Shown here piece after piece: positions 1-64,000 of a stretch of 64,000 nucleotides of DNA. Each line of letters begins with the position of its first letter. Position 1 is the first letter of the stretch. Origin of the DNA: Pseudanabaena frigida (GTDB lineage Bacteria; Cyanobacteriota; Cyanobacteriia; Pseudanabaenales; Pseudanabaenaceae); the NCBI GenBank assembly GCA_003242085.1, contig QBML01000005.1, forward strand, positions 234,261 through 298,260. Direction: 5' to 3'. The translations under genes and the position numbers were made by a program. The notes under the pieces are model-generated. The model was given only the letters and a program-made list of their open reading frames with translations, was not told the DNA's origin and did no database searches.

Positions 1-656
1 ATTAGCTCCAGAGGATCGTTAGATTCAAATGGTAAGCGTTGAGTTAATAGTTGATAAAAAGTTACTCCCATCGAATAAATATCCGTGCGGTAATCTAGCG
101 ATCGATTCATCCGCCCCGTTTGCTCGGGCGATATGTAAGCTAAAGTTCCTTCGATTACTTCCTTATGGCTGAATACTAATGTTTCTCTCCGCAAAGTAGA
201 AGCAATTCCAAAATCGATTGTTTTTAATTGAGTAGTTTCGGGATTAAAAACTATATTTGATGGATTAATATCTTTGTGAATAATATTAGCTGCATGGATT
301 TGACCTACGCTTTCACTAATCTGAGATGCTAAGGTTAGAGCTTCCATTAAACTTAGCTTTCTCATCGCTATAATACTGGCTAGAGAAGCTCCACCAAAGT
401 CTTCTAATATAATTGCAAAGCTATTCTGATGTGGGGTCAAATCATAGGCATTAACAATAAGATTTGACGCAAGACTTTTGGTAATTTCGTACTCTAACTT
501 ATATCGACCTATTATTTCGGATGTAGGAAATTCCGAATTTAGGAATTTAAGGATTACAGGTAAGTTGTCTTGCTGACGAATGCCTCGATAAACTTGCGAG
601 TTTGAACTTTCATACAGTTTTTCAATAACTCGATATTCAGGGATATTTACCATCAT
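1..656 (-). CDS. Serine/threonine protein kinase, N-terminal part (runs off window)
   Basis: Reading leftward from an ATGATG at 656/653, the frame stays open to the window edge and encodes a protein-kinase domain beginning MVNIPEYRVIEKLYESS. The ATP-binding lysine lies in the LPVILKFL segment. The catalytic loop reads HKDINPSN, the metal-binding motif TIDFG, and the activation segment ends YISPEQTGRMNRSLDYRTD. The Asn after PEQTG and the HKD form are typical of the very large cyanobacterial multi-domain kinases that carry AAA-ATPase, GAF and sometimes histidine-kinase modules after the kinase. That larger architecture is inference, because only about 218 residues are visible. A TAA just upstream of the first ATG fixes the start to 656 or 653. 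Confidence 0.88.
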   Translation of the reverse strand, partial: MMVNIPEYRVIEKLYESSNSQVYRGIRQQDNLPVILKFLNSEFPTSEIIGRYKLEYEITKSLASNLIVNAYDLTPHQNSFAIILEDFGGASLASIIAMRKLSLMEALTLASQISESVGQIHAANIIHKDINPSNIVFNPETTQLKTIDFGIASTLRRETLVFSHKEVIEGTLAYISPEQTGRMNRSLDYRTDIYSMGVTFYQLLTQRLPFESNDPLEL

Positions 657-1019
657 GATTTAGTCGCCCCTCTGCTTGGCTATACTATTGACTTAGGCAC
701 TTACACCTAAATTTTGAGATATCCGATCTCTATGTAAATTATTACTATATCAATCCTAAATGATTCGTGGAAGGATTTGACTTAACGAGAGTTCGACGAA
801 TTAAAAGATATCGGAAAGCAGAGCAGGCAAACCTTTGAACGGCAAACCTAAAGTAGACTTATAGCACTTTGTGTTCTCGGTAATTGTTGTAGTTAGTCGA
901 TAGATATAAGCAACTGCCCTGAAAGTAAGTTGACGAGGAAATTAAAAACACTGCTATGCCTTGATACTTCGATAAGCTCATTAACTAAGGTCAATCTAAG
1001 ACATAACATACTTTCAATG
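657..1019. other. Intergenic region with degenerate family C repeat traces
   Basis: There is no credible gene in this AT-rich stretch upstream of the kinase. It contains TATATCAATCCTAAATGATT near 745 and GATACTTCGATAAGCTCA near 963. Both resemble parts of the family C repeat at 8700-8839 (TATAGCAATCCTAGATGA and GATACTTTGACAAGCTCA). I read it as the decayed remains of one such element, probably also holding the kinase promoter, which I cannot pinpoint. Confidence 0.4.
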
Positions 1020-1114
1020 TATAGCCATAGCCAACCTAAAAGATGAGAGGCGGCGCGAAGTGCCGCCTCTCATCTTTTAGGTTTTATGTTCTAACAAGAC
1101 TAGCGACAGCTATA
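1020..1114. repeat. Family A palindromic element (copy 1)
   Basis: The core 1033-1083 is an almost perfect hairpin: arms AACCTAAAAGATGAGAGG and its complement around a GGCGGC/GCCGCC centre. Outside the core are short terminal inverted repeats, TATAGCCATAGCC on the left and its relative ending CGACAGCTATA on the right. The same pattern, a variable hairpin inside TATAGC...GCTATA ends, recurs many times in this window. It is non-coding; a 73-codon open frame crossing it is an artefact. Confidence 0.75.
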
Positions 1115-1201
1115 GTATCCTACTCAATTTTCTTTTACTTTCCTATTTCTCTCCTCGCCCGATTAATCGAAACTAAAGTACGAATTCTAAATTTTGGAAA
1201 T

Positions 1202-1230
1202 AAAAAAGCCGCCCTAAGGCGGCTTTTTTT
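1202..1230 (-). terminator. Rho-independent terminator of hemA
   Basis: AAAAAAGCCGCC, loop CTAA, GGCGGCTTTTTT: a perfect 12-bp stem whose A/T ends give a U-tract in both directions. It abuts the hemA stop codon at 1229-1231, so it terminates hemA transcription. Confidence 0.85.
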
Positions 1231-2530
1231 AACCTTCCTTAAGTTGACTAGAGGGAGAATCTAGGTCAAATAGGACTTGTAACATTTGCATTGCACGGCG
1301 GCGCGTCTCGATGTCTTGTTGAGCGCGTAACTGTACCATTGGATCGTGCAAGATCTTATTAATGATGCCGCGAGTCATGCTCTCGATTACATCCTGATGT
1401 TTGTCTGCGAAGTCATTACCAAGGCGAGATAATGCTTTCTCCATCTCTTGCTCGCGGATGATTTCCATCTTTTGACGCAGCTTGCTGATTGTGGGGACAG
1501 TTTCTAGCGATCGCCACCAGCTATCAAACTCAGCCACACAACCTTCTAGCAAAATCTCCGCTTGCATTGCCATTTGGCGACGGCTTTCTTGATTCTCCGC
1601 AACCACCGCCTGCAAATCGTCAACGTTGAAAGCTCTGGTATTCGGCAACTCATTCACATCAGAACTGATATTGCGCGGTACGGAAATATCAACAAGGGTC
1701 AAGCCAGTATGATTTAAAGCGATCGCTTCCAAATTTTTGCGGCTAAGAATCACTTCTGTTGAAGCAGTACTGGTAAATACAAGATCGGAAATTGACACAC
1801 AGTCGAGCATTTGTTCGAGAGGACGAATATCAAACTGGGCATCGCTAGTTTCAAATTCCTTGAGCATGGCAGCAGCGCGATCGCGCGATCGATTAACAAT
1901 CGCAATTTTTTGCGCCCCTTTAGAAATCAAATGCTTCACCAGTAGTCTGGACATTTTGCCAGCACCAACGATCGTCGTGTGTTTATCCGATAAGTTTTTT
2001 AGTTTGATTTGAGCTAGCTCTACTGCTGCTGAACTGATCGACACTGCGCCAGTCCCGATTTCAGTTTCAGTACGAACTCGCTTACCTGCTGAGAGAGCTT
2101 GCTTAAAAAGTTGGTTGAGAATCCGACCTGCGCCATTGTGTTGCTGGGCGAGACGATGGGTATTTTTGACCTGAGCCAGAATTTGTCCTTCGCCAAGCAC
2201 GAGACTGTCTAAGCCTGAAGCAACCCGCATCAGGTGAGTCACGGCATCTTGACGGAGCAGAATAAACAGATAGCGACGGAGGAACTGTAGAGGTAGTTGG
2301 CTAAATTCCGCGAGAAACTGCATAATTTCGCGAATGCCACCTTCGGCTTCGCTAGTAACTACGTATAATTCTAAGCGGTTACAAGTGCTTAAAATTGCAG
2401 CTTCTTCGATATTCGGATAGCTCATCAGTTGAGCGATCGCAGCTTCCATGCGATCTTCGGGAATGCTCAACTTTTCCCTTACTTCCACAGTCGCCGTTTT
2501 GTGACTCAAGCCAACAACTGCAATATTCAT
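1229..2530 (-). CDS. hemA: Glutamyl-tRNA reductase
   Basis: This enzyme reduces glutamyl-tRNA(Glu) with NADPH to glutamate-1-semialdehyde, the committed step of C5-pathway tetrapyrrole synthesis feeding heme, chlorophyll and bilins. At 433 aa it has the normal family length. The N-terminal catalytic domain has GLSHKTA at residues 7-13 and STCNRLELY with the nucleophilic Cys50, followed by [17 protein letters not shown]. The NADP domain has [14 protein letters not shown]. The C-terminal third is the dimerisation helix region ([16 protein letters not shown]). The gene is monocistronic, with its own terminator and no close upstream neighbour on the strand. Confidence 0.97.
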
Positions 2531-2655
2531 ATCGTAAATGCGTTTCTTATTTGGACTAGAAATTATTATCTTATTGGATGAGCTTATCAGGTGATAGCTA
2601 CTACTGTAGTAGGTACTTATTACTCCTTAACGTTCTGTAATGTACGCACAAAAAA

Positions 2656-2767
2656 CAAGGGGCTCAAGCCCCTTGCTTCAAAGTTAAAGCAAGTCCACCT
2701 TTAGCGGACTTTATTTAATCGGTAATAATGAAGAATCTAAGACGGGCAGCTAAGCGCCGCCTGTCCT
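2656..2767. repeat. Cluster of three hairpins downstream of glpX
   Basis: The first hairpin is CAAGGGGCTCAAGCCCCTTG (2656-2675), a palindrome. The second is AAGTCC...GGACTT (2691-2711). The third is GACGGGCAGC...GCCGCCTGTC (2741-2767), an imperfect core with the TAAGCG centre seen in family A repeats. The cluster lies between the end of glpX and the start of hemA on the same strand, so it can terminate glpX transcription and separate the two genes. Confidence 0.55.
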
Positions 2768-2805
2768 AGCTCTAAAATCCTGCCATTCTTAGCATTATCG
2801 TTTTA

Positions 2806-3849
2806 TTAACGTAAATTAATTGTCTTAGGGCTATCACTTGTCAAGTGAATGGTGTCCACGAAACGAGCAGTCTTTGATTGAGTCGAGATGACCAAAGACT
2901 GAGTACGGCAACCGCCACCAAAGAAGCGTACACCTTCCATTAAGGTTCCTGGAGTAATACCACAGCCAGCGAACAATACATTTTTGCCACAAGCCAAGTC
3001 ACTAGCATCATAGACTTTATCGCCATCTTCGATACCCATTTCCTTAAGACGTGCCAAGTTACCTTCACGAGTCCACTTAGCGCTTTCAGGAGTATTAACT
3101 TCAGCTGGGTCATACACTAAACGGCCTTGGAAATGTCCACCCAAGCAGCGCATTGCGGCTGCGGAGATAACACCTTCAGGAGCAGCCCCAATACCCATCA
3201 AAGCATGGATGTTTGTACCTGCAAAACCACAACAAATTGCTGCGGATACGTCGCCATCACTGATCAAACGTACGCGAGCGCCAGCAGCTCTGATTTCTGA
3301 GATCAAGCCTTTGTGACGAGGACGATCCATAACTACTACGACCAATTCATCGATCGCACGGTTAAGACATTCGGACAAAATTTTCAGGTTTTCGGTAGGT
3401 GTTTTGCGGATATCTACATGACCCTTTGCCGCAGGAGGCGCAGCTAATTTGTCCATATAAAAGTCGGGAGCGCGAAACAAACCGCCACGCTCAGAAATTG
3501 CCAAAACTGCCATTGAGCCATTTTGACCATAAGCAACTAGGTTGGTTCCTTCGCAAGGATCGACAGCGATGTCAATTTCTTGTAATTCTTCGATGGTGCA
3601 GAACTCAGCTGCATTAGACTGCGTACAAATACCAACTTCTTCGCCGATGTATAACATGGGAGCTTCGTCACGCTCACCTTCACCAATAACAATTCGTCCG
3701 CGCATATGAATTTTATTCATACGTTCGCGCATTGCTTCAACGGCGGCTTCGTCAGCCTCGTCTTTTTTGCCTAAGCCCATGAACTTAGAAGATGCGATCG
3801 CAGCCTGTTCAACGACCTCAATAATCTCAAGGCTGATTGTATTATCCAT
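2806..3849 (-). CDS. glpX: Class II fructose-1,6-bisphosphatase / sedoheptulose-1,7-bisphosphatase
   Basis: This GlpX-type phosphatase hydrolyses FBP and, in cyanobacteria, SBP in the Calvin cycle and gluconeogenesis. It is 347 aa, full length for the family. Recognisable motifs are [20 protein letters not shown] near residues 50-70, the metal site [10 protein letters not shown], the [10 protein letters not shown] segment, and the C-terminal [19 protein letters not shown]. The ATG at 3849 is the natural start ([17 protein letters not shown]). It is preceded by 266 bp of non-coding sequence, so it is probably transcribed alone and ends at the hairpin cluster at 2656-2767. In Synechocystis the equivalent enzyme carries both FBPase and SBPase activity; dual specificity here is by family. 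Confidence 0.95.
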
Positions 3850-4060
3850 GCGTAGGAATCCTTACTTATCTAAATTTTATAACTATTAAACTTTTGTTAT
3901 GTTCCAGAAACTTTCCAGAAGCAGAAAACAAAATTAAGTTTAGTTGTGCTTTGCTACACAACCTCGTAATTAAGTTTACAGGGCAGACTGTCACCAAACC
4001 TATAAGAACACTAAATGAGTATTATTAACTTTTCATAAGTCTTTTTAAGATTTAAACATC

Positions 4061-4101
4061 ATAAAAAGAGAGGAGGTGCTTTGCACCTCCTCTCTTTTTA
4101 T
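4061..4101. terminator. Palindrome acting as terminator downstream of the 4116-4772 gene
   Basis: ATAAAAAGAGAGGAGGTGC and its perfect complement surround a 3-base TTT loop (arms 4061-4079 and 4083-4101). It sits 14 bp after the stop of the minus-strand membrane-protein gene, with T-rich ends. In shape it is a family A core with a different sequence. Confidence 0.65.
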
Positions 4102-4115
4102 AGGTTAATCAAAAA

Positions 4116-4772
4116 TTAAGCTTCTCTGGTTGAGCCATTAGCTCTATTGCCAGCGATATCGTCATAGGCGGAAACAATTATGCAAAGACTCAGTGGAGCA
4201 GTAACTAAAACACCGATGCCTAGCAAGAGTGCGCCTACAAAATTCAGAGCTAAGAGAGCTAGGAGAAGTACAAATACTTGGAGCCACTGTTTTGATACGA
4301 GTTTACGACTTGTTTCTAAAGCAGGGAAAAATTCTAAATCCCAATCAACCGCAAACTGAATTGCGAATATATAAGAAACCGATAAATAGATACCTGGAAG
4401 CAATAAAAGCAGATATCCCAGAGCACACAATACGCCACCAACCAATGAGATTAGAAATAGCTGCAAAAAGTACTTGTTGGTTAGACCTTTGAAAAAATCG
4501 GTAAAAGTAAATGATTGTCCCCGTAGAACTGCCAAGACTACAAATGTATAACCAGCAGCTAAAGGCGTAGCGACTAAGGCTGCGACCGATCCGCCTACGG
4601 CTGGTATGAAAGATAAGACTGCGTTAATTAAAGCGATTACTACGAAAAATCCAATCATCGGCCCAAAACTTGGCTGGAGGATCTGCCACCCTTTTCGGAA
4701 ATACTTCTCGACATTGACTTCATAGTCTTTTTGCAAAAGTATGTCTAACTGCTCATTCCCACTAGTATTCAT
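4116..4772 (-). CDS. Polytopic membrane protein of unknown function
   Basis: A 218-aa integral membrane protein. After a soluble N-terminus ending in VEKYFRKGWQILQPSFG, five or six hydrophobic segments follow (residues about 37-60, 62-83, 100-127, 132-144 and 165-203). The polar C-terminus is SAYDDIAGNRANGSTREA. The arrangement resembles the DUF975/glycerophosphodiester-phosphodiesterase membrane-domain class (xKxGW...LxLxPGIYLSVSYIFA), but no catalytic motif is visible. It is a single gene between two repeat-rich intergenic regions, with a hairpin terminator just downstream. Confidence 0.75.
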   Translation of the reverse strand: MNTSGNEQLDILLQKDYEVNVEKYFRKGWQILQPSFGPMIGFFVVIALINAVLSFIPAVGGSVAALVATPLAAGYTFVVLAVLRGQSFTFTDFFKGLTNKYFLQLFLISLVGGVLCALGYLLLLLPGIYLSVSYIFAIQFAVDWDLEFFPALETSRKLVSKQWLQVFVLLLALLALNFVGALLLGIGVLVTAPLSLCIIVSAYDDIAGNRANGSTREA

Positions 4773-4930
4773 AATTGCATGACTCCTTACTTAGATTTTT
4801 AAGGTAAATACATAGAGCGTTTCTTATGGTTTTAAGATTACTACGGTGCAATCCCTTAAGTTTGATTTGATACAAAAATGAGTCATAAAACCTATGCCGT
4901 AAAGCTCAAGAACGAGCAATAAAAAGCAAC
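4773..4930. other. Non-coding region before the first of three repeats
   Basis: AT-rich, without a plausible open frame. It precedes the abutting family A elements at 4931-5144 and the family B element at 5241-5340. The whole gap between the membrane-protein gene and purF (about 790 bp) is therefore mostly repeat sequence. I see no clear promoter hexamers. Confidence 0.4.
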
Positions 4931-5031
4931 TATAGCCATGCAAGAGATAGCTAGGACAAAATCAAAACCTAAATAAAGGCGGTGCGAAGCACCGCTTTTA
5001 TTTATTTGCAAGCTAAACTTTCGTTGCTATA
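4931..5031. repeat. Family A palindromic element (copy 2)
   Basis: Left end TATAGCCATGCAAG, right end TTCGTTGCTATA. The core hairpin is AAATAAAGGCGGTGC / GCACCGCTTTTATTT (4971-5003) with loop GAA and one mismatch. Its right end overlaps the left end of the next element at TATA (5028-5031). Confidence 0.7.
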
Positions 5032-5144
5032 GCTGCCGCCAAGTGTATTAGTACATAAAGCCCAAGAAGAGAATGGCGGCGCTTAGCGCTGCCATTCTCT
5101 TCTTGGGCTTTGATTTTTTCCTAACGCGAGTGGCTACAGCTATA
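5028..5144. repeat. Family A palindromic element (copy 3), abutting copy 2
   Basis: Left end TATAGCTGCCGCCAAGTG, right end CGAGTGGCTACAGCTATA: imperfect terminal inverted repeats. The core 5057-5111 pairs AAAGCCCAAGAAGAGAATGG with its complement around GCGGCGCTTAGCGCTGC, with one mismatch. It shares the TATA at 5028-5031 with copy 2. Confidence 0.72.
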
Positions 5145-5240
5145 TATTATGCTTGAGCCTCTAATTTTGCTGAGTATTGAGGCGATCGCTGTATCTAAGA
5201 ATAGAGTGATGGCATAAAGTATTGATTGCTACTCTGTTCT

Positions 5241-5340
5241 TACAGCAATTACCAAGCAACCACAAGAAAGATTTTGCAAGCGTTGCTTTGCCATGCTTGC
5301 AAAATCTTTCTTGATTTGAGTTTGAGCGTAAAGCGCTGTA
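5241..5340. repeat. Family B repeat (copy 1)
   Basis: Begins TACAGCAATTACC and ends AGCGTAAAGCGCTGTA. The main inner hairpin pairs CAAGAAAGATTTTGCAAGC with GCTTGCAAAATCTTTCTTG around GTTGCTTTGCCAT. The short TACAGC/GCTGTA ends are inverted repeats. Five related copies lie elsewhere in the window. A 66-codon open frame on the minus strand is an artefact of the element. Confidence 0.72.
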
Positions 5341-5566
5341 GGTTATATCTACGTAAGACAAATCAAAACCGCTCGAAATTTTGAGAGCTTACTTCGTAGT
5401 AATTTACTAAGTTAAAGGGGGGATTAAGCGACTTTAGCTGATGCTGATTAGAGGCATCAGAGAACCAATTCGTTTGTTGATTTTGGTTAAGAAATGCTTA
5501 ACACTGGTACGATCTAACAATGGGCTTTTCTCTTCTACCCAACCTAATGTATTGCGTATAACTGCT

Positions 5567-7090
5567 ATGTTGCCAGACTATTCTGACCATTCTGTTTTTG
5601 CTGATGAGATGCCTAGTAAATTTTCTAATCATGACGAGCTCAACGATCTAGATGTCGATCGTGATATCGAGACTGATAAACCACAGGAGGCTTGTGGTGT
5701 TTTTGGAGTAATGGCATCAGAGGGGGACGTTGCTAAGCTCGTATATTTTGGACTATATGCTCTACAACACCGCGGTCAAGAATCCGCAGGTATTACGGTC
5801 TATGACGATCGCGGCACTACTCACACGCACAAGGCGATGGGTTTAGTAGCCCAAATCTTTAATGAAACTATTTTGGCAGAGATGAAAGGATCTCTAGCGA
5901 TCGGGCATAATCGCTATTCGACTACAGGTTCGAGTAAGGTTTGCAATGCTCAGCCAATTGTGGTGAGTACCAGATTGGGAGATTTTTCGCTAGCACACAA
6001 TGGCAACTTGGTAAATGCCACTGAGTTACGCGGTGAATTATCGGCTCAAGGTCATGCTCTTGAATCGACTACGGATTCTGAAGGAATCGCTTTTGCTGTT
6101 GGAGAGGCAGTAGAAGAAGGTAAAGATTGGCAAGAGGCGATCGTGGCAGCTTTACATCGATGTCATGGTGCTTTTAGTCTAGTGATGGCAATGCCCAATG
6201 CGATCGCTGGTGCCCGTGATGCTTATGGCGTGCGTCCTCTAGTAATTGGTAAAACTAACGATGGTTCCTATGTTTTATCATCAGAGACCTGCGGCTTAGA
6301 TATTATCGGTGCTGACTACGTGCGTGAGGTTTTGCCTGGCGAACTCGTAATCATCACAATGGAGAATGGAATTCAATCTTTGCAGTGGGGAGAGTCCAAG
6401 CCAAAGCTTTGCGTGTTTGAGATGATCTACTTTGCCAGACCTGATAGCGTCATGCATGGGGAAAGTCTTTACACTTATAGAATGCGAATTGGCGCTCAAT
6501 TAGCTAAAGAAAGCTCAGTTGATGCGGATATTGTCATTGGGGTGCCTGACTCTGGGATCCCTGCTGCGATTGGGTTCTCGCGGGAGTCAGGGATTCCCTA
6601 TGCTGAAGGTTTGATTAAAAACCGTTATGTGGGACGGACTTTTATTCAGCCGACTCAGACAATGCGCGAGTCTGGCATCAGAATGAAACTGAATCCACTC
6701 AAGGATGTGTTGTTAGGAAAACGAGTAATTGTGATCGATGATTCGATCGTAAGGGGAACTACGAGTCGTAAAATAGTAAGAGCATTGCGTGAGGCTGGTG
6801 CAACTGAGGTACATATGCGTATTTCTTCGCCACCTGTAACTCATCCTTGTTTTTATGGTATTGATACGGACTCGCAAGATCATTTAATCGCCGCTCAGAA
6901 ATCTGTAGAGGCGATCGCCAAACAGATTGAGGTTGACACGCTTGCGTATCTCAGTCACGCAGCAATGTTAACGGCGACACAAATTGATACCACGCATTTT
7001 TGCACAGCTTGTTTTACAGGAAAATATCCTATAGAAGTTCCTGATAAGCTCAAGCGCTCCAAACTTATGCTAGAAAATATTGCACCATGA
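5567..7090 (+). CDS. purF: Amidophosphoribosyltransferase (glutamine PRPP amidotransferase)
   Basis: First committed step of purine synthesis: PRPP plus glutamine gives phosphoribosylamine. The N-terminal Ntn glutaminase domain begins at EACGVFGVMA; the Cys (residue 43 from this start) becomes the N-terminal nucleophile after propeptide cleavage. LQHRGQESAGI, IGHNRYSTTG and LAHNGNLVN follow. The PRPP-binding loop is VIVIDDSIVRGTTSRKIV. The C-terminus has THFCTACFTGKYPIEVP. The frame is open back to an ATG at 5441, but the 42 extra residues are not family-like, so I chose ATG 5567 (MLPDYSDHSV); 5609 is also possible. The stop overlaps the next start (ATGA). Confidence 0.95.
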   Translation: MLPDYSDHSVFADEMPSKFSNHDELNDLDVDRDIETDKPQEACGVFGVMASEGDVAKLVYFGLYALQHRGQESAGITVYDDRGTTHTHKAMGLVAQIFNETILAEMKGSLAIGHNRYSTTGSSKVCNAQPIVVSTRLGDFSLAHNGNLVNATELRGELSAQGHALESTTDSEGIAFAVGEAVEEGKDWQEAIVAALHRCHGAFSLVMAMPNAIAGARDAYGVRPLVIGKTNDGSYVLSSETCGLDIIGADYVREVLPGELVIITMENGIQSLQWGESKPKLCVFEMIYFARPDSVMHGESLYTYRMRIGAQLAKESSVDADIVIGVPDSGIPAAIGFSRESGIPYAEGLIKNRYVGRTFIQPTQTMRESGIRMKLNPLKDVLLGKRVIVIDDSIVRGTTSRKIVRALREAGATEVHMRISSPPVTHPCFYGIDTDSQDHLIAAQKSVEAIAKQIEVDTLAYLSHAAMLTATQIDTTHFCTACFTGKYPIEVPDKLKRSKLMLENIAP

Positions 7091-7551
7091 CCAAGATCCT
7101 CTTTCATCTCGCATTTCCAGTAAATGATATTCCAAGCACCAAAGCTTTTTATATTGATGGGTTAGGTTGCCTAGCAGGGCGCGAGTCAAAAGACTCAATG
7201 ATCATGAGTTTGTACGGTCATCAGTTAGTAGCACACGTAGCTCACGAAACACTTGAAGAGCAACGTGGCATTTATCCTCGCCATTTTGGACTAGTTTTCT
7301 ATTCTGAAAACAATTGGATGGCTCTTTTGGAAAAAGTCCATGATAAGCGACTTAAGTTTTATCAAAAGCCAAAGGTTCGCTTTGTAGACACACCGTTAGA
7401 GCATCGCACCTTCTTTTTAGCAGATCCTTCAGGTAATGTTTTAGAGTTTAAACACTACAAGTTTGAGACTGCAATTTTTGGCGAGACTGACTTTCATGAA
7501 GTTGGTGATTCGGACTTTGCTCAGCAAGTTCCAGTTGCTACTTACAAGTAA
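7087..7551 (+). CDS. VOC-superfamily (glyoxalase/dioxygenase-like) protein
   Basis: A 154-aa single-chain vicinal-oxygen-chelate protein, starting inside the purF stop codon (4-bp ATGA overlap) and so probably translationally coupled to it. Beta-alpha-beta modules are visible: LFHLAFPVNDIPSTKAFYID at the start, IYPRHFGLVF centrally, and FFLADPSGNVLEFKHY near the end. Candidate metal ligands are His8, the central His of PRHFG and the Glu of LEFKHY. Substrate unknown. Coupling to purF may reflect operon compaction rather than shared chemistry. The stop at 7549-7551 touches a 56-bp perfect palindrome. Confidence 0.85.
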   Translation: MTKILFHLAFPVNDIPSTKAFYIDGLGCLAGRESKDSMIMSLYGHQLVAHVAHETLEEQRGIYPRHFGLVFYSENNWMALLEKVHDKRLKFYQKPKVRFVDTPLEHRTFFLADPSGNVLEFKHYKFETAIFGETDFHEVGDSDFAQQVPVATYK

Positions 7552-7728
7552 AAAGCCCAAACAAAAAGAGATGCCGCTAGCGGCATCTCTTTTTGTTTGG
7601 GCTTTTAATTTTTGGCGAAGCATTTGAAACTGTTTTTTCTTTTGGCGTTGTCGGGCTGAACCGCCTTTACCTTTGTTGTTTCTACCCTCTTTGCGCGGAG
7701 ATTCCCAACGCTTTAATCTTTGGCTCAT
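7441..7728 (-). CDS. Possible small basic protein, interrupted by a palindrome
   Basis: An open frame from ATG 7728 encodes a strongly basic start (MSQRLKRWESPRKEGRNNKG then KGGSARQRQKKK, about 45 residues). An AAAGG Shine-Dalgarno-like sequence lies 8-9 bases upstream of the ATG. After residue 41 the frame enters the 7551-7606 palindrome and then runs antisense to the VOC gene, so the last half is not expected to be native. I read it as a small conserved-looking gene whose 3' end was altered by insertion of the palindrome. It could also be spurious. No function assigned. Confidence 0.4.
   Translation of the reverse strand: MSQRLKRWESPRKEGRNNKGKGGSARQRQKKKQFQMLRQKLKAQTKRDAASGISFCLGFLLVSSNWNLLSKVRITNFMKVSLAKNCSLKLVVFKL
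7551..7606. repeat. 56-bp perfect palindrome with no spacer (family A core)
   Basis: The left half 7551-7578 starts AAAAGCCCAAACAAAAAGAG and ends ATGCCGCT. The right half 7579-7606 is its exact complement, so the whole 56 bp is a perfect palindrome. It starts at the last base of the VOC stop codon and ends in TTTT, so it can serve as a bidirectional terminator. Confidence 0.8.
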
Positions 7729-7875
7729 GTTTTCGTACCTTTAGAAATACAATTTTGTAGATAGATTCAAGATCGCTTCTTTAATCATTAACTATCAGAC
7801 CATGATATTAAGTCATATAACTCGGGGCTTACTATCACTCTTTAGAGTGAAAGAGTGTTTTGGATGGTCTCACAC

Positions 7876-8226
7876 TTAAATTAATTTTTGTTTGATATCG
7901 TCAGGATTTCTGAATCCTACAGCGATCGCTTTTCCGTCTTTTACAAACAAAGGTCGTTTTAGCAGCATTGAGTCTTTTGCATAAGCTTCGATCCACTGAA
8001 TATGCGACCATATCTCTTTTTCAGCGCCAAGCGATCGATATGACTGTCCTGAGGTGTTTCGCATCGATCTTTCTCCTAAAGCATTTACCCACTCAGCGAT
8101 CGTGGTTCTAGCAGGAGGAAAATCTTTGGTATTGATGAATTCGTAATCAATTCCTAGTTTATCTAACCATGCGATCGCTTTTTTACAAGTACCACAATTG
8201 GGGATTCCATAAATTTGAATAGACAT
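7876..8226 (-). CDS. ArsC/Spx-family thioredoxin-fold reductase
   Basis: A 116-aa protein of the arsenate reductase/Spx/YffB superfamily. It has IYGIPNCGTCKKAIAWLDK with the redox CxxC at Cys11 and Cys14, an alpha-helical insertion (IAEWVNALGERSMRNTSG), and the family signature near the end (DSMLLKRPLFVKDGKAIAVGF). The CxxC pair and lack of the ArsC HCxxxR motif favour the Spx/YffB (Mgs-like) branch over true arsenate reductase. The gene stands alone with divergent and convergent repeats on each side. Function by family only: a thiol-dependent regulator or reductase. Confidence 0.85.
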   Translation of the reverse strand: MSIQIYGIPNCGTCKKAIAWLDKLGIDYEFINTKDFPPARTTIAEWVNALGERSMRNTSGQSYRSLGAEKEIWSHIQWIEAYAKDSMLLKRPLFVKDGKAIAVGFRNPDDIKQKLI

Positions 8227-8322
8227 AAATTTGTTTAGATTATGACTTGTTATTTATATTTCTATGTGGCTTTATTGTTATTGTAGCGATACATCAAAGT
8301 AGGCTGTCGCCAAGTGTATTAA

Positions 8323-8375
8323 AAAAACCAAAAGAGAGTTGTGGCACAGAGATCGGCAACTCTCTTTTGGTTTTT
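8323..8375. repeat. Family A palindromic element core (copy with long loop)
   Basis: AAAAACCAAAAGAGAGTTG (8323-8341) pairs exactly with 8357-8375 around a 15-base loop. Outer flanks match other family A copies: GGCTGTCGCCAAGTGTATTA on the left (as at 5033) and TGTCCTAACATGCC...GCTATA ending near 8418 on the right. Confidence 0.68.
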
Positions 8376-8518
8376 CTTTTGGAATTTATATGTCCTAACA
8401 TGCCTAGCAAAAGCTATAAGACTCCAAATTTCATTAGCTAATGTAATCTAATCTGTTGATGCAAAAAATAAGAAATCAGAGAATGGCGCAAAGCACCTTT
8501 CCCTGATTGATTTGAAAA

Positions 8519-8601
8519 TGGGGGTGAAGGGACTTGAACCCTTACGACCTTACGATCAACGGATTTTAAGTCCGTAGCGTCTACCATTCCGCCACACCCC
8601 C
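8519..8601 (-). tRNA. trnL-UAA: tRNA-Leu (anticodon UAA), without intron
   Basis: Read on the minus strand, the acceptor stem is GGGGGTG/CACCCCC with discriminator A. The anticodon stem-loop is ACGGA-CTTAAAA-TCCGT, giving anticodon TAA. A class II long variable arm (TGATCGTAAGGTCG) and T-loop GGTTCAAGTCC follow. The CCA is not encoded. The gene is 83 nt and continuous, so the group I intron found in this tRNA in many cyanobacteria and chloroplasts is absent. Confidence 0.93.
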
Positions 8602-8699
8602 AAAAGGCTTTGTTATTCTAGCGCGAAATGTGTAAATTTAAAATCAAAATTTTATAATTTATCTCCAGACCAGTAAACACAGGGTATTTGGGAATAAAC

Positions 8700-8839
8700 T
8701 ATAGCAATCCTAGATGAGATGCGAGCGGATTCGATACTTTGACAAGCTCAGTACATTGCTTTGCTCAGCCAAAGATTATTATCGTTACCTAAGCAAAGCT
8801 GAAGCTCAAGATTCTCACAAATATTTTAGGACTGCTATA
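8700..8839. repeat. Family C repeat (copy 1)
   Basis: Left end TATAGCAATCCTAGATGAGA, right end TATTTTAGGACTGCTATA. The ends are imperfect inverted repeats (TATAGCA(A/G)TCCTA). The interior contains GATACTTTGACAAGCTCAGT and GCTTTGCTCAGCCA, also seen in altered form at 9289-9409. It lies upstream of the 98-aa hypothetical gene. Confidence 0.55.
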
Positions 8840-8952
8840 CAGCTGTCGTAAAATTGGATGTAGCTAAGTGACGAAAATGCAATACTGATTGTTTAAGAGT
8901 TTGACTTAAAGTATTACTAGGTAGTTAAACAGCTTTCACTGCAACTATTAAT

Positions 8953-9249
8953 ATGGCGGACATTTCTTTCTCTGATAGAGACAAAATTATTGAAATCATT
9001 AATACATCAAGTCGGCTTAAGTATCTTCTAAAATTTACATATCAAATTTCTCTAGATGATATTGTCTCCATTCGGGTAGATGGTGACAACTTTAAAGTTG
9101 ATATCAATACTGAGACGACCATGTTTCGTTTTAAGCCACAAGGTTTGGAAGATGTAATTATGAAAAATCCAGAAACTGGTATCCTCCAATTGACATTCGA
9201 TCCAGCTTTAGCACAGGCGATTTATAACATTGTTGATGAATATGCGTAG
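8953..9249 (+). CDS. Small hypothetical protein, 98 aa
   Basis: Not recognised. It is an acidic soluble protein (MADISFSDRDKIIEIINTSS...QAIYNIVDEYA) with predicted alternating beta strands in the middle (FKVDINTETTMFRFKPQ) and helices at both ends. There are no signal peptide, membrane segment, Cys pairs or metal motifs. Its amino-acid composition and complete frame with ATG look like a real gene. It is isolated between two family C repeats, which may mark an insertion-prone spot. Confidence 0.65.
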   Translation: MADISFSDRDKIIEIINTSSRLKYLLKFTYQISLDDIVSIRVDGDNFKVDINTETTMFRFKPQGLEDVIMKNPETGILQLTFDPALAQAIYNIVDEYA

Positions 9250-9288
9250 TCATCTGACTCGCAACACGTTAACACAAAGGGAATTTTA

Positions 9289-9409
9289 CATCAGTCCTAA
9301 ACTATGCGCGAGAAGCTTGGGCTTCGACTTCGCTCAGCCAACAATTGTTATTGATGGCTTTATACATATAGATTGTTAAAGTGTTGAAGTCTCTTTAGGA
9401 TTGCTACAT
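9289..9409. repeat. Family C repeat (copy 2)
   Basis: Left end ACATCAGTCCTAAA, right end TTTAGGATTGCTAC, inverted relatives of the 8700-8839 ends. Interior CTTCGCTCAGCCAACAATTG resembles GCTTTGCTCAGCCAAAGATT of copy 1. The two copies bracket the 98-aa gene. Confidence 0.5.
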
Positions 9410-9486
9410 TGTTCGAGGTATTCTGTTGTGGAAATTATGCGAGTTTTGTATCACAACGAAACCATGTCCAGAAATCGATAGGAACC

Positions 9487-9843
9487 ATGAGTAAAGTTCT
9501 ACTGAATCTTATTGTCATTCGCTCAAGTAATATTGATGAATCTGCCGTTTTCTATCAACAAATTGGTTTGTCTCTCATCAAACACCAACATGGTAATGGT
9601 TTAGAGCATTTTACTAGCAATTTAGATGGTATCATCTTCGAGATTTATCCATTTATCACTGGATCGGCATCAGCATCTGCGACTCGGATAGGATTTCAAG
9701 TGACCTCTTTAGATGTAGTTGTCGGCGAACTTCAAAAACATGGCGCTTCAATTATTTCCCCGCCTAAAAACTCTCCTTGGGGAAGACGTGCAGTAGTCTC
9801 AGATCCAGATGGACATGTCGTGGAGTTAACGCAGATCGATTAA
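9487..9843 (+). CDS. VOC-superfamily protein
   Basis: A 118-aa one-module glyoxalase/bleomycin-resistance-like protein starting MSKVLLNLIVIRSSNIDESA. The fold-typical elements are YQQIGLSLIKHQHGNGLEHF, a central IGFQVTSLDVVVGELQKHGA, and the C-terminal AVVSDPDGHVVELTQ with the usual metal-ligand Glu. The frame is open back to 9409, but ATG 9487 has an AGGA just upstream and begins at the fold boundary. Its stop is 12 bp before the hydrolase gene, so the two are probably co-transcribed. Substrate unknown; it is only distantly similar to the VOC protein after purF. Confidence 0.85.
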   Translation: MSKVLLNLIVIRSSNIDESAVFYQQIGLSLIKHQHGNGLEHFTSNLDGIIFEIYPFITGSASASATRIGFQVTSLDVVVGELQKHGASIISPPKNSPWGRRAVVSDPDGHVVELTQID

Positions 9844-9855
9844 ATCTCAGGACTT

Positions 9856-10740
9856 ATGGAAAAATTCAATCTTTTCACAATATGGATATTTATTGTTAGT
9901 GTACTACTCGTAGTTTATATAGCTGTTTGTACATTTGTACTGATTCGTCAGAGGCAAATGATATTTACTCCAACCCACAGCTTTTCTGAAGTAACCCCAT
10001 CAATATTTAATCTAGAGTACGAAGAAGTTTGGATTCCAATTGATGAAAATTTTAAAACTCAAAATAAATTGCATGGATGGTTTATCCCTTCAGAAAAAGA
10101 GAATTTAGATAAAAGTGTGATTCTCTATCTTCATGGTGCTGGTGGCAATATCAGCGATCTTATCTATCTTCGGGACATTGCTCAACTTAAAAAACTAGGA
10201 TTTTCGATCTTTTTGTTTGACTATAGAGGTTATGGTCAGAGTGTAGGATCCTTTCCATCTGAGACAAGTATGTATACTGATGCTCAGATGGCTTTAAAAT
10301 ATTTGAGAGAACAGAAGAGCATTCCTCTAAATAACATTTACTTGTTTGGTGTATCTTTGGGCGGAGCAGTAGCAATCGATTTAGCACTAAAAGAGCAAAA
10401 TATAGCAGGACTGATAGTAGTTAGTTCCTTTTCCTCTATGCAAGATGAGATACTTCATTTAGGCTATAGAATATTTCCAATTGAGCTAATTCTGAACCAA
10501 AAGTTCGAATCTATTAGAAAAGTTAGATCTTTAAAAACTCCAGTCATTTTCATTCATGGTACTTCTGATACATTTAACCCAGCTATTATGAGCCAGAAGC
10601 TTTATGATGCAGCGCCTAATCCTAAACAACTACTTCTAATTGATGGCTTTGGGCATAGCAATATTTCAGAAATGCTTGAAACTCCACAATTTAGGGATGA
10701 AATCCAAAAATTTATTCAAGATGTGAGTATAAATAACTAG
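9856..10740 (+). CDS. Alpha/beta hydrolase, membrane-anchored (BEM46/Abhd13-like)
   Basis: A 294-aa protein. An N-terminal membrane anchor (IWIFIVSVLLVVYIAVCTFV, residues 9-28) is followed by an alpha/beta hydrolase fold. Visible elements are the oxyanion region LYLHGAGGNISDL, the strand FLFDYRGYGQSVGSFPSE, the nucleophile elbow GVSLGGAVA (Ser in GxSxG), the acid in FIHGTSDTFNP and the catalytic His in DGFGHSNI. All three triad residues are present, so it should be active, probably as an esterase or lipase; the substrate cannot be told. It lies downstream of the VOC gene as a likely second cistron. Confidence 0.88.
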   Translation: MEKFNLFTIWIFIVSVLLVVYIAVCTFVLIRQRQMIFTPTHSFSEVTPSIFNLEYEEVWIPIDENFKTQNKLHGWFIPSEKENLDKSVILYLHGAGGNISDLIYLRDIAQLKKLGFSIFLFDYRGYGQSVGSFPSETSMYTDAQMALKYLREQKSIPLNNIYLFGVSLGGAVAIDLALKEQNIAGLIVVSSFSSMQDEILHLGYRIFPIELILNQKFESIRKVRSLKTPVIFIHGTSDTFNPAIMSQKLYDAAPNPKQLLLIDGFGHSNISEMLETPQFRDEIQKFIQDVSINN

Positions 10741-10761
10741 AATAGATAGGGGTATGTCAGT

Positions 10762-10863
10762 TACAGCAATTATCGATCGAAAGAACCACAAGAAAAAAAT
10801 TGAAAACGTTGCCTTGCAATGCTTCCAACTTTTTTGGTTTGGGTTTGAGCGCAAAGCGCTGTA
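10762..10863. repeat. Family B repeat (copy 2)
   Basis: TACAGCAATTATCGATCG at the left and GAGCGCAAAGCGCTGTA at the right. The inner hairpin CAAGAAAAAAATTGAAAACG / GCTTCCAACTTTTTTGG is more decayed than in other copies. It lies just upstream of the ClC gene, so the gene's promoter must be within or beyond it. Confidence 0.65.
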
Positions 10864-10916
10864 AACTGCTTGAGTATTCGATGTAATGGGTTTTACACCA
10901 AGACTCAGTAACTTTT

Positions 10917-13550
10917 ATGGCTTCAGGAATACCTTTGTTATACAAATGGTTAAACCCGAAACGGCTAGCCATTTTAGAGGCTTGTTTAATTGGTTTAGTC
11001 GCAGGCTTAGCAGCAGTCCTACTAAAACTGGGCATTGGATGGTTAGGAGGGTGGCGTGTCCATATTGCTCATGAATTACCAGCATGGTTCGCATTGCCTG
11101 TAATTGGTTTGATCGGGGGATTTTTATCGGGATTTTTGATTGAGAAGTTTGCGACCGAGGCGGCAGGTAGTGGGATTCCTCAAGTCAAAGCTGCCTTGGG
11201 TTATGTCCCGATCGCCCTTAATTTGCGTGTTGCCGTAGTCAAATTGGCTAGTACGATCGTAGCGTTAGGCTCAGGACTAGCACTTGGTCGTCAGGGGCCA
11301 ACGGTACAGATCGGTGCTGCGATCGCAGGTCAGTTTAGCCAGTGGATTCCTAATTCGCCTGAATATCAGCGTCAACTGATTGCCGCAGGAGCCGCCGCAG
11401 GACTTGCCGCAGGATTTAATGCGCCGATCGCAGGCGTGTTATTTGTGATCGAAGAACTGCTACACGATGTTTCTAGTTTGACACTGGGAACGGCTATTCT
11501 TGCCTCATTTATTGGCGGTGTGGTTTCACGGATCTTGACAGGTCAAGGAATAAGCCAAGTTATTCCCAAAGTCCAATTTTCTGCCCAAGAAATTCCGTTT
11601 TTACTGTTGTTAGGGATTTTGGTGGGATTGTTTGCTGCCTTATTTAACAAAAGCGTTATTACCGTTACACGATGGAATCGTCAAACCTTCAGGATGGGAT
11701 TATCATGGCGGATTGCGATCGCAGGTTGTGTATCGGGAATGGCGATCGCGATTCTCCCGATAGACTTTCGCGATAGTTCGGGATTGCAGTTGTTTTTAGC
11801 AATGGGACAATCCGATTGGCAAATTACCGCAGGAGCTTTTGCAGTAAGATTTGTTCTCACACTGATTGCCTGTAGTGCTGAGACTCCTGGGGGACTATTT
11901 GTGCCTAGCTTGATTTTAGGAGCAGCGCTAGGTTCGCTAGTGGGGAATTTGGAACATGCATTATTGGGAATAGGAACTTTGGCAACTTATGCACTTTCAG
12001 GAATGGGAGCTTTTTTTGGTGCGGTGGCAAAAGTACCGATTACTGCCTTTGTGATTGTTTTTGAGATTACGATGGATTTCAATATTATTCTGCCATTGAT
12101 GATTACTAGTGTTGTTGCTTATCTCAGTGCGGAGAAGTATTCCCCTGGGTCTTTATATACCCATTTATTAGAACTGAAGGGAATTTATCTCCAAACGGAA
12201 GTAGTGACAGAAGGCTTGTGGGATGGACTGAGGGCTGCGGATGTTATGCAGAGGCAGGTGGAAACACTTCCTGAGTATCTGAGTGTTAATGAAGCGATGC
12301 AATCGTTTGCGCGATCGCGACATCGAGGATTTCCTGTCGTTGCTGATAATCATTTAGTCGGGATTATTACGCAAATGGATTTAGTTAAAGTTCAGGAAAG
12401 AAAGCTTTCTGGTGATACATCAATAGAAAAGATTATGACCCCAAAGCCAATTACAGTAAGTCCTGAAGAAAGTCTTTCTCAAGTTCTCTATCTACTTTCC
12501 TATTACAAACTCTCTCGACTACCCGTAATCGATCGCCACAAACTGGTGGGGATTATTACCCGTAGCGATATTTTGCGAGCACAGGCAAAACGCTTATGCG
12601 GGGTCAGTTCTCAAATCAATAAGCCATCATATCTTGTCTATCAGCAACGTGGCACAGCGACAGGTAAAGGACGAATTCTTCTTCCGATTAGCAATCCCCA
12701 AACTGCTCCTTATTTAATTGCCATTGGTTTAGCGATCGCCAAGGCGCGAAACTATGAACTAGAATGTCTGCATATTATCTCTTTATCCCAACATCTATCT
12801 TTATCTGAGACCTCAGTAGATTTAGCCCCTACTTTAGAATTATTTCAAGTGGCAACCAATGCTGCTGTAAGTAAACGAGTTTCTTTGCATACGCAGGTGC
12901 GCGTTGCCCATGACGTTGGTCAGGCGATTATAGAAGTAGCAGGTAATCGTCATAACGATCTGCTATTAATTGGCTGGCATGGGAATGGTAATGTCGCTTC
13001 GCCTGAGCGTATTTGGGGGGATACGGTTGATACGGTGGTTCGACAAGCGGATTGTGATGTGATGCTGGTTAAATTTAGCGATCGCTTGCAGAAGTTTAAT
13101 CCATTTAAACAAGAATTTAAAAAACCAAATATTTCCTTCGATCGCTGGTTGATTCCGATCTCTGGCGGGATAAACACTGAAAGTATGTTGATGCTTCTTC
13201 CTGCCTTAATTGCTCTTTCTCCCTATCCTGAAATCTATCTCTGTCAGGTCTTCTCTCCTGCTGATAAAGATTACGAATCTAGCCTATTAGAAAAGTATGC
13301 AGATTTCTTGTATAAATCTATTCGATTTTCCGTTGGGACGATCCCAATTTGCTCTAAATTGGTTGCTGATGCGATCGTCGATCTTGCCAATCAACAGAGA
13401 AGTGATGTAATTATGCTGGGAGCAAGCCATGAAGGAGCTTTGCAACAGATTGTTCACGGTAATATTCCTGAAGCGATCGCCCGCAATAGTGACAGAACGA
13501 TCATCATTTTCAGAAAAGCATCAACCTTTGACAATTCAAAACCCAAATAA
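10917..13550 (+). CDS. ClC-type chloride channel/transporter fused to CBS pair and two universal-stress domains
   Basis: An 877-aa protein. The ClC membrane core (about 15-410) has GSGIPQVK at 84-91, GRQGPTVQIG at 124-133, the inner-gate region GVLFVIEELLHD, and GGLFVPSLILG (GxFxP). A CBS pair follows (MQRQVETLPEYLSVNEAMQ to about 560), then two UspA-like domains (RILLPISNP near 590, DRWLIPISGG near 745, each with a GxxxxG-type end). At the position of the external gating glutamate of ClC-ec1 (GREGP) there is Gln126. The inner proton-glutamate pair (IEE) is kept. Anion movement across the inner membrane with nucleotide sensing by CBS/Usp is inferred. The last codons and TAA lie inside a family A palindrome. 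Confidence 0.92.
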   Translation: MASGIPLLYKWLNPKRLAILEACLIGLVAGLAAVLLKLGIGWLGGWRVHIAHELPAWFALPVIGLIGGFLSGFLIEKFATEAAGSGIPQVKAALGYVPIALNLRVAVVKLASTIVALGSGLALGRQGPTVQIGAAIAGQFSQWIPNSPEYQRQLIAAGAAAGLAAGFNAPIAGVLFVIEELLHDVSSLTLGTAILASFIGGVVSRILTGQGISQVIPKVQFSAQEIPFLLLLGILVGLFAALFNKSVITVTRWNRQTFRMGLSWRIAIAGCVSGMAIAILPIDFRDSSGLQLFLAMGQSDWQITAGAFAVRFVLTLIACSAETPGGLFVPSLILGAALGSLVGNLEHALLGIGTLATYALSGMGAFFGAVAKVPITAFVIVFEITMDFNIILPLMITSVVAYLSAEKYSPGSLYTHLLELKGIYLQTEVVTEGLWDGLRAADVMQRQVETLPEYLSVNEAMQSFARSRHRGFPVVADNHLVGIITQMDLVKVQERKLSGDTSIEKIMTPKPITVSPEESLSQVLYLLSYYKLSRLPVIDRHKLVGIITRSDILRAQAKRLCGVSSQINKPSYLVYQQRGTATGKGRILLPISNPQTAPYLIAIGLAIAKARNYELECLHIISLSQHLSLSETSVDLAPTLELFQVATNAAVSKRVSLHTQVRVAHDVGQAIIEVAGNRHNDLLLIGWHGNGNVASPERIWGDTVDTVVRQADCDVMLVKFSDRLQKFNPFKQEFKKPNISFDRWLIPISGGINTESMLMLLPALIALSPYPEIYLCQVFSPADKDYESSLLEKYADFLYKSIRFSVGTIPICSKLVADAIVDLANQQRSDVIMLGASHEGALQQIVHGNIPEAIARNSDRTIIIFRKASTFDNSKPK

Positions 13551-13592
13551 ATAGAGGCAGCGCTTCGCGCCGCCTCTATTTATTTGGGTTTT
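13538..13592. repeat. Family A palindrome containing the ClC stop codon
   Basis: AAAACCCAAATAAATAGAGG...CCTCTATTTATTTGGGTTTT with a GCAGCGCTTCGCGCCGC centre and one mismatch. The TAA at 13548-13550 that ends the ClC gene is part of the left arm. Its right flank is interrupted by a family B copy; the usual family A right flank (TATGTCCTAAGCAAAACTT) resumes at 13695. Confidence 0.75.
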
Positions 13593-13694
13593 ACAGAAAT
13601 TACCGATCAAACGAACTACAAGAAAAATTTTGAAAGCGTTGCTTTGCAAGGCTTTCAAAATTTTTCTTGTGTTGGGTTTAAGCGCAAAGAGCTA
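13592..13694. repeat. Family B repeat (copy 3), nested in family A
   Basis: TACAGAAATTACCGATCAAA at the left, an inner hairpin CAAGAAAAATTTTGAAAGC / GCTTTCAAAATTTTTCTTG, then TTGGGTTTAAGCGCAAAGAGCTA. It separates GGGTTTTA from TATGTCCTAAGC, which are contiguous in uninterrupted family A copies (for example 39248-39264). Confidence 0.72.
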
Positions 13695-13883
13695 TATGTC
13701 CTAAGCAAAACTTAGATTGCTATATATCGCCATGACAAACGGCAAAAAGAGCCATCGCCACTTTTTGTCGTGTCTTTTTGGGGTTTGTCATGGATTCGTG
13801 TCATCAGCTACAGTCGAGACATCATTATTAGCTCACAATACTTTCAATAGTCTATGGGTAGCGATCGCCATCGCGTAGAAACA

Positions 13884-15575
13884 ATGAAACCCCGCATTAT
13901 CGTCTGTGGTCTAGATAGAACGGGTTATAAAATTTTAAGCCTGCTAAAACAGCAAGGTTGTTTTGTCATTGGTATCCACGATCGACCTATTCATCAAAAT
14001 GATACGGAAATTGTTATTGGCGATTTGGCAGCGGCAGAGACTTTGCTAGCAGCAGGAATTAGAGATGCTCAGACATTAATTTTGGCGGGAGCCGATGAAG
14101 CTCGTAATCTCACGATTTTGATGCAAGCGCGGGTTCTCAATCCTCAAGTGAGGATCATTAATCGTTTGTTTAACTCAAGTTTAGGCGTGCGCTTGGATTT
14201 GACCTTGCCCAATCATTTGACCATGAGTGTGGCAGCGTTAGCTGCACCTGTATTTGCTTTTAGTGCGATGGGAAGTCAAGCGATCGGACAATTGCGACTA
14301 TTTAACCAAACTTGGCCGATTCACGAGGAATATATTGACGATCGCCATCCTTGGATTGGTAAACCTCTAGCGGAATTTTGGGAAGATCGCACGCGCATGT
14401 TGATTTACTATCTTCCCCATGATGAGAGCAAAGTCGATCTGGTAAGTGCTGTTCTGAATGGGCGGACTTTACAGTTTGGCGATCGCCTATTACTTGGTAC
14501 ACAGCCAAGTGTAAGAACTGCATCGCGTCCAATATTGCAAAAAATATCAAAGGTGTTCATGGGCTTACGCCACTTTCACGAGCATGGGAAAGCAGTTTTA
14601 TTCACAGCGATCGCCCTACTATTAACAATTTTTTCGGCGACGGTAGTGTATACCAGCTTTCAAATGAATATCTCCTTGGTAGATGCGCTCTATTTCTCAG
14701 TTGGTATGATTACAGGGGCGGGTGGAAATGAGCAAGTTGTCGAACATGCCAATGATAGTATCAAAATGTTTACGATCGTTATGATGTTGATTGGAACTGC
14801 GGTGATCGGTATTTTTTATGCGATTTTAAATGACTTTATTTTGGGTTCGCGTCTAAGGAACTTCTGGGATGCTGCCAGAGTTCCACAACGCAATCATATT
14901 GTGATTTGTGGTTTGGGAAGTGTCGGCGTGCAAACTGCTCTGCAATTAGTGAACTATGGTTACGAAGTTCTCGTTATTGAACGCGATCAGAATAATCGTT
15001 TTTTAGATACAGTGCGATCGCTAAATATCCCTGTTATTCATGGTGATGCAAGCTTGCCAACTACACTCAAAGCCGCCAATCTCGATAAAGCTGAAAGCTT
15101 ACTTGCGGTTACGAGTAATGATACTGCCAATCTAGAAATCGCTCTTAATGCTAAGGGAATTGCGCCGCGCTGTCGAGTTGTGGTGCGTTACGACGATCCA
15201 TATTACGCAGGTATGGCACAGGAAGTATTTGATTTTGAAGCTGTGCTTAGTCCACCTGAAATTGCTGCCCCCGCCTTTGCTTCTTCCGCGCTCGGTGGGC
15301 GTATTCTCGGTAATGGCATTGTCGCTGACAGTCTCTGGGTGGCGATCGCAACCATGATTACACCCAATCATCCGTTTTGCGGAAAGCCAGTTCAGGAGGC
15401 ATCAAGGACTGCGGATTTTGTTCCTCTTTACATTGAAACCGCCTGTCAAACCATTCACGGATGGAATTTACTGGAAGCCTCTCTCAGTGCAGGTGATATC
15501 CTCTATTTAACGATGCCAGCCGCTAAACTAGAGCAACTCTGGCGAGTTGCTCCATTTCAAGTTGCAGTTAGCTAA
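13884..15575 (+). CDS. Two-RCK ion-channel-like protein (TrkA-N / two-TM pore / TrkA-N)
   Basis: 563 aa from ATG 13884 (MKPRIIVCGL); an upstream in-frame ATG at 13854 is less likely because the Rossmann strand starts at once from 13884. Domain order: a first NAD-binding RCK domain (1-210, VCGLDRTGYK), a first membrane helix (238-257), a pore region (263-285, ALYFSVGMITGAGGNEQ), a second helix (296-318), and a second RCK domain (336-563, VICGLGSVGVQTALQL). This resembles a K+ channel with RCK gating rings on both sides. The filter reads GMITGAGGNE rather than TVGYG, so the conducted ion is uncertain. It is followed convergently by acs. Confidence 0.87.
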   Translation: MKPRIIVCGLDRTGYKILSLLKQQGCFVIGIHDRPIHQNDTEIVIGDLAAAETLLAAGIRDAQTLILAGADEARNLTILMQARVLNPQVRIINRLFNSSLGVRLDLTLPNHLTMSVAALAAPVFAFSAMGSQAIGQLRLFNQTWPIHEEYIDDRHPWIGKPLAEFWEDRTRMLIYYLPHDESKVDLVSAVLNGRTLQFGDRLLLGTQPSVRTASRPILQKISKVFMGLRHFHEHGKAVLFTAIALLLTIFSATVVYTSFQMNISLVDALYFSVGMITGAGGNEQVVEHANDSIKMFTIVMMLIGTAVIGIFYAILNDFILGSRLRNFWDAARVPQRNHIVICGLGSVGVQTALQLVNYGYEVLVIERDQNNRFLDTVRSLNIPVIHGDASLPTTLKAANLDKAESLLAVTSNDTANLEIALNAKGIAPRCRVVVRYDDPYYAGMAQEVFDFEAVLSPPEIAAPAFASSALGGRILGNGIVADSLWVAIATMITPNHPFCGKPVQEASRTADFVPLYIETACQTIHGWNLLEASLSAGDILYLTMPAAKLEQLWRVAPFQVAVS

Positions 15576-15591
15576 GCTTCTTTCTTGATTA

Positions 15592-15616
15592 GTCCCTCTC
15601 CCACTGGAAGAGGGAC
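15592..15616. terminator. Terminator hairpin between convergent genes
   Basis: GTCCCTCT / AGAGGGAC (15592-15599, 15609-15616) with loop CCCACTGGA. It lies 17 bp after the channel gene stop and 10 bp before the acs stop on the other strand, serving either direction, although the U-tracts are poor. Confidence 0.5.
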
Positions 15617-15625
15617 GAGGGCGTT

Positions 15626-17596
15626 TTAAGCTCCTTCTCTTAACTTATCGAGAATCGAACGATCTTCTAGGGTAGAAGTATCGCTGGTGATTTCTTGACC
15701 AGAAGCAAGCGATCGCAATAGGCGGCGCATGATTTTGCCCGATCGCGTTTTGGGTAAGGCCTCAGCAAAGCGAATCTCATTAGGACGAGCGATCGCCCCA
15801 ATTTCAGCGACAACGTGCTTTTTCAATTCCTTGGCTAGTTCTTCACTAGGCTGGCGATCGCCTTCGAGAATCACAAAGGCAAAGATATCCTCACCCTTAA
15901 GATCGTCAGGTTTACCAACCACAGCAGCTTCTGCTACCGCAGGATGGGAAACCAGTGCTGATTCGATTTCCATTGTGCCAAGACGATGACCAGCAACGTT
16001 AATTACATCATCGACACGTCCCATCACCCAATAGTAACCATCCTCATCTTTGCGAGCGCCATCTCCAGCAAAATAGACATATTTGCCATCTTGGGGCGGA
16101 ATATGTTCCCAGTAGCTCTTGCGGAAGCGATCGGGATCGCCGTAGACAGTACGCATCATTCCCGGCCAAGGATGACGCACCACCAAGTAGCCACCTTCAT
16201 TGGGTTCCGCAGGATTACCATCAAGATCGACAATGTCAGGAATAATCCCTGGGAATGGAAGCGTTGCCGATCCTGGTTTTGTAGGAATCGCACCTGGTAA
16301 AGCTGTAATCATGATTCCGCCTGTTTCCGTTTGCCACCATGTATCGACAATTGGACAACGGCTACCACCAATGACGCGGTGATACCACATCCAAGCTTCA
16401 GGATTAATTGGCTCACCGACAGTTCCCAATAAACGTAGCGAAGTAAGATCGCGAGTATTAGGATGATGTTCGCCCATTTTAATAAAGGAACGAATCGCAG
16501 TGGGAGCAGTATAGAAAACTGTCACCTGATACTTCTCAATTACATCCCAGAAACATCCGAGATTGGAAGCTCTAGGCGCTCCTTCATACATCAGCGTAGT
16601 TGCACCATTAGAGAGGGGACCATAGACAATATAACTATGTCCTGTAATCCAGCCGACATCAGCAGTACACCAATACACATCGGTATCTTTGAGGTCGAAA
16701 ATCCATTTAGTAGTCATGTGACTGTAGAGGTTATAGCCTGCCGTGGTATGCACAACTCCCTTCGGTTTGCCAGTACTTCCCGAAGTATAGAGAACGAAAA
16801 GCATATCTTCGCTTTCCATTGGTTCTGCTTCACATTTCGCCGAAACCCCTTGCTGTAAATCATGCCACCAATGATCGCGACCTGCGGTCATGTGGGTAGT
16901 TTGACCTGTGCGCTTGACTACGAGTACATCAGTTACGGAAGGTGCGGCTCCATTCTCTAGCGCTTTATCCACTTGGTCTTTCAATGGCACGATCGCATCT
17001 TTGCGCCATCCGCCATCAGCGGTAATTACTAGTTTTGCTTCGGCATCGACAAGACGATCGCGCAGGGCTTCAGCACTAAATCCTCCAAATACGACACCAT
17101 GTACTGCGCCAATTCTGGCACAGGCAAGCATGGCGATCGCTGCCTCTGGAATCATTGGCATGTAAATACCAACGCGATCGCCTTTTTGAACTCCTAATTG
17201 TTTGAGAGCATTGGCAAACTGGCAAACTTCGCGATGTAGTTGAGCATAGGTCAATGTCCGCGAATCACCATTTTCGCCTTCCCAAATTAAGGCTGCCTTG
17301 TTTTTGCGCCATGTCGTCAAGTGGCGATCGAGGCAGTTATAAGAAATGTTAATTTTACCCCCATCAAACCATTTCACCGATGGCGGCTGCCAATCGAGAA
17401 CGGTATGCCATTTCTCAAACCAATGTAATTCTTTGTTGGCTAGGTCTGCCCAAAAAGCACTAGGATCGGCTGCGGCGCGATCGTAAATTTGTTGATATTC
17501 TTCAAGGCTCTTAATATGGGCGGATTGTGAGAACTCGGTAGATGGTTCAAACAAGCGCTTTTCTTTCAAAATTGATTCAATCGTGGGCTGTGACAT
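15626..17596 (-). CDS. acs: Acetyl-CoA synthetase (AMP-forming)
   Basis: Activates acetate to acetyl-CoA via acetyl-AMP in the cytosol. It is 656 aa, the usual length. Motifs in order: P-loop-like [55 protein letters not shown], the hinge [20 protein letters not shown], and the C-terminal [12 protein letters not shown] with the catalytic lysine that is reversibly acetylated in this family. The ATG start at 17596 ([16 protein letters not shown]) fits. Single gene; no acetyltransferase or deacetylase partner is nearby. Confidence 0.97.
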
Positions 17597-17720
17597 AAAT
17601 GTTATAAAAATTGATATTTATTAAGATTACTAGATCGTTCTCTGTTGCGGGTTTTAGTCGATTTTGTTATTTTACCGTGAGTTTTCAAGCTTAGCGATCG
17701 CCATTTCCTAATTAGCTCAA

Positions 17721-17857
17721 AGAAGAAAGGTATTGCTTTGCAATACCTTTCTTCTGGATCAAACGAGTCGCAAGAAAAATCTTGAAAGTGTTGCTTTGCA
17801 ACGCTTTCAAGATTTTTCTTGGTTTGGGGTGAAAGCGCTTTGCGCTTTCACCCCAAA
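17721..17857. repeat. Hairpin cluster with truncated family B copy
   Basis: Three perfect hairpins in a row. The first is AGAAGAAAGGTATTGC with loop TTT (17721-17755). The second is the family B core, CAAGAAAAATCTTGAAAG... to CTTG (17771-17821), without the usual TACAGC end. The third is TTTGGGGTGAAAGCGC with loop TTT (17823-17857). The last ends 15 bp from the stop of the RND permease gene and is a likely terminator for it. Confidence 0.7.
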
Positions 17858-17872
17858 AAGGAGAGATGGTAG

Positions 17873-20800
17873 CTATAACATCTTGGTTATGCTGCCAAAA
17901 ATTTGACGGAGGTTAGGCTTTGGCTGACCTAAATTTTTGCGCCATGCTTCCATGTAAGTATAAAACACTGGAGTTAGGTATAGGGTTAAAATCTGTGAGA
18001 ACACTAGTCCTCCCACGATCGCAATACCTAGGGGACGACGTGCTTCAGAGCCAACGCCACTACCTAAGGCGATCGGTAATGTGCCGATGAGGGCTGCCAT
18101 AGTGGTCATCATGATCGGGCGAAAGCGGACGATACAGGCAGCATAAATTGCATCGAGAGGACTTTTATTCTCGCGCCTCTGTGCTTCGATCGCAAAATCA
18201 ACGAGCATAATCCCATTCTTTTTGACAATACCCACTAATAGAATGATTCCGATAAAGGAATAGAGATTTAACTCCACTTGAAATACCCAGAGCGTCAGCA
18301 ATGCACCGAAACCTGCGGAAGGAAGTCCCGACAGAATTGTAATTGGATGAATAAAATCTTCATAGAGGATGCCTAAGATCAGATAAATTACCACAATCGA
18401 TACCAAGAGCAACCAACCTAAATCGTTAAAGGAATTGCTAAATACTTGAGCCGAACCTTGAAAACTAGCGGTGACAGTATCTGGTAAAACTTCCTTTGCA
18501 ACTTGCTTAATCGACTCCGTCGCATCACTTAGGGATGTACCCAACTGCGTATCAAAGGAAATAGTTGCTGAAGGTAATTGGGCTAGATGATTGACGGTCA
18601 AGGGACCTACACCTTGTTTAATTGAGGCGATCGCGCTTAAGGGAGTTTCATTACCATTTTTACCCCGCACATAAATCATCGCTAGGGCAGTGGGATCGCG
18701 CTGAAATTCAGGCTTTAGTTCTAAAATCACGTAGAACTGATTGTCGGGTGTAAACATCGTAGAAACTTGGCTAGAGCCATAGGCATTACCAAGAGTTTTT
18801 TCGATTTGAGCAGCCGTAATTCCTAGCAATGCAGCTTTATCATGATCGACCTGTACTTCGATTTGAGGGGTTCTCAATTGCAGATCGCTATCAACACCCC
18901 TTAGTCCGGGGATATCTTTCACCTTTGCTAATAATTTGGGAATAGAATCACGGAGATCCTGTAAATTCAAACTCTGAAGCGTGAATTGATAGGTGGAGTT
19001 AGTCTGCTGTCCGCCGATGGGAATTGCCGCAGGCGATCGCAAAAATGTTTGGATACCTGTGAGTCGGCGTAACTGAGGTGTCAGTTTTTGAATAATCTCA
19101 TCGGCGCTGAGTTGTCTCTGATCGCGGGGCTTAAGCTGAATGGTAATACGACCACTATTAACGGAAGCGTTAGGACCTGATGCACCAACTGTGGAGTTTA
19201 GCGCTGCAATATTTGGATCTTGACGAATGATATCTACAACTTCCTGTTGATGCTTTAACATATCGTCAAAGGAAATATCCTGCGCGGCTTTCGTGCTTGC
19301 CATTAATTGCCCTGTATCCTCAGTCGGAATTAACCCTTTGGGAACGAGCGTAAACATATAGAAGGTGAGGAACAGCAAGAGCACCGAACTAATCATCGTG
19401 GTGCGACGATGTTTTAAAACTGGTTTAAGTGTCCATTTATAACCTTTGAGTAGATAGTTAAAGCCGCTTTCTAACAGGTTCGCGAACCGATTTTGCTGAT
19501 GATGCGGCGATTTTAAAAAGCGACTACAGAGCATCGGTGTCAGACTGAGGGAAACAAATCCAGATACAAGAATGGCAACGCTAATCACGATCGCAAATTC
19601 ATGGAATAGTTTGCCGATCAATCCGCCCATAAAGATAATTGGGATAAATACAGCAACAAGCGAAAGAGTCATCGACAAAATCGTAAAGCTGACCTCCTGC
19701 GAACCCTTTAATGCTGCTGCCATTGGTGGCTCACCCATTTCGCGATGACGCACGATATTTTCCAGTACGACGATCGCATCATCCACGACAAAACCAACGG
19801 AAAGCGTCAATGCCATCAGTGACAGGTTATCGAGGGAATACCCCAGTAAATACATGACGGCAAAAGTACCAATAATAGCGATTGGCAAAGCCATACTGGG
19901 AATCATCGTGGCGGGGAGATCTCGCAAAAAGAGAAAGATCACCAAGATCACAAGGGCAATGGAAAGAACTAAGGTGAATTGCACATCTTGAATCGAAGCA
20001 CGAATCGATAGGGAGCGATCGTATAGAACTCCCATTTCAATCGATGTTGGGATTTGGGCTTGTAAGGTCGGGAGCATCGCCTTGACCGCATCAACAATCT
20101 TGACAGTGTTTGCCCCCGGTTGCGGCTGCACGGCAAGAACGATCGATGGCTGATTGGAGACTTTGCGATCGCTAAATAAATTCGAGACTTTATTGTTTTG
20201 GATGCTATCAATCACATCGCCTAGGTCTTTTAGCCTCACGGGAGAACCATTTTGATAACTGACAATTAGTTCTCGAAAATCATTGGCATTATTGAGTTGT
20301 CCGTTTGCTTGAATGAGATAGCTTTTATCTTTACCTGACAATGTACCTGTAGGCAGGGTGACATTGCCTTGCTGAATTATGGTTTTAATTTGATCGAATC
20401 CAATCCCTCTAGCTGCAACTAATCGCGGATCGAGTTGAACGCGCACTGCATATTGCTTTTGTCCATAGACCTGTACTTGAGCTACACCATTGATCGCGGA
20501 AATTGGCTGCGCGATCGCTATTTCTGCATTTTCATCGACCTCGGAAATCGGTAGGGTTTCTGAATAGAGATAGAGATAGAGAATTGGAGAAACCGATGGA
20601 TTGACTTTGCGATAAGTCGGAGGTTTGGGCATATCCGCAGGCAGTTGTCCCGCCGCCGCCGAGATGGCTGCTTGCACATCCTTAGCTGCCGAAGCGACAT
20701 TGCGGCTAAAGTCAAATTGGAGAGAAATACTGGTGCTACCTGTGGAACTGGTGGAGTTAAAGGAGTTCAGTCCCGCAATTTCCGTAAACTGACGTTCGAG

Positions 20801-20998
20801 GGGTGCAGCAACCGCCGATGCCATCGTTTCAGGTGTTCCCCCAGGGAGACTTGCCGAAACGCTGATGAAGGGATATTCCACATTGGGCAGAGCGCTAATC
20901 GGTAGCTGAAAATAGCTCATAACTCCAAAGATGAGAATCCCAATCATCACGAGGGTCGTCATGACAGGGCGAGTAATAAATAATTTAGAAAGGTTCAT
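17873..20998 (-). CDS. RND efflux permease, HAE1 family (second permease of the efflux locus)
   Basis: A 1041-aa inner-membrane proton/drug antiporter of the AcrB/MdtB/MdtC type with 12 predicted membrane helices and two large periplasmic loops. N-terminal MNLSKLFITRPVMTTLVMIG; TM4 proton-relay aspartates in GFVVDDAIVVLENIVRHREM; TM10 lysine in GIVKKNGIMLVDFAIEAQRR; RPLGIAIVGGLVFSQ near the end. It is closely similar to the permease at 22353-25460 throughout. It is downstream of the adaptor and first permease on the same strand, but the DUF3800 gene sits between. Substrates not predictable. Confidence 0.95.
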   Translation of the reverse strand: MNLSKLFITRPVMTTLVMIGILIFGVMSYFQLPISALPNVEYPFISVSASLPGGTPETMASAVAAPLERQFTEIAGLNSFNSTSSTGSTSISLQFDFSRNVASAAKDVQAAISAAAGQLPADMPKPPTYRKVNPSVSPILYLYLYSETLPISEVDENAEIAIAQPISAINGVAQVQVYGQKQYAVRVQLDPRLVAARGIGFDQIKTIIQQGNVTLPTGTLSGKDKSYLIQANGQLNNANDFRELIVSYQNGSPVRLKDLGDVIDSIQNNKVSNLFSDRKVSNQPSIVLAVQPQPGANTVKIVDAVKAMLPTLQAQIPTSIEMGVLYDRSLSIRASIQDVQFTLVLSIALVILVIFLFLRDLPATMIPSMALPIAIIGTFAVMYLLGYSLDNLSLMALTLSVGFVVDDAIVVLENIVRHREMGEPPMAAALKGSQEVSFTILSMTLSLVAVFIPIIFMGGLIGKLFHEFAIVISVAILVSGFVSLSLTPMLCSRFLKSPHHQQNRFANLLESGFNYLLKGYKWTLKPVLKHRRTTMISSVLLLFLTFYMFTLVPKGLIPTEDTGQLMASTKAAQDISFDDMLKHQQEVVDIIRQDPNIAALNSTVGASGPNASVNSGRITIQLKPRDQRQLSADEIIQKLTPQLRRLTGIQTFLRSPAAIPIGGQQTNSTYQFTLQSLNLQDLRDSIPKLLAKVKDIPGLRGVDSDLQLRTPQIEVQVDHDKAALLGITAAQIEKTLGNAYGSSQVSTMFTPDNQFYVILELKPEFQRDPTALAMIYVRGKNGNETPLSAIASIKQGVGPLTVNHLAQLPSATISFDTQLGTSLSDATESIKQVAKEVLPDTVTASFQGSAQVFSNSFNDLGWLLLVSIVVIYLILGILYEDFIHPITILSGLPSAGFGALLTLWVFQVELNLYSFIGIILLVGIVKKNGIMLVDFAIEAQRRENKSPLDAIYAACIVRFRPIMMTTMAALIGTLPIALGSGVGSEARRPLGIAIVGGLVFSQILTLYLTPVFYTYMEAWRKNLGQPKPNLRQIFGSITKML

Positions 20999-21100
20999 AT
21001 TATGGCATTACATGTTGTAGAAGTGGAAGAGATTAAGTTTCTATTTGTGTTTTACTTAATTATTTTCTCGAAATCATCTTTTAGTAATATAATGCCCTCC

Positions 21101-22276
21101 TTAATAAGGATCATCAGGGGAATTTACTTCCACAAATGAAGCATATTGAAGTGATGCATAAACATCTCTAACGAAATCCTCAATCCCCTCCAAAATGGGT
21201 TGCTGATTAGCTGGGCGATCAATAATCTCATTGAACAATATCCAGTTCAGTTTATTAGAATTATTACTAAGCTCCAGATAATCAATATCAGGGTAAATAC
21301 AATAGTCACCTAGAGAATTATCGATATTATCAATCCAGTCAGCAGGGATATCTACTGGTATTCCTAATTCTCTTTCGTTTAGATAGCTTTTAGCAACAAA
21401 AGCTGAAGCACCAGCAAAGACATCAGCAATTTGGATACCATAATAGGTTTTAGAATCAACAAAGTTAATGGCATTTTTAAGATTAAAGCCAAGTGAATCC
21501 TTTTTGCCTAAAAAATCACCAAATAGCTGATTAGAGTTGCCAATCATAGCATTAAAAAAATCAGACTGTTCTTGAAGTGGTTTTGATTGGTCGCAAAAGA
21601 CATCTAGTTCTTGAAAGTTTTGTCCCCAACTACTTAATAGGACACCTAAAGATGTAAATGTTAAATCTAAGATCCATTTCCCTGTTTTAGTTCCATTAAG
21701 AGATTCTATTTCGTCTGAAATAATATCCTTATGATAAACGCAGAAAATCCTTAATAGCTGTAAAAATTTTTCCTCGGTTTCAGATGTACTAGAAGATAAA
21801 AATAAATCTTGTAATTCTTCAACATTCTTGCTCCGCATTCCCTTCTCAAATGTAGCAAGTAAAGCTTCCGCACTTTCAGGCTTTACTTGTAAATGTAAAT
21901 AGATAAAATTGCTAACAAACTTATGAAATTCGAGAGCGTAAAAAAGTGAGCTTTTATCAGCTAATACTGGCTCAAATATGTATTCAAAAAATCTGCACGC
22001 AATGCTAAACTTCTTGTTGTGTACAACTAATTTTGTACAATTACTATATTTAGCAAGAACTTCGGAGATTACTTTTTTGCCTTTGTTATGTTTTTTTAGA
22101 TTTTCAAATTTCAACTCATTGCCTTGTATCTTATATTTACCTATCAAATATTTAACAAATTGTTCTGCTTCACAATGATTTATTGCTACTGATGCGTAAG
22201 TAAAAAATGGGCTGTCAATATCTGACATATTATTCCCAGTAAACCCTGATTCATCACAATATATCTGTTGAGTCAT
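21101..22276 (-). CDS. DUF3800-family protein (RNase H-like fold, predicted nuclease)
   Basis: 391 aa. DUF3800 signatures: IYCDESGFTGNN at residues 5-16 with the acidic CDESG start, a beta-strand FFTYASVAI, NELKFENLKKH, a central VFCDQSKPLQEQ and the C-terminal GIQIADVFAGASAF, together forming the predicted acidic active site of an RNase H-like fold. Biochemical function is not established here; family members are often found near mobile elements and in defence-type neighbourhoods. The gene is visibly more AT-rich than its neighbours and lacks full GCGATCGC octamers, and it separates two RND permease genes. This suggests horizontal acquisition into an existing efflux operon. Confidence 0.8.
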   Translation of the reverse strand: MTQQIYCDESGFTGNNMSDIDSPFFTYASVAINHCEAEQFVKYLIGKYKIQGNELKFENLKKHNKGKKVISEVLAKYSNCTKLVVHNKKFSIACRFFEYIFEPVLADKSSLFYALEFHKFVSNFIYLHLQVKPESAEALLATFEKGMRSKNVEELQDLFLSSSTSETEEKFLQLLRIFCVYHKDIISDEIESLNGTKTGKWILDLTFTSLGVLLSSWGQNFQELDVFCDQSKPLQEQSDFFNAMIGNSNQLFGDFLGKKDSLGFNLKNAINFVDSKTYYGIQIADVFAGASAFVAKSYLNERELGIPVDIPADWIDNIDNSLGDYCIYPDIDYLELSNNSNKLNWILFNEIIDRPANQQPILEGIEDFVRDVYASLQYASFVEVNSPDDPY

Positions 22277-22352
22277 AACTTTTAAATTATAAAAAATAGT
22301 GTTTTTCTCTTGTAACTTTATATCATTTTTTAGTTAGTTGAATCCTATATTC

Positions 22353-25300
22353 TTATGCTCGCTCAAAGAAAAAATACCGCAAATTAAATCCGCCAAGCTT
22401 TTTCCGCCATGCTTCCATATAGATATAGAAAACGGGCGTTAAATACAGCGTCAGGATTTGTGAAAAGATTAATCCACCCACTACGGCAATGCCTAAAGGT
22501 CGGCGTGATTCTGAACCTGCACCAAAGCCGATCGCGATCGGAATCGTTCCCATTAATGCTGCCATCGTGGTCATCATGATCGGACGGAACCGTACTAAAC
22601 AGGCTTGATAGATTGCAGTCGCAGGCTTTAACGATTCAGTACGCTGGATCTCGATCGCAAAGTCCACCATCATAATTCCGTTCTTCTTGACGATACCCAC
22701 GAGTAGAATAATGCCGATAAAGGAATAAACATTGAGTTCCACATGGAAGATGATCAGGGTTAGCAAAGCCCCAAAACCTGCGGAGGGTAAGCCAGATAGG
22801 ATCGTGATTGGGTGAATGAAATCCTCATAGAGAATTCCGAGAATCAAGTAAATTACGAGAATAGCGATCGCTAGTAAAAATATTAAGCTCGGTAACGAAC
22901 TCTGGAATACCTGACTGGCTCCCGTAAAGCTAGTAGCAATATTTTCAGGAATCGTATCTTTAATTAATTGTTCGATTTGTTGATTGGCAGTGCCTAAAGA
23001 AACTTCAGGAGCGAGGTTATAAGAAATCGTCGCCGCATTCATTCTTCCTGAATGATTGACCATTAATGGGGCAGTATCTTGAGATACAGTGGCGAAGGTC
23101 TTGAGAGGAACGACTTGCCCAGAGGTAGAGGTGATATAGAGCGACAGTAGCGCCTTCACATCCTGCTGATATTGTGGCTCTAATTCGAGAATGACTTGAT
23201 ACTCGTTAGTCGCGCCGTAAATTGTGGATACTTGATAGGCTCCATAGGCACTTCTGAGCGCATTCTCGATTTGTTGAGCCGTAATTCCATGCGTTGACGC
23301 TTTATTGCGATCGATGTTCAGTTTGACTTGAGAAGTCATCTGCAAATCACTATTCACATCTTGTAATAAAGGCAAAGCTTTCATCTTCTCTACCAGTTTG
23401 GGTACATACTCTTGCAATGGCTGTAGATCCGTATTTTGCAGCTCTAATTGATAGAGTCCTGTAGTTTGTTGCGTACCAATAGGAATCGCAGGAGGATTTT
23501 GCAGAAATACTTGAATGCCTGTGACATCAGCAAGTTTCGTTCGCAATTCTTGAATAACTTCATCGGCACTAGCTTGCCTTTGCGATCGCGGTTTCAAGCG
23601 GATAAATAAACTACCCGAATTACTTGCCGTTGTTGCGCCACCGCCACCAGCACTCGCACCAATATTTGAGTTTACCGCTTCCACATTAGGATCTTGAGCA
23701 ATCAGTTCAGCGACGGCTTGTTGGTGCGTGACTAATGCTTCAAAGGATGTATCTTGAGCGCCTTGAGTTGTGCCAACAATCTGCCCCTTATCTTCACTGG
23801 GAATAAATCCTTTGGGAACAGCAACAAATAGTCCAATCGTGGCAAATAGCAACACAAACGACAAAATCATCGTCGTGCGATGGTATTTCATCACGGTTTT
23901 GAGAGTGCGATCGTATAGACCGAGAAAGCGATCGAATATAGCTTCCGTTGCGCGGTAAAAGCGACTTTGGCTAGCGTGATGGACAGGACGCAGAAAGCGA
24001 CTGCACAACATCGGAGTCAGGCTCAGCGAAACAAAACCTGAAACGAGAATCGAAACAGAGATCGTCACGGCAAATTCATGGAATAAGCGTCCTAATAGTT
24101 CGCTCATAAATAGCATGGGAATGAATACCGCCACCAATGAGAGCGTCATCGATAGAATCGTAAATCCGATTTCCCTAGAACCATTGAGAGCCGCCTGCAT
24201 CGGACGTTCACCCATTTCCATATGTCGCACGATATTTTCTAGCATCACGATCGCATCATCAACGACAAAGCCCACCGATAGGGTGAGCGCCATCAGCGAC
24301 AGGTTGTCCAGCGAAAAAGCTAACTGGTTCATGATTGCGAATGTGCCAATCAGCGATACGGGCAGAGCTAAACTAGGAATGATCGTCGCTGAAAGGTTTC
24401 GCAGAAATATGAAGATCACAAGAACGACTAAAGCGATCGTTAAGACTAAGGTAAACCGCACATCATCAACGGAATCACGAATGGATTGGGAGGCATCGTA
24501 CAGCACGCCAATCTGCACGGAATTGGGAACCTGTTCCCTCAATTTTGGCAGCAATTTCTGAATCGTATCGACAACTGCTACAGTATTCGTCCCTGGTTGG
24601 CGCTGAATCGTGAGAATAATGGCGCGAGTATTGTTATACCAGCTTGCGACCTTGTCATTCTCCACACTGTCGATTACTCTTCCTAGCTGCTCTAGATAAA
24701 TTGGTGCGCCATTCTTATAGGCAACAATCAATTTGCGATAGGCGGCGGCATCCTGAAGTTGTCCGTTGGTCTGGACGGTAAAGTTTTTATGCTCTCCCGA
24801 CAGACTACCCGTCGGTAAGTTGACGTTACCTTGCTGGATCGCTGTTTGCACTTGATCGATGCCAATCTCTTGACTAGCCAGCTTTTGCGGATCGAGTTGA
24901 ATCCTTGCGGCATACTTTTGGGAACCGTAAACGCTTACCTGTGCTACTCCCGAAATTGTCGAAAGTTTTTGAGCAAGATAAGTCTCCGCGTAACTATCCA
25001 CTTGCGAGAGCGGCAATGTCGGCGAATAGAGATAAAGATAGAGAATTGGCTGATCGGCAGGGTTAACTTTGCTAAAGGTGGGAGGATTGGGCAAATCGTT
25101 AGCAACTTGTCCAGAAGAAGCCGCGATCGCCGCCTGTACATCTTGAGCAGCATCGTCAATACTGCGGCTCAGACTAAATTGCAGCGCAATTTGCGTTTTC
25201 CCTAAGGTCGTTGTCGAATTGAGCGAGTCCAGTCCCGCGATCGTCGAAAATTGCTTTTCTAACGGACGTGTTACCGAATCTGCCATAGTTTCAGGACTCG

Positions 25301-25460
25301 CCCCAGGTCTTGAGGCTGTCACCTGAATCGTGGGATAGTCAACGCTTGGCAAATCGCTAATTGGTAAAGCCTGATAGCTCATCCATCCAAAAATGAGAAT
25401 TCCCGCCATTACCAAGGTCGTCATGATAGGGCGACGAATGAAAATTTCTGAGAGATTCAT
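22353..25460 (-). CDS. RND efflux permease, HAE1 family (first permease)
   Basis: A 1035-aa AcrB-like antiporter. MNLSEIFIRRPIMTTLVMAG at the start; TM4 GFVVDDAIVMLENIVRHMEM with the paired Asp; TM10 GIVKKNGIMMVDFAIEIQRT with the Lys; RPLGIAVVGGLIFSQILTLY near the end. Its ATG overlaps the adaptor's stop (TAATG at 25458-25462), so the two are translationally coupled. Order adaptor, permease, permease is the order of E. coli mdtABC, whose two permeases act as a heterotrimer; a similar arrangement here is inferred only. Confidence 0.95.
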   Translation of the reverse strand: MNLSEIFIRRPIMTTLVMAGILIFGWMSYQALPISDLPSVDYPTIQVTASRPGASPETMADSVTRPLEKQFSTIAGLDSLNSTTTLGKTQIALQFSLSRSIDDAAQDVQAAIAASSGQVANDLPNPPTFSKVNPADQPILYLYLYSPTLPLSQVDSYAETYLAQKLSTISGVAQVSVYGSQKYAARIQLDPQKLASQEIGIDQVQTAIQQGNVNLPTGSLSGEHKNFTVQTNGQLQDAAAYRKLIVAYKNGAPIYLEQLGRVIDSVENDKVASWYNNTRAIILTIQRQPGTNTVAVVDTIQKLLPKLREQVPNSVQIGVLYDASQSIRDSVDDVRFTLVLTIALVVLVIFIFLRNLSATIIPSLALPVSLIGTFAIMNQLAFSLDNLSLMALTLSVGFVVDDAIVMLENIVRHMEMGERPMQAALNGSREIGFTILSMTLSLVAVFIPMLFMSELLGRLFHEFAVTISVSILVSGFVSLSLTPMLCSRFLRPVHHASQSRFYRATEAIFDRFLGLYDRTLKTVMKYHRTTMILSFVLLFATIGLFVAVPKGFIPSEDKGQIVGTTQGAQDTSFEALVTHQQAVAELIAQDPNVEAVNSNIGASAGGGGATTASNSGSLFIRLKPRSQRQASADEVIQELRTKLADVTGIQVFLQNPPAIPIGTQQTTGLYQLELQNTDLQPLQEYVPKLVEKMKALPLLQDVNSDLQMTSQVKLNIDRNKASTHGITAQQIENALRSAYGAYQVSTIYGATNEYQVILELEPQYQQDVKALLSLYITSTSGQVVPLKTFATVSQDTAPLMVNHSGRMNAATISYNLAPEVSLGTANQQIEQLIKDTIPENIATSFTGASQVFQSSLPSLIFLLAIAILVIYLILGILYEDFIHPITILSGLPSAGFGALLTLIIFHVELNVYSFIGIILLVGIVKKNGIMMVDFAIEIQRTESLKPATAIYQACLVRFRPIMMTTMAALMGTIPIAIGFGAGSESRRPLGIAVVGGLIFSQILTLYLTPVFYIYMEAWRKKLGGFNLRYFFFERA

Positions 25461-27079
25461 TAATTGGCTCCCTCTGATTTTGCTGGTGGAGTTTTGTCAG
25501 GCTTGGGTAAGCTATTAGGAGAGCTAGTAGCAGAACCATCTGTAGAACCAGAGCGGCGACCTTTTCCTGATTTCTTGCGATCGCTGGCTGGCTTAGTAGG
25601 ATCATCACTCGTCTTAGCCTTAGCACCGCTAGAATCAGTACTACTATCAGCCACCTTAACCTTGATCTTGCTACCATTGACCAAGTTTGCCTGACCATCG
25701 ATAACAACGCGATCGCCTGATTTGAGTCCTTTCTGAATCACATCTAGACCATCAATAGTGCTACTCGCAACTACAGGTACATTGGTAACAGTCGAATTAT
25801 CTTGATCGTCATCATTAACCACAAATACGAACTGTCCGTTGGCTCCATTCTGTACCGCTTGTGCAGGAACGACGATCGCATTCGGTTCTTCATTGAGAGT
25901 CAACGTCGTATTTACAAATTGCCCAGGAAATAACTGTCCGCCCGCATTATTGAAGTCGCCAATCAGTTGAATTGTGCCTGTCGTATTATCAACCGTATTG
26001 TTAATAAAGGTTAAGACTCCTGCAATCGGCGTATTGTTACCCGCAAAGGTGACACTAACATTGAGCTTGCCATTCTTCATTCGTTTTTGGATTTCGGGCA
26101 GATTCACTTCAGGAATCGCGAATGCAACTTGAATCGGATTAACTTGAGTAATTGTGACTAGCGGATTCGCACTATTAGCCTGTACGACATTACCTTCCGT
26201 AACGAGAATATTGCCAGCACGTCCATCAATCGGCGCATAAATTTCCGTATAGGAAGCTTGTACCTGTACATTTTGGTAAGCACCATCATCAGTGGCAACT
26301 ACCGCTTCCGCATTAGTGATCGCTGCTTTATCACCCTCAACTACCGCAAGAGCATTCTGAATTGCTTCGCGATCGCTTTGTAAAGTTGCGTCCGATACGC
26401 GATTATTCGTGTTGTATTGCTGCGCTTGATCTTGACTGATCGCCCCCTCTTTATAGAGATTGTTATAGCGATCGCTTTGGGATTTCGCAAATTGCGCCTG
26501 TGCCTCATCTTTCGCTAAGTTTGCTTCCGCTGAGCGTACTAAGCCAATATCTCGCGCTAAGTTTGCTCTTGCCTGTTGCACTTGGGCGAGATCCCTCGAG
26601 ACTACCCCTTGCGCCTGTTGAATTGAAGCAATTTGCGATCGGTCATCAATTGTAAATAGAAGATCGCCCTTATGAACCTCCTGACCTTTCTTGAAATGAA
26701 CACCTGTAATCTTTCCTGACGCTTGCGGTGTCACGGCAACCGTTGAGCTAGCCTGAACGTTACCGATCGCCTGTAATTGAATTGGTACTGTCTTTTGAGC
26801 AGCTACGGCAACTGCTACAGGCACAACTTGCCCCTGCTTATCAGTCTTCTTCCCAGAATTGTCCTGTTTCGTCGCTGTCAACGCCCTAAAGCTAAAGAAA
26901 CCAATAGTTCCCAGCAATAATAGACCTGCGATCGCTAGACCAATTCGCTTTTTACTCAAACTTCTAGGCTGCGTTTTTGAGGAATTGCGATTGTCATCAA
27001 TATCGTCAGGAAATCCATGGGAAGAATGGTTAAGACTTTCCTCATAATTTAATGGAATCTCTAATTGCTGTTCATTCAT
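25460..27079 (-). CDS. RND periplasmic adaptor (membrane fusion protein)
   Basis: 539 aa. A cytoplasmic N-terminus of about 45 residues, a membrane anchor (RIGLAIAGLLLLGTIGFFSF), then the periplasmic part. This has a first half-lipoyl motif (VTPQASGKITGVHFKKGQEV), a long alpha-helical hairpin rich in Ala/Gln (residues about 160-260), a second lipoyl half (SYTEIYAPIDGRAGNILVTE) and beta-barrel segments (PIQVAFAIPEVNLPEI). The C-terminal 65 residues are a Ser/Lys/Pro-rich low-complexity tail, longer than usual. It should bridge the RND permease to an outer-membrane channel, which is not encoded in this window. Coupled to the first permease. Confidence 0.93.
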   Translation of the reverse strand: MNEQQLEIPLNYEESLNHSSHGFPDDIDDNRNSSKTQPRSLSKKRIGLAIAGLLLLGTIGFFSFRALTATKQDNSGKKTDKQGQVVPVAVAVAAQKTVPIQLQAIGNVQASSTVAVTPQASGKITGVHFKKGQEVHKGDLLFTIDDRSQIASIQQAQGVVSRDLAQVQQARANLARDIGLVRSAEANLAKDEAQAQFAKSQSDRYNNLYKEGAISQDQAQQYNTNNRVSDATLQSDREAIQNALAVVEGDKAAITNAEAVVATDDGAYQNVQVQASYTEIYAPIDGRAGNILVTEGNVVQANSANPLVTITQVNPIQVAFAIPEVNLPEIQKRMKNGKLNVSVTFAGNNTPIAGVLTFINNTVDNTTGTIQLIGDFNNAGGQLFPGQFVNTTLTLNEEPNAIVVPAQAVQNGANGQFVFVVNDDDQDNSTVTNVPVVASSTIDGLDVIQKGLKSGDRVVIDGQANLVNGSKIKVKVADSSTDSSGAKAKTSDDPTKPASDRKKSGKGRRSGSTDGSATSSPNSLPKPDKTPPAKSEGAN

Positions 27080-27103
27080 GGTAATTACTGGGGATAACTG
27101 AAA

Positions 27104-27523
27104 TTACTGGGGAGATTTATCGTTTGAAGGATTAGGTGTTTGCTCGTAGGACTTTTCCATAACGATCTGAATTTTATTTTTCTGGTCAGCCGTCAGATTG
27201 AGACTATCAATTGCCTTGCGAAGCTTCTCACCCTGTTTGAGCTTTGCTTGTAGCTGCTGTACTTGGTCAGGTGTCAGGACGGTCTCAATCTGTTTGCGTC
27301 TTGCTTCACGCCTTTGCTCTCGTTCTGGTGTAGTGGAACTATTTGCCTGAGGTGTATCTGAAGGAGTCGTTGCAGGAGAAGAATTTGCTTGAGATATGGT
27401 AGATGCAATTGGAGAAGGACTAGTTTGCGAACTGTCTGGAGAACTAGCCTGATTGCAAGCTGTAAGGATACTTCCAAGCAGGAGAGTAGATATAATTGTG
27501 GTAGCGATCGCAGTTGATTTCAT
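27104..27523 (-). CDS. Spy/CpxP-like lipoprotein
   Basis: 139 aa with a lipoprotein signal (MKSTAIATTIISTLLLGSI then LTAC, Cys22). A Ser/Pro/Gln-rich linker follows, then a helical domain with LTPDQVQQLQAKLKQGEKLR and LNLTADQKNKIQIVM, the LTxxQ-type repeats of Spy/CpxP periplasmic chaperones. It starts the minus-strand efflux cluster, 24 bp upstream of the adaptor, so it is probably co-transcribed with it. A second Spy-like protein with the same LNLTxxQ signature is at 52119-52538. A role as an envelope-stress sensor or chaperone is inferred. Confidence 0.75.
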   Translation of the reverse strand: MKSTAIATTIISTLLLGSILTACNQASSPDSSQTSPSPIASTISQANSSPATTPSDTPQANSSTTPEREQRREARRKQIETVLTPDQVQQLQAKLKQGEKLRKAIDSLNLTADQKNKIQIVMEKSYEQTPNPSNDKSPQ

Positions 27524-27580
27524 TTTGAACTTATCGAATTGTATTGATGATCTTTGAAATAATGCAAAGTCAAATTAGAA

Positions 27581-27614
27581 AAGGCTTAGGAGCGGTACAA
27601 TTCCCCTAAGCCTT
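27581..27614. promoter_or_regulatory. Perfect 10+10 bp inverted repeat in the divergent control region
   Basis: AAGGCTTAGG (27581-27590) and CCTAAGCCTT (27605-27614), separated by 14 bases. It sits between the divergent efflux cluster (start 27523) and the sensor kinase gene (start 27820). It could be an operator, for example for the adjacent response regulator. Read on the minus strand it is a hairpin followed by TTTT, so a leader terminator or attenuator is the alternative. Confidence 0.45.
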
Positions 27615-27819
27615 GATTTTGTAGGAATTTAAGGGTTCTTTTGATGACAACAATCCTATCGGTTTAAGGAAATTTACGCATGACCCCAGAGTAACGACCT
27701 CACCAGTCAAAAAGTAACAAAGCATTAGTGACTTTTTTCCTATTGCGGAGTGAAAAATCAGGCTTAATTTCTCTAGTAAAACCAGCAGCAGATTTGGTAT
27801 ACAAAGTAAGAGCTAAATC

Positions 27820-29070
27820 ATGAATATGAACCCATCCCCCTATCCATCATTTCGTCTTTTGCTACAAATAGATTGGCTGCTATTGACCACAGCCCTATGC
27901 ATGGAAACTCTATTGCCATTTAATTGGTCTTGGCTACTGTTGTTGCAAGTTTTGCCAATTCTTGCTTTAGGTGTGATGGGTTTGCGGTTACCGATGGGGA
28001 GTTTTAGAAAAAAAATACTGTATACAGCACTAGAATTCGGATTGATTCTAATACCAGCGACACAGGGGATTTTAGCCACTCGCCCTGTTTTTCTGTTGTA
28101 TCTAATTATGCTCATCCGAAGCTGCCAGATCTTTAAACGCTCTGGACAATTCGTAGTTCTATCTTTATCACTTCTATCCTATAGTCTCCTAGTCCTAGCC
28201 AAACCCATTGATACTGAAAGGCCGCGAGTTGTGGAACTTGTATGGGACTGGCGCATTAGCAATATTTTGTTATTCAGTTTAACGCTCATATTTGCCTTGA
28301 TGCTAATTAATGCTTTACTTTCCGAACGGCAGAGTCGCGAAAAATTGGAGAAAGTATATCAAGAATTAGAAATGACCCATCATCAATTGCATCAATATTC
28401 GCTTCGGATAGAGGATCAAGCTACTCTTCAAGAACGAAATCGGATTGCCCGCGAAATTCATGATGGACTAGGGCATACTTTAACTGCTCAAACAATTCAA
28501 ATTAATAACGCGCTCATTTTTTGGCAAACTCAAAACGAACAGGCTTTAATCGCAATCAAACAAGCTAAGCAACTAGGAGCGGAAGCATTATTAGAAGTGC
28601 GAAAATCAGTTGCAGTACTACGCTCAAATCCATTACAAGGACAACTGCTTGAATCGGCTATTGGTAATCTATTACAAGACTTTAAGCAAAATACAGGAAT
28701 TGAAGTATCGACTAATATTCACGTACAACAATCCTTACCTTCAGAAGTTAATACCACTCTCTATCGCATTATTCAGGAATCGCTAACTAACATCTATAAG
28801 CACGCCCAAGCCAAAATCGTAAATATTGAATTACTACAGGAATTAGGATTCGTTCGTCTTATGATTGAAGATAATGGCAAGGGATTTGATCCAACTCAAA
28901 ATACCACTGGATTTGGTTTGCAAGGCATGAAAGAAAGAACATCGGCGCTTTGCGGTCAATTTGTACTTGATAGTCAACTAGGTCAAGGTAGCCGTCTAGT
29001 TATTTCGCTTCCAATTGATAACTTCAATGATGCAAAATATCATCTCAATTCCTATCAGACAATCCTATGA
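27820..29070 (+). CDS. NarL/DesK-type sensor histidine kinase
   Basis: 416 aa. About six hydrophobic segments up to residue 167 form a membrane sensor with no large periplasmic domain. A coiled linker (REKLEKVYQELEMTHHQLHQ) follows. The HisKA_3 dimerisation box is ERNRIAREIHDGLGHTL with the phospho-acceptor His214. The HATPase domain has IIQESLTNIYKHAQAK (N box), IEDNGKGFD (G1) and GFGLQGMKER (G2). Its stop overlaps the next start by ATGA, so sensor and regulator are coupled. A sensor within the membrane next to efflux genes suggests response to membrane stress or a lipophilic ligand. Confidence 0.93.
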   Translation: MNMNPSPYPSFRLLLQIDWLLLTTALCMETLLPFNWSWLLLLQVLPILALGVMGLRLPMGSFRKKILYTALEFGLILIPATQGILATRPVFLLYLIMLIRSCQIFKRSGQFVVLSLSLLSYSLLVLAKPIDTERPRVVELVWDWRISNILLFSLTLIFALMLINALLSERQSREKLEKVYQELEMTHHQLHQYSLRIEDQATLQERNRIAREIHDGLGHTLTAQTIQINNALIFWQTQNEQALIAIKQAKQLGAEALLEVRKSVAVLRSNPLQGQLLESAIGNLLQDFKQNTGIEVSTNIHVQQSLPSEVNTTLYRIIQESLTNIYKHAQAKIVNIELLQELGFVRLMIEDNGKGFDPTQNTTGFGLQGMKERTSALCGQFVLDSQLGQGSRLVISLPIDNFNDAKYHLNSYQTIL

Positions 29071-29729
29071 TTCAAATTTTATTGGTAGACGATCAGTATA
29101 TAATTCGCCAAGGACTGAAGACTATGCTTGAGTCTAATCCTGATATGCGGGTCATTGGTGAAGCTGAAAATGGTCAAAGAGCGATCGACCAGATTCCTCT
29201 ATTGCAACCCGATATTGTGCTGATGGATATCCGAATGCCAATCGTGGATGGCGTGGCGGCAACAGGTGCGATCGCCCAGTTATATCCCGATCTCAAAATC
29301 CTGATTCTAACTACCTTCGATGATGATGAGTATGTCTCTAAAGCCATGCGACTGGGCGCAAAAGGTTATTTACTCAAGGATACCGAACCTGATGAACTAG
29401 CTATGGCAATTCGTGCCGTCATTAAGGGACATACCCAGTTAGGTCCTGGCTTGTTTGAAAAAGCGATCGCTTCTACTTCAGCATCCGTTCCGACTATTTC
29501 ACCTCCATCAGAATTAGCACAACTCACTCCCAGAGAATTAGAAGTACTCAAATTAATTGCGGCTGGTTCTAACAATCGCGAAATTGCGGAAGTATTATTC
29601 CTTTCTGAAAATACTGTTAAAAATTATGTCACTAATATTCTCAGTCGCTTAAATTTACGCGATCGCACCCAAGCCGCCTTATTTGCCCATTCGCTTTTTC
29701 GCGATCGCAACTTCAGTCCCGAAATCTAA
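29067..29729 (+). CDS. NarL/LuxR-family response regulator
   Basis: 220 aa. Receiver domain with acidic pocket VDDQ, phospho-acceptor Asp54 in IVLMDIRMP, Thr in ILTTFDDDEY and Lys in YLLKDTEPDEL. C-terminal LuxR helix-turn-helix LTPRELEVLKLIAAGSNNRE through SENTVKNYVTNILSRL. It overlaps the kinase gene by 4 bp. The likely targets are the divergent Spy-like/adaptor/RND genes and its own promoter, by proximity. It ends 3 bases before the convergent FUSC gene. Confidence 0.93.
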   Translation: MIQILLVDDQYIIRQGLKTMLESNPDMRVIGEAENGQRAIDQIPLLQPDIVLMDIRMPIVDGVAATGAIAQLYPDLKILILTTFDDDEYVSKAMRLGAKGYLLKDTEPDELAMAIRAVIKGHTQLGPGLFEKAIASTSASVPTISPPSELAQLTPRELEVLKLIAAGSNNREIAEVLFLSENTVKNYVTNILSRLNLRDRTQAALFAHSLFRDRNFSPEI

Positions 29730-29732
29730 GCA

Positions 29733-30785
29733 TTACAAAGTATCAGCCATTCTCTGTAACTTCCTACCAACTTCTTCAATTGTGTAAAAGAAGGTAAAAA
29801 AACGTAAAAGCTCATCAGTGGGAGTATCCATCTCTTTGATTTCCTGTAGCTGATGTAAATGATTGGTTGCTTCTGTTAGAGCATTTTCCAATGCCAACAA
29901 CGATACGTAAGTTTTTTGATCCTTCACAGCTTGGGATAGTTCCTTTAATGCACCCGAAGTCTCTTGAGCTAATTGGTTTATAGGTGATGTCAAGCTTTCC
30001 CAGATGGAATGAGGTTGGCGGACTATGACAGTATGTTCCATCGCGAGAACATGCTCCCAAATTCTCCGCACCAGAAACTGCCAAGCTGGGTCGATATGTA
30101 AGAGTTCCTCTTGTTGTCCTTGCTTTACTTCTTGCCACAACTCACGGGCTTTTAGGAGCGAGTCGATCGTTTTGATCTTATGTTCATCGACAACGGTGCG
30201 ATCGTAATTTCCTGTTAGATAGCATTGCATAACCATCTGATAAAATTGTTCGATTTGGATCAACGTTCGAGCAAGACAGCGTCTTAATTCCTGTGCTGCA
30301 TGGGAAGGCATGAGCCATTGATTCACCAATAGAGCTACACCAATACCTATCAAGGTTTCTGAGAATCTCTCTGCTGCGTAAAGCCAAGGAGATTGGCCGT
30401 GATTTAAAAGTACGATTGCTGATACATAGGCAGATAATTTTGCGGCTTCGTTTAGTTTGTAGTACGAACAGAAAAAAATAGCTACAAAAATGCTTCCTCC
30501 TAAGGAGTAAGGATTTGCCCCAAACAAAATCGTAAATAGAACTCCGATAAATACCCCAATAACAGTGCCGATGATGCGCTGAATGCCTAATTTGAGAGTG
30601 CTGCCCGAAGTAGAACTCATGACAATAATCGCTGCAATCACCGCATAGAAGGGATATTCCAAATGCAACAGTTGAGCAAAGACGAAAGCGATCGTAGCTG
30701 CAACAGCAGTTTTAAATGCTAATCTTGCCAACAAGGTTATTTCTATAATTGAATGAGGAAAAATTAGGCGAGTCAGTGACAGCAT
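29733..30785 (-). CDS. FUSC-family membrane protein (aromatic acid exporter-like)
   Basis: 350 aa. The N-terminal membrane half (about 15-155) has paired helices typical of FUSC/ArAE proteins: LARLAFKTAVAATIAFVFAQ, YPFYAVIAAIIVMSSTSGST, LKLGIQRIIGTVIGVFIGVL and AAERFSETLIGIGVALLVN. The C-terminal cytoplasmic half is helical and charged (ARTLIQIEQFYQMVMQ onward). Family members are linked to export of aromatic acids; the substrate here is unknown. Convergent with the response regulator with almost no gap, so the transcripts may collide unless terminated within the genes. Confidence 0.85.
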   Translation of the reverse strand: MLSLTRLIFPHSIIEITLLARLAFKTAVAATIAFVFAQLLHLEYPFYAVIAAIIVMSSTSGSTLKLGIQRIIGTVIGVFIGVLFTILFGANPYSLGGSIFVAIFFCSYYKLNEAAKLSAYVSAIVLLNHGQSPWLYAAERFSETLIGIGVALLVNQWLMPSHAAQELRRCLARTLIQIEQFYQMVMQCYLTGNYDRTVVDEHKIKTIDSLLKARELWQEVKQGQQEELLHIDPAWQFLVRRIWEHVLAMEHTVIVRQPHSIWESLTSPINQLAQETSGALKELSQAVKDQKTYVSLLALENALTEATNHLHQLQEIKEMDTPTDELLRFFTFFYTIEEVGRKLQRMADTL

Positions 30786-30882
30786 CTGTATTAATTAGGC
30801 GATCGAGCTAGTAGGATAGGCAAGACTAAACTGCTCAAAGATTGTAGAAGTAAAATCATCTGTTGGCGATCTCTTTTCTTGA

Positions 30883-31446
30883 GATGATAAAGCTTCACTA
30901 GTTATCTACCTTACCCCCAGCCAATCACCCTTGGTATATGAAACAAAATTTGAGCTAAGAGAACTAATCCACAATTTTAATGTCATCAGACTATGGGAAC
31001 AACCAACAGAAATATTGCAGCAATATCAAGGACTATTACCCTTTGCCACCTTATCCCAGACTAGCAACCCCGAAGAAACCTTAAGACAAGTTGCAAGGCA
31101 AATTGAAAATATTGCCGATAAGCAGATACAAAGTAACGTAGCTGCATCGACAGCTATAATATCTGGTATAGCCCTAACCAAAGAAATCATCCAAAGATTA
31201 CTAAGGAGCGAAATCATGAAAGAATCGGTGATTTATCAAGACATACTACTAGAGGGCAAGGCTGAAGGCAAGGCTGAAACTATCCGTCAAATAGCCCTAA
31301 ATATGTTGAGGTCTAACGTTTCTCTAGATTTAGTGACCCAATTTACTGGGCTAACCCTAAAACAAGTTCAAAAACTACAAAAAATTTCTGCAAAGCAATC
31401 CCAAATGCCCAAGGCTTCAAAACCAAAGCGCTCATTAACAACCTAG
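30883..31446 (+). pseudogene. Rpn-family (PD-(D/E)XK-type transposase/recombination nuclease) remnant, N-terminus missing
   Basis: An in-frame stop at 30880-30882 is followed by DDKASLVIYLTPSQSPLVYE, which reads as the middle of an Rpn-type protein. It then continues through VIRLWEQPTEILQQYQGLLP, QIENIADKQIQSNVAAST and the short-charged EGKAEGKAET repeat to a C-terminal helical region. The N-terminal nuclease core of this family is absent; an ATG is lacking and only TTG at 30931 could start a 171-aa product. The motif match to the family middle/C-terminus is by recall. Most likely a decayed gene, possibly expressed as a fragment. Confidence 0.65.
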
Positions 31447-31555
31447 TAATTTTAGTAAGCCAATAAATGGTATTGGATAATAGTGATCGCCAAATTCGCA
31501 TCAGGTTTTGTTAGCGTATAGGATATCAGCTAGATCTAATTTCATCCTATCGACT

Positions 31556-34500
31556 ATGCCCTTCTCCTCTGTAATTCGTTCATTAATCCGATCGCCTCTC
31601 ACCGATGAACTAGAGAGCAAATTGGGACGATCTCATCAACTGACACTTTCGGGCTTATCACGAGTGGGCAAAGGAATCGTTAGCTCGACCTTAAGCCAGA
31701 AGCAAGAACGGCTGATGCTAGTCATTGCCGCCACAATTGAGGAGGCAGGACGTTGGTCGGTGCAACTAGAAATGATGGGTTGGCAGACTGTCCACTTTTA
31801 TCCCACATCGGATGCTCTGCCTTACGAGCCTTATCAGCCTGAATCGGAGATTATTTGGGGACAGATGCAGGTTCTCGCGGATTTGGTGAATTGGGGTGAA
31901 CGAGAAGGGGAGAAGAAAAAAGTAGCGATCGTGGCAACTGATCGCGCCCTTCAGCAGCATTTGCCTAGTCCTGAAGAATTTAAAGAATATTGCTTATCTT
32001 TAGAAGTTGGCACAGAGATTAAACTGCGGGATCTTGCTGAACGCTTAACTGAAATGGGTTATGAAAACACATCAACGGTTGAGACAGAAGGGCAATGGGG
32101 ACGGCGTGGCGATATCATCGATATCTTTCCAGTTTCTAGTGAAATGCCAGTGCGGATTGATTGGTTTGGCGATGAGATCGAACGTATTCGCGAATTCGAT
32201 CCTGTTACCCAGAGACCGCTCGACAGCATCTCTTCAGCCCTACTTACTCCGATCGGCTACGGTCATATATTAGGAGGATGGACAGCACCAGATCGAAATC
32301 TGGAGGATTCCCTAGAAGAATTTAGTTCTCAAGGATTTGCAGTTCATCCTCATTCAACAGCTTCTCTATTAGACTATCTACCTAGTTCGGAAAACTGTTT
32401 AGTTGTAATTGATGAGGTCGAGCAGTGTCGCGCCCATTGCGATCGCTGGTATGAATCAGCAGTAGAAATCTATTCTCAGCTCCAGTCACGACCAAGACTG
32501 CATCGCTCTTTTGCGGAATGTTTAGCACAAATAGAAAAATTCGATCGCCTCGATCTATTTGAACTTGCTGAAGAAAATCTTGGCGTTAACATGTCCAGCC
32601 GTTCCATACCTGCAATTCCGCATCAGTTTGGTAAGATTGCCCAAACTATTCGTGAATATCGAGAGCAAAAATATAAAATCGTTCTCATCTCTGCTCAGCC
32701 TTCACGCACGGTTGCCCTGCTACAAGAGCATGATTGTCAAGCTCAATTTATCCCTAACGTTCGCGATTATCCTGCGATCGATAAAACCCATAACCTACGC
32801 ATAGCTGTCGCCTTAAAATACTCAGGTATTGCTGAAATCCAAGGTTTTGTGTTGCCAACTTATCGGATTGCCATAATTAGCGATCGCGAATTTTTTGGAC
32901 AACATGCTCTCGGCACTCCTAATTATGTTCGCAAAAGGCGAAGAGCAACTTCCAAACAAGTTGACTTAAATAAACTCTCCGCAGGTGATTACGTCGTCCA
33001 CAAAAATCATGGTGTAGGTCAATTCATTAAATTAGAGAAGTTGACATTAAATAACGAAACTCGCGAATATCTAGTTCTCAAATATGCCGATGGACTGTTG
33101 CGTGTTGTCGTCGATCAGATGTCAATTCTTTCACGCTATCGTGGCATGAATGAAGGCAAACCTGAACTGCATAAAATGACAGGGAAGGCTTGGACGAGCG
33201 CTACAGCCAAAGCCAAGAAAGCGATTAAAAAAATTGCCTTTGATTTGTTGGAACTCTATGCCAAACGCGCTCAACAGGTTGGCTATGCCTTCCCTCCTGA
33301 TAATCCTTGGCAATTGGAAATGGAAGACTCATTCCCCTATCAAGCTACGCCAGACCAACTTAAGGCAACACAGGATGTCAAGCAAGATATGGAAAGCTGT
33401 CGCCCGATGGATCGCCTCGTTTGTGGTGATGTCGGTTTTGGTAAAACGGAAGTAGCCATTCGCACAATTTTCAAGGCGGTGACCACAGGTAAGCAGGCAG
33501 CTTTACTCGTACCGACAACAATTCTGGCACAGCAGCATTATCACAGTCTCCAAGAGCGCTATGCCGCTTATCCTGTCAATATTGCGCTCCTCAATCGCTT
33601 TAAAACTACTGCTGAGAAAAAGGAAATTATCAAAAAGCTGAAGACTGGCGAACTGGATATTGTCGTTGGTACACACCAACTTTTAGCTAAGGATGTGGAA
33701 TTTAAGGATTTAGGGCTATTGGTAATCGATGAAGAACAACGCTTTGGGGTGGCGCAAAAAGAGAAAATTAAAACCATGAAAACGGAAGTTGATGTGCTGA
33801 CTTTATCGGCAACGCCAATTCCCCGTACTCTATATATGGCGATGTCGGGGGTTCGCGAGATGAGCTTGATTACTACGCCACCACCATCACGGCGAGCGAT
33901 CATGACGCATCTATCGCGCTATAACGCTGAATTGGTGCGATCGGCAATTCGTCAGGAACTCGATCGCGGTGGGCAAATTTTTTATGTAGTGTCTCGTATC
34001 GATGATATCGAAGAAGTTTCTGCAAAAGTTCATGAAATGCTGCCATCTGTAAGAATGGCGATCGCTCACGGACAGATGCCCGAATCGGAACTCGAAGCGA
34101 CGATGTTGAGTTTCAATAGTGGCGAAGCAGACATGATGATCTGTACGACAATTATTGAATCAGGACTAGATATTCCCCGTGTGAACACGATCATCATCGA
34201 AGATGCCCAAAGATTTGGACTAGCGCAGCTTTACCAATTGCGCGGTCGAGTTGGGCGGGCAGGTATTCAAGCCCATGCCTGGCTGTTTTACCAAGCCAAA
34301 GGCGAACTAACCGATGTTGCCCGTAAACGTCTCAAAGCTATTCAAGAATTTACGCACCTTGGTTCGGGCTATCAATTGGCGATGCGCGATATGGAAATTC
34401 GCGGCGTGGGAAATCTTCTCGGCGCAGAGCAATCTGGTCAGATCAACACGATTGGCTTCGATCTATATATGGAGATGCTGCAAGAAGCGATCGCGGAAAT

Positions 34501-34981
34501 ACGTGGCTCGGAAATACCTGAAGTTGATGACACGCAAATCGATCTACCGATTACCGCTTTTATCCCTGCGGAATATATTCCCGATGGCGATCGTAAGATG
34601 AGTGCGTACCGTGCCGTTGCTTCCGTAAATTCGCGCCGTGAACTTACCCAAATTATTGAAGATTGGAGCGATTGCTATGGTAATGTTCCTGCTCCTGCCA
34701 TGCAACTCATCAAAGTAATGGAGCTAAAGCTCATCGCCAAACGTATTGGGTTCTCACGGATTAAGCCAGAAGGCAAACAACATGTTGTTTTAGAGTCTAA
34801 GATGGAAGAACCAGCATGGAAATTATTACACCAGCATTTACCGAGTCATTTACAATCGCGTTTTGTTTATAGTCAAGGTAATGTGACCGTCAGAGGCTTA
34901 GGCACACTTTCCCACGACAAACAGCTTGCTAGTTTGATTGAATGGCTAGATATGATGCAACTTGCTAAAGCCGATGCTTGA
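31556..34981 (+). CDS. mfd: Transcription-repair coupling factor
   Basis: Mfd displaces stalled RNA polymerase and recruits UvrA to lesions. 1141 aa from ATG 31556 ([13 protein letters not shown]); a TTG 48 bases upstream is in frame but less likely. In order: UvrB-homology region ([34 protein letters not shown]), the RNA-polymerase-interacting domain ([20 protein letters not shown]), RecG-type helicase motifs [11 protein letters not shown] (Walker A), [30 protein letters not shown] and the TRG-like [11 protein letters not shown], then the D7 domain (ADLPITAF-type end). Full length. No gene obviously co-transcribed. Confidence 0.97.
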
Positions 34982-35191
34982 TTTGATATAGCGATCGCCC
35001 TGTGAGTCCAAAAATTCAAGAGGGCAATTTACTCACCTATTTGTTTTTGGGCTTTACTAAAAAAAACAAAATATGTCAGATGCTCAAATTAGTGTTATAA
35101 AGTTCGCAAACTAGACGCAAGCAATTAAATTAGTGCCAAACTTAGTCCCTAGCATTATTCCAGATGGCATTGTTACGAGGTGATTTCTTCA

Positions 35192-36244
35192 ATGGAGAGC
35201 AATAATATTCGTAGTAATAGTAATTACGAGCAGACCCTCGCGGGAGTCACCAAGGACTTGTCCGATTTGCGGGCAAATATTTTGGGCAAGCTCAGCCGCG
35301 AAATCTTAATTTTACAAGCCCAAAAAAATGCCCTAACAGACGATATTCAGCGTCTTCAATCTCAGCGTAAAGAGCTAGAGGTGCTAACCGTCGCGCAGCA
35401 GGGGATGAATCAACAAGAAATCCAGAGACAGCAGTGGATCGAGCAACTTGCTCAGGCAATTACATTTCATCTCAAAAATGATGTGATTGTGACTAATTCT
35501 CAGGTTTTAAACGATCACTCTGAGAATTTTGAGCAATTGATGCTCAATCTTGATGGTGCAATCAGGGCAACATTTCAGTCTTTGCAGCGAGATGTTGATA
35601 CTTATCAGCGCGATCTCAACGACCAAATGCAACGGATGTACACCCAAAGACAGCAGGGCGAGTTAATGCTGTCAGCTCTTGTCGAAAAAATTGACGAATA
35701 TCTGCGGCGATCTTCGAGCGATCGCTATGTAGGAGGGAATACAGGGGGAAATTTACCAACATCACCAACAACATCAAATTTTACGGGGACATCAGGCTTT
35801 ACAGGGGCGATCGGTACTAATGGCAATAGCACTGCACCCGTTAGACCTAATGGTAATGGCAATTACAGCCAAATCCAGATTCCAACATTTAATAGCGGTC
35901 AGTTTAGACAGTATGACCCCAATGACACACGTCCCTATGCTGGCGATCCCACAGAACCATTTGAACCTTCAGAGCCATCGGCAACCATAGTTCAGCCAAC
36001 TAAACGTCTTAATGATTGGTGGTTTGGGTTTATTTTGGTTTTAGGTGCTTCAGTTGTTCTGTCATTGCAAAATATTTTAGTACGGGTGATTTTTTCTAAG
36101 TCCAGTATTTTTGGGATTTTTCAGTTTGGTGGGTTGATTCAAGCCAGTGTCCCTAACTCTTTCATGCTGCTACTGCTGAGAATGCTGTTTGCTACTCCAA
36201 TTATGTGGTTCGTGGCGAGGTGGCGAGGTTTGTGTTTCGGGTAG
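35192..36244 (+). CDS. Coiled-coil N-terminal part of a split EamA/DMT transporter
   Basis: 350 aa from ATG 35192; GTG 35180 is in frame 12 bases upstream. Residues about 20-75 and 115-175 are coiled-coil or helical (LSREILILQAQKNALTDDIQ). A Gly/Asn/Ser/Thr/Pro-rich linker follows (175-265), then two membrane helices (WWFGFILVLGASVVLSLQNI, FMLLLLRMLFATPIMWFVAR). It ends abruptly at a TAG (36242-36244), just after an 8-bp tandem duplication that shifts the frame. Removing one copy joins it to the following frame without a stop, giving one 590-aa protein. As it stands it contains only the start of the transporter fold, so it is probably non-functional or recently disrupted. Confidence 0.75.
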   Translation: MESNNIRSNSNYEQTLAGVTKDLSDLRANILGKLSREILILQAQKNALTDDIQRLQSQRKELEVLTVAQQGMNQQEIQRQQWIEQLAQAITFHLKNDVIVTNSQVLNDHSENFEQLMLNLDGAIRATFQSLQRDVDTYQRDLNDQMQRMYTQRQQGELMLSALVEKIDEYLRRSSSDRYVGGNTGGNLPTSPTTSNFTGTSGFTGAIGTNGNSTAPVRPNGNGNYSQIQIPTFNSGQFRQYDPNDTRPYAGDPTEPFEPSEPSATIVQPTKRLNDWWFGFILVLGASVVLSLQNILVRVIFSKSSIFGIFQFGGLIQASVPNSFMLLLLRMLFATPIMWFVARWRGLCFG

Positions 36245-36972
36245 ATGTATTACGCGACTTTCAGCAACTGCTCGTACCTAATCGTAGATTGCTATTTTGG
36301 CGTGTTACCTTTAGTGCTTTATTGCAGTTTGCCTCTTTCGCCTTTATATACGTGGCTTTAGGTATTTTGAATCCGGGATTAGCAGTAACCTTATTCTTTA
36401 TCTTTCCCACTGTTACGGTTTTGATGGCTTGGTTACTATTTGGCGATCGCCCTAGCAATGAGCGTTGGTTTGTGATTGCTGTAATCTATGTCGGCATCAT
36501 GCTGACATACAACATCTTTGGTGTTACTAAGCCTGATACTTGGGGTGTAATTGCCGCAATGCTTTCAGGTATATCTTTTGCGGGCTATATCATTACTTCA
36601 CAAGCTTGCTTTAAACAGCTAAATCCTGTGTCGTTTACATCAATTAACTTTGCAATTATCTTGTTACTTTGTATTGGTACTCTACCTTTTACCTTGTCAT
36701 CAATTTCTCTAAACAGCTCTCTTGTTTTTATGTGCTTCTTGATTGCACTAACTACTTTAGGCGGTTACTTACTGACCAGTTTTGGTACAAAGATGATGGG
36801 TGCGGCTCAAGCCTCGATTGTGAGCGCCAGTGGACCAGTGTTTACAACATTTTTGGCTTTTACAATTTTGGGTAACAAGTTAGATGCGATTCAGTTGTTT
36901 GGAGTGTTTCTAGTCACAGGTGGAGTGGGTCTACTCAGCCTGCAAAATATGTATAAAAAGCAACCTCGCTAA
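36205..36972 (+). CDS. EamA/DMT-family transporter, C-terminal part of the split gene
   Basis: 255 aa as an independent frame, but the first about 8 residues come from out-of-frame codons. The native part begins near FVFRVDVLRDFQQLLVPNRR. It holds eight or so hydrophobic helices of the drug/metabolite transporter fold, with LNPGLAVTLFFIFPTVTVLM, YVGIMLTYNIFG, ISFAGYIITSQ and AAQASIVSASGPVFTTFLA. The usual ten-helix fold is completed only by the two helices of the preceding frame. Expression as a separate protein would require internal initiation (GTG 36205, overlapping the upstream stop by 40 bases). Best read as the second half of one frame-shifted gene. Confidence 0.7.
   Translation: MVRGEVARFVFRVDVLRDFQQLLVPNRRLLFWRVTFSALLQFASFAFIYVALGILNPGLAVTLFFIFPTVTVLMAWLLFGDRPSNERWFVIAVIYVGIMLTYNIFGVTKPDTWGVIAAMLSGISFAGYIITSQACFKQLNPVSFTSINFAIILLLCIGTLPFTLSSISLNSSLVFMCFLIALTTLGGYLLTSFGTKMMGAAQASIVSASGPVFTTFLAFTILGNKLDAIQLFGVFLVTGGVGLLSLQNMYKKQPR
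36212..36227. repeat. 8-bp tandem duplication GTGGCGAG x2 causing frameshift
   Basis: GTGGCGAG occurs twice directly adjacent (36212-36219, 36220-36227). Deleting one copy converts MWFVARWRGLCFG-stop into MWFVARFVFRVDVLRDFQQ in continuous frame with the downstream transporter half, and the total length then is an exact multiple of three (1773 bp). Confidence 0.85.
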
Positions 36973-37057
36973 AAAGTAGATGAGAGTGTTCATTTTCCCA
37001 CCTACTTTTGGGGTTAAAATTCTGTAAAGTAGCTATTAGCGTCCCTAGTGATATAAA

Positions 37058-37807
37058 GTGATCGACAATTTTCACTATCAAGAGCCAGAGACAAAGGCTT
37101 CATCTCAAGCGCAAAAAAGATCGCAGCAGTCATATCAATATGTAATGCGATCGCTTTTGCGTGGGCTAGTGCGCGAACAAGGATTGCCAGTATGGGCTTT
37201 GTTGTCAATCTTTTTGGTGTTGTTGCTGATCTGGAATTGGCAATTAATCGCGGCAATAAGTGCTGGGATATTTGCAATGCTCGCAATCTACGTCACTCAA
37301 GACTGGAACTGGAATCAGATCTTGTGGCGAGTTCAAAAGTTTTTTCAAAGTCCTTATCGGCATCTACCCCTATCTGTAGCTAGCGGTTCTGTAACAGTTT
37401 TTCTGACCTATACAATCTTTGCTGTATGGTCAAATCAAGAAAATCACTGGCTTGCCTCAGCTAATATTTTGCAACTAATCGCAACTCTGGGTATCCTCGC
37501 ACTGTTAGTGCGTCAATCTTTTCATCAATGGCTACAACGCCAACAAGATAATTTCGATCATCTAATTGCTCAACTTACGGTAAACGACGATCTAGCAAGG
37601 CTAATTGCGATTAAGCAGATTACTCAATATGTCCATGACAATCGATTGCCTGCTGCCCAAGAACAGGCGATCGCTGATTATTGCCATCTTTTGCTAAATC
37701 GCGAGATAGAATCAACCACTCGTGAGGCAATATTTGAGACTTTAGAAGCATTACAAACTTTGAATATTAAACCTACGCTCAAACGATCTGCTAATAATTC
37801 CAACTAA
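37058..37807 (+). CDS. Membrane protein of unknown function with helical cytoplasmic tail
   Basis: 249 aa from GTG 37058. A polar, Gln-rich N-terminus of 45 residues precedes two close hydrophobic segments (WALLSIFLVLLLIWNWQLIA, AISAGIFAMLAIYV). Two more follow (SVASGSVTVFLTYTIFAV, NILQLIATLGILALLV), then a roughly 90-residue helical tail (IAQLTVNDDLARLIAIKQIT). The tail resembles a HEAT-like or armadillo-type helical set but no repeat is strong. No catalytic motif. Its stop is 40 bases before the next hypothetical gene, so the two may be an operon. Confidence 0.75.
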   Translation: MIDNFHYQEPETKASSQAQKRSQQSYQYVMRSLLRGLVREQGLPVWALLSIFLVLLLIWNWQLIAAISAGIFAMLAIYVTQDWNWNQILWRVQKFFQSPYRHLPLSVASGSVTVFLTYTIFAVWSNQENHWLASANILQLIATLGILALLVRQSFHQWLQRQQDNFDHLIAQLTVNDDLARLIAIKQITQYVHDNRLPAAQEQAIADYCHLLLNREIESTTREAIFETLEALQTLNIKPTLKRSANNSN

Positions 37808-37847
37808 AGATCAATTCCTACTAAATATCAAAGCTAACTAAATATCA

Positions 37848-38351
37848 ATGCTAACTAAAGACCAAATCCTGGATCGCCAAGTAGCTTTATTAGTCCAAAG
37901 TACACCTGATGAAGAGACGGCAAGCGCAGTGAGTCTAATTGCTTCGGTACTAAAGGCGATCGCTCAAAACCTAAGACATACAATTTATTTTGTAATTCAA
38001 GATATTGAGGGTGGGTGGTTACTTACGCCGCTCAGCAATCATGATAGTCCCGAAGTCGAGAAGACGACGATTTATGCCTATTGCGATCGCACACCTGCAA
38101 ATATCGATCGTTTGAAGTTAAATGATGAAAATCTTGAATGCGGTGAATATAACGTCATCGATATGCTGTTTCGCTTAATTGGTATGAAACAAGTGGATAG
38201 CATCGTATTTTTCGATCGAGCGACGGATACGCAAAATGGGATTGAAATTGTGCGTACAGAGATTGAAGAGCTATGTGAGAAGCAAATTAAACGCGCTCAG
38301 TTTGGATTGCAAAAGCTCAACGAAATTAAAAATAATGCCAATATTGCCTAA
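37848..38351 (+). CDS. Conserved-looking hypothetical protein, 167 aa
   Basis: Not recognised. Soluble, acidic, mixed alpha/beta: helical start (MLTKDQILDRQVALLVQS), strands HTIYFVIQDIEGGWLLTPLS and TTIYAYCDRTPANI, a DSIVFFDRATDTQNGIEIVR strand pair, and a charged helical C-terminus (EELCEKQIKRAQFGLQKL). No metal, nucleotide or membrane motifs. It begins 40 bases after the membrane protein at 37058 on the same strand, a probable partner in one transcript. Confidence 0.7.
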   Translation: MLTKDQILDRQVALLVQSTPDEETASAVSLIASVLKAIAQNLRHTIYFVIQDIEGGWLLTPLSNHDSPEVEKTTIYAYCDRTPANIDRLKLNDENLECGEYNVIDMLFRLIGMKQVDSIVFFDRATDTQNGIEIVRTEIEELCEKQIKRAQFGLQKLNEIKNNANIA

Positions 38352-38388
38352 ATATAGCAATGCAAGTTTTGCCTCTAGCTATTTGTTA

Positions 38389-38504
38389 TATGGCAATGTA
38401 AGTTTTGCTTAGGAAATAAAACCCAAAAGATGAGTGGCGGCGCGAAGCGCCGCCACTCATCTTTTGGGTTTTGATTTGTCCTAGATATCTCTTGCGCCGC
38501 TATA
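38389..38504. repeat. Family A element with perfect 26-bp-arm hairpin
   Basis: Left flank TATGGCAATGTAAGTTTTGC, right flank ending CTTGCGCCGCTATA. The core 38418-38472 is a perfect hairpin (arms start AAAACCCAAAAGATGAGTGG, centre GGCGGCGC GAA GCGCCGCC). A second copy of the flank sequence (TATAGCAATGCAAGTTTTGC) lies at 38354-38373, just left, as if a second element lost its core. Confidence 0.78.
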
Positions 38505-38534
38505 GAAAAAGGGACGCAAAGCATCCCTTTTTCT
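38504..38534 (-). terminator. Terminator of the 38533-38883 gene
   Basis: AGAAAAAGGGA (38504-38514) pairs exactly with TCCCTTTTTCT (38524-38534), loop CGCAAAGCA. The right arm covers the first two bases of the gene's TAG stop (read on the minus strand), and the minus-strand transcript then ends in a U-rich arm. Confidence 0.6.
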
Positions 38535-38883
38535 ATTCGTGGTCGATTAATCCACACATTACCGCACCATCGGCTGAACCTTTGCCACTAACCAGACAGG
38601 CTAGATTTTCAGAACGATTCACCGTTACGATGCGATCGTAGCTATAACCAGTAATCAAGTTCTCCGTAATTGCCATCACTTCAGGAGTAGTGTTAACGGC
38701 AAGGATGATTTGATTGCGGCTAGGATCTGCACTTTCGTAACGTACTTCAGTTTGAGGAGCAGAGGGATTTTGATATAAAGCAGCGACGATCGCTGTTTGA
38801 GCATTAACTGGCGAGGCGATCGCAAAACCTGAAATGGCGAAACCCGAAATGGCTAATAATGTGGCGACTAATGTATTTTTCAT
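38533..38883 (-). CDS. Small secreted/periplasmic hypothetical protein
   Basis: 116 aa from ATG 38883 (MKNTLVATLLAISGF), a clear Sec signal peptide with cleavage near VNA-QT. An in-frame ATG 36 bases upstream would place a charged stretch before the signal and is less likely. The signal contains a direct repeat, ISGFA-ISGFA. The mature part (about 85 aa) has two Cys (ENLACLVSG, AVMCGLIDHE) that could form a disulfide. Function unknown. Single gene followed by its own terminator. Confidence 0.7.
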   Translation of the reverse strand: MKNTLVATLLAISGFAISGFAIASPVNAQTAIVAALYQNPSAPQTEVRYESADPSRNQIILAVNTTPEVMAITENLITGYSYDRIVTVNRSENLACLVSGKGSADGAVMCGLIDHE

Positions 38884-39199
38884 GACTGCCTCTGTGCTGC
38901 TTTCTCTAACTGTTTTCAATAAAATCGAAAATCGAAAACCGAAAACTAAATTTCAATGATTTAATTTTCTTCTGAAGGTAGCGATCGCTACTTCCTGCTA
39001 TCAACTCAATCGACTGGGTGATTCTTATCTACGATCGATTTACCCAACACAAATATCATCACGCTTTTTTCTGTGATTGCCAGTGACATCAGATATCAGC
39101 ACTTGTGATCGCGATCGCAAAATTTTGGGCTACGGTGTAGAGCGCAGCCCAAAATTTTCTGAATTTTTTCTTTATCGCAAAGTGACGTAAACTCGATTC
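38884..39199. other. Non-coding region with a 13-bp-arm hairpin
   Basis: No plausible gene. Apart from unassigned AT-rich sequence it contains a hairpin at 39119-39158: AAAATTTTGGGCT / AGCCCAAAATTTT with a 14-base loop. This is followed by the family A element core at 39200. Confidence 0.5.
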
Positions 39200-39254
39200 A
39201 AAACCCAAACCAAGAAAGGCGGCGCTTAGCGCCGCCTTTCTTGGTTTGGGTTTT
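39200..39254. repeat. Family A palindrome with perfect 26-bp arms
   Basis: AAAACCCAAACCAAGAAAGG... with GGCGGCGC TTA GCGCCGCC centre, a perfect hairpin. The right flank reads TATGTCCTAAGCTAAACTTG (39255 onward), the uninterrupted form of the flank that is split by a family B copy at 13592-13694. Confidence 0.78.
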
Positions 39255-39298
39255 ATGTCCTAAGCTAAACTTGCATTACTGCATTATGGAGATGAAAA

Positions 39299-39700
39299 GT
39301 GAAAACTATAATCAAGTCTTTGTTTGCGATTTTGGGATTAGTAGGCGCGATCGCCTCAATTAGCTTTACAGAATTAGCTGTTGCCGATCCCAATCAAATT
39401 CGTCAAGTTTTGCAAACGAAAGAGTGTTCGGGATGCGATCTTTCACGGGCAAAATTAAGTTTTGCTAACTTGAGAGGAGCAAATTTACGTAATGCTAATC
39501 TATTTTCTGCCGATTTAAAACTTGCCGATCTGCGAGAAGCTAACCTAATTGGCGCGATTCTTGATAAAGCCGATCTACGTGGAGCCGATCTTTCAGGTGC
39601 GGACTTGACTGGTGTATATATGACAGAAACTAATCTATGCGGCGCAATCATGCCTGATGGTCAAAAATCCAGCGAAGGCTGTCCAAAAGCTCCAAAATAG
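39299..39700 (+). CDS. Secreted pentapeptide-repeat protein
   Basis: 133 aa from GTG 39299, with GGAG about 8 bases upstream. A signal peptide (LFAILGLVGAIASISFTELAVA, cleavage near ADP) is followed by a short linker with two Cys (TKECSGCDLSRAKL) and about 14 A(D/N)LXX pentapeptides (ANLRGANLRNANLFSADLKL... LRGADLSGADLTGV), then LCGAIMPDGQKSSEGC. Pentapeptide repeats form a right-handed quadrilateral helix. The CSGCDLS entry and CGAxMPDG exit are typical of cyanobacterial lumenal or periplasmic members of unknown function. Confidence 0.88.
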   Translation: MKTIIKSLFAILGLVGAIASISFTELAVADPNQIRQVLQTKECSGCDLSRAKLSFANLRGANLRNANLFSADLKLADLREANLIGAILDKADLRGADLSGADLTGVYMTETNLCGAIMPDGQKSSEGCPKAPK

Positions 39701-39760
39701 ACAATGCTTGGTTAGAGTTGTGTAGAATGAGTTGTATTCGTCTAAGCGGAGTTCCGCCCT

Positions 39761-40837
39761 ATGATTGACGCTATTATTATCTTTACATTCATTCTGGCAG
39801 GTGCAGGCACTGGCTTTCATGGCATTGATTTCCTGCCATCAGATACAATTGCCCAGCTCAACGTGCAAAGTTTTCGCTGGGTGACGCTCGGTGTCGGCTC
39901 ATTTGTGGGATTAGTCGCAGGGCTAATTGTCCAGAATACCTATCGGCGCATTGAAACAAACGTTAGAGCAATGCCGCTTGAAACTATTTTAGGTCGGGCT
40001 GTTGGGCTTGTATTTGGTCTATTGGTTGCTAATCTGATGCTAGCGCCACTATTTTTAATACCAATTCCCAATGACTTTGATTTTATTAAGCCACTCACGG
40101 CTATTTTGGTAAGCATTATTTTTGCTTATTCGGGGATGACACTCTCAGATACGCATGGTCGTGCTCTACTGCGGTTGATCAATCCTAATAACGTCGAGAG
40201 CAGTCTCCTCGCCGATGGAACACTGCGGACAGCCAGTGCCAAGATTTTAGATACAAGCACGGTGATTGATGGTCGTATCCAAACTTTGATGGAGACTGGA
40301 TTTTTAGAGGGTCAGTTACTAATCCCCCATTTTGTGATCCAAGAATTGCAGACGATCGCTGATAGTTCTAATGACCAAAAACGAGTTCGAGGTAGAAGGG
40401 GACTGGATATTCTCAATAACATGCGCGATCAGTTTGGTGATCGCATCACAATTCACTCTGCAGATTATGAAGAATTACATACAGTTGATGCCAAATTAGT
40501 ACGTCTTGCTCAAGAGCTAAGCTGCACGCTGATTACCAATGACTATAATCTCAACAAAGTTGCTAACTTGCAGCAAGTTGAAGTTCTCAATATTAACGAT
40601 CTTGCTCAAGCTTTGCGACCTTCCTATCTACCTGGGGATTCGTTAGAACTTAAAGTTTTGAAAGAAGGAAAAGAAGCATCTCAAGGCATAGGCTATCTCG
40701 AAGATGGCACAATGGTAGTCATTGAAGAAGGTCGTGAATATCTTGGTAAACAAGTGATCGTGATTGTCACTAGTGCTTTGCAGACTTCGGCAGGGCGAAT
40801 GATTTTTGCACGTCATGAAGCGATCGCTGCTGTCTAA
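39761..40837 (+). CDS. PIN and TRAM domain-containing membrane protein (YacL-like)
   Basis: 358 aa. Four membrane helices in the first 125 residues (MIDAIIIFTFILAGAGTGFH, GSFVGLVAGLIVQNTY, AVGLVFGLLVANLMLAPLFL, PLTAILVSIIFAYSGMTL). A PIN RNase domain follows (about 162-285) with acidic residues in ILDTSTVIDGRIQ, HFVIQELQTIADS, RGRRGLDIL and VDAKLVRLA/LITNDYNLN, then a C-terminal TRAM RNA-binding domain (GDSLELKVLKEGKEASQGIG). Full-length YacL architecture; predicted membrane-tethered endoribonuclease. Single gene or leader of 40884. Confidence 0.93.
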   Translation: MIDAIIIFTFILAGAGTGFHGIDFLPSDTIAQLNVQSFRWVTLGVGSFVGLVAGLIVQNTYRRIETNVRAMPLETILGRAVGLVFGLLVANLMLAPLFLIPIPNDFDFIKPLTAILVSIIFAYSGMTLSDTHGRALLRLINPNNVESSLLADGTLRTASAKILDTSTVIDGRIQTLMETGFLEGQLLIPHFVIQELQTIADSSNDQKRVRGRRGLDILNNMRDQFGDRITIHSADYEELHTVDAKLVRLAQELSCTLITNDYNLNKVANLQQVEVLNINDLAQALRPSYLPGDSLELKVLKEGKEASQGIGYLEDGTMVVIEEGREYLGKQVIVIVTSALQTSAGRMIFARHEAIAAV

Positions 40838-40883
40838 ATTTCTCTCTAGCATTCTCAATTAACTAACTCAAAAATAATTGCCT

Positions 40884-42341
40884 ATGCAAGTTTCGCCTCC
40901 CCACTCACAGCGACAATTGATATCGGGTAAAGTCGGGTGGGGATGGCGGCAAGCGACCTATCCGATCTCGGTAAATTTTGGCTTTGCTGGTTTCTTAATG
41001 CTGATGGTGGCGATCGCTCAGCTATTGCAAACAGGCGATCTAAACTTGTTATCGATCGCAGGTTTTTTAATACTTGTGGGTATTTTATTGGGAATATTTA
41101 CCGCTAGAAAGGTTGTTGAAGTATGTCGCCAGAACTCTGAGTATTCGTTTTCGCAATTACAACTGATTGGAATTGGATCGTATTGGTTGGTTTTAATTGG
41201 CGGGCTTATTAAATTTTCAGAGCCTCTGTCTAAAGTTTTTGTTGCAATTTGGTGGATATTACCTGCGGCAATATTTACTGGTATATCAATATCTTTGGCT
41301 TTGAGATCGTCTAAACCTAAACCTACAAACAGGACTAAACAATCTTTAGAATCCGCCAGTTTGGACTTTTTAAATGCAGATGTTTTAAATGTGGTTACCT
41401 ATTCCGATCGCACGGTGTTGGTTAGTCCATCTTCTCTAGGGCAACAACCGCGACAATTCAACAGCCTTGTGATGATCGTGTTGGGCTTTTTCTTCTGGAC
41501 AATGCTTGACTTTCCCAGTGCTATTAGGGCGATTGCAGCGATCGCTTTTACAGTTACTGGACTTACGGGATTTTTTACGTGGCAAGCACAGTTACGATCG
41601 CCTGAAAAAATCTTGAACCTCAGATTTAGTGGTTTATGGGGAATATCTGCGGAATACGAAATCGATTTACGACCATTTACAAGCTTGTCAATTGTCAAAT
41701 TACAAGAAGCGAATGGCGAACTTAGTTGGATGCAGTTATCGGGAAGTAGCAGAGAAATTACGATGCCATTGGCTATGACGCTCGCAGGTCAAACTAAAGA
41801 TGCCATTAAAGAGGGTGAACCAGCAAACCAAAACGATCGATTTGCCCAAACAATACGTGAAGAATTTCATCTCGCTAAGCAAGAAACTGAACGCGATAGT
41901 CTGGGGCTCGCTAATGTTTTATTGCCACAAGGTGCAGGGATTTTAGCGGGTACGGCTTTTGTCGCTGTTGGTGTGTTGGTTTTATGTCTCTTTCCTTTGC
42001 CAGCAAAACTATCTGCGGAAAGTGCGATCTCATGTTTCGGTGTCTGTGTTGTGAGTCCTGCGATCGCGAGGCTTTCCTTACAACTAGTTGCGCCAAATAG
42101 TCTTCAAAGCGATCGCCAAAATCATCTAAAAAATTATTTGCAGTCTTGGGAAATCGGCACGGCTATCTTACTAGTTGTCTCTTTCCTGTCTACTCAAGCC
42201 ACAGCCAAAGTTGGATTTCCGATCGTATTCAATCAGATACTTCCTTTAATAACGCTCATTTGTGGATGGCTGAGTGTTGCTATTGGTGTTTGTCTTCTTG
42301 CCTTTGTCCGCCGCACTCCGCTTTGGAATAATACATATTAA
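40884..42341 (+). CDS. Large membrane protein of unknown function
   Basis: 485 aa from ATG 40884; TTG 40878 is in frame just upstream. Hydrophobic pairs lie at about 31-75, 93-135, 190-230, 350-385 and 430-475. A soluble stretch of about 120 residues falls between the pairs (LRPFTSLSIVKLQEANGELS), resembling a beta-rich domain. The last helix pair ends RRTPLWNNTY. No transporter or enzyme signature recognised. It is followed 13 bases later by the antitoxin gene. Confidence 0.7.
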   Translation: MQVSPPHSQRQLISGKVGWGWRQATYPISVNFGFAGFLMLMVAIAQLLQTGDLNLLSIAGFLILVGILLGIFTARKVVEVCRQNSEYSFSQLQLIGIGSYWLVLIGGLIKFSEPLSKVFVAIWWILPAAIFTGISISLALRSSKPKPTNRTKQSLESASLDFLNADVLNVVTYSDRTVLVSPSSLGQQPRQFNSLVMIVLGFFFWTMLDFPSAIRAIAAIAFTVTGLTGFFTWQAQLRSPEKILNLRFSGLWGISAEYEIDLRPFTSLSIVKLQEANGELSWMQLSGSSREITMPLAMTLAGQTKDAIKEGEPANQNDRFAQTIREEFHLAKQETERDSLGLANVLLPQGAGILAGTAFVAVGVLVLCLFPLPAKLSAESAISCFGVCVVSPAIARLSLQLVAPNSLQSDRQNHLKNYLQSWEIGTAILLVVSFLSTQATAKVGFPIVFNQILPLITLICGWLSVAIGVCLLAFVRRTPLWNNTY

Positions 42342-42354
42342 AAAATATAAATAT

Positions 42355-42606
42355 ATGGTGAAATTTCAAATTTTAGAAGCAATTAGATTGATGCAACCTG
42401 TAGAACGATTGGAGGTTATAGAATTTGCATTGAGTCTTATTCGTGAAGAGATGACAAAAACGACTACTAATCAACAAATTCAGCAATTAAGCTTGAAGGA
42501 TTCAGCAGCTCTGATGCGCTCTTACTATACAGAAGGGAATAGTCTTACAGCGTTTAGCGATGATATTTGTCAGGAAGATTTTTATCAATACGAAGACTAT
42601 GCGTAG
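42355..42606 (+). CDS. Antitoxin of a MazF/PemK-type module
   Basis: 83 aa from ATG 42355 (MVKFQILEAIRLMQPVERLE). Helical, acidic at the C-terminus (DDICQEDFYQYEDYA). Position decides the call: it lies directly upstream of, and overlaps by 8 bp, a MazF-type toxin frame, the usual antitoxin-toxin order. The C-terminal acidic tail fits toxin-neutralising ends in this family. DNA-binding motif not recognised. A longer in-frame start (42274) would place the start inside the preceding membrane gene and is rejected. Confidence 0.7.
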   Translation: MVKFQILEAIRLMQPVERLEVIEFALSLIREEMTKTTTNQQIQQLSLKDSAALMRSYYTEGNSLTAFSDDICQEDFYQYEDYA

Positions 42607-42943
42607 AGGTCAAATCTGGTTATATAGCGCTGATCCTAGTGTTGGAGATGAAATTGGTAAAGTTCGTCCTGCAATAATTGTTAGCAATGATGAAATGGGA
42701 GTTTTACGGCTAAAGGTTGTCGTACCTATTACAGGATGGCAGGAAGTATTCGGAAGAGTTGCATGGATGGTACAGATCGAGCCAAACAAAGAAAATGGAC
42801 TAAGCAAGCGATCGGCAGCAGATACATTTCAGGTGCGCTCAGTTTCATAGGAAAGACTCGTTAAGCAAATTGGCATATTATCAGAAGAAAATATGGAGAC
42901 AATCAGTAAAGCATTAGCTATTGTTCTAAAAATCGATAGTTAG
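42599..42943 (+). pseudogene. MazF/PemK-type toxin with an in-frame TAG
   Basis: From ATG 42599, MRRGQIWLYSADPSVGDEIG opens the MazF fold, with KVRPAIIVSNDEMG and VVVPITGWQEVFGRVAWMVQ. At codon 84 (42848-42850) there is a TAG after TFQVRSVS. Beyond it the frame continues as ERLVKQIGILSEENMETISK ALAIVLKIDS to a TAG at 42941-42943, which is the native C-terminal helix of the family. So 31 codons are cut off, and the toxin is likely inactive unless the TAG is read through. The antitoxin overlaps upstream. Confidence 0.8.
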
Positions 42944-43407
42944 TTAAGCATGGCAGTACATTCGAGGATCAGCTTTTGGTTGGTTAGCGAATAGGGTTGA
43001 ATTTCTAATGCTCTGCGAAAAGTGGCGATCGCTTCGTGATAGTTACCGATCGCGGCATAGCATAAGCCCAAGCCATGCACTGCTCCAAAATGATAAGGAT
43101 TGAGAGCAATCGCCTTTTGGCAATCTTTGATCGAACGCTTGTAGTCACCTTGCATATAAAACAAAACCGCACGCCGATTCCACGCTTCCACAAAATCTGG
43201 CTGTGAATGAATCAATTGTGTCAACATTAGCTCTGCCTGTCTCACATTGCCACTATCTGCCATCATTTGACTCTGTCGCAAGACCTGCAAACCCTGTATC
43301 CCCTTTTGCATAAACCACATTTCCCAAAGACCCTGCGTAGCGCGATCGCGAACATCTTCATCTTCGCTCTTGAGGTCTTGTAACAATTCTTCGATGGGCT
43401 GGCTCAT
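42940..43407 (-). CDS. Tetratricopeptide-repeat protein
   Basis: 155 aa. Helical start (MSQPIEELLQDLKSEDEDVR) followed by about three TPR units from residue 50: MADSGNVRQAELMLTQLI, PDFVEAWNRRAVLFYMQGDY, CQKAIALNPYHFGAVHGLGL and AIATFRRALEIQPYSL. Probably a protein-interaction scaffold. Its stop overlaps the extended toxin stop on the opposite strand by 3 bp (42940-42942). Confidence 0.85.
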   Translation of the reverse strand: MSQPIEELLQDLKSEDEDVRDRATQGLWEMWFMQKGIQGLQVLRQSQMMADSGNVRQAELMLTQLIHSQPDFVEAWNRRAVLFYMQGDYKRSIKDCQKAIALNPYHFGAVHGLGLCYAAIGNYHEAIATFRRALEIQPYSLTNQKLILECTAMLN

Positions 43408-43516
43408 TAGTCTAGACAGATTCGTTAGTAATGGGGAAACTGCGATATCTAAGTTTGAGCTAAAAGCAGGACTTATGCTAGGTTTTTAACTCACACCTAA
43501 GAGATATTTTGCTCGT

Positions 43517-43855
43517 ATGTCTATCATACAAATTACTGTCCAAGAACTAGCCGAACGTTTGGCTGGAGATCGCCAAGATCTGCAACTGATTGATGTTCGC
43601 GAACGTGATGAAGTTGAAATTGCGGCGATTGATGGCTTTGAGATCTTGCCCCTTAGTGAATACGAACTATGGGCTGAGGATTTTAAGGAGAAATTCGATC
43701 CCCATGCTGAAACATTAGTTTTGTGCCATCACGGTATGCGATCGGCGCAAATGTGCCAATGGCTAGTTAATCAGGGCTTTACCAATGTTAAAAATATTGG
43801 CGGCGGGATTGATGCCTATGCCTATGCAATTGAGCCAACTATGGCAAAATACTAA
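43517..43855 (+). CDS. Rhodanese-like domain protein
   Basis: 112 aa, one rhodanese module. QLIDVRERDEVEIAAIDGFE at the start, then the active-site loop LVLCHHGMRSAQM with the catalytic Cys, and LVNQGFTNVKNIGGGIDAYA near the end (the ARV-GGxxxW region). Single-domain rhodaneses transfer sulfur or act in redox signalling; the substrate is unknown. Single gene; its stop is inside the terminator palindrome at 43844-43888. Confidence 0.9.
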   Translation: MSIIQITVQELAERLAGDRQDLQLIDVRERDEVEIAAIDGFEILPLSEYELWAEDFKEKFDPHAETLVLCHHGMRSAQMCQWLVNQGFTNVKNIGGGIDAYAYAIEPTMAKY

Positions 43856-43888
43856 AAATCTTAACTTGTGAGATTTTTAGTATTTTGC
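43844..43888. terminator. Bidirectional terminator carrying the stops of both convergent genes
   Basis: GCAAAATACTAAAAATCT (43844-43861) pairs exactly with 43871-43888, loop TAACTTGTG. Each arm reads GCA AAA TAC TAA in its own direction, so both convergent genes end Ala-Lys-Tyr-stop within the hairpin. Confidence 0.8.
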
Positions 43889-44065
43889 AGTTAAAAATGG
43901 AACACTAAAAAATACGGCTAGTCCGATCGCGGAAACAATACAGGTAACGATAGTGATGATGATGAACTTGCGATCGTTTGCACCATAGAACTTATTCGGT
44001 AGCGAACTCGCCAACACCATCAGTCCAATTACGACGAGAATCCCAATAAATAAGGTGCGATTCAT
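43877..44065 (-). CDS. Small two-helix membrane protein
   Basis: 62 aa. Two hydrophobic segments: LFIGILVVIGLMVLASS (residues 5-21) and FIIITIVTCIVSAIGLAVFF (34-53), joined by a polar loop LPNKFYGANDRK. No known family recognised. Complete frame with a sound ATG and a shared terminator with the rhodanese gene supports a real gene. No signal for function. Confidence 0.65.
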   Translation of the reverse strand: MNRTLFIGILVVIGLMVLASSLPNKFYGANDRKFIIITIVTCIVSAIGLAVFFSVPFLTAKY

Positions 44066-44122
44066 AGATTTATGATTGTGTTTTTGCTCATATTTATTCC
44101 GTCTCTCAGTATGCCATTAAAA

Positions 44123-44155
44123 ATAGAGGGGTGGCGCGAAGCGCCGTCTCTCTAT
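44123..44155. repeat. Degenerate family A hairpin
   Basis: ATAGAGGGGTGGCGC GAA GCGCCGTCTCTCTAT with several mismatches. Located in the leader before the chorismate-enzyme gene. Confidence 0.5.
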
Positions 44156-44187
44156 AATAAAATCGTACTGAATTAGTAAATCTCTCT

Positions 44188-45540
44188 ATGACCGATTGGT
44201 TATGGTTGCAGCGATCGCTACCTACGGCAATGACGGGGGCAGATCTGTGGGAAGCACTCTATGCTAGTGAACCAATTACGGTTTTACTCGAAAGCCCTGC
44301 TAGGGTTCCTTCAAAATTAGCGCGTTATTCGATCGCCGCAGGAAAACCACGTCAGATTTGGACTCCCAATCTTGGTGAGATTTTGCCATGCCTCGATCGA
44401 TTGCGATCGCGAATGCAAACCGCTCAAAATTCTAGTTCAGATTTGCCAGAGCATTTGCCTTTCACTGGCGGTTATTTAGGTTGGCTCGGTTATGACCTTG
44501 CTTGGGAAATTGAGCGTTTGCCCTATACCAAACCTGATACTTTGCCATTCCCAATTGCCTTTTGGTATGAGCCGTCAAGCTTTGCGGTCATCGATCATCA
44601 GACTCAAGATGTTTGGTTAGCTGCAAGCGATCGCCTAGAGCTAAAAGAACTAAGCGATCGCTTAAGCAATAGAATTTCTACAAGCATTGTGTTCCCGCCT
44701 TCGGCGGGAACACAATGCTTGTCCGTCACCTATTCACCAGAACAGATTGGCTATGAAGCGATGGTGGAGAAAGCAAAGCAACATATTCACGCTGGTGATA
44801 TTTTTCAAGCAAATCTCTCGATGCGATATAGCTATCCGTGGCAGACGGATGGCTGGCAACTATATCGATATTTACAAAAGATTAATCCGTCCCCATTCGC
44901 TAGTTATTGGCGTACTAGTTGGGGGGAAGTAATTAGTGTGTCGCCTGAACGGCTGGTGAGCTTGCGCGATCGCCATATCGAAACTCGTCCGATCGCTGGT
45001 ACGCGACCACGCGGTAAAACTGAGCCACAAGATCGCGAATTTGAACGCGAATTACTTGCCTGTAATAAAGAACAAGCCGAGCATATTATGCTTGTCGATC
45101 TCGAACGTAATGATTTAGGGCGAGTTTGTGAATGGGGTAGTGTTAAGGTCGATGAACTGCTGGCGATCGAGCGATATAGCCATGTGATGCACCTAGTTAG
45201 TAATGTTGTTGGTACGTTGCGGAGCGATCGCACCTTGGTCGATTTGATTCGCTCTACATTTCCTGGAGGAACAATCACAGGCTGTCCCAAAGTGCGCTGT
45301 ATGGAGATTGTCGAAAAGCTCGAACCTCAACGTCGTAGCTTGTTTTATGGCTCCTGCGGCTATATCGACAAGCGTGGAAATATGGATCTGAATATTTTGA
45401 TTCGGACTTTACTCAAAACTGGCGATCATATTTGGGGGCAAGTCGGCGCGGGGATTGTCGCGGATAGCATTAGCGATCGCGAATGGCACGAATCTTTGCA
45501 AAAGGCTCAAGCGCAACTGGCTGCTCTGGGATTGGTTTAA
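44188..45540 (+). CDS. Chorismate-utilising enzyme: anthranilate/aminodeoxychorismate synthase component I
   Basis: 450 aa of the TrpE/PabB family. Motifs: ITVLLESPARVPSKLARYSI, GYLGWLGYDLAWEIERLPY, NPSPFASYWRTSWGEVISVS, RPIAGTRPRGKTEPQDREFE, LVDLERNDLGRV, TFPGGTITGCPKVRCMEI and GQVGAGIVADSISDREW. The residue after PI in PIAGT is Ala as in anthranilate synthase; E. coli PabB has Lys there, but Ala-bearing PabB proteins are known, so TrpE versus PabB cannot be settled. The shorter length leans to PabB. An in-frame 43-nt hairpin (44680-44722) encodes residues 165-179 in a variable linker. No trpG/pabA neighbour. Confidence 0.9.
   Translation: MTDWLWLQRSLPTAMTGADLWEALYASEPITVLLESPARVPSKLARYSIAAGKPRQIWTPNLGEILPCLDRLRSRMQTAQNSSSDLPEHLPFTGGYLGWLGYDLAWEIERLPYTKPDTLPFPIAFWYEPSSFAVIDHQTQDVWLAASDRLELKELSDRLSNRISTSIVFPPSAGTQCLSVTYSPEQIGYEAMVEKAKQHIHAGDIFQANLSMRYSYPWQTDGWQLYRYLQKINPSPFASYWRTSWGEVISVSPERLVSLRDRHIETRPIAGTRPRGKTEPQDREFERELLACNKEQAEHIMLVDLERNDLGRVCEWGSVKVDELLAIERYSHVMHLVSNVVGTLRSDRTLVDLIRSTFPGGTITGCPKVRCMEIVEKLEPQRRSLFYGSCGYIDKRGNMDLNILIRTLLKTGDHIWGQVGAGIVADSISDREWHESLQKAQAQLAALGLV
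44680..44722. repeat. Perfect hairpin inside the chorismate-enzyme coding sequence
   Basis: ACAAGCATTGTGTTCCCGCC, loop TTC, exact complement (44703-44722). 43 nt; it stays in frame and encodes about TSIVFPPSAGTQCLS between two conserved segments. Its shape (20-bp arms, 3-base loop) is that of the intergenic family A hairpins, although its sequence differs. Confidence 0.8.
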
Positions 45541-45564
45541 TTTTGCACAACTACTCCCTTCCCA

Positions 45565-45613
45565 GTCAAAAATTGGTGATGCGGAGCTTCCTCGCGCATC
45601 ACCAATTTTTGAC
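45565..45613. terminator. Hairpin downstream of the chorismate-enzyme gene
   Basis: GTCAAAAATTGGTGATGCG pairs with its exact complement at 45595-45613, loop of 11. It follows the stop at 45540 by 24 bases. Short runs of T in the right arm suit termination. Confidence 0.6.
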
Positions 45614-45715
45614 GTATCAGCGATGAAAAAATAAAAAGAGGCTTTATAGAGCGTGCGCCTTGCCATATCCTTAGACAAGAGATAAAAAAAACATACGTCA
45701 AAAGTTTATACACCA

Positions 45716-46096
45716 GTGAACTATTACTTTCCGTCCGATCCTCCATATTTTTTGTTTGCTATTTCCCTCATCGCTGGGCTTGCCTGTGGCAGATCGTTTG
45801 AAGTAACTCTACGCAATCTTGTCAATATGTGGTCAACGAGTAAGTCCTCCCGCGTCATGCTAGAGCTTAAAAGTTCTAGCATAAAAGTCCCTTATCTGGG
45901 CATGACGATCAGCATTGCGGTGTTTATGTCCACAGGACTTGAGATATTTGGATTTCCGACTGTATTTGGCTATATCGTCGCCATTCCTCTGACTGTCGGC
46001 ATTGCACTTCTTGTTTGGCGACAATTAGGACAAATGTTGATCGAACTCGAAAGGGGCGGTTCGGCGGCACTAGATCTTGACTCTTTTGAAGGCTAA
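45716..46096 (+). CDS. Small membrane protein of unknown function, 126 aa
   Basis: Starts at GTG 45716 (MNYYFPSDPPYFLFAISLIA). Three hydrophobic segments (about 12-26, 58-75, 80-101) and an acidic C-terminus (ELERGGSAALDLDSFEG). No recognised family. The GTG start is weakly supported. Isolated between a hairpin and a family A element. Confidence 0.6.
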   Translation: MNYYFPSDPPYFLFAISLIAGLACGRSFEVTLRNLVNMWSTSKSSRVMLELKSSSIKVPYLGMTISIAVFMSTGLEIFGFPTVFGYIVAIPLTVGIALLVWRQLGQMLIELERGGSAALDLDSFEG

Positions 46097-46132
46097 TTTA
46101 GCGCTTTTGCTAAAAATTGAAATAATTGCAAA

Positions 46133-46259
46133 TATAGCTAAAGCCAAAAGAGGGTTGCGGCGCGAAGCGCCGCAACCCTCTTTTGGCTTTGTCCTAAATA
46201 ATTGACTACCACTATATAAAAAACAGGGTGATCAAGAGGTGCTTTGCGCCTCCTGATCA
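46133..46259. repeat. Family A element and adjacent hairpin
   Basis: 46133-46217: TATAGC end, core AAAGCCAAAAGAGGGTTGCG with GGCGCGAAGCGCC centre (46140-46190, perfect), then TTGTCCTAAATAATTGACTA as in other right flanks. Next to it is a separate imperfect hairpin, TGATCAAGAGGTGC TTT GCGCCTCCTGATCA (46229-46259). Confidence 0.7.
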
Positions 46260-46372
46260 TTTTGGCTTTTGTTTTATGGTTATAAAATCGTTATATTAGA
46301 GTTTGTCGAAGCGTACATCGCTTTCACTAAAGCTAAACTTTCTCGTAGACTTTTGCCTAGGCTAAGCAATCA

Positions 46373-46756
46373 ATGGATGCTAAGGAATTTTTACAACTAT
46401 ATCGAACGGGGCGAAAGGTGTTTGTTAATGAAGTACTTGTCGGAGTCGATTTAACTTCTATTGACTTGCATAAGCTAGATTTTAGTCATGCTTTGATGAG
46501 CAAGGCTAATCTGACTAGCGCGAAACTATGCCGAGCTAACCTGACTGGGGCAGATCTGAGCTATGCCAATTTGAACGGTGCAGATTTACATCGGGCAACT
46601 TTGCGCCATACAAATCTTAAGGGTGCAGATTTACGCAAAGCCGATCTGCGGGGTGCTGACTTGCGTGGCGCAAATCTGAGTTGGGCAAATTTGCAAGAGG
46701 CTCTATTTGAGGGCGCTCAAATGACAAATGTTAACTTATACAATGCAAAGACATAA
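46373..46756 (+). CDS. Cytoplasmic pentapeptide-repeat protein
   Basis: 127 aa without a signal peptide. A helical start (MDAKEFLQLYRTGRKVFVNE) leads into pentapeptides from residue 36: LDFSHALMSKANLTSAKL, ADLSYANLNGADLHRATL, ADLRKADLRGADLRGANLSW and so on to the C-terminus (about 15 units). No fused domain. Members occur widely in cyanobacteria, without an agreed function. Confidence 0.88.
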   Translation: MDAKEFLQLYRTGRKVFVNEVLVGVDLTSIDLHKLDFSHALMSKANLTSAKLCRANLTGADLSYANLNGADLHRATLRHTNLKGADLRKADLRGADLRGANLSWANLQEALFEGAQMTNVNLYNAKT

Positions 46757-46816
46757 AAGTGCGGCATTGCTCAGCCTATAAATATCAACGTTGGCTGAGA
46801 GATGCCGCAGCTATTT

Positions 46817-48181
46817 CTAAGCTTCGCCTGTAATCGATAGACCTTCTACCCATACTTGTGGTGCGACTCCTGACGGGGTAACTTTTGCTTCTGGCTCAAC
46901 ATAAACGATCTCCTTAAGCAATTCCAAAATATCTCCTGCTACCGTTGCTGACTCGATACTAATGCGATCGCCTTTATTCACCAGCCAACCATCAAAAGGT
47001 AGGGAGAAGGAACCTTGAGATGCTTGCACGCCAGCATGAAGCGCTTGTAAATCATCAATCAAAATTACATTTTCAGCAGTGGCAAGATCGCAAACTTTTT
47101 CATTGGATGCATTGGCAGCATCGCTGCGTTCGATATGAAAGAAATTGGGGCTTACGGAAACCTTTGCGCCAACACTACCATTGCCCGTAGGCTTTGCATT
47201 TAAGCGCTTTGCGGTTACAGAACTATGCAGGAAACTAGTCAAAACACCATTAGTAATTAACGGAACGCGGCGAGTGGGAGTTCCTTCGCCATCAAATGTC
47301 GATGCGCCTACATTTCCTACATGTAGCTCATCATCGCTCACATTTAATAATGGTGAGGCGATCGCTGTGCCGATGGATTCAGGAGTAGAAAGACTGTTTT
47401 TGTCGAGGATACTCTGGGCATTAAACAAGCTAGAGAATGCACTAATCAAACTCAAAAAAGCTTCGGGCGAAAATACGACTAAGTACTTGCCAGACTTAAT
47501 TTTGTCGTAGTTCAAATGGCTAATTGTTTTTTCGGCAGTTTCCTTAACACAACCACTCACATCTAAACCTTCAAAATTCCGACTAACGCGATAGGCTCCA
47601 CCACTGCGTGGCTTTCTGTCTTCCTCCTCGGTTTTGGTATAAAGATAAATGGAACTATAGGAACTACTTTCGTTCCGCATCGCACCAGCACTATTGAGAT
47701 AGAAACGATTGATATCGCGTTGAGACAGTCCGTTATAGGGAACACCCGCGATCGCAGGATGTGCTGACAGTAGTTCTTTTTCTGCGCCTAAAAGAGTTTC
47801 GACTAGTTTCTCGATCGCTGTTGGTGGTGCAGTCTGAGATTCGCGCTCTGGAATATCGGCGATCGCTTCAGGACTAAAATCAGGAATATTTTCTTTAGCA
47901 CCAAAAAAGCTGGCCTCATGGGCACTTTGGAGCGCAAGTTCTAAGCCAACGCGATCGATATTTGTGGTGGAAGTAACGCCGACCGTCCCCTCATCATTCC
48001 AGACGCGTACGGTGATGCTGGCGCGATTGGATGCGGATACTTGTTTGGGTGCGCCACTATCGACTTCAGCGCTAGTTTCATCGACGATCGCGCCGTAAAT
48101 ATCAAATTTTTTAATTCCTAATTTGCTAGCGGTATCTTTAGCATCGGAGACTAATTTTTCTACACTGAGCGCTGATGACAT
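46817..48181 (-). CDS. pmbA: TldE/PmbA-family metalloprotease subunit
   Basis: 454 aa. The TldD/TldE (PmbA) fold: AEVDSGAPKQVSASNRASITV near the start, HEASFFGAKENIPDFS, YNGLSQRDINRFYLNS, then TPTRRVPLITNGVLTSFLHS and LQALHAGVQASQGSFSLPFD at the conserved C-terminal part. It lacks the HExxxH zinc motif of TldD, as expected for the E/PmbA subunit. The partner TldD is not in this window. In E. coli TldD/E processes microcin B17 and the CcdA antitoxin; the role here is unknown. Confidence 0.92.
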   Translation of the reverse strand: MSSALSVEKLVSDAKDTASKLGIKKFDIYGAIVDETSAEVDSGAPKQVSASNRASITVRVWNDEGTVGVTSTTNIDRVGLELALQSAHEASFFGAKENIPDFSPEAIADIPERESQTAPPTAIEKLVETLLGAEKELLSAHPAIAGVPYNGLSQRDINRFYLNSAGAMRNESSSYSSIYLYTKTEEEDRKPRSGGAYRVSRNFEGLDVSGCVKETAEKTISHLNYDKIKSGKYLVVFSPEAFLSLISAFSSLFNAQSILDKNSLSTPESIGTAIASPLLNVSDDELHVGNVGASTFDGEGTPTRRVPLITNGVLTSFLHSSVTAKRLNAKPTGNGSVGAKVSVSPNFFHIERSDAANASNEKVCDLATAENVILIDDLQALHAGVQASQGSFSLPFDGWLVNKGDRISIESATVAGDILELLKEIVYVEPEAKVTPSGVAPQVWVEGLSITGEA

Positions 48182-48236
48182 AAACCTTTTGATTTTTTAT
48201 TTACTTATAAATCATCATAGCAATCTTATAGATGCC

Positions 48237-48291
48237 AAACCCCAATAAATAAAAGGCGGCGCTCTGCGCCGCCTTTTATTTATTGGGGTTT
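48237..48291. repeat. Family A palindrome with perfect 26-bp arms
   Basis: AAACCCCAATAAATAAAAGG with GGCGGCGC TCT GCGCCGCC centre and exact complement. It lies between the divergently transcribed pmbA and helicase genes, so it could influence both leaders. Confidence 0.75.
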
Positions 48292-48328
48292 ACGTTAAAA
48301 TGCGTGATGTACATTTGCCCTAGTCGCT

Positions 48329-50572
48329 ATGGTTACGCCTGACGCTCTCAATGAATTACGTAACACCCTTCGTGAGGGGCAGCAAACGATGGCTGATTGG
48401 CAAGGTGGCGAGTTAGCGGTGTCGGCAGTCCCGGGGGCAGGAAAATCGACAGGAATGGCAGTGGCGGCGGCGATCGCGATCGCTAAATTTGAACTGCATC
48501 GCCAAAAGCAGTTGGTAATCGTCACCTTTACGCGATCGGCGGTAAGCAACATTCGCAAAAAAGTATCCGAACATTTAAAAAATCTGCGTTTGCCGCAGAG
48601 TTCTTTCACTGTCAGTACTTTGCATAGTCTGGCCTATAACATTGCGAGTACTCATCGCGAGCTGTCAGGATTTGGTGCAGGAGAAACAAAGATTATTTCC
48701 GAATCGCAAAAACAACGTTTGATTCGCAATGCCACAAATCTCTGGGTCAAGGAAAGTCCTAAACTATACGATCTTCTACTTGAAGGGAGAAGTTTTGATG
48801 GAGAAGATACAGAGCGATTGCGGCGACAGACAGTATTAAGAACTGATGTATTGCCTAGCTTGGCGAGAGAGGCGATCGCCACTGCTAAAAGTTCAGGATT
48901 GAGTCCTCACGATTTGCGAAAAGCTGATGCAACCGATGGCGGCGACATTTTAGCGATCGCGGCTGGACTCTATGAAACCTATGAGCGGTTGCTGCGACAG
49001 GAAGGGGCGATCGATTATGACGATATGATTCTGGGGGCATTGCGAGTGTTGGGAAATGTTGGTGTGAGGAAATATTGGCAAGAGCGAATTTTTGCCGTGT
49101 TTGAGGACGAAGCGCAGGATTCCTCACCTTTGCAGACTAAGTTGCTAGAGATTCTGGCTCTTACTAGCAGTGAGGACAAAAACCTGATGCGAGTTGGCGA
49201 TCCTAATCAAGCGATTAACTCAACTTTTACACCTGCCGATCCGCGCTTTTTTAATGAATTTTGTGATCGCTGCAACAACGCATCCCGACTTTCAACTCTC
49301 GATCGCGCAGGACGTAGTACTGCAAATGTGATGCGCGCTGCGAATTATGTATTGCATTGGGTAAATCATTCAGAATATGCCAAGATTGAGAAGCCTTTTC
49401 GTCCGCAAAAAATCCATCCTGTCGATTTAGACGATCCGCAGAAGAATGCAAACCCTGAGCCGATTGGCAAGGGTGTAGAAATCTATTTGCCAAATACTGT
49501 AGATGATATCGACTATGAAATTGACGCGATCGGAAATCGCATCAAACAATTGCACGATCGAGATCCAAAGCTCAGTATGGCGATTTTGGTGCGTCAGCAC
49601 AATCAAGGTAGATTTGTAGCAGAGTCGTTGGCTTGGCTGACGAAAGAACATGACATTAAAATCTATGATGTTGAGCAAAGCGATCGCCGATCTCGAGTAC
49701 CGATCGATATGTTGGCGATTTTGCAATTTATGGAGCGCCCCCATTCTCCAGACAATCTTAAATCTGCACTCGAAGTTCTCAAAGATCGTCAAAAAATTTC
49801 GTCACAGCAAGATCTCAATGCTCTCGCCAGCAACCCTGAGAGGTTTCTCTATCCCACATTGCTCGATGCTTCTCTATCTCAAATAGCTTTAGAAACTCAA
49901 TCCAAATGCATCGGATTTCTCCGCGCTAAAATAGAACTTCCTCTATACAATCTCATTCCATTTATTGCCTTTGCACTCTATGACGAAGAAGCAGGACTAT
50001 TAGCCACAGCAGATAAATTGTGCGATCGCTTAAACCAAGAACTTGTTGGCAATTATTCCATGCAATCGGCGATCGATGCGCTCAAAGCAATTGTCGAGTC
50101 CGAAAATTTTGAAGCGGTTGAGGATGAAAACCTTGAAGGACGTTATATGACGGGCGGTCAACTAACGATTATCAGTCTGCATAAAGCTAAAGGACTCGAC
50201 TGGGATGTGGTATTTATGCCTTTTCTGCATAAGCGCATTTGTCCTGGTGAAGCTTATATTCCTGAATCTGTCAAATTTCTAGGGGATTTTGGTTTGCCTG
50301 AAGTAGCAAGAGCACAAATTTCCGCGATCGTGCATAGCGATCGCATTCCTAATGCTGAAGAAGCATGGAAACTATGCAACTATCTCAAACAAGCTGAAGA
50401 GTTTCGACTCCTTTATGTGGGTATGACCCGAGCCAAGAGATTATTATGGCTATCCGCCGCCCAATCTGCGCCATTTAGTTGGAATACATTAGAGAATCGC
50501 ACCGAAAATGCCGCGATCTGCCCTGCAATTGCGGAGCTAGCTCGCAAGTTTCCCGAACTAGTGGCATGGTAA
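48329..50572 (+). CDS. UvrD/Rep-like SF1A helicase
   Basis: 747 aa. SF1A motifs in order: Q-like/Walker A AVPGAGKSTGMAV (motif I), VTFTRSAVSNIRKKV (Ia), STLHSLAYNIAS (Ib), FAVFEDEAQDSSPLQTKLLE (II), MRVGDPNQAINS (III), LAILVRQHNQGRF (IV region), LTIISLHKAKGLDWDVVFMP (V), LLYVGMTRAKRLLWLS (VI). The C-terminal 2B region is shorter than UvrD's. Motif II reads DEAQD as in UvrD and PcrA. Probably a DNA repair or recombination helicase. Single gene, followed by repeats. Confidence 0.93.
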   Translation: MVTPDALNELRNTLREGQQTMADWQGGELAVSAVPGAGKSTGMAVAAAIAIAKFELHRQKQLVIVTFTRSAVSNIRKKVSEHLKNLRLPQSSFTVSTLHSLAYNIASTHRELSGFGAGETKIISESQKQRLIRNATNLWVKESPKLYDLLLEGRSFDGEDTERLRRQTVLRTDVLPSLAREAIATAKSSGLSPHDLRKADATDGGDILAIAAGLYETYERLLRQEGAIDYDDMILGALRVLGNVGVRKYWQERIFAVFEDEAQDSSPLQTKLLEILALTSSEDKNLMRVGDPNQAINSTFTPADPRFFNEFCDRCNNASRLSTLDRAGRSTANVMRAANYVLHWVNHSEYAKIEKPFRPQKIHPVDLDDPQKNANPEPIGKGVEIYLPNTVDDIDYEIDAIGNRIKQLHDRDPKLSMAILVRQHNQGRFVAESLAWLTKEHDIKIYDVEQSDRRSRVPIDMLAILQFMERPHSPDNLKSALEVLKDRQKISSQQDLNALASNPERFLYPTLLDASLSQIALETQSKCIGFLRAKIELPLYNLIPFIAFALYDEEAGLLATADKLCDRLNQELVGNYSMQSAIDALKAIVESENFEAVEDENLEGRYMTGGQLTIISLHKAKGLDWDVVFMPFLHKRICPGEAYIPESVKFLGDFGLPEVARAQISAIVHSDRIPNAEEAWKLCNYLKQAEEFRLLYVGMTRAKRLLWLSAAQSAPFSWNTLENRTENAAICPAIAELARKFPELVAW

Positions 50573-50573
50573 T

Positions 50574-50720
50574 TACAGCAATTACCGAACGAACGAACCA
50601 CAATAAAAATTTTGAAAGCTTTGCGAAGCAAAGCTTTCAAAATTTTTATTGCTTTGGATTTGAGTGCAAACCAAGAAAGTAGATGAAGCGCGAAGCGCTT
50701 CATCTACTTTCTTGGTTTGC
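50574..50720. repeat. Family B repeat followed by a family A palindrome
   Basis: Family B (50574 to about 50665): TACAGCAATTACCGAACGAA and the CAATAAAAATTTTGAAAGC hairpin with a TTTGCGAAGCAAA centre. Its usual AGCGC...GCTGTA end is replaced from 50666 by a perfect palindrome, GCAAACCAAGAAAGTAGATG... with centre AAGCGC GAA GCGCTT, to 50720. It starts 2 bases after the helicase stop. Confidence 0.7.
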
Positions 50721-50769
50721 AGTTGTTGGTGCTAAAATATGCCTTGATATTTTGTTAGGAAGACAATAT

Positions 50770-51003
50770 ATGTCCACCAGACGCAGTGATAGCGCATTTC
50801 CCGTAGGTTATAACCGAGATACCGATAGCTTAGTCGAGGGAATGACTAAACGCGAGTATTTTGCGATTTTGATCATGCAGGGACTGACGGCAGCTAATGC
50901 CAAATTTGAAGATGAGTACCAAAAAGCACGTCTAGCAGTTGCCGAAGCTGATGCCTTGATCGATATTCTTGCCTACGAAGCCAATCCTTTAAAACCCGAT
51001 TGA
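50770..51003 (+). CDS. Small hypothetical protein, 77 aa
   Basis: MSTRRSDSAFPVGYNRDTDS, then a conserved-looking helix EGMTKREYFAILIMQGLTAA and a charged helical tail (DEYQKARLAVAEADALIDIL). AGGAAG 7 bases upstream supports ATG 50770 over longer frames. The GMTKREYFAxxxMQG pattern is also seen in phage-associated small proteins, but no phage genes adjoin. Function unknown. Confidence 0.65.
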   Translation: MSTRRSDSAFPVGYNRDTDSLVEGMTKREYFAILIMQGLTAANAKFEDEYQKARLAVAEADALIDILAYEANPLKPD

Positions 51004-51082
51004 AATTTAATTTTGTTTAGACTAGGACTACGCAAAACTAAATTTCGTTCTGCTCTGAAAATCACTTGTAGGTAATTAGACT

Positions 51083-51700
51083 ATGGTTGCCCGATCGCTT
51101 GCCACAATTTTTAACCAAATATCTACACAAATATTTAAACCCCAAAGTCAAAAATTGCCTGTTTATCAGCTTGGCAATCCTATGTTACGAGAGACTGCCA
51201 AACCAATCACTGACGTGAGCGATCGGGAAATTCAGCAATTGATCGATGAGATGCTAGTCACTCTCAAAGAAAGTAGAGGCGTAGGTTTAGCCGCTCCTCA
51301 AATCGGGCGATCGCTCCAACTCGTGATCGTGGCTTCGCACCCTAACGATCGCTATCCACACGCGCCGCAGATGGAGCCGACTGCATTGATCAATCCTAAG
51401 ATTATTTCGCATTCAGTTGAAACTGAAAAAGGATGGGAAGGTTGTCTTTCCGTGCCCATGATTCGCGGACTCGTGCCACGCTACCGCGAAATTGAAGTTG
51501 AGTATATAGATCGCCAAGGCGAGCAGCAGAAGGCAAAACTAACTGATTTTGTGGCGAGGATCTTCCAACATGAGTACGATCATTTAGAAGGCAAAGTATT
51601 TTTAGATCGTGTAGAAACCAACCTCGATCTAGTTTCTGAAGCTGAGTATCAAAATATTTTACAAGTAGCGAAGCAAGTTGCTACCGCCCACACATCTTAA
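51083..51700 (+). CDS. def: Peptide deformylase
   Basis: Removes the formyl group from N-terminal Met of new proteins. 205 aa. Motif 1 GVGLAAPQIGRSLQLVIVAS, motif 2 EGCLSVPMIRG with the metal-binding Cys, motif 3 FQHEYDHLEGKVF with two His ligands and the catalytic Glu. N-terminal extension of about 30 residues typical of type 1B. Start ATG 51083 (MVARSLATIFNQ) is plausible. Probably co-transcribed with the DUF2237 gene 6 bases downstream. Confidence 0.96.
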   Translation: MVARSLATIFNQISTQIFKPQSQKLPVYQLGNPMLRETAKPITDVSDREIQQLIDEMLVTLKESRGVGLAAPQIGRSLQLVIVASHPNDRYPHAPQMEPTALINPKIISHSVETEKGWEGCLSVPMIRGLVPRYREIEVEYIDRQGEQQKAKLTDFVARIFQHEYDHLEGKVFLDRVETNLDLVSEAEYQNILQVAKQVATAHTS

Positions 51701-51705
51701 AAATT

Positions 51706-52068
51706 ATGGCTGTAATCAAAAATGTTTTAGGCGAAAATTTAGAACTATGTTGTTCGTCGCCAATAACTGGATTTTATCGCGATGGTTTCTGCCAAACAGG
51801 CGATCGCGATATTGGCGTGCATGTTATTTGTGCAGAGGTTACCGATGAATTCCTCGCCTACACTAAGTCTCAAGGTAATGACTTAGGAACACCAGTACCA
51901 ATGTTTAATTTCCCTGGACTAAAAGCAGGTGATCGCTGGTGTTTATGTGCGTCGCGATGGAAGGAAGCTTTAGATGCAGGAGTTGCGCCACTTGTCGATC
52001 TTGCGGCAACTCATGAGGCGGCGTTAAAAATAGTCACCATAGAAGAGCTTAAACAATATGCCATCTAG
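51706..52068 (+). CDS. DUF2237-family protein
   Basis: 120 aa. Matches the DUF2237 pattern: NVLGENLELCCSSPITGFYR, GFCQTGDRDIGVHVICAEVT, a FPGLKAGDRWCLCASRWKEA signature with several Cys, and helical EEALxxVTIEELKQYAI. Function unknown in the family; the conserved Cys set could bind a metal. 6 bases after def, so probably one transcript. Its stop TAG (52066-52068) lies within the 52061-52113 palindrome. Confidence 0.88.
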   Translation: MAVIKNVLGENLELCCSSPITGFYRDGFCQTGDRDIGVHVICAEVTDEFLAYTKSQGNDLGTPVPMFNFPGLKAGDRWCLCASRWKEALDAGVAPLVDLAATHEAALKIVTIEELKQYAI

Positions 52069-52113
52069 AAACAGAAAAGACTCGTTTTACGAGTCTTTTC
52101 TGTTTCTAGATGG
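52061..52113. terminator. Perfect 25-bp-arm terminator between convergent genes
   Basis: CCATCTAGAAACAGAAAAGA with CTCGT, loop TTT, and exact complement ending at 52113. The stop TAG of DUF2237 is inside the left arm. The minus-strand Spy-like gene ends 6 bp beyond. No GGCGGCGC core, so it is not a standard family A copy. Confidence 0.8.
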
Positions 52114-52118
52114 TGAGA

Positions 52119-52538
52119 CTAGGATTGAAGTTTTTTCTTTTGCTCAGGAGTCAAAACTGCTAACAACTGATTTTTATAATCGATAATGATTGGACGAATC
52201 TTGGTGCTTTGATTAACTGTAAGATTTAAGGATTTGAGAATTGAATTGATTCCCTGTCTGGCTTTTACGCCCTCTTCAAGTTTTTTCCTTTGATCGGCAG
52301 TGAGGATTGGAGAAATTTTCTTGAAAGTATCAATTGTAATGTTACGGAATTTAAGCTTCTGATCGGCACTTAAATTCAATTTTGCTAGTTTATCTGATGA
52401 GAGCTCGCCTTCAGCTTTGACAATACCCTTAGGGCGCATGTTCGTGCTAGATTCAGCAAATGACGGCATAGAATTCCAGACTAAGCCTGAAGCAAGCAAG
52501 GCAAAAGTGGTAAGGATAAACGAGTGTAATTTTTTCAT
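52119..52538 (-). CDS. Spy/CpxP-like periplasmic protein
   Basis: 139 aa from ATG 52538 (MKKLHSFILTTFALLASGLV); a longer frame upstream is not signal-like. Signal peptide then mature start near SFAESSTNM. LTxxQ-type repeats: LNLSADQKLKFRNITIDTF, ILTADQRKKLEEGVKARQ, LNLTVNQSTKIRPIIIDY and LTPEQKKKLQS. Spy/CpxP proteins are periplasmic chaperones or stress sensors. It resembles the lipoprotein at 27104-27523 but lacks the lipobox. Convergent with def-DUF2237. Confidence 0.75.
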   Translation of the reverse strand: MKKLHSFILTTFALLASGLVWNSMPSFAESSTNMRPKGIVKAEGELSSDKLAKLNLSADQKLKFRNITIDTFKKISPILTADQRKKLEEGVKARQGINSILKSLNLTVNQSTKIRPIIIDYKNQLLAVLTPEQKKKLQS

Positions 52539-52695
52539 GATTTGTGTAGCCGACTTGAATTGAAGAGGATTTATTAAGAGCTGTCTTAAGTAAATCAGAT
52601 TAGTTTTTACCATATTTGCTGCTAGTTACAAATAATTACGGATACCAATCTCAAAATAAAGACGGGATACTTGATGCACTGCTTCTCTTTCAAGT

Positions 52696-53406
52696 TTAAC
52701 AATCTTGACAAATTTGCTTCCATGCAGAAACAGGATCGATCGCTGCCGTAATCGGTCTACCAATTACCAAATAGTTAGCACCTGCGGCGATCGCCTGTTT
52801 AGGAGTCATTACTCGGCTTTGATCGCCGAGCGCTGCACCTGTGGGGCGTACTCCAGGAGTAACAAAGCAAAAGTCATCCCCAAGTAGCGATCGCAAGTTT
52901 GCCACCTCATGGGGCGAACAGACTGCGCCTGTTAACCCACTCTTTTGAGCTAGAACTACCATCTCTGCAACGTATTCAGGCACTTCAACTGATACTTTGA
53001 GATCGGAGGCTAATTCTTGAGCAGAAATACTCGTTAATAAAGAGATCGCCAAAAGCTGCGTTGTCGATCCTCGAACTTCGGCTTGTGCAGCTTGCATCAT
53101 CGCTTTTCCACCAGATGCGTGAATTGTTAGGAAATCTGCACCATATTTAGTTGCAATTCGACAAGCCGAGGCAACTGTATTGGGAATATCGTGAAGCTTT
53201 AGATCGAGAAAAATCTTTTTGTTACGGGCTTTTAGCTCTCGTAAAACCGTACTGCCATCAGCGATAAATAGCTCTAAGCCAACTTTCCAGAAACTGACTT
53301 CGGGTAAGCGATCGCATAAATTTATAGCAGCGATCGCTGTCGGAAAATCAAGCGCTACAATAATTTTTGATGCAGGGTCTTTTTCAGGATTAAGGTTAAT
53401 TTTCAT
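52696..53406 (-). CDS. pyrF: Orotidine-5'-phosphate decarboxylase
   Basis: Final step of UMP synthesis. 236 aa. IIVALDFPTAIAAINLCDRL with the first catalytic Asp, KIFLDLKLHDIPNTVASACR with the Lys-Asp pair, then DFLTIHASGGKAMMQAAQ, FVTPGVRPTGAALGDQSRVM and ANYLVIGRPITAAIDPVSAW. Start ATG at 53406 with the N-terminus MKINLNPEKDPASKI. Divergent from the nucleotidyltransferase gene with a 66-bp gap, so promoters must be close. Confidence 0.97.
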   Translation of the reverse strand: MKINLNPEKDPASKIIVALDFPTAIAAINLCDRLPEVSFWKVGLELFIADGSTVLRELKARNKKIFLDLKLHDIPNTVASACRIATKYGADFLTIHASGGKAMMQAAQAEVRGSTTQLLAISLLTSISAQELASDLKVSVEVPEYVAEMVVLAQKSGLTGAVCSPHEVANLRSLLGDDFCFVTPGVRPTGAALGDQSRVMTPKQAIAAGANYLVIGRPITAAIDPVSAWKQICQDC

Positions 53407-53472
53407 TGCTTTATCGCAAATTTGAACGATACTAGAGCCTAATCCTATTACGTATTGACGTTCGGAGGATCT

Positions 53473-56031
53473 ATGCGAGCGGTATTGATGGCAGGCGGAT
53501 CGGGTACAAGATTGCGTCCACTAACTTGCGATTTGCCAAAACCGATGGTATCGGTGCTAAATCGTCCAATTACCGAACATATTCTCAATTTGCTGAAGCG
53601 GCATGACATTCGCGAAGTGATCGCCACATTACACTATTTGCCAGATGTGATTCGCGAACATTTTGGCGATGGTTCAGACTTTGGCGTAAATATGATGTAC
53701 GTGGTCGAGGAAGATCGCCCTCTCGGTACAGCAGGCTGCGTCAAAAATGTTGAGAGTCTTTTAGACAATACTTTTATTGTCATTAGTGGCGACAGTATTA
53801 CTGACTTTGATCTAACTGCGGCAATCAAGTTTCATCGAGCCAAAAAATCGCAAGCGACCCTGATCTTACGCCGAGTTAGCGATCCTATGGCTTTCGGTGT
53901 AGTTATTACCGATGAGCAAGATCGCATCCAAAGATTTTTAGAAAAGCCATCTACGAGCGAAGTTTTTTCGGATACGGTGAATACGGGTATTTATATTCTC
54001 GAACCACAAATTCTAGATTTTTTGCCCATTAACGAGCCAAGTGATTTTTCAACCGATCTTTTCCCGCTACTACTCGCTAAAAATGTACCGATGTACGGCT
54101 ATATTGCGAATGGTTATTGGTGCGATATTGGCTCTTTGGAAGCATATCGACAAGCTCAGTATGATGCGATTCGCGGAAGAGTTCACTTAGATTTAGACTA
54201 CGTGCAATTGCGGACAGGCTTATGGATTGGCAGTCATACAGTCATTTCACCAACGGTTCAGATCGAGCCACCTGTATTGATTGGCAGTAATTGCTCGATC
54301 GGCGATCGCACTAAAATTTCCGCAGGTACGGTCATTGGCGATCGCGTTACTGTTGGTTCTGATTGCGATCTTCAGCGCCCAATTATTGGTAATAGTGCCA
54401 TGATTGGCGAAGAGTGTCATCTTTGGGCTTGCACGATTGCTCGCAATGTTCGCATTAGTCGTCGCGCCCACGTTATGGAAGGAGCCGTGATTGGCTCCAA
54501 TTCTTCAATAGGTGAAGAATCACGGGTTTTTCCAAATGTGCGGATTTGGCCGAGCAAGCATGTTGAAGCTGGCGCGACCTTGACCACTAATTTGATCTGG
54601 GGGGCAATGGCATCGCGCAATTTATTTGGGCATCATAGTGTGTCGGGCTTAGCCAACATTGACATTACTCCCGAATTTGCGGTGAAACTAGGAGCTGCCT
54701 ATGGGGCAACTCTGCGTCCTAACTCTCATGTGATGGTATCGCGGGATCAACGTACGATCTGCCGTATGTTGACGCGATCGCTAATTTCAGGATTAATGTC
54801 GGTTGGAATCAATGTCGAAAACCTTGAAGCTACGGCAATCCCGATTGCGAGATTTATTGCGCCCAGTCTGGGAGTTGTTGGTGGTATTCATGTAAGAGTG
54901 CATCCTGAACGCAATGATTGCGTGATGATCGAGTTTCTTGATGCTGACGGAATCAATATCAATAAATCGACAGAAAAGAAGATTGAAGGAACATTTTTTA
55001 AAGAAGATTTTCGTCGTGCCAGAATTGAAGAAATCGGTGAAATCAGCTACCCGACTCGCGTATTGGATTATTACAACAGTGGCTTTGCCAAAAATATTGA
55101 TGTTGAATCAATTCGTTTCAGTGATTGCAAAAAGATTGTCATTGATTATGTTTACGCTGTTTCGGGCGCAGTTTTGCCTAGGATTTTAGGTAAATTTAGT
55201 ACTGATGTTGTTGTTCTCAATGCTAGCCTCAATGAGGTGGCTCCAGCACCATCCGATCGCGAAAAAATGTTGACACAACTAACTGATGTCGTCAAAGCCG
55301 TTCATGCAAACTTTGGGGTACAGGTTTTTGCTAATGGTGAAAAATTTATCTTAATCGATGAATTAGGAAAGCCAATTCGAGATGAAATCCTAACTGGTTT
55401 AATGGTGGAAATGGCGTTGATGTCTCAACATGGCGGAACAGTGGTCGTTCCCGTTTCTGCTTCAGGTATGGTAGAACTGATTGCCGAAAAACATAATGGT
55501 AAGGTTATACGCACCCGATCTAACCCGACAGCACTGATGGCTACTTGTCATAGCACCAAAGATGTTGTCTTAGGTGGTTCGGCTGACATGGGCTTTATTT
55601 TTCCACAACTTCATCCAGGTTTTGATGCTATGTTTGGCATTGCCAAAATTATGGAATGGATTACGCTGCAAAAGCGATCGCTTTCACAGGTTCGGTTGCA
55701 TATGCCCCGTTGCCATTTTCGCAAACAAATAGTGCGCTGTCCTTGGAGTGTCAAAGGTACGCTTATGCGCCATTTAGTTGAATCCTATGGATGTGAAAGA
55801 ATTGAACTTATTGATGGGGTCAAGGTTTTTTATAGCGATCGCGATTGGGTATTAGTGTTACCTGATGCAGGAGATCCGATCGTGCATGTTTTTTCTAATG
55901 GTTTTGATACACCATTGAGTAGCGGTCAAGCATGGGCTGAAAAATACATTCAGGATTTTTGTAGTCACATTGAGGGTTTCTGTAAGATTCAAATTGCTCT
56001 ATCTAAGGATTCTGTGCTTTTAGACAACTAG
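53473..56031 (+). CDS. Mannose-1-phosphate guanylyltransferase-like protein fused to a phosphomannomutase-like region
   Basis: 852 aa from ATG 53473, with GGAGGA just upstream (TTG 53455 rejected). N-terminal NDP-sugar pyrophosphorylase domain: MRAVLMAGGSGTRLRP with the GGxGTRxxP loop, LVYxxPKP-like DLPKPMVSVL, EDRPLGTAGCVKNV and NTGIYILEPQIL. Left-handed hexapeptide repeats follow (about 240-360, IGSNCSIGDRTKI). The C-terminal 450 residues have the phosphohexomutase fold. The TASHNP phosphoserine loop is not recognisable: GVVGGIHVRVHPERND lies where it should be. A regulatory or degenerate mutase half is therefore inferred. Pathway: probably GDP- or dTDP-sugar supply. Confidence 0.9.
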   Translation: MRAVLMAGGSGTRLRPLTCDLPKPMVSVLNRPITEHILNLLKRHDIREVIATLHYLPDVIREHFGDGSDFGVNMMYVVEEDRPLGTAGCVKNVESLLDNTFIVISGDSITDFDLTAAIKFHRAKKSQATLILRRVSDPMAFGVVITDEQDRIQRFLEKPSTSEVFSDTVNTGIYILEPQILDFLPINEPSDFSTDLFPLLLAKNVPMYGYIANGYWCDIGSLEAYRQAQYDAIRGRVHLDLDYVQLRTGLWIGSHTVISPTVQIEPPVLIGSNCSIGDRTKISAGTVIGDRVTVGSDCDLQRPIIGNSAMIGEECHLWACTIARNVRISRRAHVMEGAVIGSNSSIGEESRVFPNVRIWPSKHVEAGATLTTNLIWGAMASRNLFGHHSVSGLANIDITPEFAVKLGAAYGATLRPNSHVMVSRDQRTICRMLTRSLISGLMSVGINVENLEATAIPIARFIAPSLGVVGGIHVRVHPERNDCVMIEFLDADGININKSTEKKIEGTFFKEDFRRARIEEIGEISYPTRVLDYYNSGFAKNIDVESIRFSDCKKIVIDYVYAVSGAVLPRILGKFSTDVVVLNASLNEVAPAPSDREKMLTQLTDVVKAVHANFGVQVFANGEKFILIDELGKPIRDEILTGLMVEMALMSQHGGTVVVPVSASGMVELIAEKHNGKVIRTRSNPTALMATCHSTKDVVLGGSADMGFIFPQLHPGFDAMFGIAKIMEWITLQKRSLSQVRLHMPRCHFRKQIVRCPWSVKGTLMRHLVESYGCERIELIDGVKVFYSDRDWVLVLPDAGDPIVHVFSNGFDTPLSSGQAWAEKYIQDFCSHIEGFCKIQIALSKDSVLLDN

Positions 56032-56154
56032 GGCTTATACCGAATCTATAACTAATTGGTTGATTTTTTGCTAAATAGGTTGACAAAACCCTATATACCT
56101 TTGCTATAGTAATTACCGCGCAATCAAAGAGATTTGAACAACGCGCCAAAATGT

Positions 56155-56226
56155 TGGGGTGTCGCCAAGTGGTAAGGCATCTGGTTTTGGTCCAGACATT
56201 CCGAGGTTCGAATCCTTGCACCCCAG
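56155..56226 (+). tRNA. trnQ-UUG: tRNA-Gln (anticodon UUG)
   Basis: Acceptor TGGGGTG/CACCCCA with discriminator G. Anticodon stem-loop TCTGG-TTTTGGT-CCAGA with anticodon TTG. T-loop GGTTCGAATCC. 72 nt, class I, CCA not encoded. A terminator follows at 56235. Confidence 0.95.
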
Positions 56227-56234
56227 TTGAAAGT

Positions 56235-56266
56235 AAAAAAGCTCCTCTGTATGAGGAGCTTTTTTA
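56235..56266 (+). terminator. Rho-independent terminator after tRNA-Gln
   Basis: GCTCCTC / GAGGAGC with loop TGTAT, flanked by AAAAAA and TTTTTT. Nine bases after the tRNA. Confidence 0.88.
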
Positions 56267-56291
56267 TTAGCTAAAGACGTCTTTACAGTCT

Positions 56292-57068
56292 TTAGCCAGC
56301 GAAATTATCTTTTTGCCCGCGAATTTTAGCAAACACGCGATCGGGAATCTCAATACCAGCCGATCGCTGAAGTGCAGGAAAATCCCATCGCATAAATGGA
56401 TTAGTACGCTTTTCTAGTCCAATCGTCGTTGGCACGGTTGCCTCACCTCTTTGGCGCATTGCTGTTGCGGTTGTCATCCGTTCTTGCAAATCTAGATTAT
56501 CCGCATCAACAGTCAGTGCAAATTTAAGATTGCCCAGAGTATACTCATGGGCGCACCATACGCGAGTATCGTCAGGTAGTTGGCGCAATTGATCCAGTGA
56601 GGCAAGCATTTGAGCAGGAGTGCCTTCAAATAATCTGCCGCAGCCACCTGCAAACAAAGTATCACCACAGAATAGTTCACCGCCTCGATTGCCAACTGGA
56701 GGGAAATAATAAGCTATATGGGCATAAGTATGTCCTGGCACAAAAAATACTTGGGCTTCTCGATCGCCAAATTTAACGCGATCGCCACCCTTTAAAAATA
56801 CCTGTTGATGTGGAATGCGATCGCGATCTTTTTCGCCACCATAAACAATTGCTTCGGGAAATTTTTTGATGAGTGCTGAGTTTCCACCAACATGATCGCC
56901 ATGATGATGCGTATTAAAAATGGCAACTAAAGGTGCGCCTAGTTCTTCTAATTTTGCTAAGACTGGCTCAGCGATCGCGGGATCGACTACTGCCGCAATA
57001 TTTTGCTCGGGATCGTGTAGGACAAAAACATAATTGTCACTCAAAACAGCTAAACGGTAGACATTCAT
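56292..57068 (-). CDS. gloB: Hydroxyacylglutathione hydrolase (glyoxalase II)
   Basis: Hydrolyses S-lactoylglutathione to lactate and glutathione. 258 aa. Metallo-beta-lactamase fold: [20 protein letters not shown] with the THxHxDH metal site, [15 protein letters not shown] with the third His, [20 protein letters not shown] with the bridging Asp, and [13 protein letters not shown]. The C-terminal [15 protein letters not shown] with NPFMR signature matches GloB. ATG 57068 ([13 protein letters not shown]) is the usual start. Confidence 0.95.
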
Positions 57069-57123
57069 AAAATTGGTCGATCGAGTAATGTACGAATTTT
57101 GAAAAAGTCTTGGTTTGCAAGTC

Positions 57124-57549
57124 TTATTGGGATTGAAGTAAAGCGATCGCAGCTTCTAGCCTAGAGGAATAGTTTTTAGCAAATTCCTCAAACCATAAAC
57201 CTTCACTACAAAGAGGATCGAGGTGTTTGAGCCATTCAGTCGCTTTTTGAGCGATTATCCGATCCTCTTTAGCTTTTTGGCGATCGGCAACCTGCTGTAA
57301 ATCGCGGTCAATTGCTGGCAAAGCCTGATTGGTGATAACTTCTGGAGTTATCTGCGAAGGTGAATAGTTTAGCGAATTGTCGCGTAAATCATTTAGTAAT
57401 CGATCCAGAGATGTGGCAATTGGCGCAGGCTGATTAATAGATTGACTTAGTAAATTCGCAATCTCCTGTTGAGTAATATGCTGCTTACCTGATTGCGGAT
57501 CCTTATATTTGCCATGAAGATCGGAGAGAATGGATTCAAGAGATTCCAT
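57124..57549 (-). CDS. Conserved protein, possibly Slr1339-type salt-stress family
   Basis: 141 aa, helical and soluble. N-terminal [20 protein letters not shown], a central [14 protein letters not shown] and the C-terminal [20 protein letters not shown] through [12 protein letters not shown]. That C-terminal pattern (LDPL...[10 protein letters not shown].SxLEAAI.xL) recalls a cyanobacterial salt-stress family named after Slr1339; the assignment is from memory. Function unknown. Single gene 55 bp upstream of gloB on the same strand, so it may be co-transcribed with it. Confidence 0.7.
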
Positions 57550-57646
57550 TTAATTTTTTATCCGTAACATACCTATATATTTATAGCTTATGTTACGCGG
57601 AATCCTAGCCTCCTGTTAAAGGTAGCGCTATTTCAATGAGTATAGC

Positions 57647-57738
57647 TATAGCAATTACCAATCGAACAAACCAAGAAAAATTTTGAAAGCATTGCAAAGC
57701 AATGCTTTCAAAATTTTTCTTGGTTTGGGTTTGAACTC
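57647..57738. repeat. Family B repeat (copy 6)
   Basis: Begins TATAGCAATTACCAATCGAA (a TATAGC variant of TACAGC). The inner hairpin CCAAGAAAAATTTTGAAAGC pairs with its exact complement around ATTGCAAAGCAAT. The right end TTTGGGTTTGAACTCAGAGT has lost the AGCGC...GCTGTA terminus. Confidence 0.7.
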
Positions 57739-57814
57739 AGAGTACCTTATGGTAAGAATTTCTAAATATAGCCCTGATTAGATCGGAGAATGCTTTGCCA
57801 AAAACTCTCAAAAC

Positions 57815-58282
57815 TTAAACCTTCTCGACTGGGAACTGAATCTCAGTAATGTAAGACTCATTATCTAGCTCGTCTCCACCTTGAATATAGAACTCACGGT
57901 TTGCGCCAATGCAGCGATAACCGTTATTTCCAATCCAAGTTAACAAGTGTTGATAAACCTTCGGAAAGCTGTTGTAGCTACCATGATGGATCGTACTAGC
58001 GATCGCATCATAGCCCTGAAGCTCGTAAACTTTAATGCGATCGTTCCCTTTTACTGAAGGATTCACAGCTAAAACTGCCTCCCCATCAACATCGCTCTCC
58101 TTGTAGCCATAATCATGCCAGATACCAGTATCATACTCAAACTTAGTAATCCCTTGCTGTGCGAGATATTGATATAACTCTTGAAAGAGTTTACCAATCG
58201 CAAAATAATTAGGCAAAATTTCGCGAATTGAAGCAACCGTAATTGGCTCAACCTTTTTAATTACAACTTCGTAATCAGACAT
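57815..58282 (-). CDS. GyrI-like small-molecule-binding domain protein
   Basis: 155 aa from ATG 58282 (MSDYEVVIKKVEPITVASIR); longer frames would read into thiL and are rejected. GyrI/AraC effector-binding fold: opening VVIKKVEPITVASIR, central IKVYELQGYDAIASTIHHGSY, FPKVYQHLLTWIGNNGYRCI, and the ending REFYIQGGDELDNESYITEI with the acidic pocket. Standing alone without a DNA-binding domain, it could be a ligand-sequestering protein. It overlaps thiL by 8 bp, so it is translated from the same transcript. Confidence 0.85.
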   Translation of the reverse strand: MSDYEVVIKKVEPITVASIREILPNYFAIGKLFQELYQYLAQQGITKFEYDTGIWHDYGYKESDVDGEAVLAVNPSVKGNDRIKVYELQGYDAIASTIHHGSYNSFPKVYQHLLTWIGNNGYRCIGANREFYIQGGDELDNESYITEIQFPVEKV

Positions 58283-59288
58283 TGAAATGTTGAAAAGCCG
58301 ATCGCATTTCCAGACCATCAATTCGATCGCCCTCAACAATCTCACCGATAATTACGGCACCAGATAACTGATTGACAAATTGTTCTGCTAATTCAAAAGG
58401 CATACATAAAACTAGTTCAAAATCTTCCCCGCCATACAGTACCCAATCTAATGCACGATCTCCAGCCAAGGTTCTCACGGCTCTACAGATTGGGAGAGAT
58501 CGCCAATAGATTTTTGCCCCGACTTCACTTGCGCGACAAATTTGGGCGATCGCATCCGCTAATCCATCACTACTATCCATTCCTGAAATAGGGAAATCAC
58601 CTAAATGATTTTGTTGTTTGAGAATTTTGTGCACAATTGCGATCGCATCAAAACGGGGAGTTGGTCGTTGATGATAGCGGCAAATTGCTTGCACTAAATC
58701 GTTTCCAGCCAAAATGCGATTGCCGATCTTAAGCGGAGCTAATAACTTCTCTTTTAACTCTTCTTTAAATAGAAGTTCTAAACCAGCTTTGGAAAGTCCA
58801 TGCAAACCCGTCATCACGATCGCATCACCAACTCGCGCCGTATGTCTTTGGATAATTTGATTCTTGGGGACTTGTCCAAAAGCTGTCACCGACAAAGTTC
58901 TCACAGGCGATCGCACCGTATCACCACCCACTAATTCTGTGCCATAGGTTTGCAAACATTCACTAAAGCCACGATATACACCTTCAATCCAAGCAACTTG
59001 TGTATCAGGTGGCAATCCCACTGACATTACTAATCCCCAAGGCTGAGCACCCATCGCCGCCAAATCTGACAAATTTACAGCCGCCGCGCGCCATCCTACA
59101 TCTTCGGCACTAGTCGTGCGATCGCTAAAATGCACTTCATCGACCAACATATCTGTGGTGACTACCATCTGGCGATCGGGCAAGGTTGCTCCCATAGCCG
59201 CCGCATCATCCCCCACCACCTCACTACAATATTGCCGAAAAATTTTCAGCAATCCCTGCTCACCTAAACTGTTGATCGTTTCTGTCAT
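58275..59288 (-). CDS. thiL: Thiamine-monophosphate kinase
   Basis: Makes thiamine diphosphate from TMP. 337 aa of the PurM-like fold: MVVTTDMLVDEVHFSDR, the ATP-binding DVGWRAAAVNLSDLAAMGA, LVGGDTVRSPVRTLSVTAFG, MDSSDGLADAIAQI, and LDWVLYGGEDFELVLCMPF. ATG 59288. No THI-box or TPP riboswitch is apparent upstream. It is followed by the overlapping GyrI-like gene; a functional link is not evident. Confidence 0.95.
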   Translation of the reverse strand: MTETINSLGEQGLLKIFRQYCSEVVGDDAAAMGATLPDRQMVVTTDMLVDEVHFSDRTTSAEDVGWRAAAVNLSDLAAMGAQPWGLVMSVGLPPDTQVAWIEGVYRGFSECLQTYGTELVGGDTVRSPVRTLSVTAFGQVPKNQIIQRHTARVGDAIVMTGLHGLSKAGLELLFKEELKEKLLAPLKIGNRILAGNDLVQAICRYHQRPTPRFDAIAIVHKILKQQNHLGDFPISGMDSSDGLADAIAQICRASEVGAKIYWRSLPICRAVRTLAGDRALDWVLYGGEDFELVLCMPFELAEQFVNQLSGAVIIGEIVEGDRIDGLEMRSAFQHFNV

Positions 59289-59318
59289 CTATAGCCATTG
59301 ATAGAACTGAATACCCTC

Positions 59319-59525
59319 TTAAGAAGGCTGCTCCAGTTTTTGCTGAATTAAACTCTCAATTTCTTGGATATCTTTTACTGACTGAGGCATAGCAAAGGTT
59401 TCTGAAGATGTATTTACTGTAAAGAGATCGACAAATATCCGAAATGCGTCTTTATCACTGGGATGAGCAATAACATAAGCGCGTAACTCTTTCTTAGTCA
59501 TTGTGTTGAAATCGAGCTTAATCAC
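59319..59525 (-). CDS. Small hypothetical protein, 68 aa
   Basis: GTG 59525 is preceded by GGAGG with 5-base spacing, so I prefer it over the upstream ATG 59537, which overlaps the GGAGG. VIKLDFNTMTKKELRAYVIA, HPSDKDAFRIFVDLF and an acidic tail. The (M/F)(T/S)KxELRAYVLAHxxDxDAF pattern is a common small family in cyanobacteria, seen elsewhere next to toxin-like genes. Function unknown; 30 bases upstream of thiL. Confidence 0.7.
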   Translation of the reverse strand: MIKLDFNTMTKKELRAYVIAHPSDKDAFRIFVDLFTVNTSSETFAMPQSVKDIQEIESLIQQKLEQPS

Positions 59526-59718
59526 AAAAACCTCCAAAGACCATTACGGTAAACCTCTATCTCTATATTATCGCCAGCGAGTATGAATACGTTGCTTGTG
59601 CGTTCATCTAGACTTACTAGGAAGATGGGAGTAAAAGTGTTTGTTAAAGATTGACATAACATGACGCACATGATGCCTTGTTCGGAAGTGGGCAAAACTG
59701 ATAAACCTCATAATATTT

Positions 59719-59755
59719 AAAGGTAGAAAATGAGCTTTGCTAACTTTCTACCTTT
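59719..59755 (-). terminator. Hairpin downstream of argC
   Basis: AAAGGTAGAAA (59719-59729) pairs with TTTCTACCTTT (59745-59755), loop of 15. It lies 9 bp beyond the argC stop and is AT-rich, a plausible terminator. Confidence 0.5.
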
Positions 59756-59764
59756 GGTAATAGT

Positions 59765-60823
59765 TTAAGGATAGAAAGTTAGCTTTGGTAAGGCTAATGA
59801 CTCTTCCCAGCCCATCATGATATTCATACATTGCACAGCTTGGGCGGCTTGACCTTTCATTAGATTATCGATCGCGGAAACTACAATAACTCTACCAGTG
59901 CGCTCATCGACCTCTACACCGAGATAACAGAGATTTGTGCCTAAAGCCCATTTAGTTTGAGGGAAAATATTCTTTGGTAGAACCTGTACCCATTCTGAAT
60001 TGCGATAAAAAGACTTATAAATTGTTAGGACATCTTCCTTAACTAAACCTGGATCGCGTAACTTAGCGTATACCGTCGAAAGAATACCGCGAATCATCGG
60101 AATCAGGTGTGGCGTGAACTGTACTAATACCTCTTGACCTGCCATATCACTACAAATCTGCTCGATTTCTGGCGTGTGGCGATGACTAGCGATACCATAG
60201 GCTCCGAGAGAGCCATCAGCCTCAGCCAACAATAGGTTAGTCTTTGGCTGGCGACCACCTCCTGATGTCCCTGACTTAGCATCGATAATAATCGTACTAG
60301 GATCGACTAGACCTTGCTTTAGTAAAGGTTGGATGGCTAATAAACTAGCGGTAGGATAGCAACCCGCACATCCAACTAAGTCGGCAGTAGCGATGCGATC
60401 GCGATAAATTTCGGGTAACCCGTAGACAGCTTTAGAATTAACTTCACCATCAGTCCGTGCCTCTTTGTACCATGATTCGTAAACTTGCAGATCCGTAAAG
60501 CGATAATCTGCAGATAAATCGAGGACTTTACAGCCCTTAGCTAATAGACGTGGTGCAATTTTGCTGGCTAAACCATTGGGCAATGATAAAAAGACAATTT
60601 TGCAGCGATCGGCGATCGCTTCAGGTTCGAGATTCTCAATCGGTAAATTTACCACATGGGCAATATGTGGATAAAGATCCGCAAAATTTTGACCAACAGA
60701 ACCGCTCCCACCCATATAGGTAATATTCACCAATGGATGCTCTAGTAGCAATCTGACCAATTGGATGCCCCCGTAACCCGAAGCGCCAATAATACCTACG
60801 GGGATGCGATTCTGTGCGCTCAT
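59765..60823 (-). CDS. argC: N-acetyl-gamma-glutamyl-phosphate reductase
   Basis: Third step of arginine synthesis. 352 aa. NADP motif [35 protein letters not shown], the active-site [15 protein letters not shown] with the catalytic Cys, [18 protein letters not shown] and [11 protein letters not shown]. Full family length. Single gene with an 867-bp gap upstream toward cyabrB. No other arg genes in the window. Confidence 0.97.
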
Positions 60824-61690
60824 AAACTTACTCCATCAAAATATAGAAAATGCTTTCGGTGTTTGGGGTAACAACTTAGCATAAGCCAAGTGTTTAACTA
60901 AACTTCACGCATTAAAAATGCTGTGATTTTTTTCTAACCTTAGAACAGCCCGTACAAATCATCATTTATTCTAAATATTCACCATAAATGTAAAGATCGT
61001 TTTAGATAGAAACATTTGATGCATATTTTACATTTTGTTAGTTTCAGCTTGTCTAGGTTCAGCATGTCCAAATCACCTATATGGGTGAAGAAATATATAT
61101 TTAATTAGTGCGAAATTTTGGTAATAAAAAGTTGGCTTTAAGTAAGCAAAGAATTAAAAACAACATTTTATCAATTATTTTTAAAGCAAATATAGTAATT
61201 TAGTGTTCATTTGTGAGTTTTTAAGAGTTGAGACAGATTCAACCAGATCTTGCTAATCTTGTAGCTAATTGATGGTTTCTAAGTAGAGACTCGATCTGAA
61301 TATACAAAGATATACTGTATTCAAGACAAAATATACATAGGCTCTGATAAAAAGTATTAGCGATTATCAAGTAGTAGTTATTTAAAAAGCATCTATGCGA
61401 TTTTTCTTGTAATAGCAAACCTTACTGATATGTCGAACAACAGAAAAATTTCTTTCATGTTTCCATATATTTGATATGTTTCTGTAATTCAGCTTTAGTT
61501 TGTTTTCAAAATACAGAGGTAATTTTCAAAATATTTCCGATTTTACCCGAATATTTTTCCAATATGTTTAAAAATGTACGACAATAAATACGTAGTTCTA
61601 TATGGGTTAAATTCCCATTCATTATAAAATTTCTCCTAGCTACTAGAGAGATATTTTTAACTCTGAAACCTTGAAATTTCTGATAATCCT
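60824..61690. other. Long AT-rich non-coding region upstream of cyabrB
   Basis: 867 bp without a plausible gene on either strand; it separates divergent argC (minus) and the AbrB-type gene (plus). The sequence is strongly AT-rich with runs like TATATATTTAATTAG (61093) and no GCGATCGC octamer. I see no clean hairpins, repeats of families A-C, or riboswitch. A long 5' leader or extended promoter for cyabrB is inferred. Confidence 0.5.
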
Positions 61691-62083
61691 ATGACAGACA
61701 CTGTAACTGCTCCTTTAACAGGAAAGGCTCTTCTTCAAAAAGCAAAAGAGCTTAACAATTTACCTAAGCGCGAACAAGCAAAAAAATGTGGGTATTTCAC
61801 ACGGGGGAAAGATGGCGTAGATCGTGTTAATTTGACAGAATTTTATGAAGCAGTGCTTGCTGCTAGAGGATTTGCAATTAATCCCGAACAGAATAAAGAT
61901 GGTCGTGGACGCGAACCTACGTTTCGAGTTAGCGTTCATAAAAATGGTCAAATCGTTATCGGCTCTACCTATACAAGATCGATGGGGTTAAACGAAGGGG
62001 ATGAGTTTGAAATTAAACTCGGTTATAAGCATATCCATCTGATTCAGTTGACTAGCGATCGAGATGAAGATAGCGAAGAATAA
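61691..62083 (+). CDS. CyAbrB-type transcriptional regulator
   Basis: 130 aa. A cyanobacterial AbrB-like protein: N-terminal TAPLTGKALLQKAKELNNLP, then KCGYFTRGKDGVDRVNLTEF and the C-terminal AbrB/SpoVT-like fold FRVSVHKNGQIVIGSTYTRS with MGLNEGDEFEIKLGYKHIHL. The C-terminal DNA-binding arrangement is the family hallmark. CyAbrB proteins act as global regulators of carbon/nitrogen balance. Long upstream region and its own terminator at 62196-62249 suggest a separately controlled gene. Confidence 0.92.
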   Translation: MTDTVTAPLTGKALLQKAKELNNLPKREQAKKCGYFTRGKDGVDRVNLTEFYEAVLAARGFAINPEQNKDGRGREPTFRVSVHKNGQIVIGSTYTRSMGLNEGDEFEIKLGYKHIHLIQLTSDRDEDSEE

Positions 62084-62195
62084 CTAAGTTTTTTGCAGTC
62101 AAATTTAAATAAACTCTAAGTTATAAACCTGAAAATTAGTTTTTAATACAAATTTTAGGAATTAAAACCAAGAGGTTATTTAATTAGATTGTTCT

Positions 62196-62249
62196 AGCGA
62201 GAAGATTGATACTACTTTACTGGTATGTGTTGAATCTTCCCGCTTTTTT
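62196..62249 (+). terminator. Terminator downstream of cyabrB
   Basis: AGCGAGAAGATT pairs with AATCTTCCCGCT (one mismatch) across a long loop, followed by TTTTTTA. About 110 bases after the cyabrB stop. Confidence 0.6.
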
Positions 62250-62294
62250 ATTGATTCTAATTTTTGATGTGATTTTAATTTCTAGGTTTTTTCT

Positions 62295-63089
62295 ATGCAG
62301 CTAGTTGATACACATGTGCACATTAACTTCAAAGATTTTCAGACCGATCTTGATGCTGTGCGCGATCGCTGGTTACACAATGGTGTGACAAGGCTCGTAC
62401 ATTCTTGTGTGAGTCCTGACGAGTTTGAGCAAATTCAAATGATTGCCGATCGCTTTCCTGAAGTAAGTTTTGCGGTTGGTTTACATCCATTAGATAAAAA
62501 CCTCAATACAATGGGTTGGAATCCAGAAATTGGCGATCGCATTAAGACTTTGGCTAAGAGCGATCGGCGTGTGGTGGCGATCGGTGAGACGGGATTAGAT
62601 TTTTTTAAGTCAGATAGCAAGACCGCTCAAATTGAAGCTTTTAAATCCCAACTGAGAACCGCGCGATCGCTGAATTTGCCAGTAATTATTCACTCTCGCG
62701 AAGCTGCGGAAGCAACTCGCGAAGTTTTGCAGGAACTCAATGCTGAAGCTCCTTCTGAGCCAATTCGTGGCGTAATGCATTGTTGGGCAGGGAGTCCTGA
62801 AGAAACACAATGGTTTGTGGACTTAGGGATGTACATCAGTTTTAGCGGTGTGGTTACTTTTAAAAACGCTCACGATCTGCATGAATCGGCAAAGATCGTG
62901 CCAAGCGATCGCCTCTTAGTTGAGACTGATTGCCCATTCCTTGCACCAGTGCCGAAGCGAGGTAAACGCAATGAACCTGCCTATGTATTACATGTAGCCG
63001 AAAGCGTTGCTAAGTTACGCGATGTACAGTTGTCTGCCTTAGCAGAACAAACGACCAATAATGCGTTTACGTTGTTTTCTCTTGCTTAA
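62295..63089 (+). CDS. tatD: TatD-family metal-dependent hydrolase/DNase
   Basis: 264 aa. TIM-barrel amidohydrolase: VDTHVHINF with the paired His, [23 protein letters not shown] with the metal Glu, [36 protein letters not shown] and [20 protein letters not shown]. All metal-ligand positions are intact. TatD homologues have 3'-5' DNase activity; other hydrolase roles are possible. ATG 62295 fits. Followed by the cysteine desulfurase gene. Confidence 0.93.
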
Positions 63090-63134
63090 CGATTTGGCTG
63101 CAACTGCGGTGTAGCCAAATCCAAAACTGGTTTT

Positions 63135-63163
63135 TTGTTAAGTGTACGAAGCGCACTCAACAA
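63135..63163. repeat. Imperfect hairpin between tatD and the desulfurase gene
   Basis: TTGTTAAGTGTACGAAGCGC...CACTCAACAA with an ACGAAGCG centre. It resembles a decayed family A core and lies 45 bp after tatD, so it may act as a terminator. Confidence 0.4.
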
Positions 63164-63180
63164 ATGGTTAAAATTAATTT

Positions 63181-64000
63181 ATGCAAATATACCTAGATCA
63201 TGGAGCTACTACCCCTGCACGACCAGAAGTCATCGACCTGATGACGGAAGTAATGCGATCGCAATGGGGAAACCCCTCTAGCTTGCATTGGTGGGGCGAA
63301 CGCTCAACTATGGCGATCGAACGAGCACGCCTGCAAGTAGCCAGTTTGATTAATGCCGATCCTGAAGGAATTATTTTTACTTCAGGTGGTACGGAGTCAG
63401 ACAATATGGTGTTGATGGGAATTGCGCGGCAATATCAAACCCCGCAACACATGATTATCTCATCGGTTGAGCATTCAGCCGTGCGCTTACCAGCCCAGTT
63501 TTTAGAGCAACGCGGTTGGGAAATTACTCGCCTGCCTGTCGATCGCCAAGGTCGAGTATCTCCAAAGGATTTAGAACAATCACTACGACCTAACACAGTA
63601 CTCGTATCAATTATTACCGCCCAAAACGAAGTTGGCACGATTCAGCCTGTTGAGAAGCTCGGGCAGATATGTCGTAATGCTGATGTACTCCTACATACTG
63701 ATGCCGTACAGGCGATCGGCAAACTGAAAATTGATGTGCAGACCTTACCGATTGATTTGCTTTCAATTTCTGCCCATAAGTTCTATGGAACGCAGGGAAT
63801 CGGAGCGCTCTACATCAATCCTGTTACTACCAAGAAGCGATCGCTTATTTCTCTCATCCAAGGTGGAGGACAAGAGCGCGGTTATCGTTCGGGAACTCAG
63901 GCTGTTGCGGCGATCGCAGGTCTAGGGCTAGCTGCCGAACTTGCTGAGAAAGAGTTATCTTCAGAATCAGAACGTCTCAGCAAATTGCGCGATCGCCTAT
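63181..64000 (+). CDS. Cysteine desulfurase (NifS/IscS class), N-terminal part
   Basis: Starts MQIYLDHGATTPARPEVIDL and runs off the window (273 codons). PLP type V fold: QWGNPSSLHWWGERSTMAIE, SGGTESDNMVLMGIARQ, SVEHSAVRLPAQFLEQ, AQNEVGTIQPVEKLG, LLHTDAVQAIGKLKIDVQ, and the PLP-lysine SISAHKFYGTQGIGALYI. The catalytic Cys loop lies beyond the end. NifS and IscS cannot be separated here. Supplies sulfur for Fe-S clusters and thiolation. Confidence 0.93.
   Translation, partial: MQIYLDHGATTPARPEVIDLMTEVMRSQWGNPSSLHWWGERSTMAIERARLQVASLINADPEGIIFTSGGTESDNMVLMGIARQYQTPQHMIISSVEHSAVRLPAQFLEQRGWEITRLPVDRQGRVSPKDLEQSLRPNTVLVSIITAQNEVGTIQPVEKLGQICRNADVLLHTDAVQAIGKLKIDVQTLPIDLLSISAHKFYGTQGIGALYINPVTTKKRSLISLIQGGGQERGYRSGTQAVAAIAGLGLAAELAEKELSSESERLSKLRDRL

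Follow-up and report, generated by a model that had tools for sequence, protein, structure and literature searches.

A perfect 43-nt hairpin lies in frame within a PabB-like gene of Pseudanabaena frigida, in the window (the whole 64,000-nt stretch of DNA that was analysed). We read it, with a probability of about 0.55, as a copy, within coding sequence, of a dispersed palindrome. On this reading the copy sits in a permissive protein linker that has been overwritten repeatedly by repeats, with DNA-level renewal or replacement of the arms. Across species of the genus, four different multicopy repeats occupy this linker, and repeat DNA seems to write this segment of PabB.

The gene, its linker and the hairpin

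The host gene (44188-45540, plus strand) encodes 450 amino acids and matches aminodeoxychorismate/anthranilate synthase component I in both profile and structure comparisons. The model for anthranilate synthase component I (NF004610) scores 699.1 bits against a cut-off of 568, and the PabB-clade2 model (TIGR01824) is over its cut-off, with 413.9 bits against 408.55. The Pfam domains are PF00425 (297 bits) and PF04715. An AlphaFold model built from 43 sequences has a pLDDT of 89.7, and its best PDB matches are to B. subtilis PabB (7pi1 and 7qu9, TM 0.82-0.85). Judged by these matches, the protein is a PabB-like chorismate-binding enzyme, for which the PabB and the anthranilate synthase models both exceed their cut-offs. 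The named orthologues at 78-85% identity (L053-L059 and L121) are all from Pseudanabaena.

Residues 152-182 (44641-44733, plus strand) form a variable linker, the bounds of which were fixed after inspection of the alignment. The hairpins of orthologues are concentrated here. The residue blocks 161-170 and 171-180 have pLDDT values of 63 and 69, the lowest of 45 blocks, and because confidence in the model is at its lowest in this part of the protein we read the linker as a loop that is probably disordered.

The hairpin itself occupies 44680-44722 on the plus strand. Its arms (44680-44699 and 44703-44722) are complementary at 20/20 positions and enclose a TTC loop at 44700-44702. It overlaps codons 165-179, TSIVFPPSAGTQCLS, and its 43 nt are not divisible by three. 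The arms, loop and open reading frame are confirmed, and on these points the sequence-only reading of the window holds. It had described a perfect 43-nt in-frame hairpin with 20-bp arms and a 3-base loop, encoding about 15 residues (we obtain the same peptide), in an apparently variable linker ahead of the chorismate-binding core, which is where the pLDDT minimum falls (blocks 161-180).

The PabB hairpin is beyond chance. The window contains 19 hairpins whose arms pair perfectly over 11 bp or more, and five first-order Markov resamplings gave 0, 1, 0, 0 and 0. Folded as RNA, the surrounding 201 nt have a z-score of -7.76, with 0 of 200 shuffles as low, and the hairpin alone folds at -36.5 kcal/mol. 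The location inside a gene is unusual, both in the window and in a sample of its own genome. By midpoint, 18 of the 19 window hairpins lie outside the ORFs considered (the listed ORFs, with overlapping ones dropped by hand), the PabB hairpin being the sole one inside. The genome is 5.39 Mb in 67 contigs. A 464-kb sample of it (the window plus 400 kb from two contigs) contains 151 hairpins with stems of 12 bp or more, and in 79 of these the loop has 3 nt. A crude ORF caller places 9 of the 151 within ORFs, and three of these lie in possibly spurious ORFs of 91-123 aa.

Two other hairpins of this genome deserve a brief description. Just 3' of the PabB-like gene, a noncoding hairpin of 19 bp with an 11-nt loop (45565-45613) has a sub-threshold Rfam match only. 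Elsewhere (G000:C5:57937-57980), a 17-bp hairpin with a 10-nt loop lies in a coding stretch that reads DQSGSPVEILGYLID and then ISDRKQAE. This peptide resembles a conserved PAS/PAC motif, and the palindrome perhaps arose within a conserved protein, without insertion.

A dispersed palindrome family

The centre of the hairpin is a 29-nt core, TTGTGTTCCCGCC-TTC-GGCGGGAACACAA (44687-44715, plus strand), common to dispersed palindromes that we call class A. The core is identical at 29/29 positions to a copy in genome G029 that lies outside long open frames. This match to dispersed copies agrees with the repeat origin that the earlier reading had proposed. It had also placed the hairpin in the same class as the intergenic hairpins, which is correct for the shape but not for the core, as the window's own intergenic hairpins have different cores.

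The window copy fits the strict class A consensus, TTGTKTYCCCGCC-TTC-GGCGGGRAMACAA, which was written by hand from observed copies. This consensus is present in 17 of 291 genomes of the taxonomic class, that is in 17/25 genomes of the genus and 0/266 others, with up to 18 copies per genome. A 65-nt class A query, searched at E up to 10, finds matches in 26/26 genomes, with a best E above 0.01 in six of them. In the window's own genome the PabB copy is the sole one that fits the strict consensus. The 65-nt query has six matches there; two are the PabB site itself on both strands, and the other four have E above 0.007 and thus do not share whole arms. The CCCGCC...GGCGGG centre recurs at four other sites of this genome. 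Three of these are in no frame open for more than 100 aa, and the fourth (L002) is within open frames and reads as a stretch ahead of a gene.

We compared sixty class A copies outside PabB, hand-picked among the better matches with the own genome left out, one of which (L221) is in the wrong register. They have a common inner stem and variable outer arms, many of which include GTACRGG. The window outer arm, ACAAGCA, is unlike this commonest ...GTACRGG form; gtacrgg or ccygtac is present in many of those sampled. A crude ORF caller places 30 of the sixty between tandem genes, 15 between divergent and 5 between convergent genes, and 10 within an ORF of at least 70 aa, with no clear pattern of gene orientation around them. 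Eight of the sixty are open over 40 aa on both sides, as judged by open frames alone.

A Y1 transposase was considered as the mobiliser of class A and was rejected, the class A core being absent from 30/30 Y1_Tnp loci among the matches listed. A longer, MITE-like frame may surround some class A copies; with the ends GCGCTTTTCA..CAAGC and AGACTRG it has four matches in 4/26 genomes, and it was not seen around the PabB copy. Some of the class A-type hairpins at L153-L156, L004, L043, L049, L050 and L051 do lie inside a longer element with GCGCTTTTCA..CAAGC/AGACTRG-like ends, which is possibly a MITE.

The window has an intergenic hairpin family of its own (38418-38472, 39200-39254, 48237-48291, 46140-46190, 5057-5111 and 13538-13592). 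Its members have similar ends and centre (AAAACCC or AAAGCC ... GGCGGCGC) and a loop of 1-3 nt, but vary in their middles, in which pairing is complete or almost complete.

Four repeats in one linker

For a survey of the linker, 110 loci yielded 102 distinct coding sequences of the orthologue. Of the 21 hairpins in them whose arms pair perfectly over 9 bp or more, 17 lie within the linker, which gives 17 in 10,116 nt of linker against 4 in 132,063 nt elsewhere. We report this concentration without a probability, since the sequences are related and the linker bounds were set post hoc. All but one of the linker hairpins (16/17, in 14 sequences) are from Pseudanabaena, the remaining one being from a Nostoc, and the four hairpins found elsewhere in the coding sequences all come from other genera.

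A PabB orthologue is present in 24 of the 26 genomes of the genus. Their linkers were assigned by eye to classes A-E: nine carry class A, ten class B, one class C and one class D, and in three nothing was recognised. For three eroded class A linkers (L008, L010/L054 and L019) the class call is a judgement. Class B linkers contain the palindrome AAGGGGCTTAAGCCCCTT, CAAGGGGCTTAAGCCCCTTG or a near form, the class C linker contains the hairpin CCCTCTCCC..GGGAGAGGG, and the class D linker, in the PabB gene of G010, consists of a 7-nt tandem repeat, AATTACG. These are repeats in their own right. The class B palindrome AAGGGGCTTAAGCCCCTT is found in 26/26 genus genomes with 2 to 119 copies, the class C hairpin is multicopy in the genus (25/26 genomes), and the class D tandem repeat is found in 15/26 genus genomes, the PabB gene of G010 among its sites. 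Reversed-pattern controls returned 0 for all four classes.

The class A copies of PabB linkers, as read, are all in frame and give FPP(S/K)AG or variants. Each time the hairpin is 7-11 residues before a conserved YSPEQ stretch and in the same frame. Common descent, or selection on the peptide, could account for this single reading frame in the class A lineages.

Class B palindromes were also observed in other proteins. A protein with a Y1_Tnp domain carries four in-frame class B palindromes (peptide RGLSPL) at L282 (G011:C1, open frame at about 1122-2529 of the locus) and at L343 (G028:C292), in genomes with 39 (G011) and 119 (G028) class B copies; such palindromes are absent from the other 29 of 30 Y1_Tnp loci among the matches listed. 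In G011 (L307-L342), 9 of the 39 class B copies, at six loci, are in frames open for at least 50 aa on both sides. These frames are PabB, the Y1_Tnp protein (four copies), a P-type ATPase-like and an AMIN-domain-like protein (names obtained by reading the sequence), a long unnamed frame and one that is maybe spurious. In-frame palindromes may be common in Pseudanabaena.

How the arms change

How does the stem of the hairpin evolve? We aligned nine class A copies from PabB linkers; the rows were hand-chosen, two are from one gene (L033), and the alignment omits L008, which has a shifted centre, and two decayed L032 copies. In this alignment 14 of the 20 stem pairs have two-sided changes. Paired cells make up 83.3% (shuffles: 67.0%). 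The covariation score of 0.517 compares with 0.210 in shuffles (0/500 as high) and with at most 0.180 when the alignment is slid. The number of further pair types has no excess, with 22 against 20.1 in shuffles and 115/500 shuffles reaching that number. Among the 180 cells, 33 are two-sided changes, 2 are one-sided and still paired, and 3 are GU. Thirty cells are unpaired, and 25 of these belong to the six outermost pairs.

Comparisons between individual copies depend on how clear the orthology is. Among the 14 inner pairs, L057 and L058 differ by six two-sided changes and no one-sided change, at 10% divergence of the gene core, and L014 and L057, which are 8% apart, differ by five two-sided changes, one one-sided change and one other. 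Many two-sided changes occur where orthology is uncertain; among the most clearly orthologous copies (L054, L057 and L019) there are none, and each gene pair has 1 to 3 one-sided or unpaired differences. The loop is inverted between close copies, GAA in L010/L054 and TTC in L015/L057, with 13/14 inner pairs identical. Loop inversion apart, the copies with the clearest orthology erode.

Selection on an RNA hairpin is expected to leave G-U steps, whereas copying between arms or replacement with a fresh copy is not. The inner 14 pairs include 2 GT and 2 A-C/C-A mismatches; in these very small numbers G-U is not in excess. The mostly two-sided arm changes between species, with few G-U, and the inverted loop favour DNA-level renewal or replacement over RNA selection. 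Replacement gains weight because only loop inversion, and no arm homogenisation, is seen between clear orthologues. The erosion of these copies argues against renewal of the arms in place, and for replacement wherever the arms are new.

Competing explanations

The preferred reading, turnover of repeats in a permissive linker, can be described as a series of steps. A repeat would arrive in the linker either through transposition or, at replication, as a copy of another repeat, and the linker would be trimmed or overwritten in place. Perfect arms could be restored at the DNA level, through template switching between the arms or through replacement by a fresh copy; the data favour neither decisively. 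The linker, which is probably neutral, would tolerate many sequences provided that the frame stays open. The peptide would then be a by-product, and a function of the hairpin would be unnecessary.

The history of the linker was examined on a tree of rpoB and PabB combined, in which G028 is placed by PabB alone, without rpoB. The five linker states require at least seven changes on this tree (2000 shuffles: mean 11.5, minimum 7), and the root state is D, A or B. On it A and B are intermingled, and G009 and G019, beside the outgroup G010, carry B. G030 and the window's genome, G000, are sisters at 100 in the rpoB and combined trees; they are non-sisters in the PabB core tree, the deep nodes of which are weak.

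An unlikely contender is that class A entered the linker separately in several lineages, without any maintenance of the arms in place. The interleaving of A and B and the minimum of seven changes are consistent with such independent replacements, and so are the outer arms, which vary between lineages, and the clear orthologues, which show erosion only. However, the root state is ambiguous, the class A hairpin has the same frame and nearly the same distance from YSPEQ each time, and class A is common to members of a five-member clade and of two pairs, as under inheritance.

The linker might also be an actively targeted landing pad, where an existing coding hairpin, exposed in single-stranded DNA at replication, attracts successive unrelated palindromes (A, B and C). 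We regard this as rather unlikely. If targeting were true, the turnover of repeats would dictate the amino-acid sequence of the linker, and would do so in a cyanobacterium that is free-living.

A recent in-frame insertion of one palindrome, adding about 15 residues, is the rival that follows the sequence-only reading, by which relatives lacking the repeat should show a gap of about 14-15 residues. The 29-nt core identity with the G029 copy and the probable disorder of the linker are compatible with this, and the multi-copy relatives L055 and L058 do have much longer linkers (60 and 70 aa), the only ones to do so. The other linkers do not fit. The linker is 31 aa long in the window. Orthologues from other genera (78) have linkers of 25-55 aa with a median of 30.5 aa, and 0/78 are at 20 aa or below; the shortest within the genus is 30 aa. 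Genus linkers with a single class A copy (seven) have 30-37 aa, those of class B 33-34 aa, class D 42 aa and class C 44 aa, and those with no recognised repeat 37-38 aa. Because hairpin-free linkers are equal in length or longer, a single hairpin adds no length, and neither the net insertion nor the expected gap is supported. No empty site was found among the orthologues, hence the entry of the repeat is not seen.

Further points bear on insertion. A bare 43-nt hairpin would disrupt the frame, and no other match in the own genome shares the whole arms. Same-length orthologues similar to TSIVFPPSAG were said to speak against an insertion, and here the evidence goes part of the way: the window's TSIVFPPSAGTQCLSVTY corresponds to DEIVSLPKTGTQFRNSITY in the sister genome G030, by reading an apparently homologous, eroded version of the hairpin, which folds at -7.5 rather than -36.5 kcal/mol. 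We rejected an insertion of this kind on the linker lengths, and consider it improbable. The long linkers have a structure of their own. In L055/L033 and L058/L032 they are made of repeated units, each a hairpin plus a YSPEQ-like stretch, with at least one decayed copy each and a perfect copy adjoining the core.

Selection at the mRNA level, e.g. for slowing the ribosome between protein parts or for stabilising the message, could keep a hairpin with so stable a fold, and the many two-sided changes do keep the pairing. The sequence-only reading had likewise suggested that translation may be affected. Such selection is nevertheless highly improbable in our estimation, as the pattern of change speaks against it. 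One-sided paired and GU cells are few beside the two-sided ones, the inner pairs are without a G-U excess, and the weakly folding G030 version is not alone: the hairpin is eroded in L008, L010/L054 and L019, and replaced or absent elsewhere. Similar-shaped intergenic hairpins are common, but a rho-independent terminator or other regulatory RNA within the gene is scarcely credible and was rejected, as the hairpin is missing from the output of a terminator scan, no T-run follows either arm, a search of Rfam up to E 1 gave nothing at this position, and 15 of the 60 sampled class A copies lie between divergent genes (by the crude ORF caller).

Comparison with known systems

The closest known phenomena are the Rickettsia palindromic elements (RPEs), REPs inside genes, and template-switch mutation. 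RPEs are reportedly the subject of studies by Ogata from 2000 and 2002, and small dispersed repeats have been described in Nostoc. A search of the literature on palindromes in Pseudanabaena, covering titles and the openings of abstracts, with subscription papers mostly outside its coverage, had none on this subject among the papers listed.

RPEs are, according to excerpts of one account, dispersed palindromes of about 150 bp that are found in frame inside unrelated protein genes (PMC10969869). The window hairpin resembles them in being palindromic, multicopy and in frame within a gene, a likeness of description and not of sequence. It differs in that the linker here is not lengthened by its perfect 43-nt hairpin, and in that one linker is common to four unrelated repeats in Pseudanabaena. 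REPs are palindromes of 20-40 bp that are mostly intergenic, with some within genes; the paper that describes them also counts the short RPEs (RPE-4 and RPE-6) as CGTC REPs and reports different REPs at about the same recB site in two Xanthomonas species (PMC3733652). Its main text contains neither the word 'Pseudanabaena' nor the class B core. Unlike REPs, class A has flanks without a conserved GTAG or CGTC end (60 copies, by inspection). There is no GTAG beside the window hairpin, and the CGTC at 44724-44727 is absent from the flanks of those 60 copies on the same inspection. A linked RAYT is also lacking, with the class A core in 0/30 Y1_Tnp loci among the matches listed.

Template switching is described, in portions of two papers, as producing arm homogenisation and spacer inversion, also in coding DNA (PMC8794818, PMC8604942). 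The inverted loop between close relatives, GAA against TTC, is of this kind. Those studies concern RNA genes and yeast genes, whereas the palindrome here comes from a dispersed repeat, and there is no arm homogenisation between the closest PabB copies. In the mitochondria of Nematomorpha, perfect inverted repeats lie within protein-coding genes and both arms encode conserved protein, as an extract of the report has it (PMC6649704); the PabB hairpin sits in a linker that is not conserved. Small mobile sequences of enterobacteria, as outlined in the abstract of another report, are intragenic and read as protein (PMC2759123). They share with the PabB hairpin the translation of small repeats within genes, with repeat units of 103-168 bp compared to 43 nt here.

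On this comparison the hairpin works like an RPE or an intragenic REP but fully fits neither definition, because there is no net insertion, no GTAG/CGTC tag was seen and no class A-linked transposase was found. The retention of pairing across lineages, with few G-U and without evidence for an RNA function, suggests caution in taking covariation as proof of a functional RNA. Coding palindromes have already been described in Rickettsia, as intragenic REPs, as enterobacterial repeats and in worm mitochondria. What Pseudanabaena adds is one linker in which 21 of 24 orthologues carry one or another of four unrelated repeats. Within a single genus, nature has here replicated the experiment of turning repeat DNA into protein.
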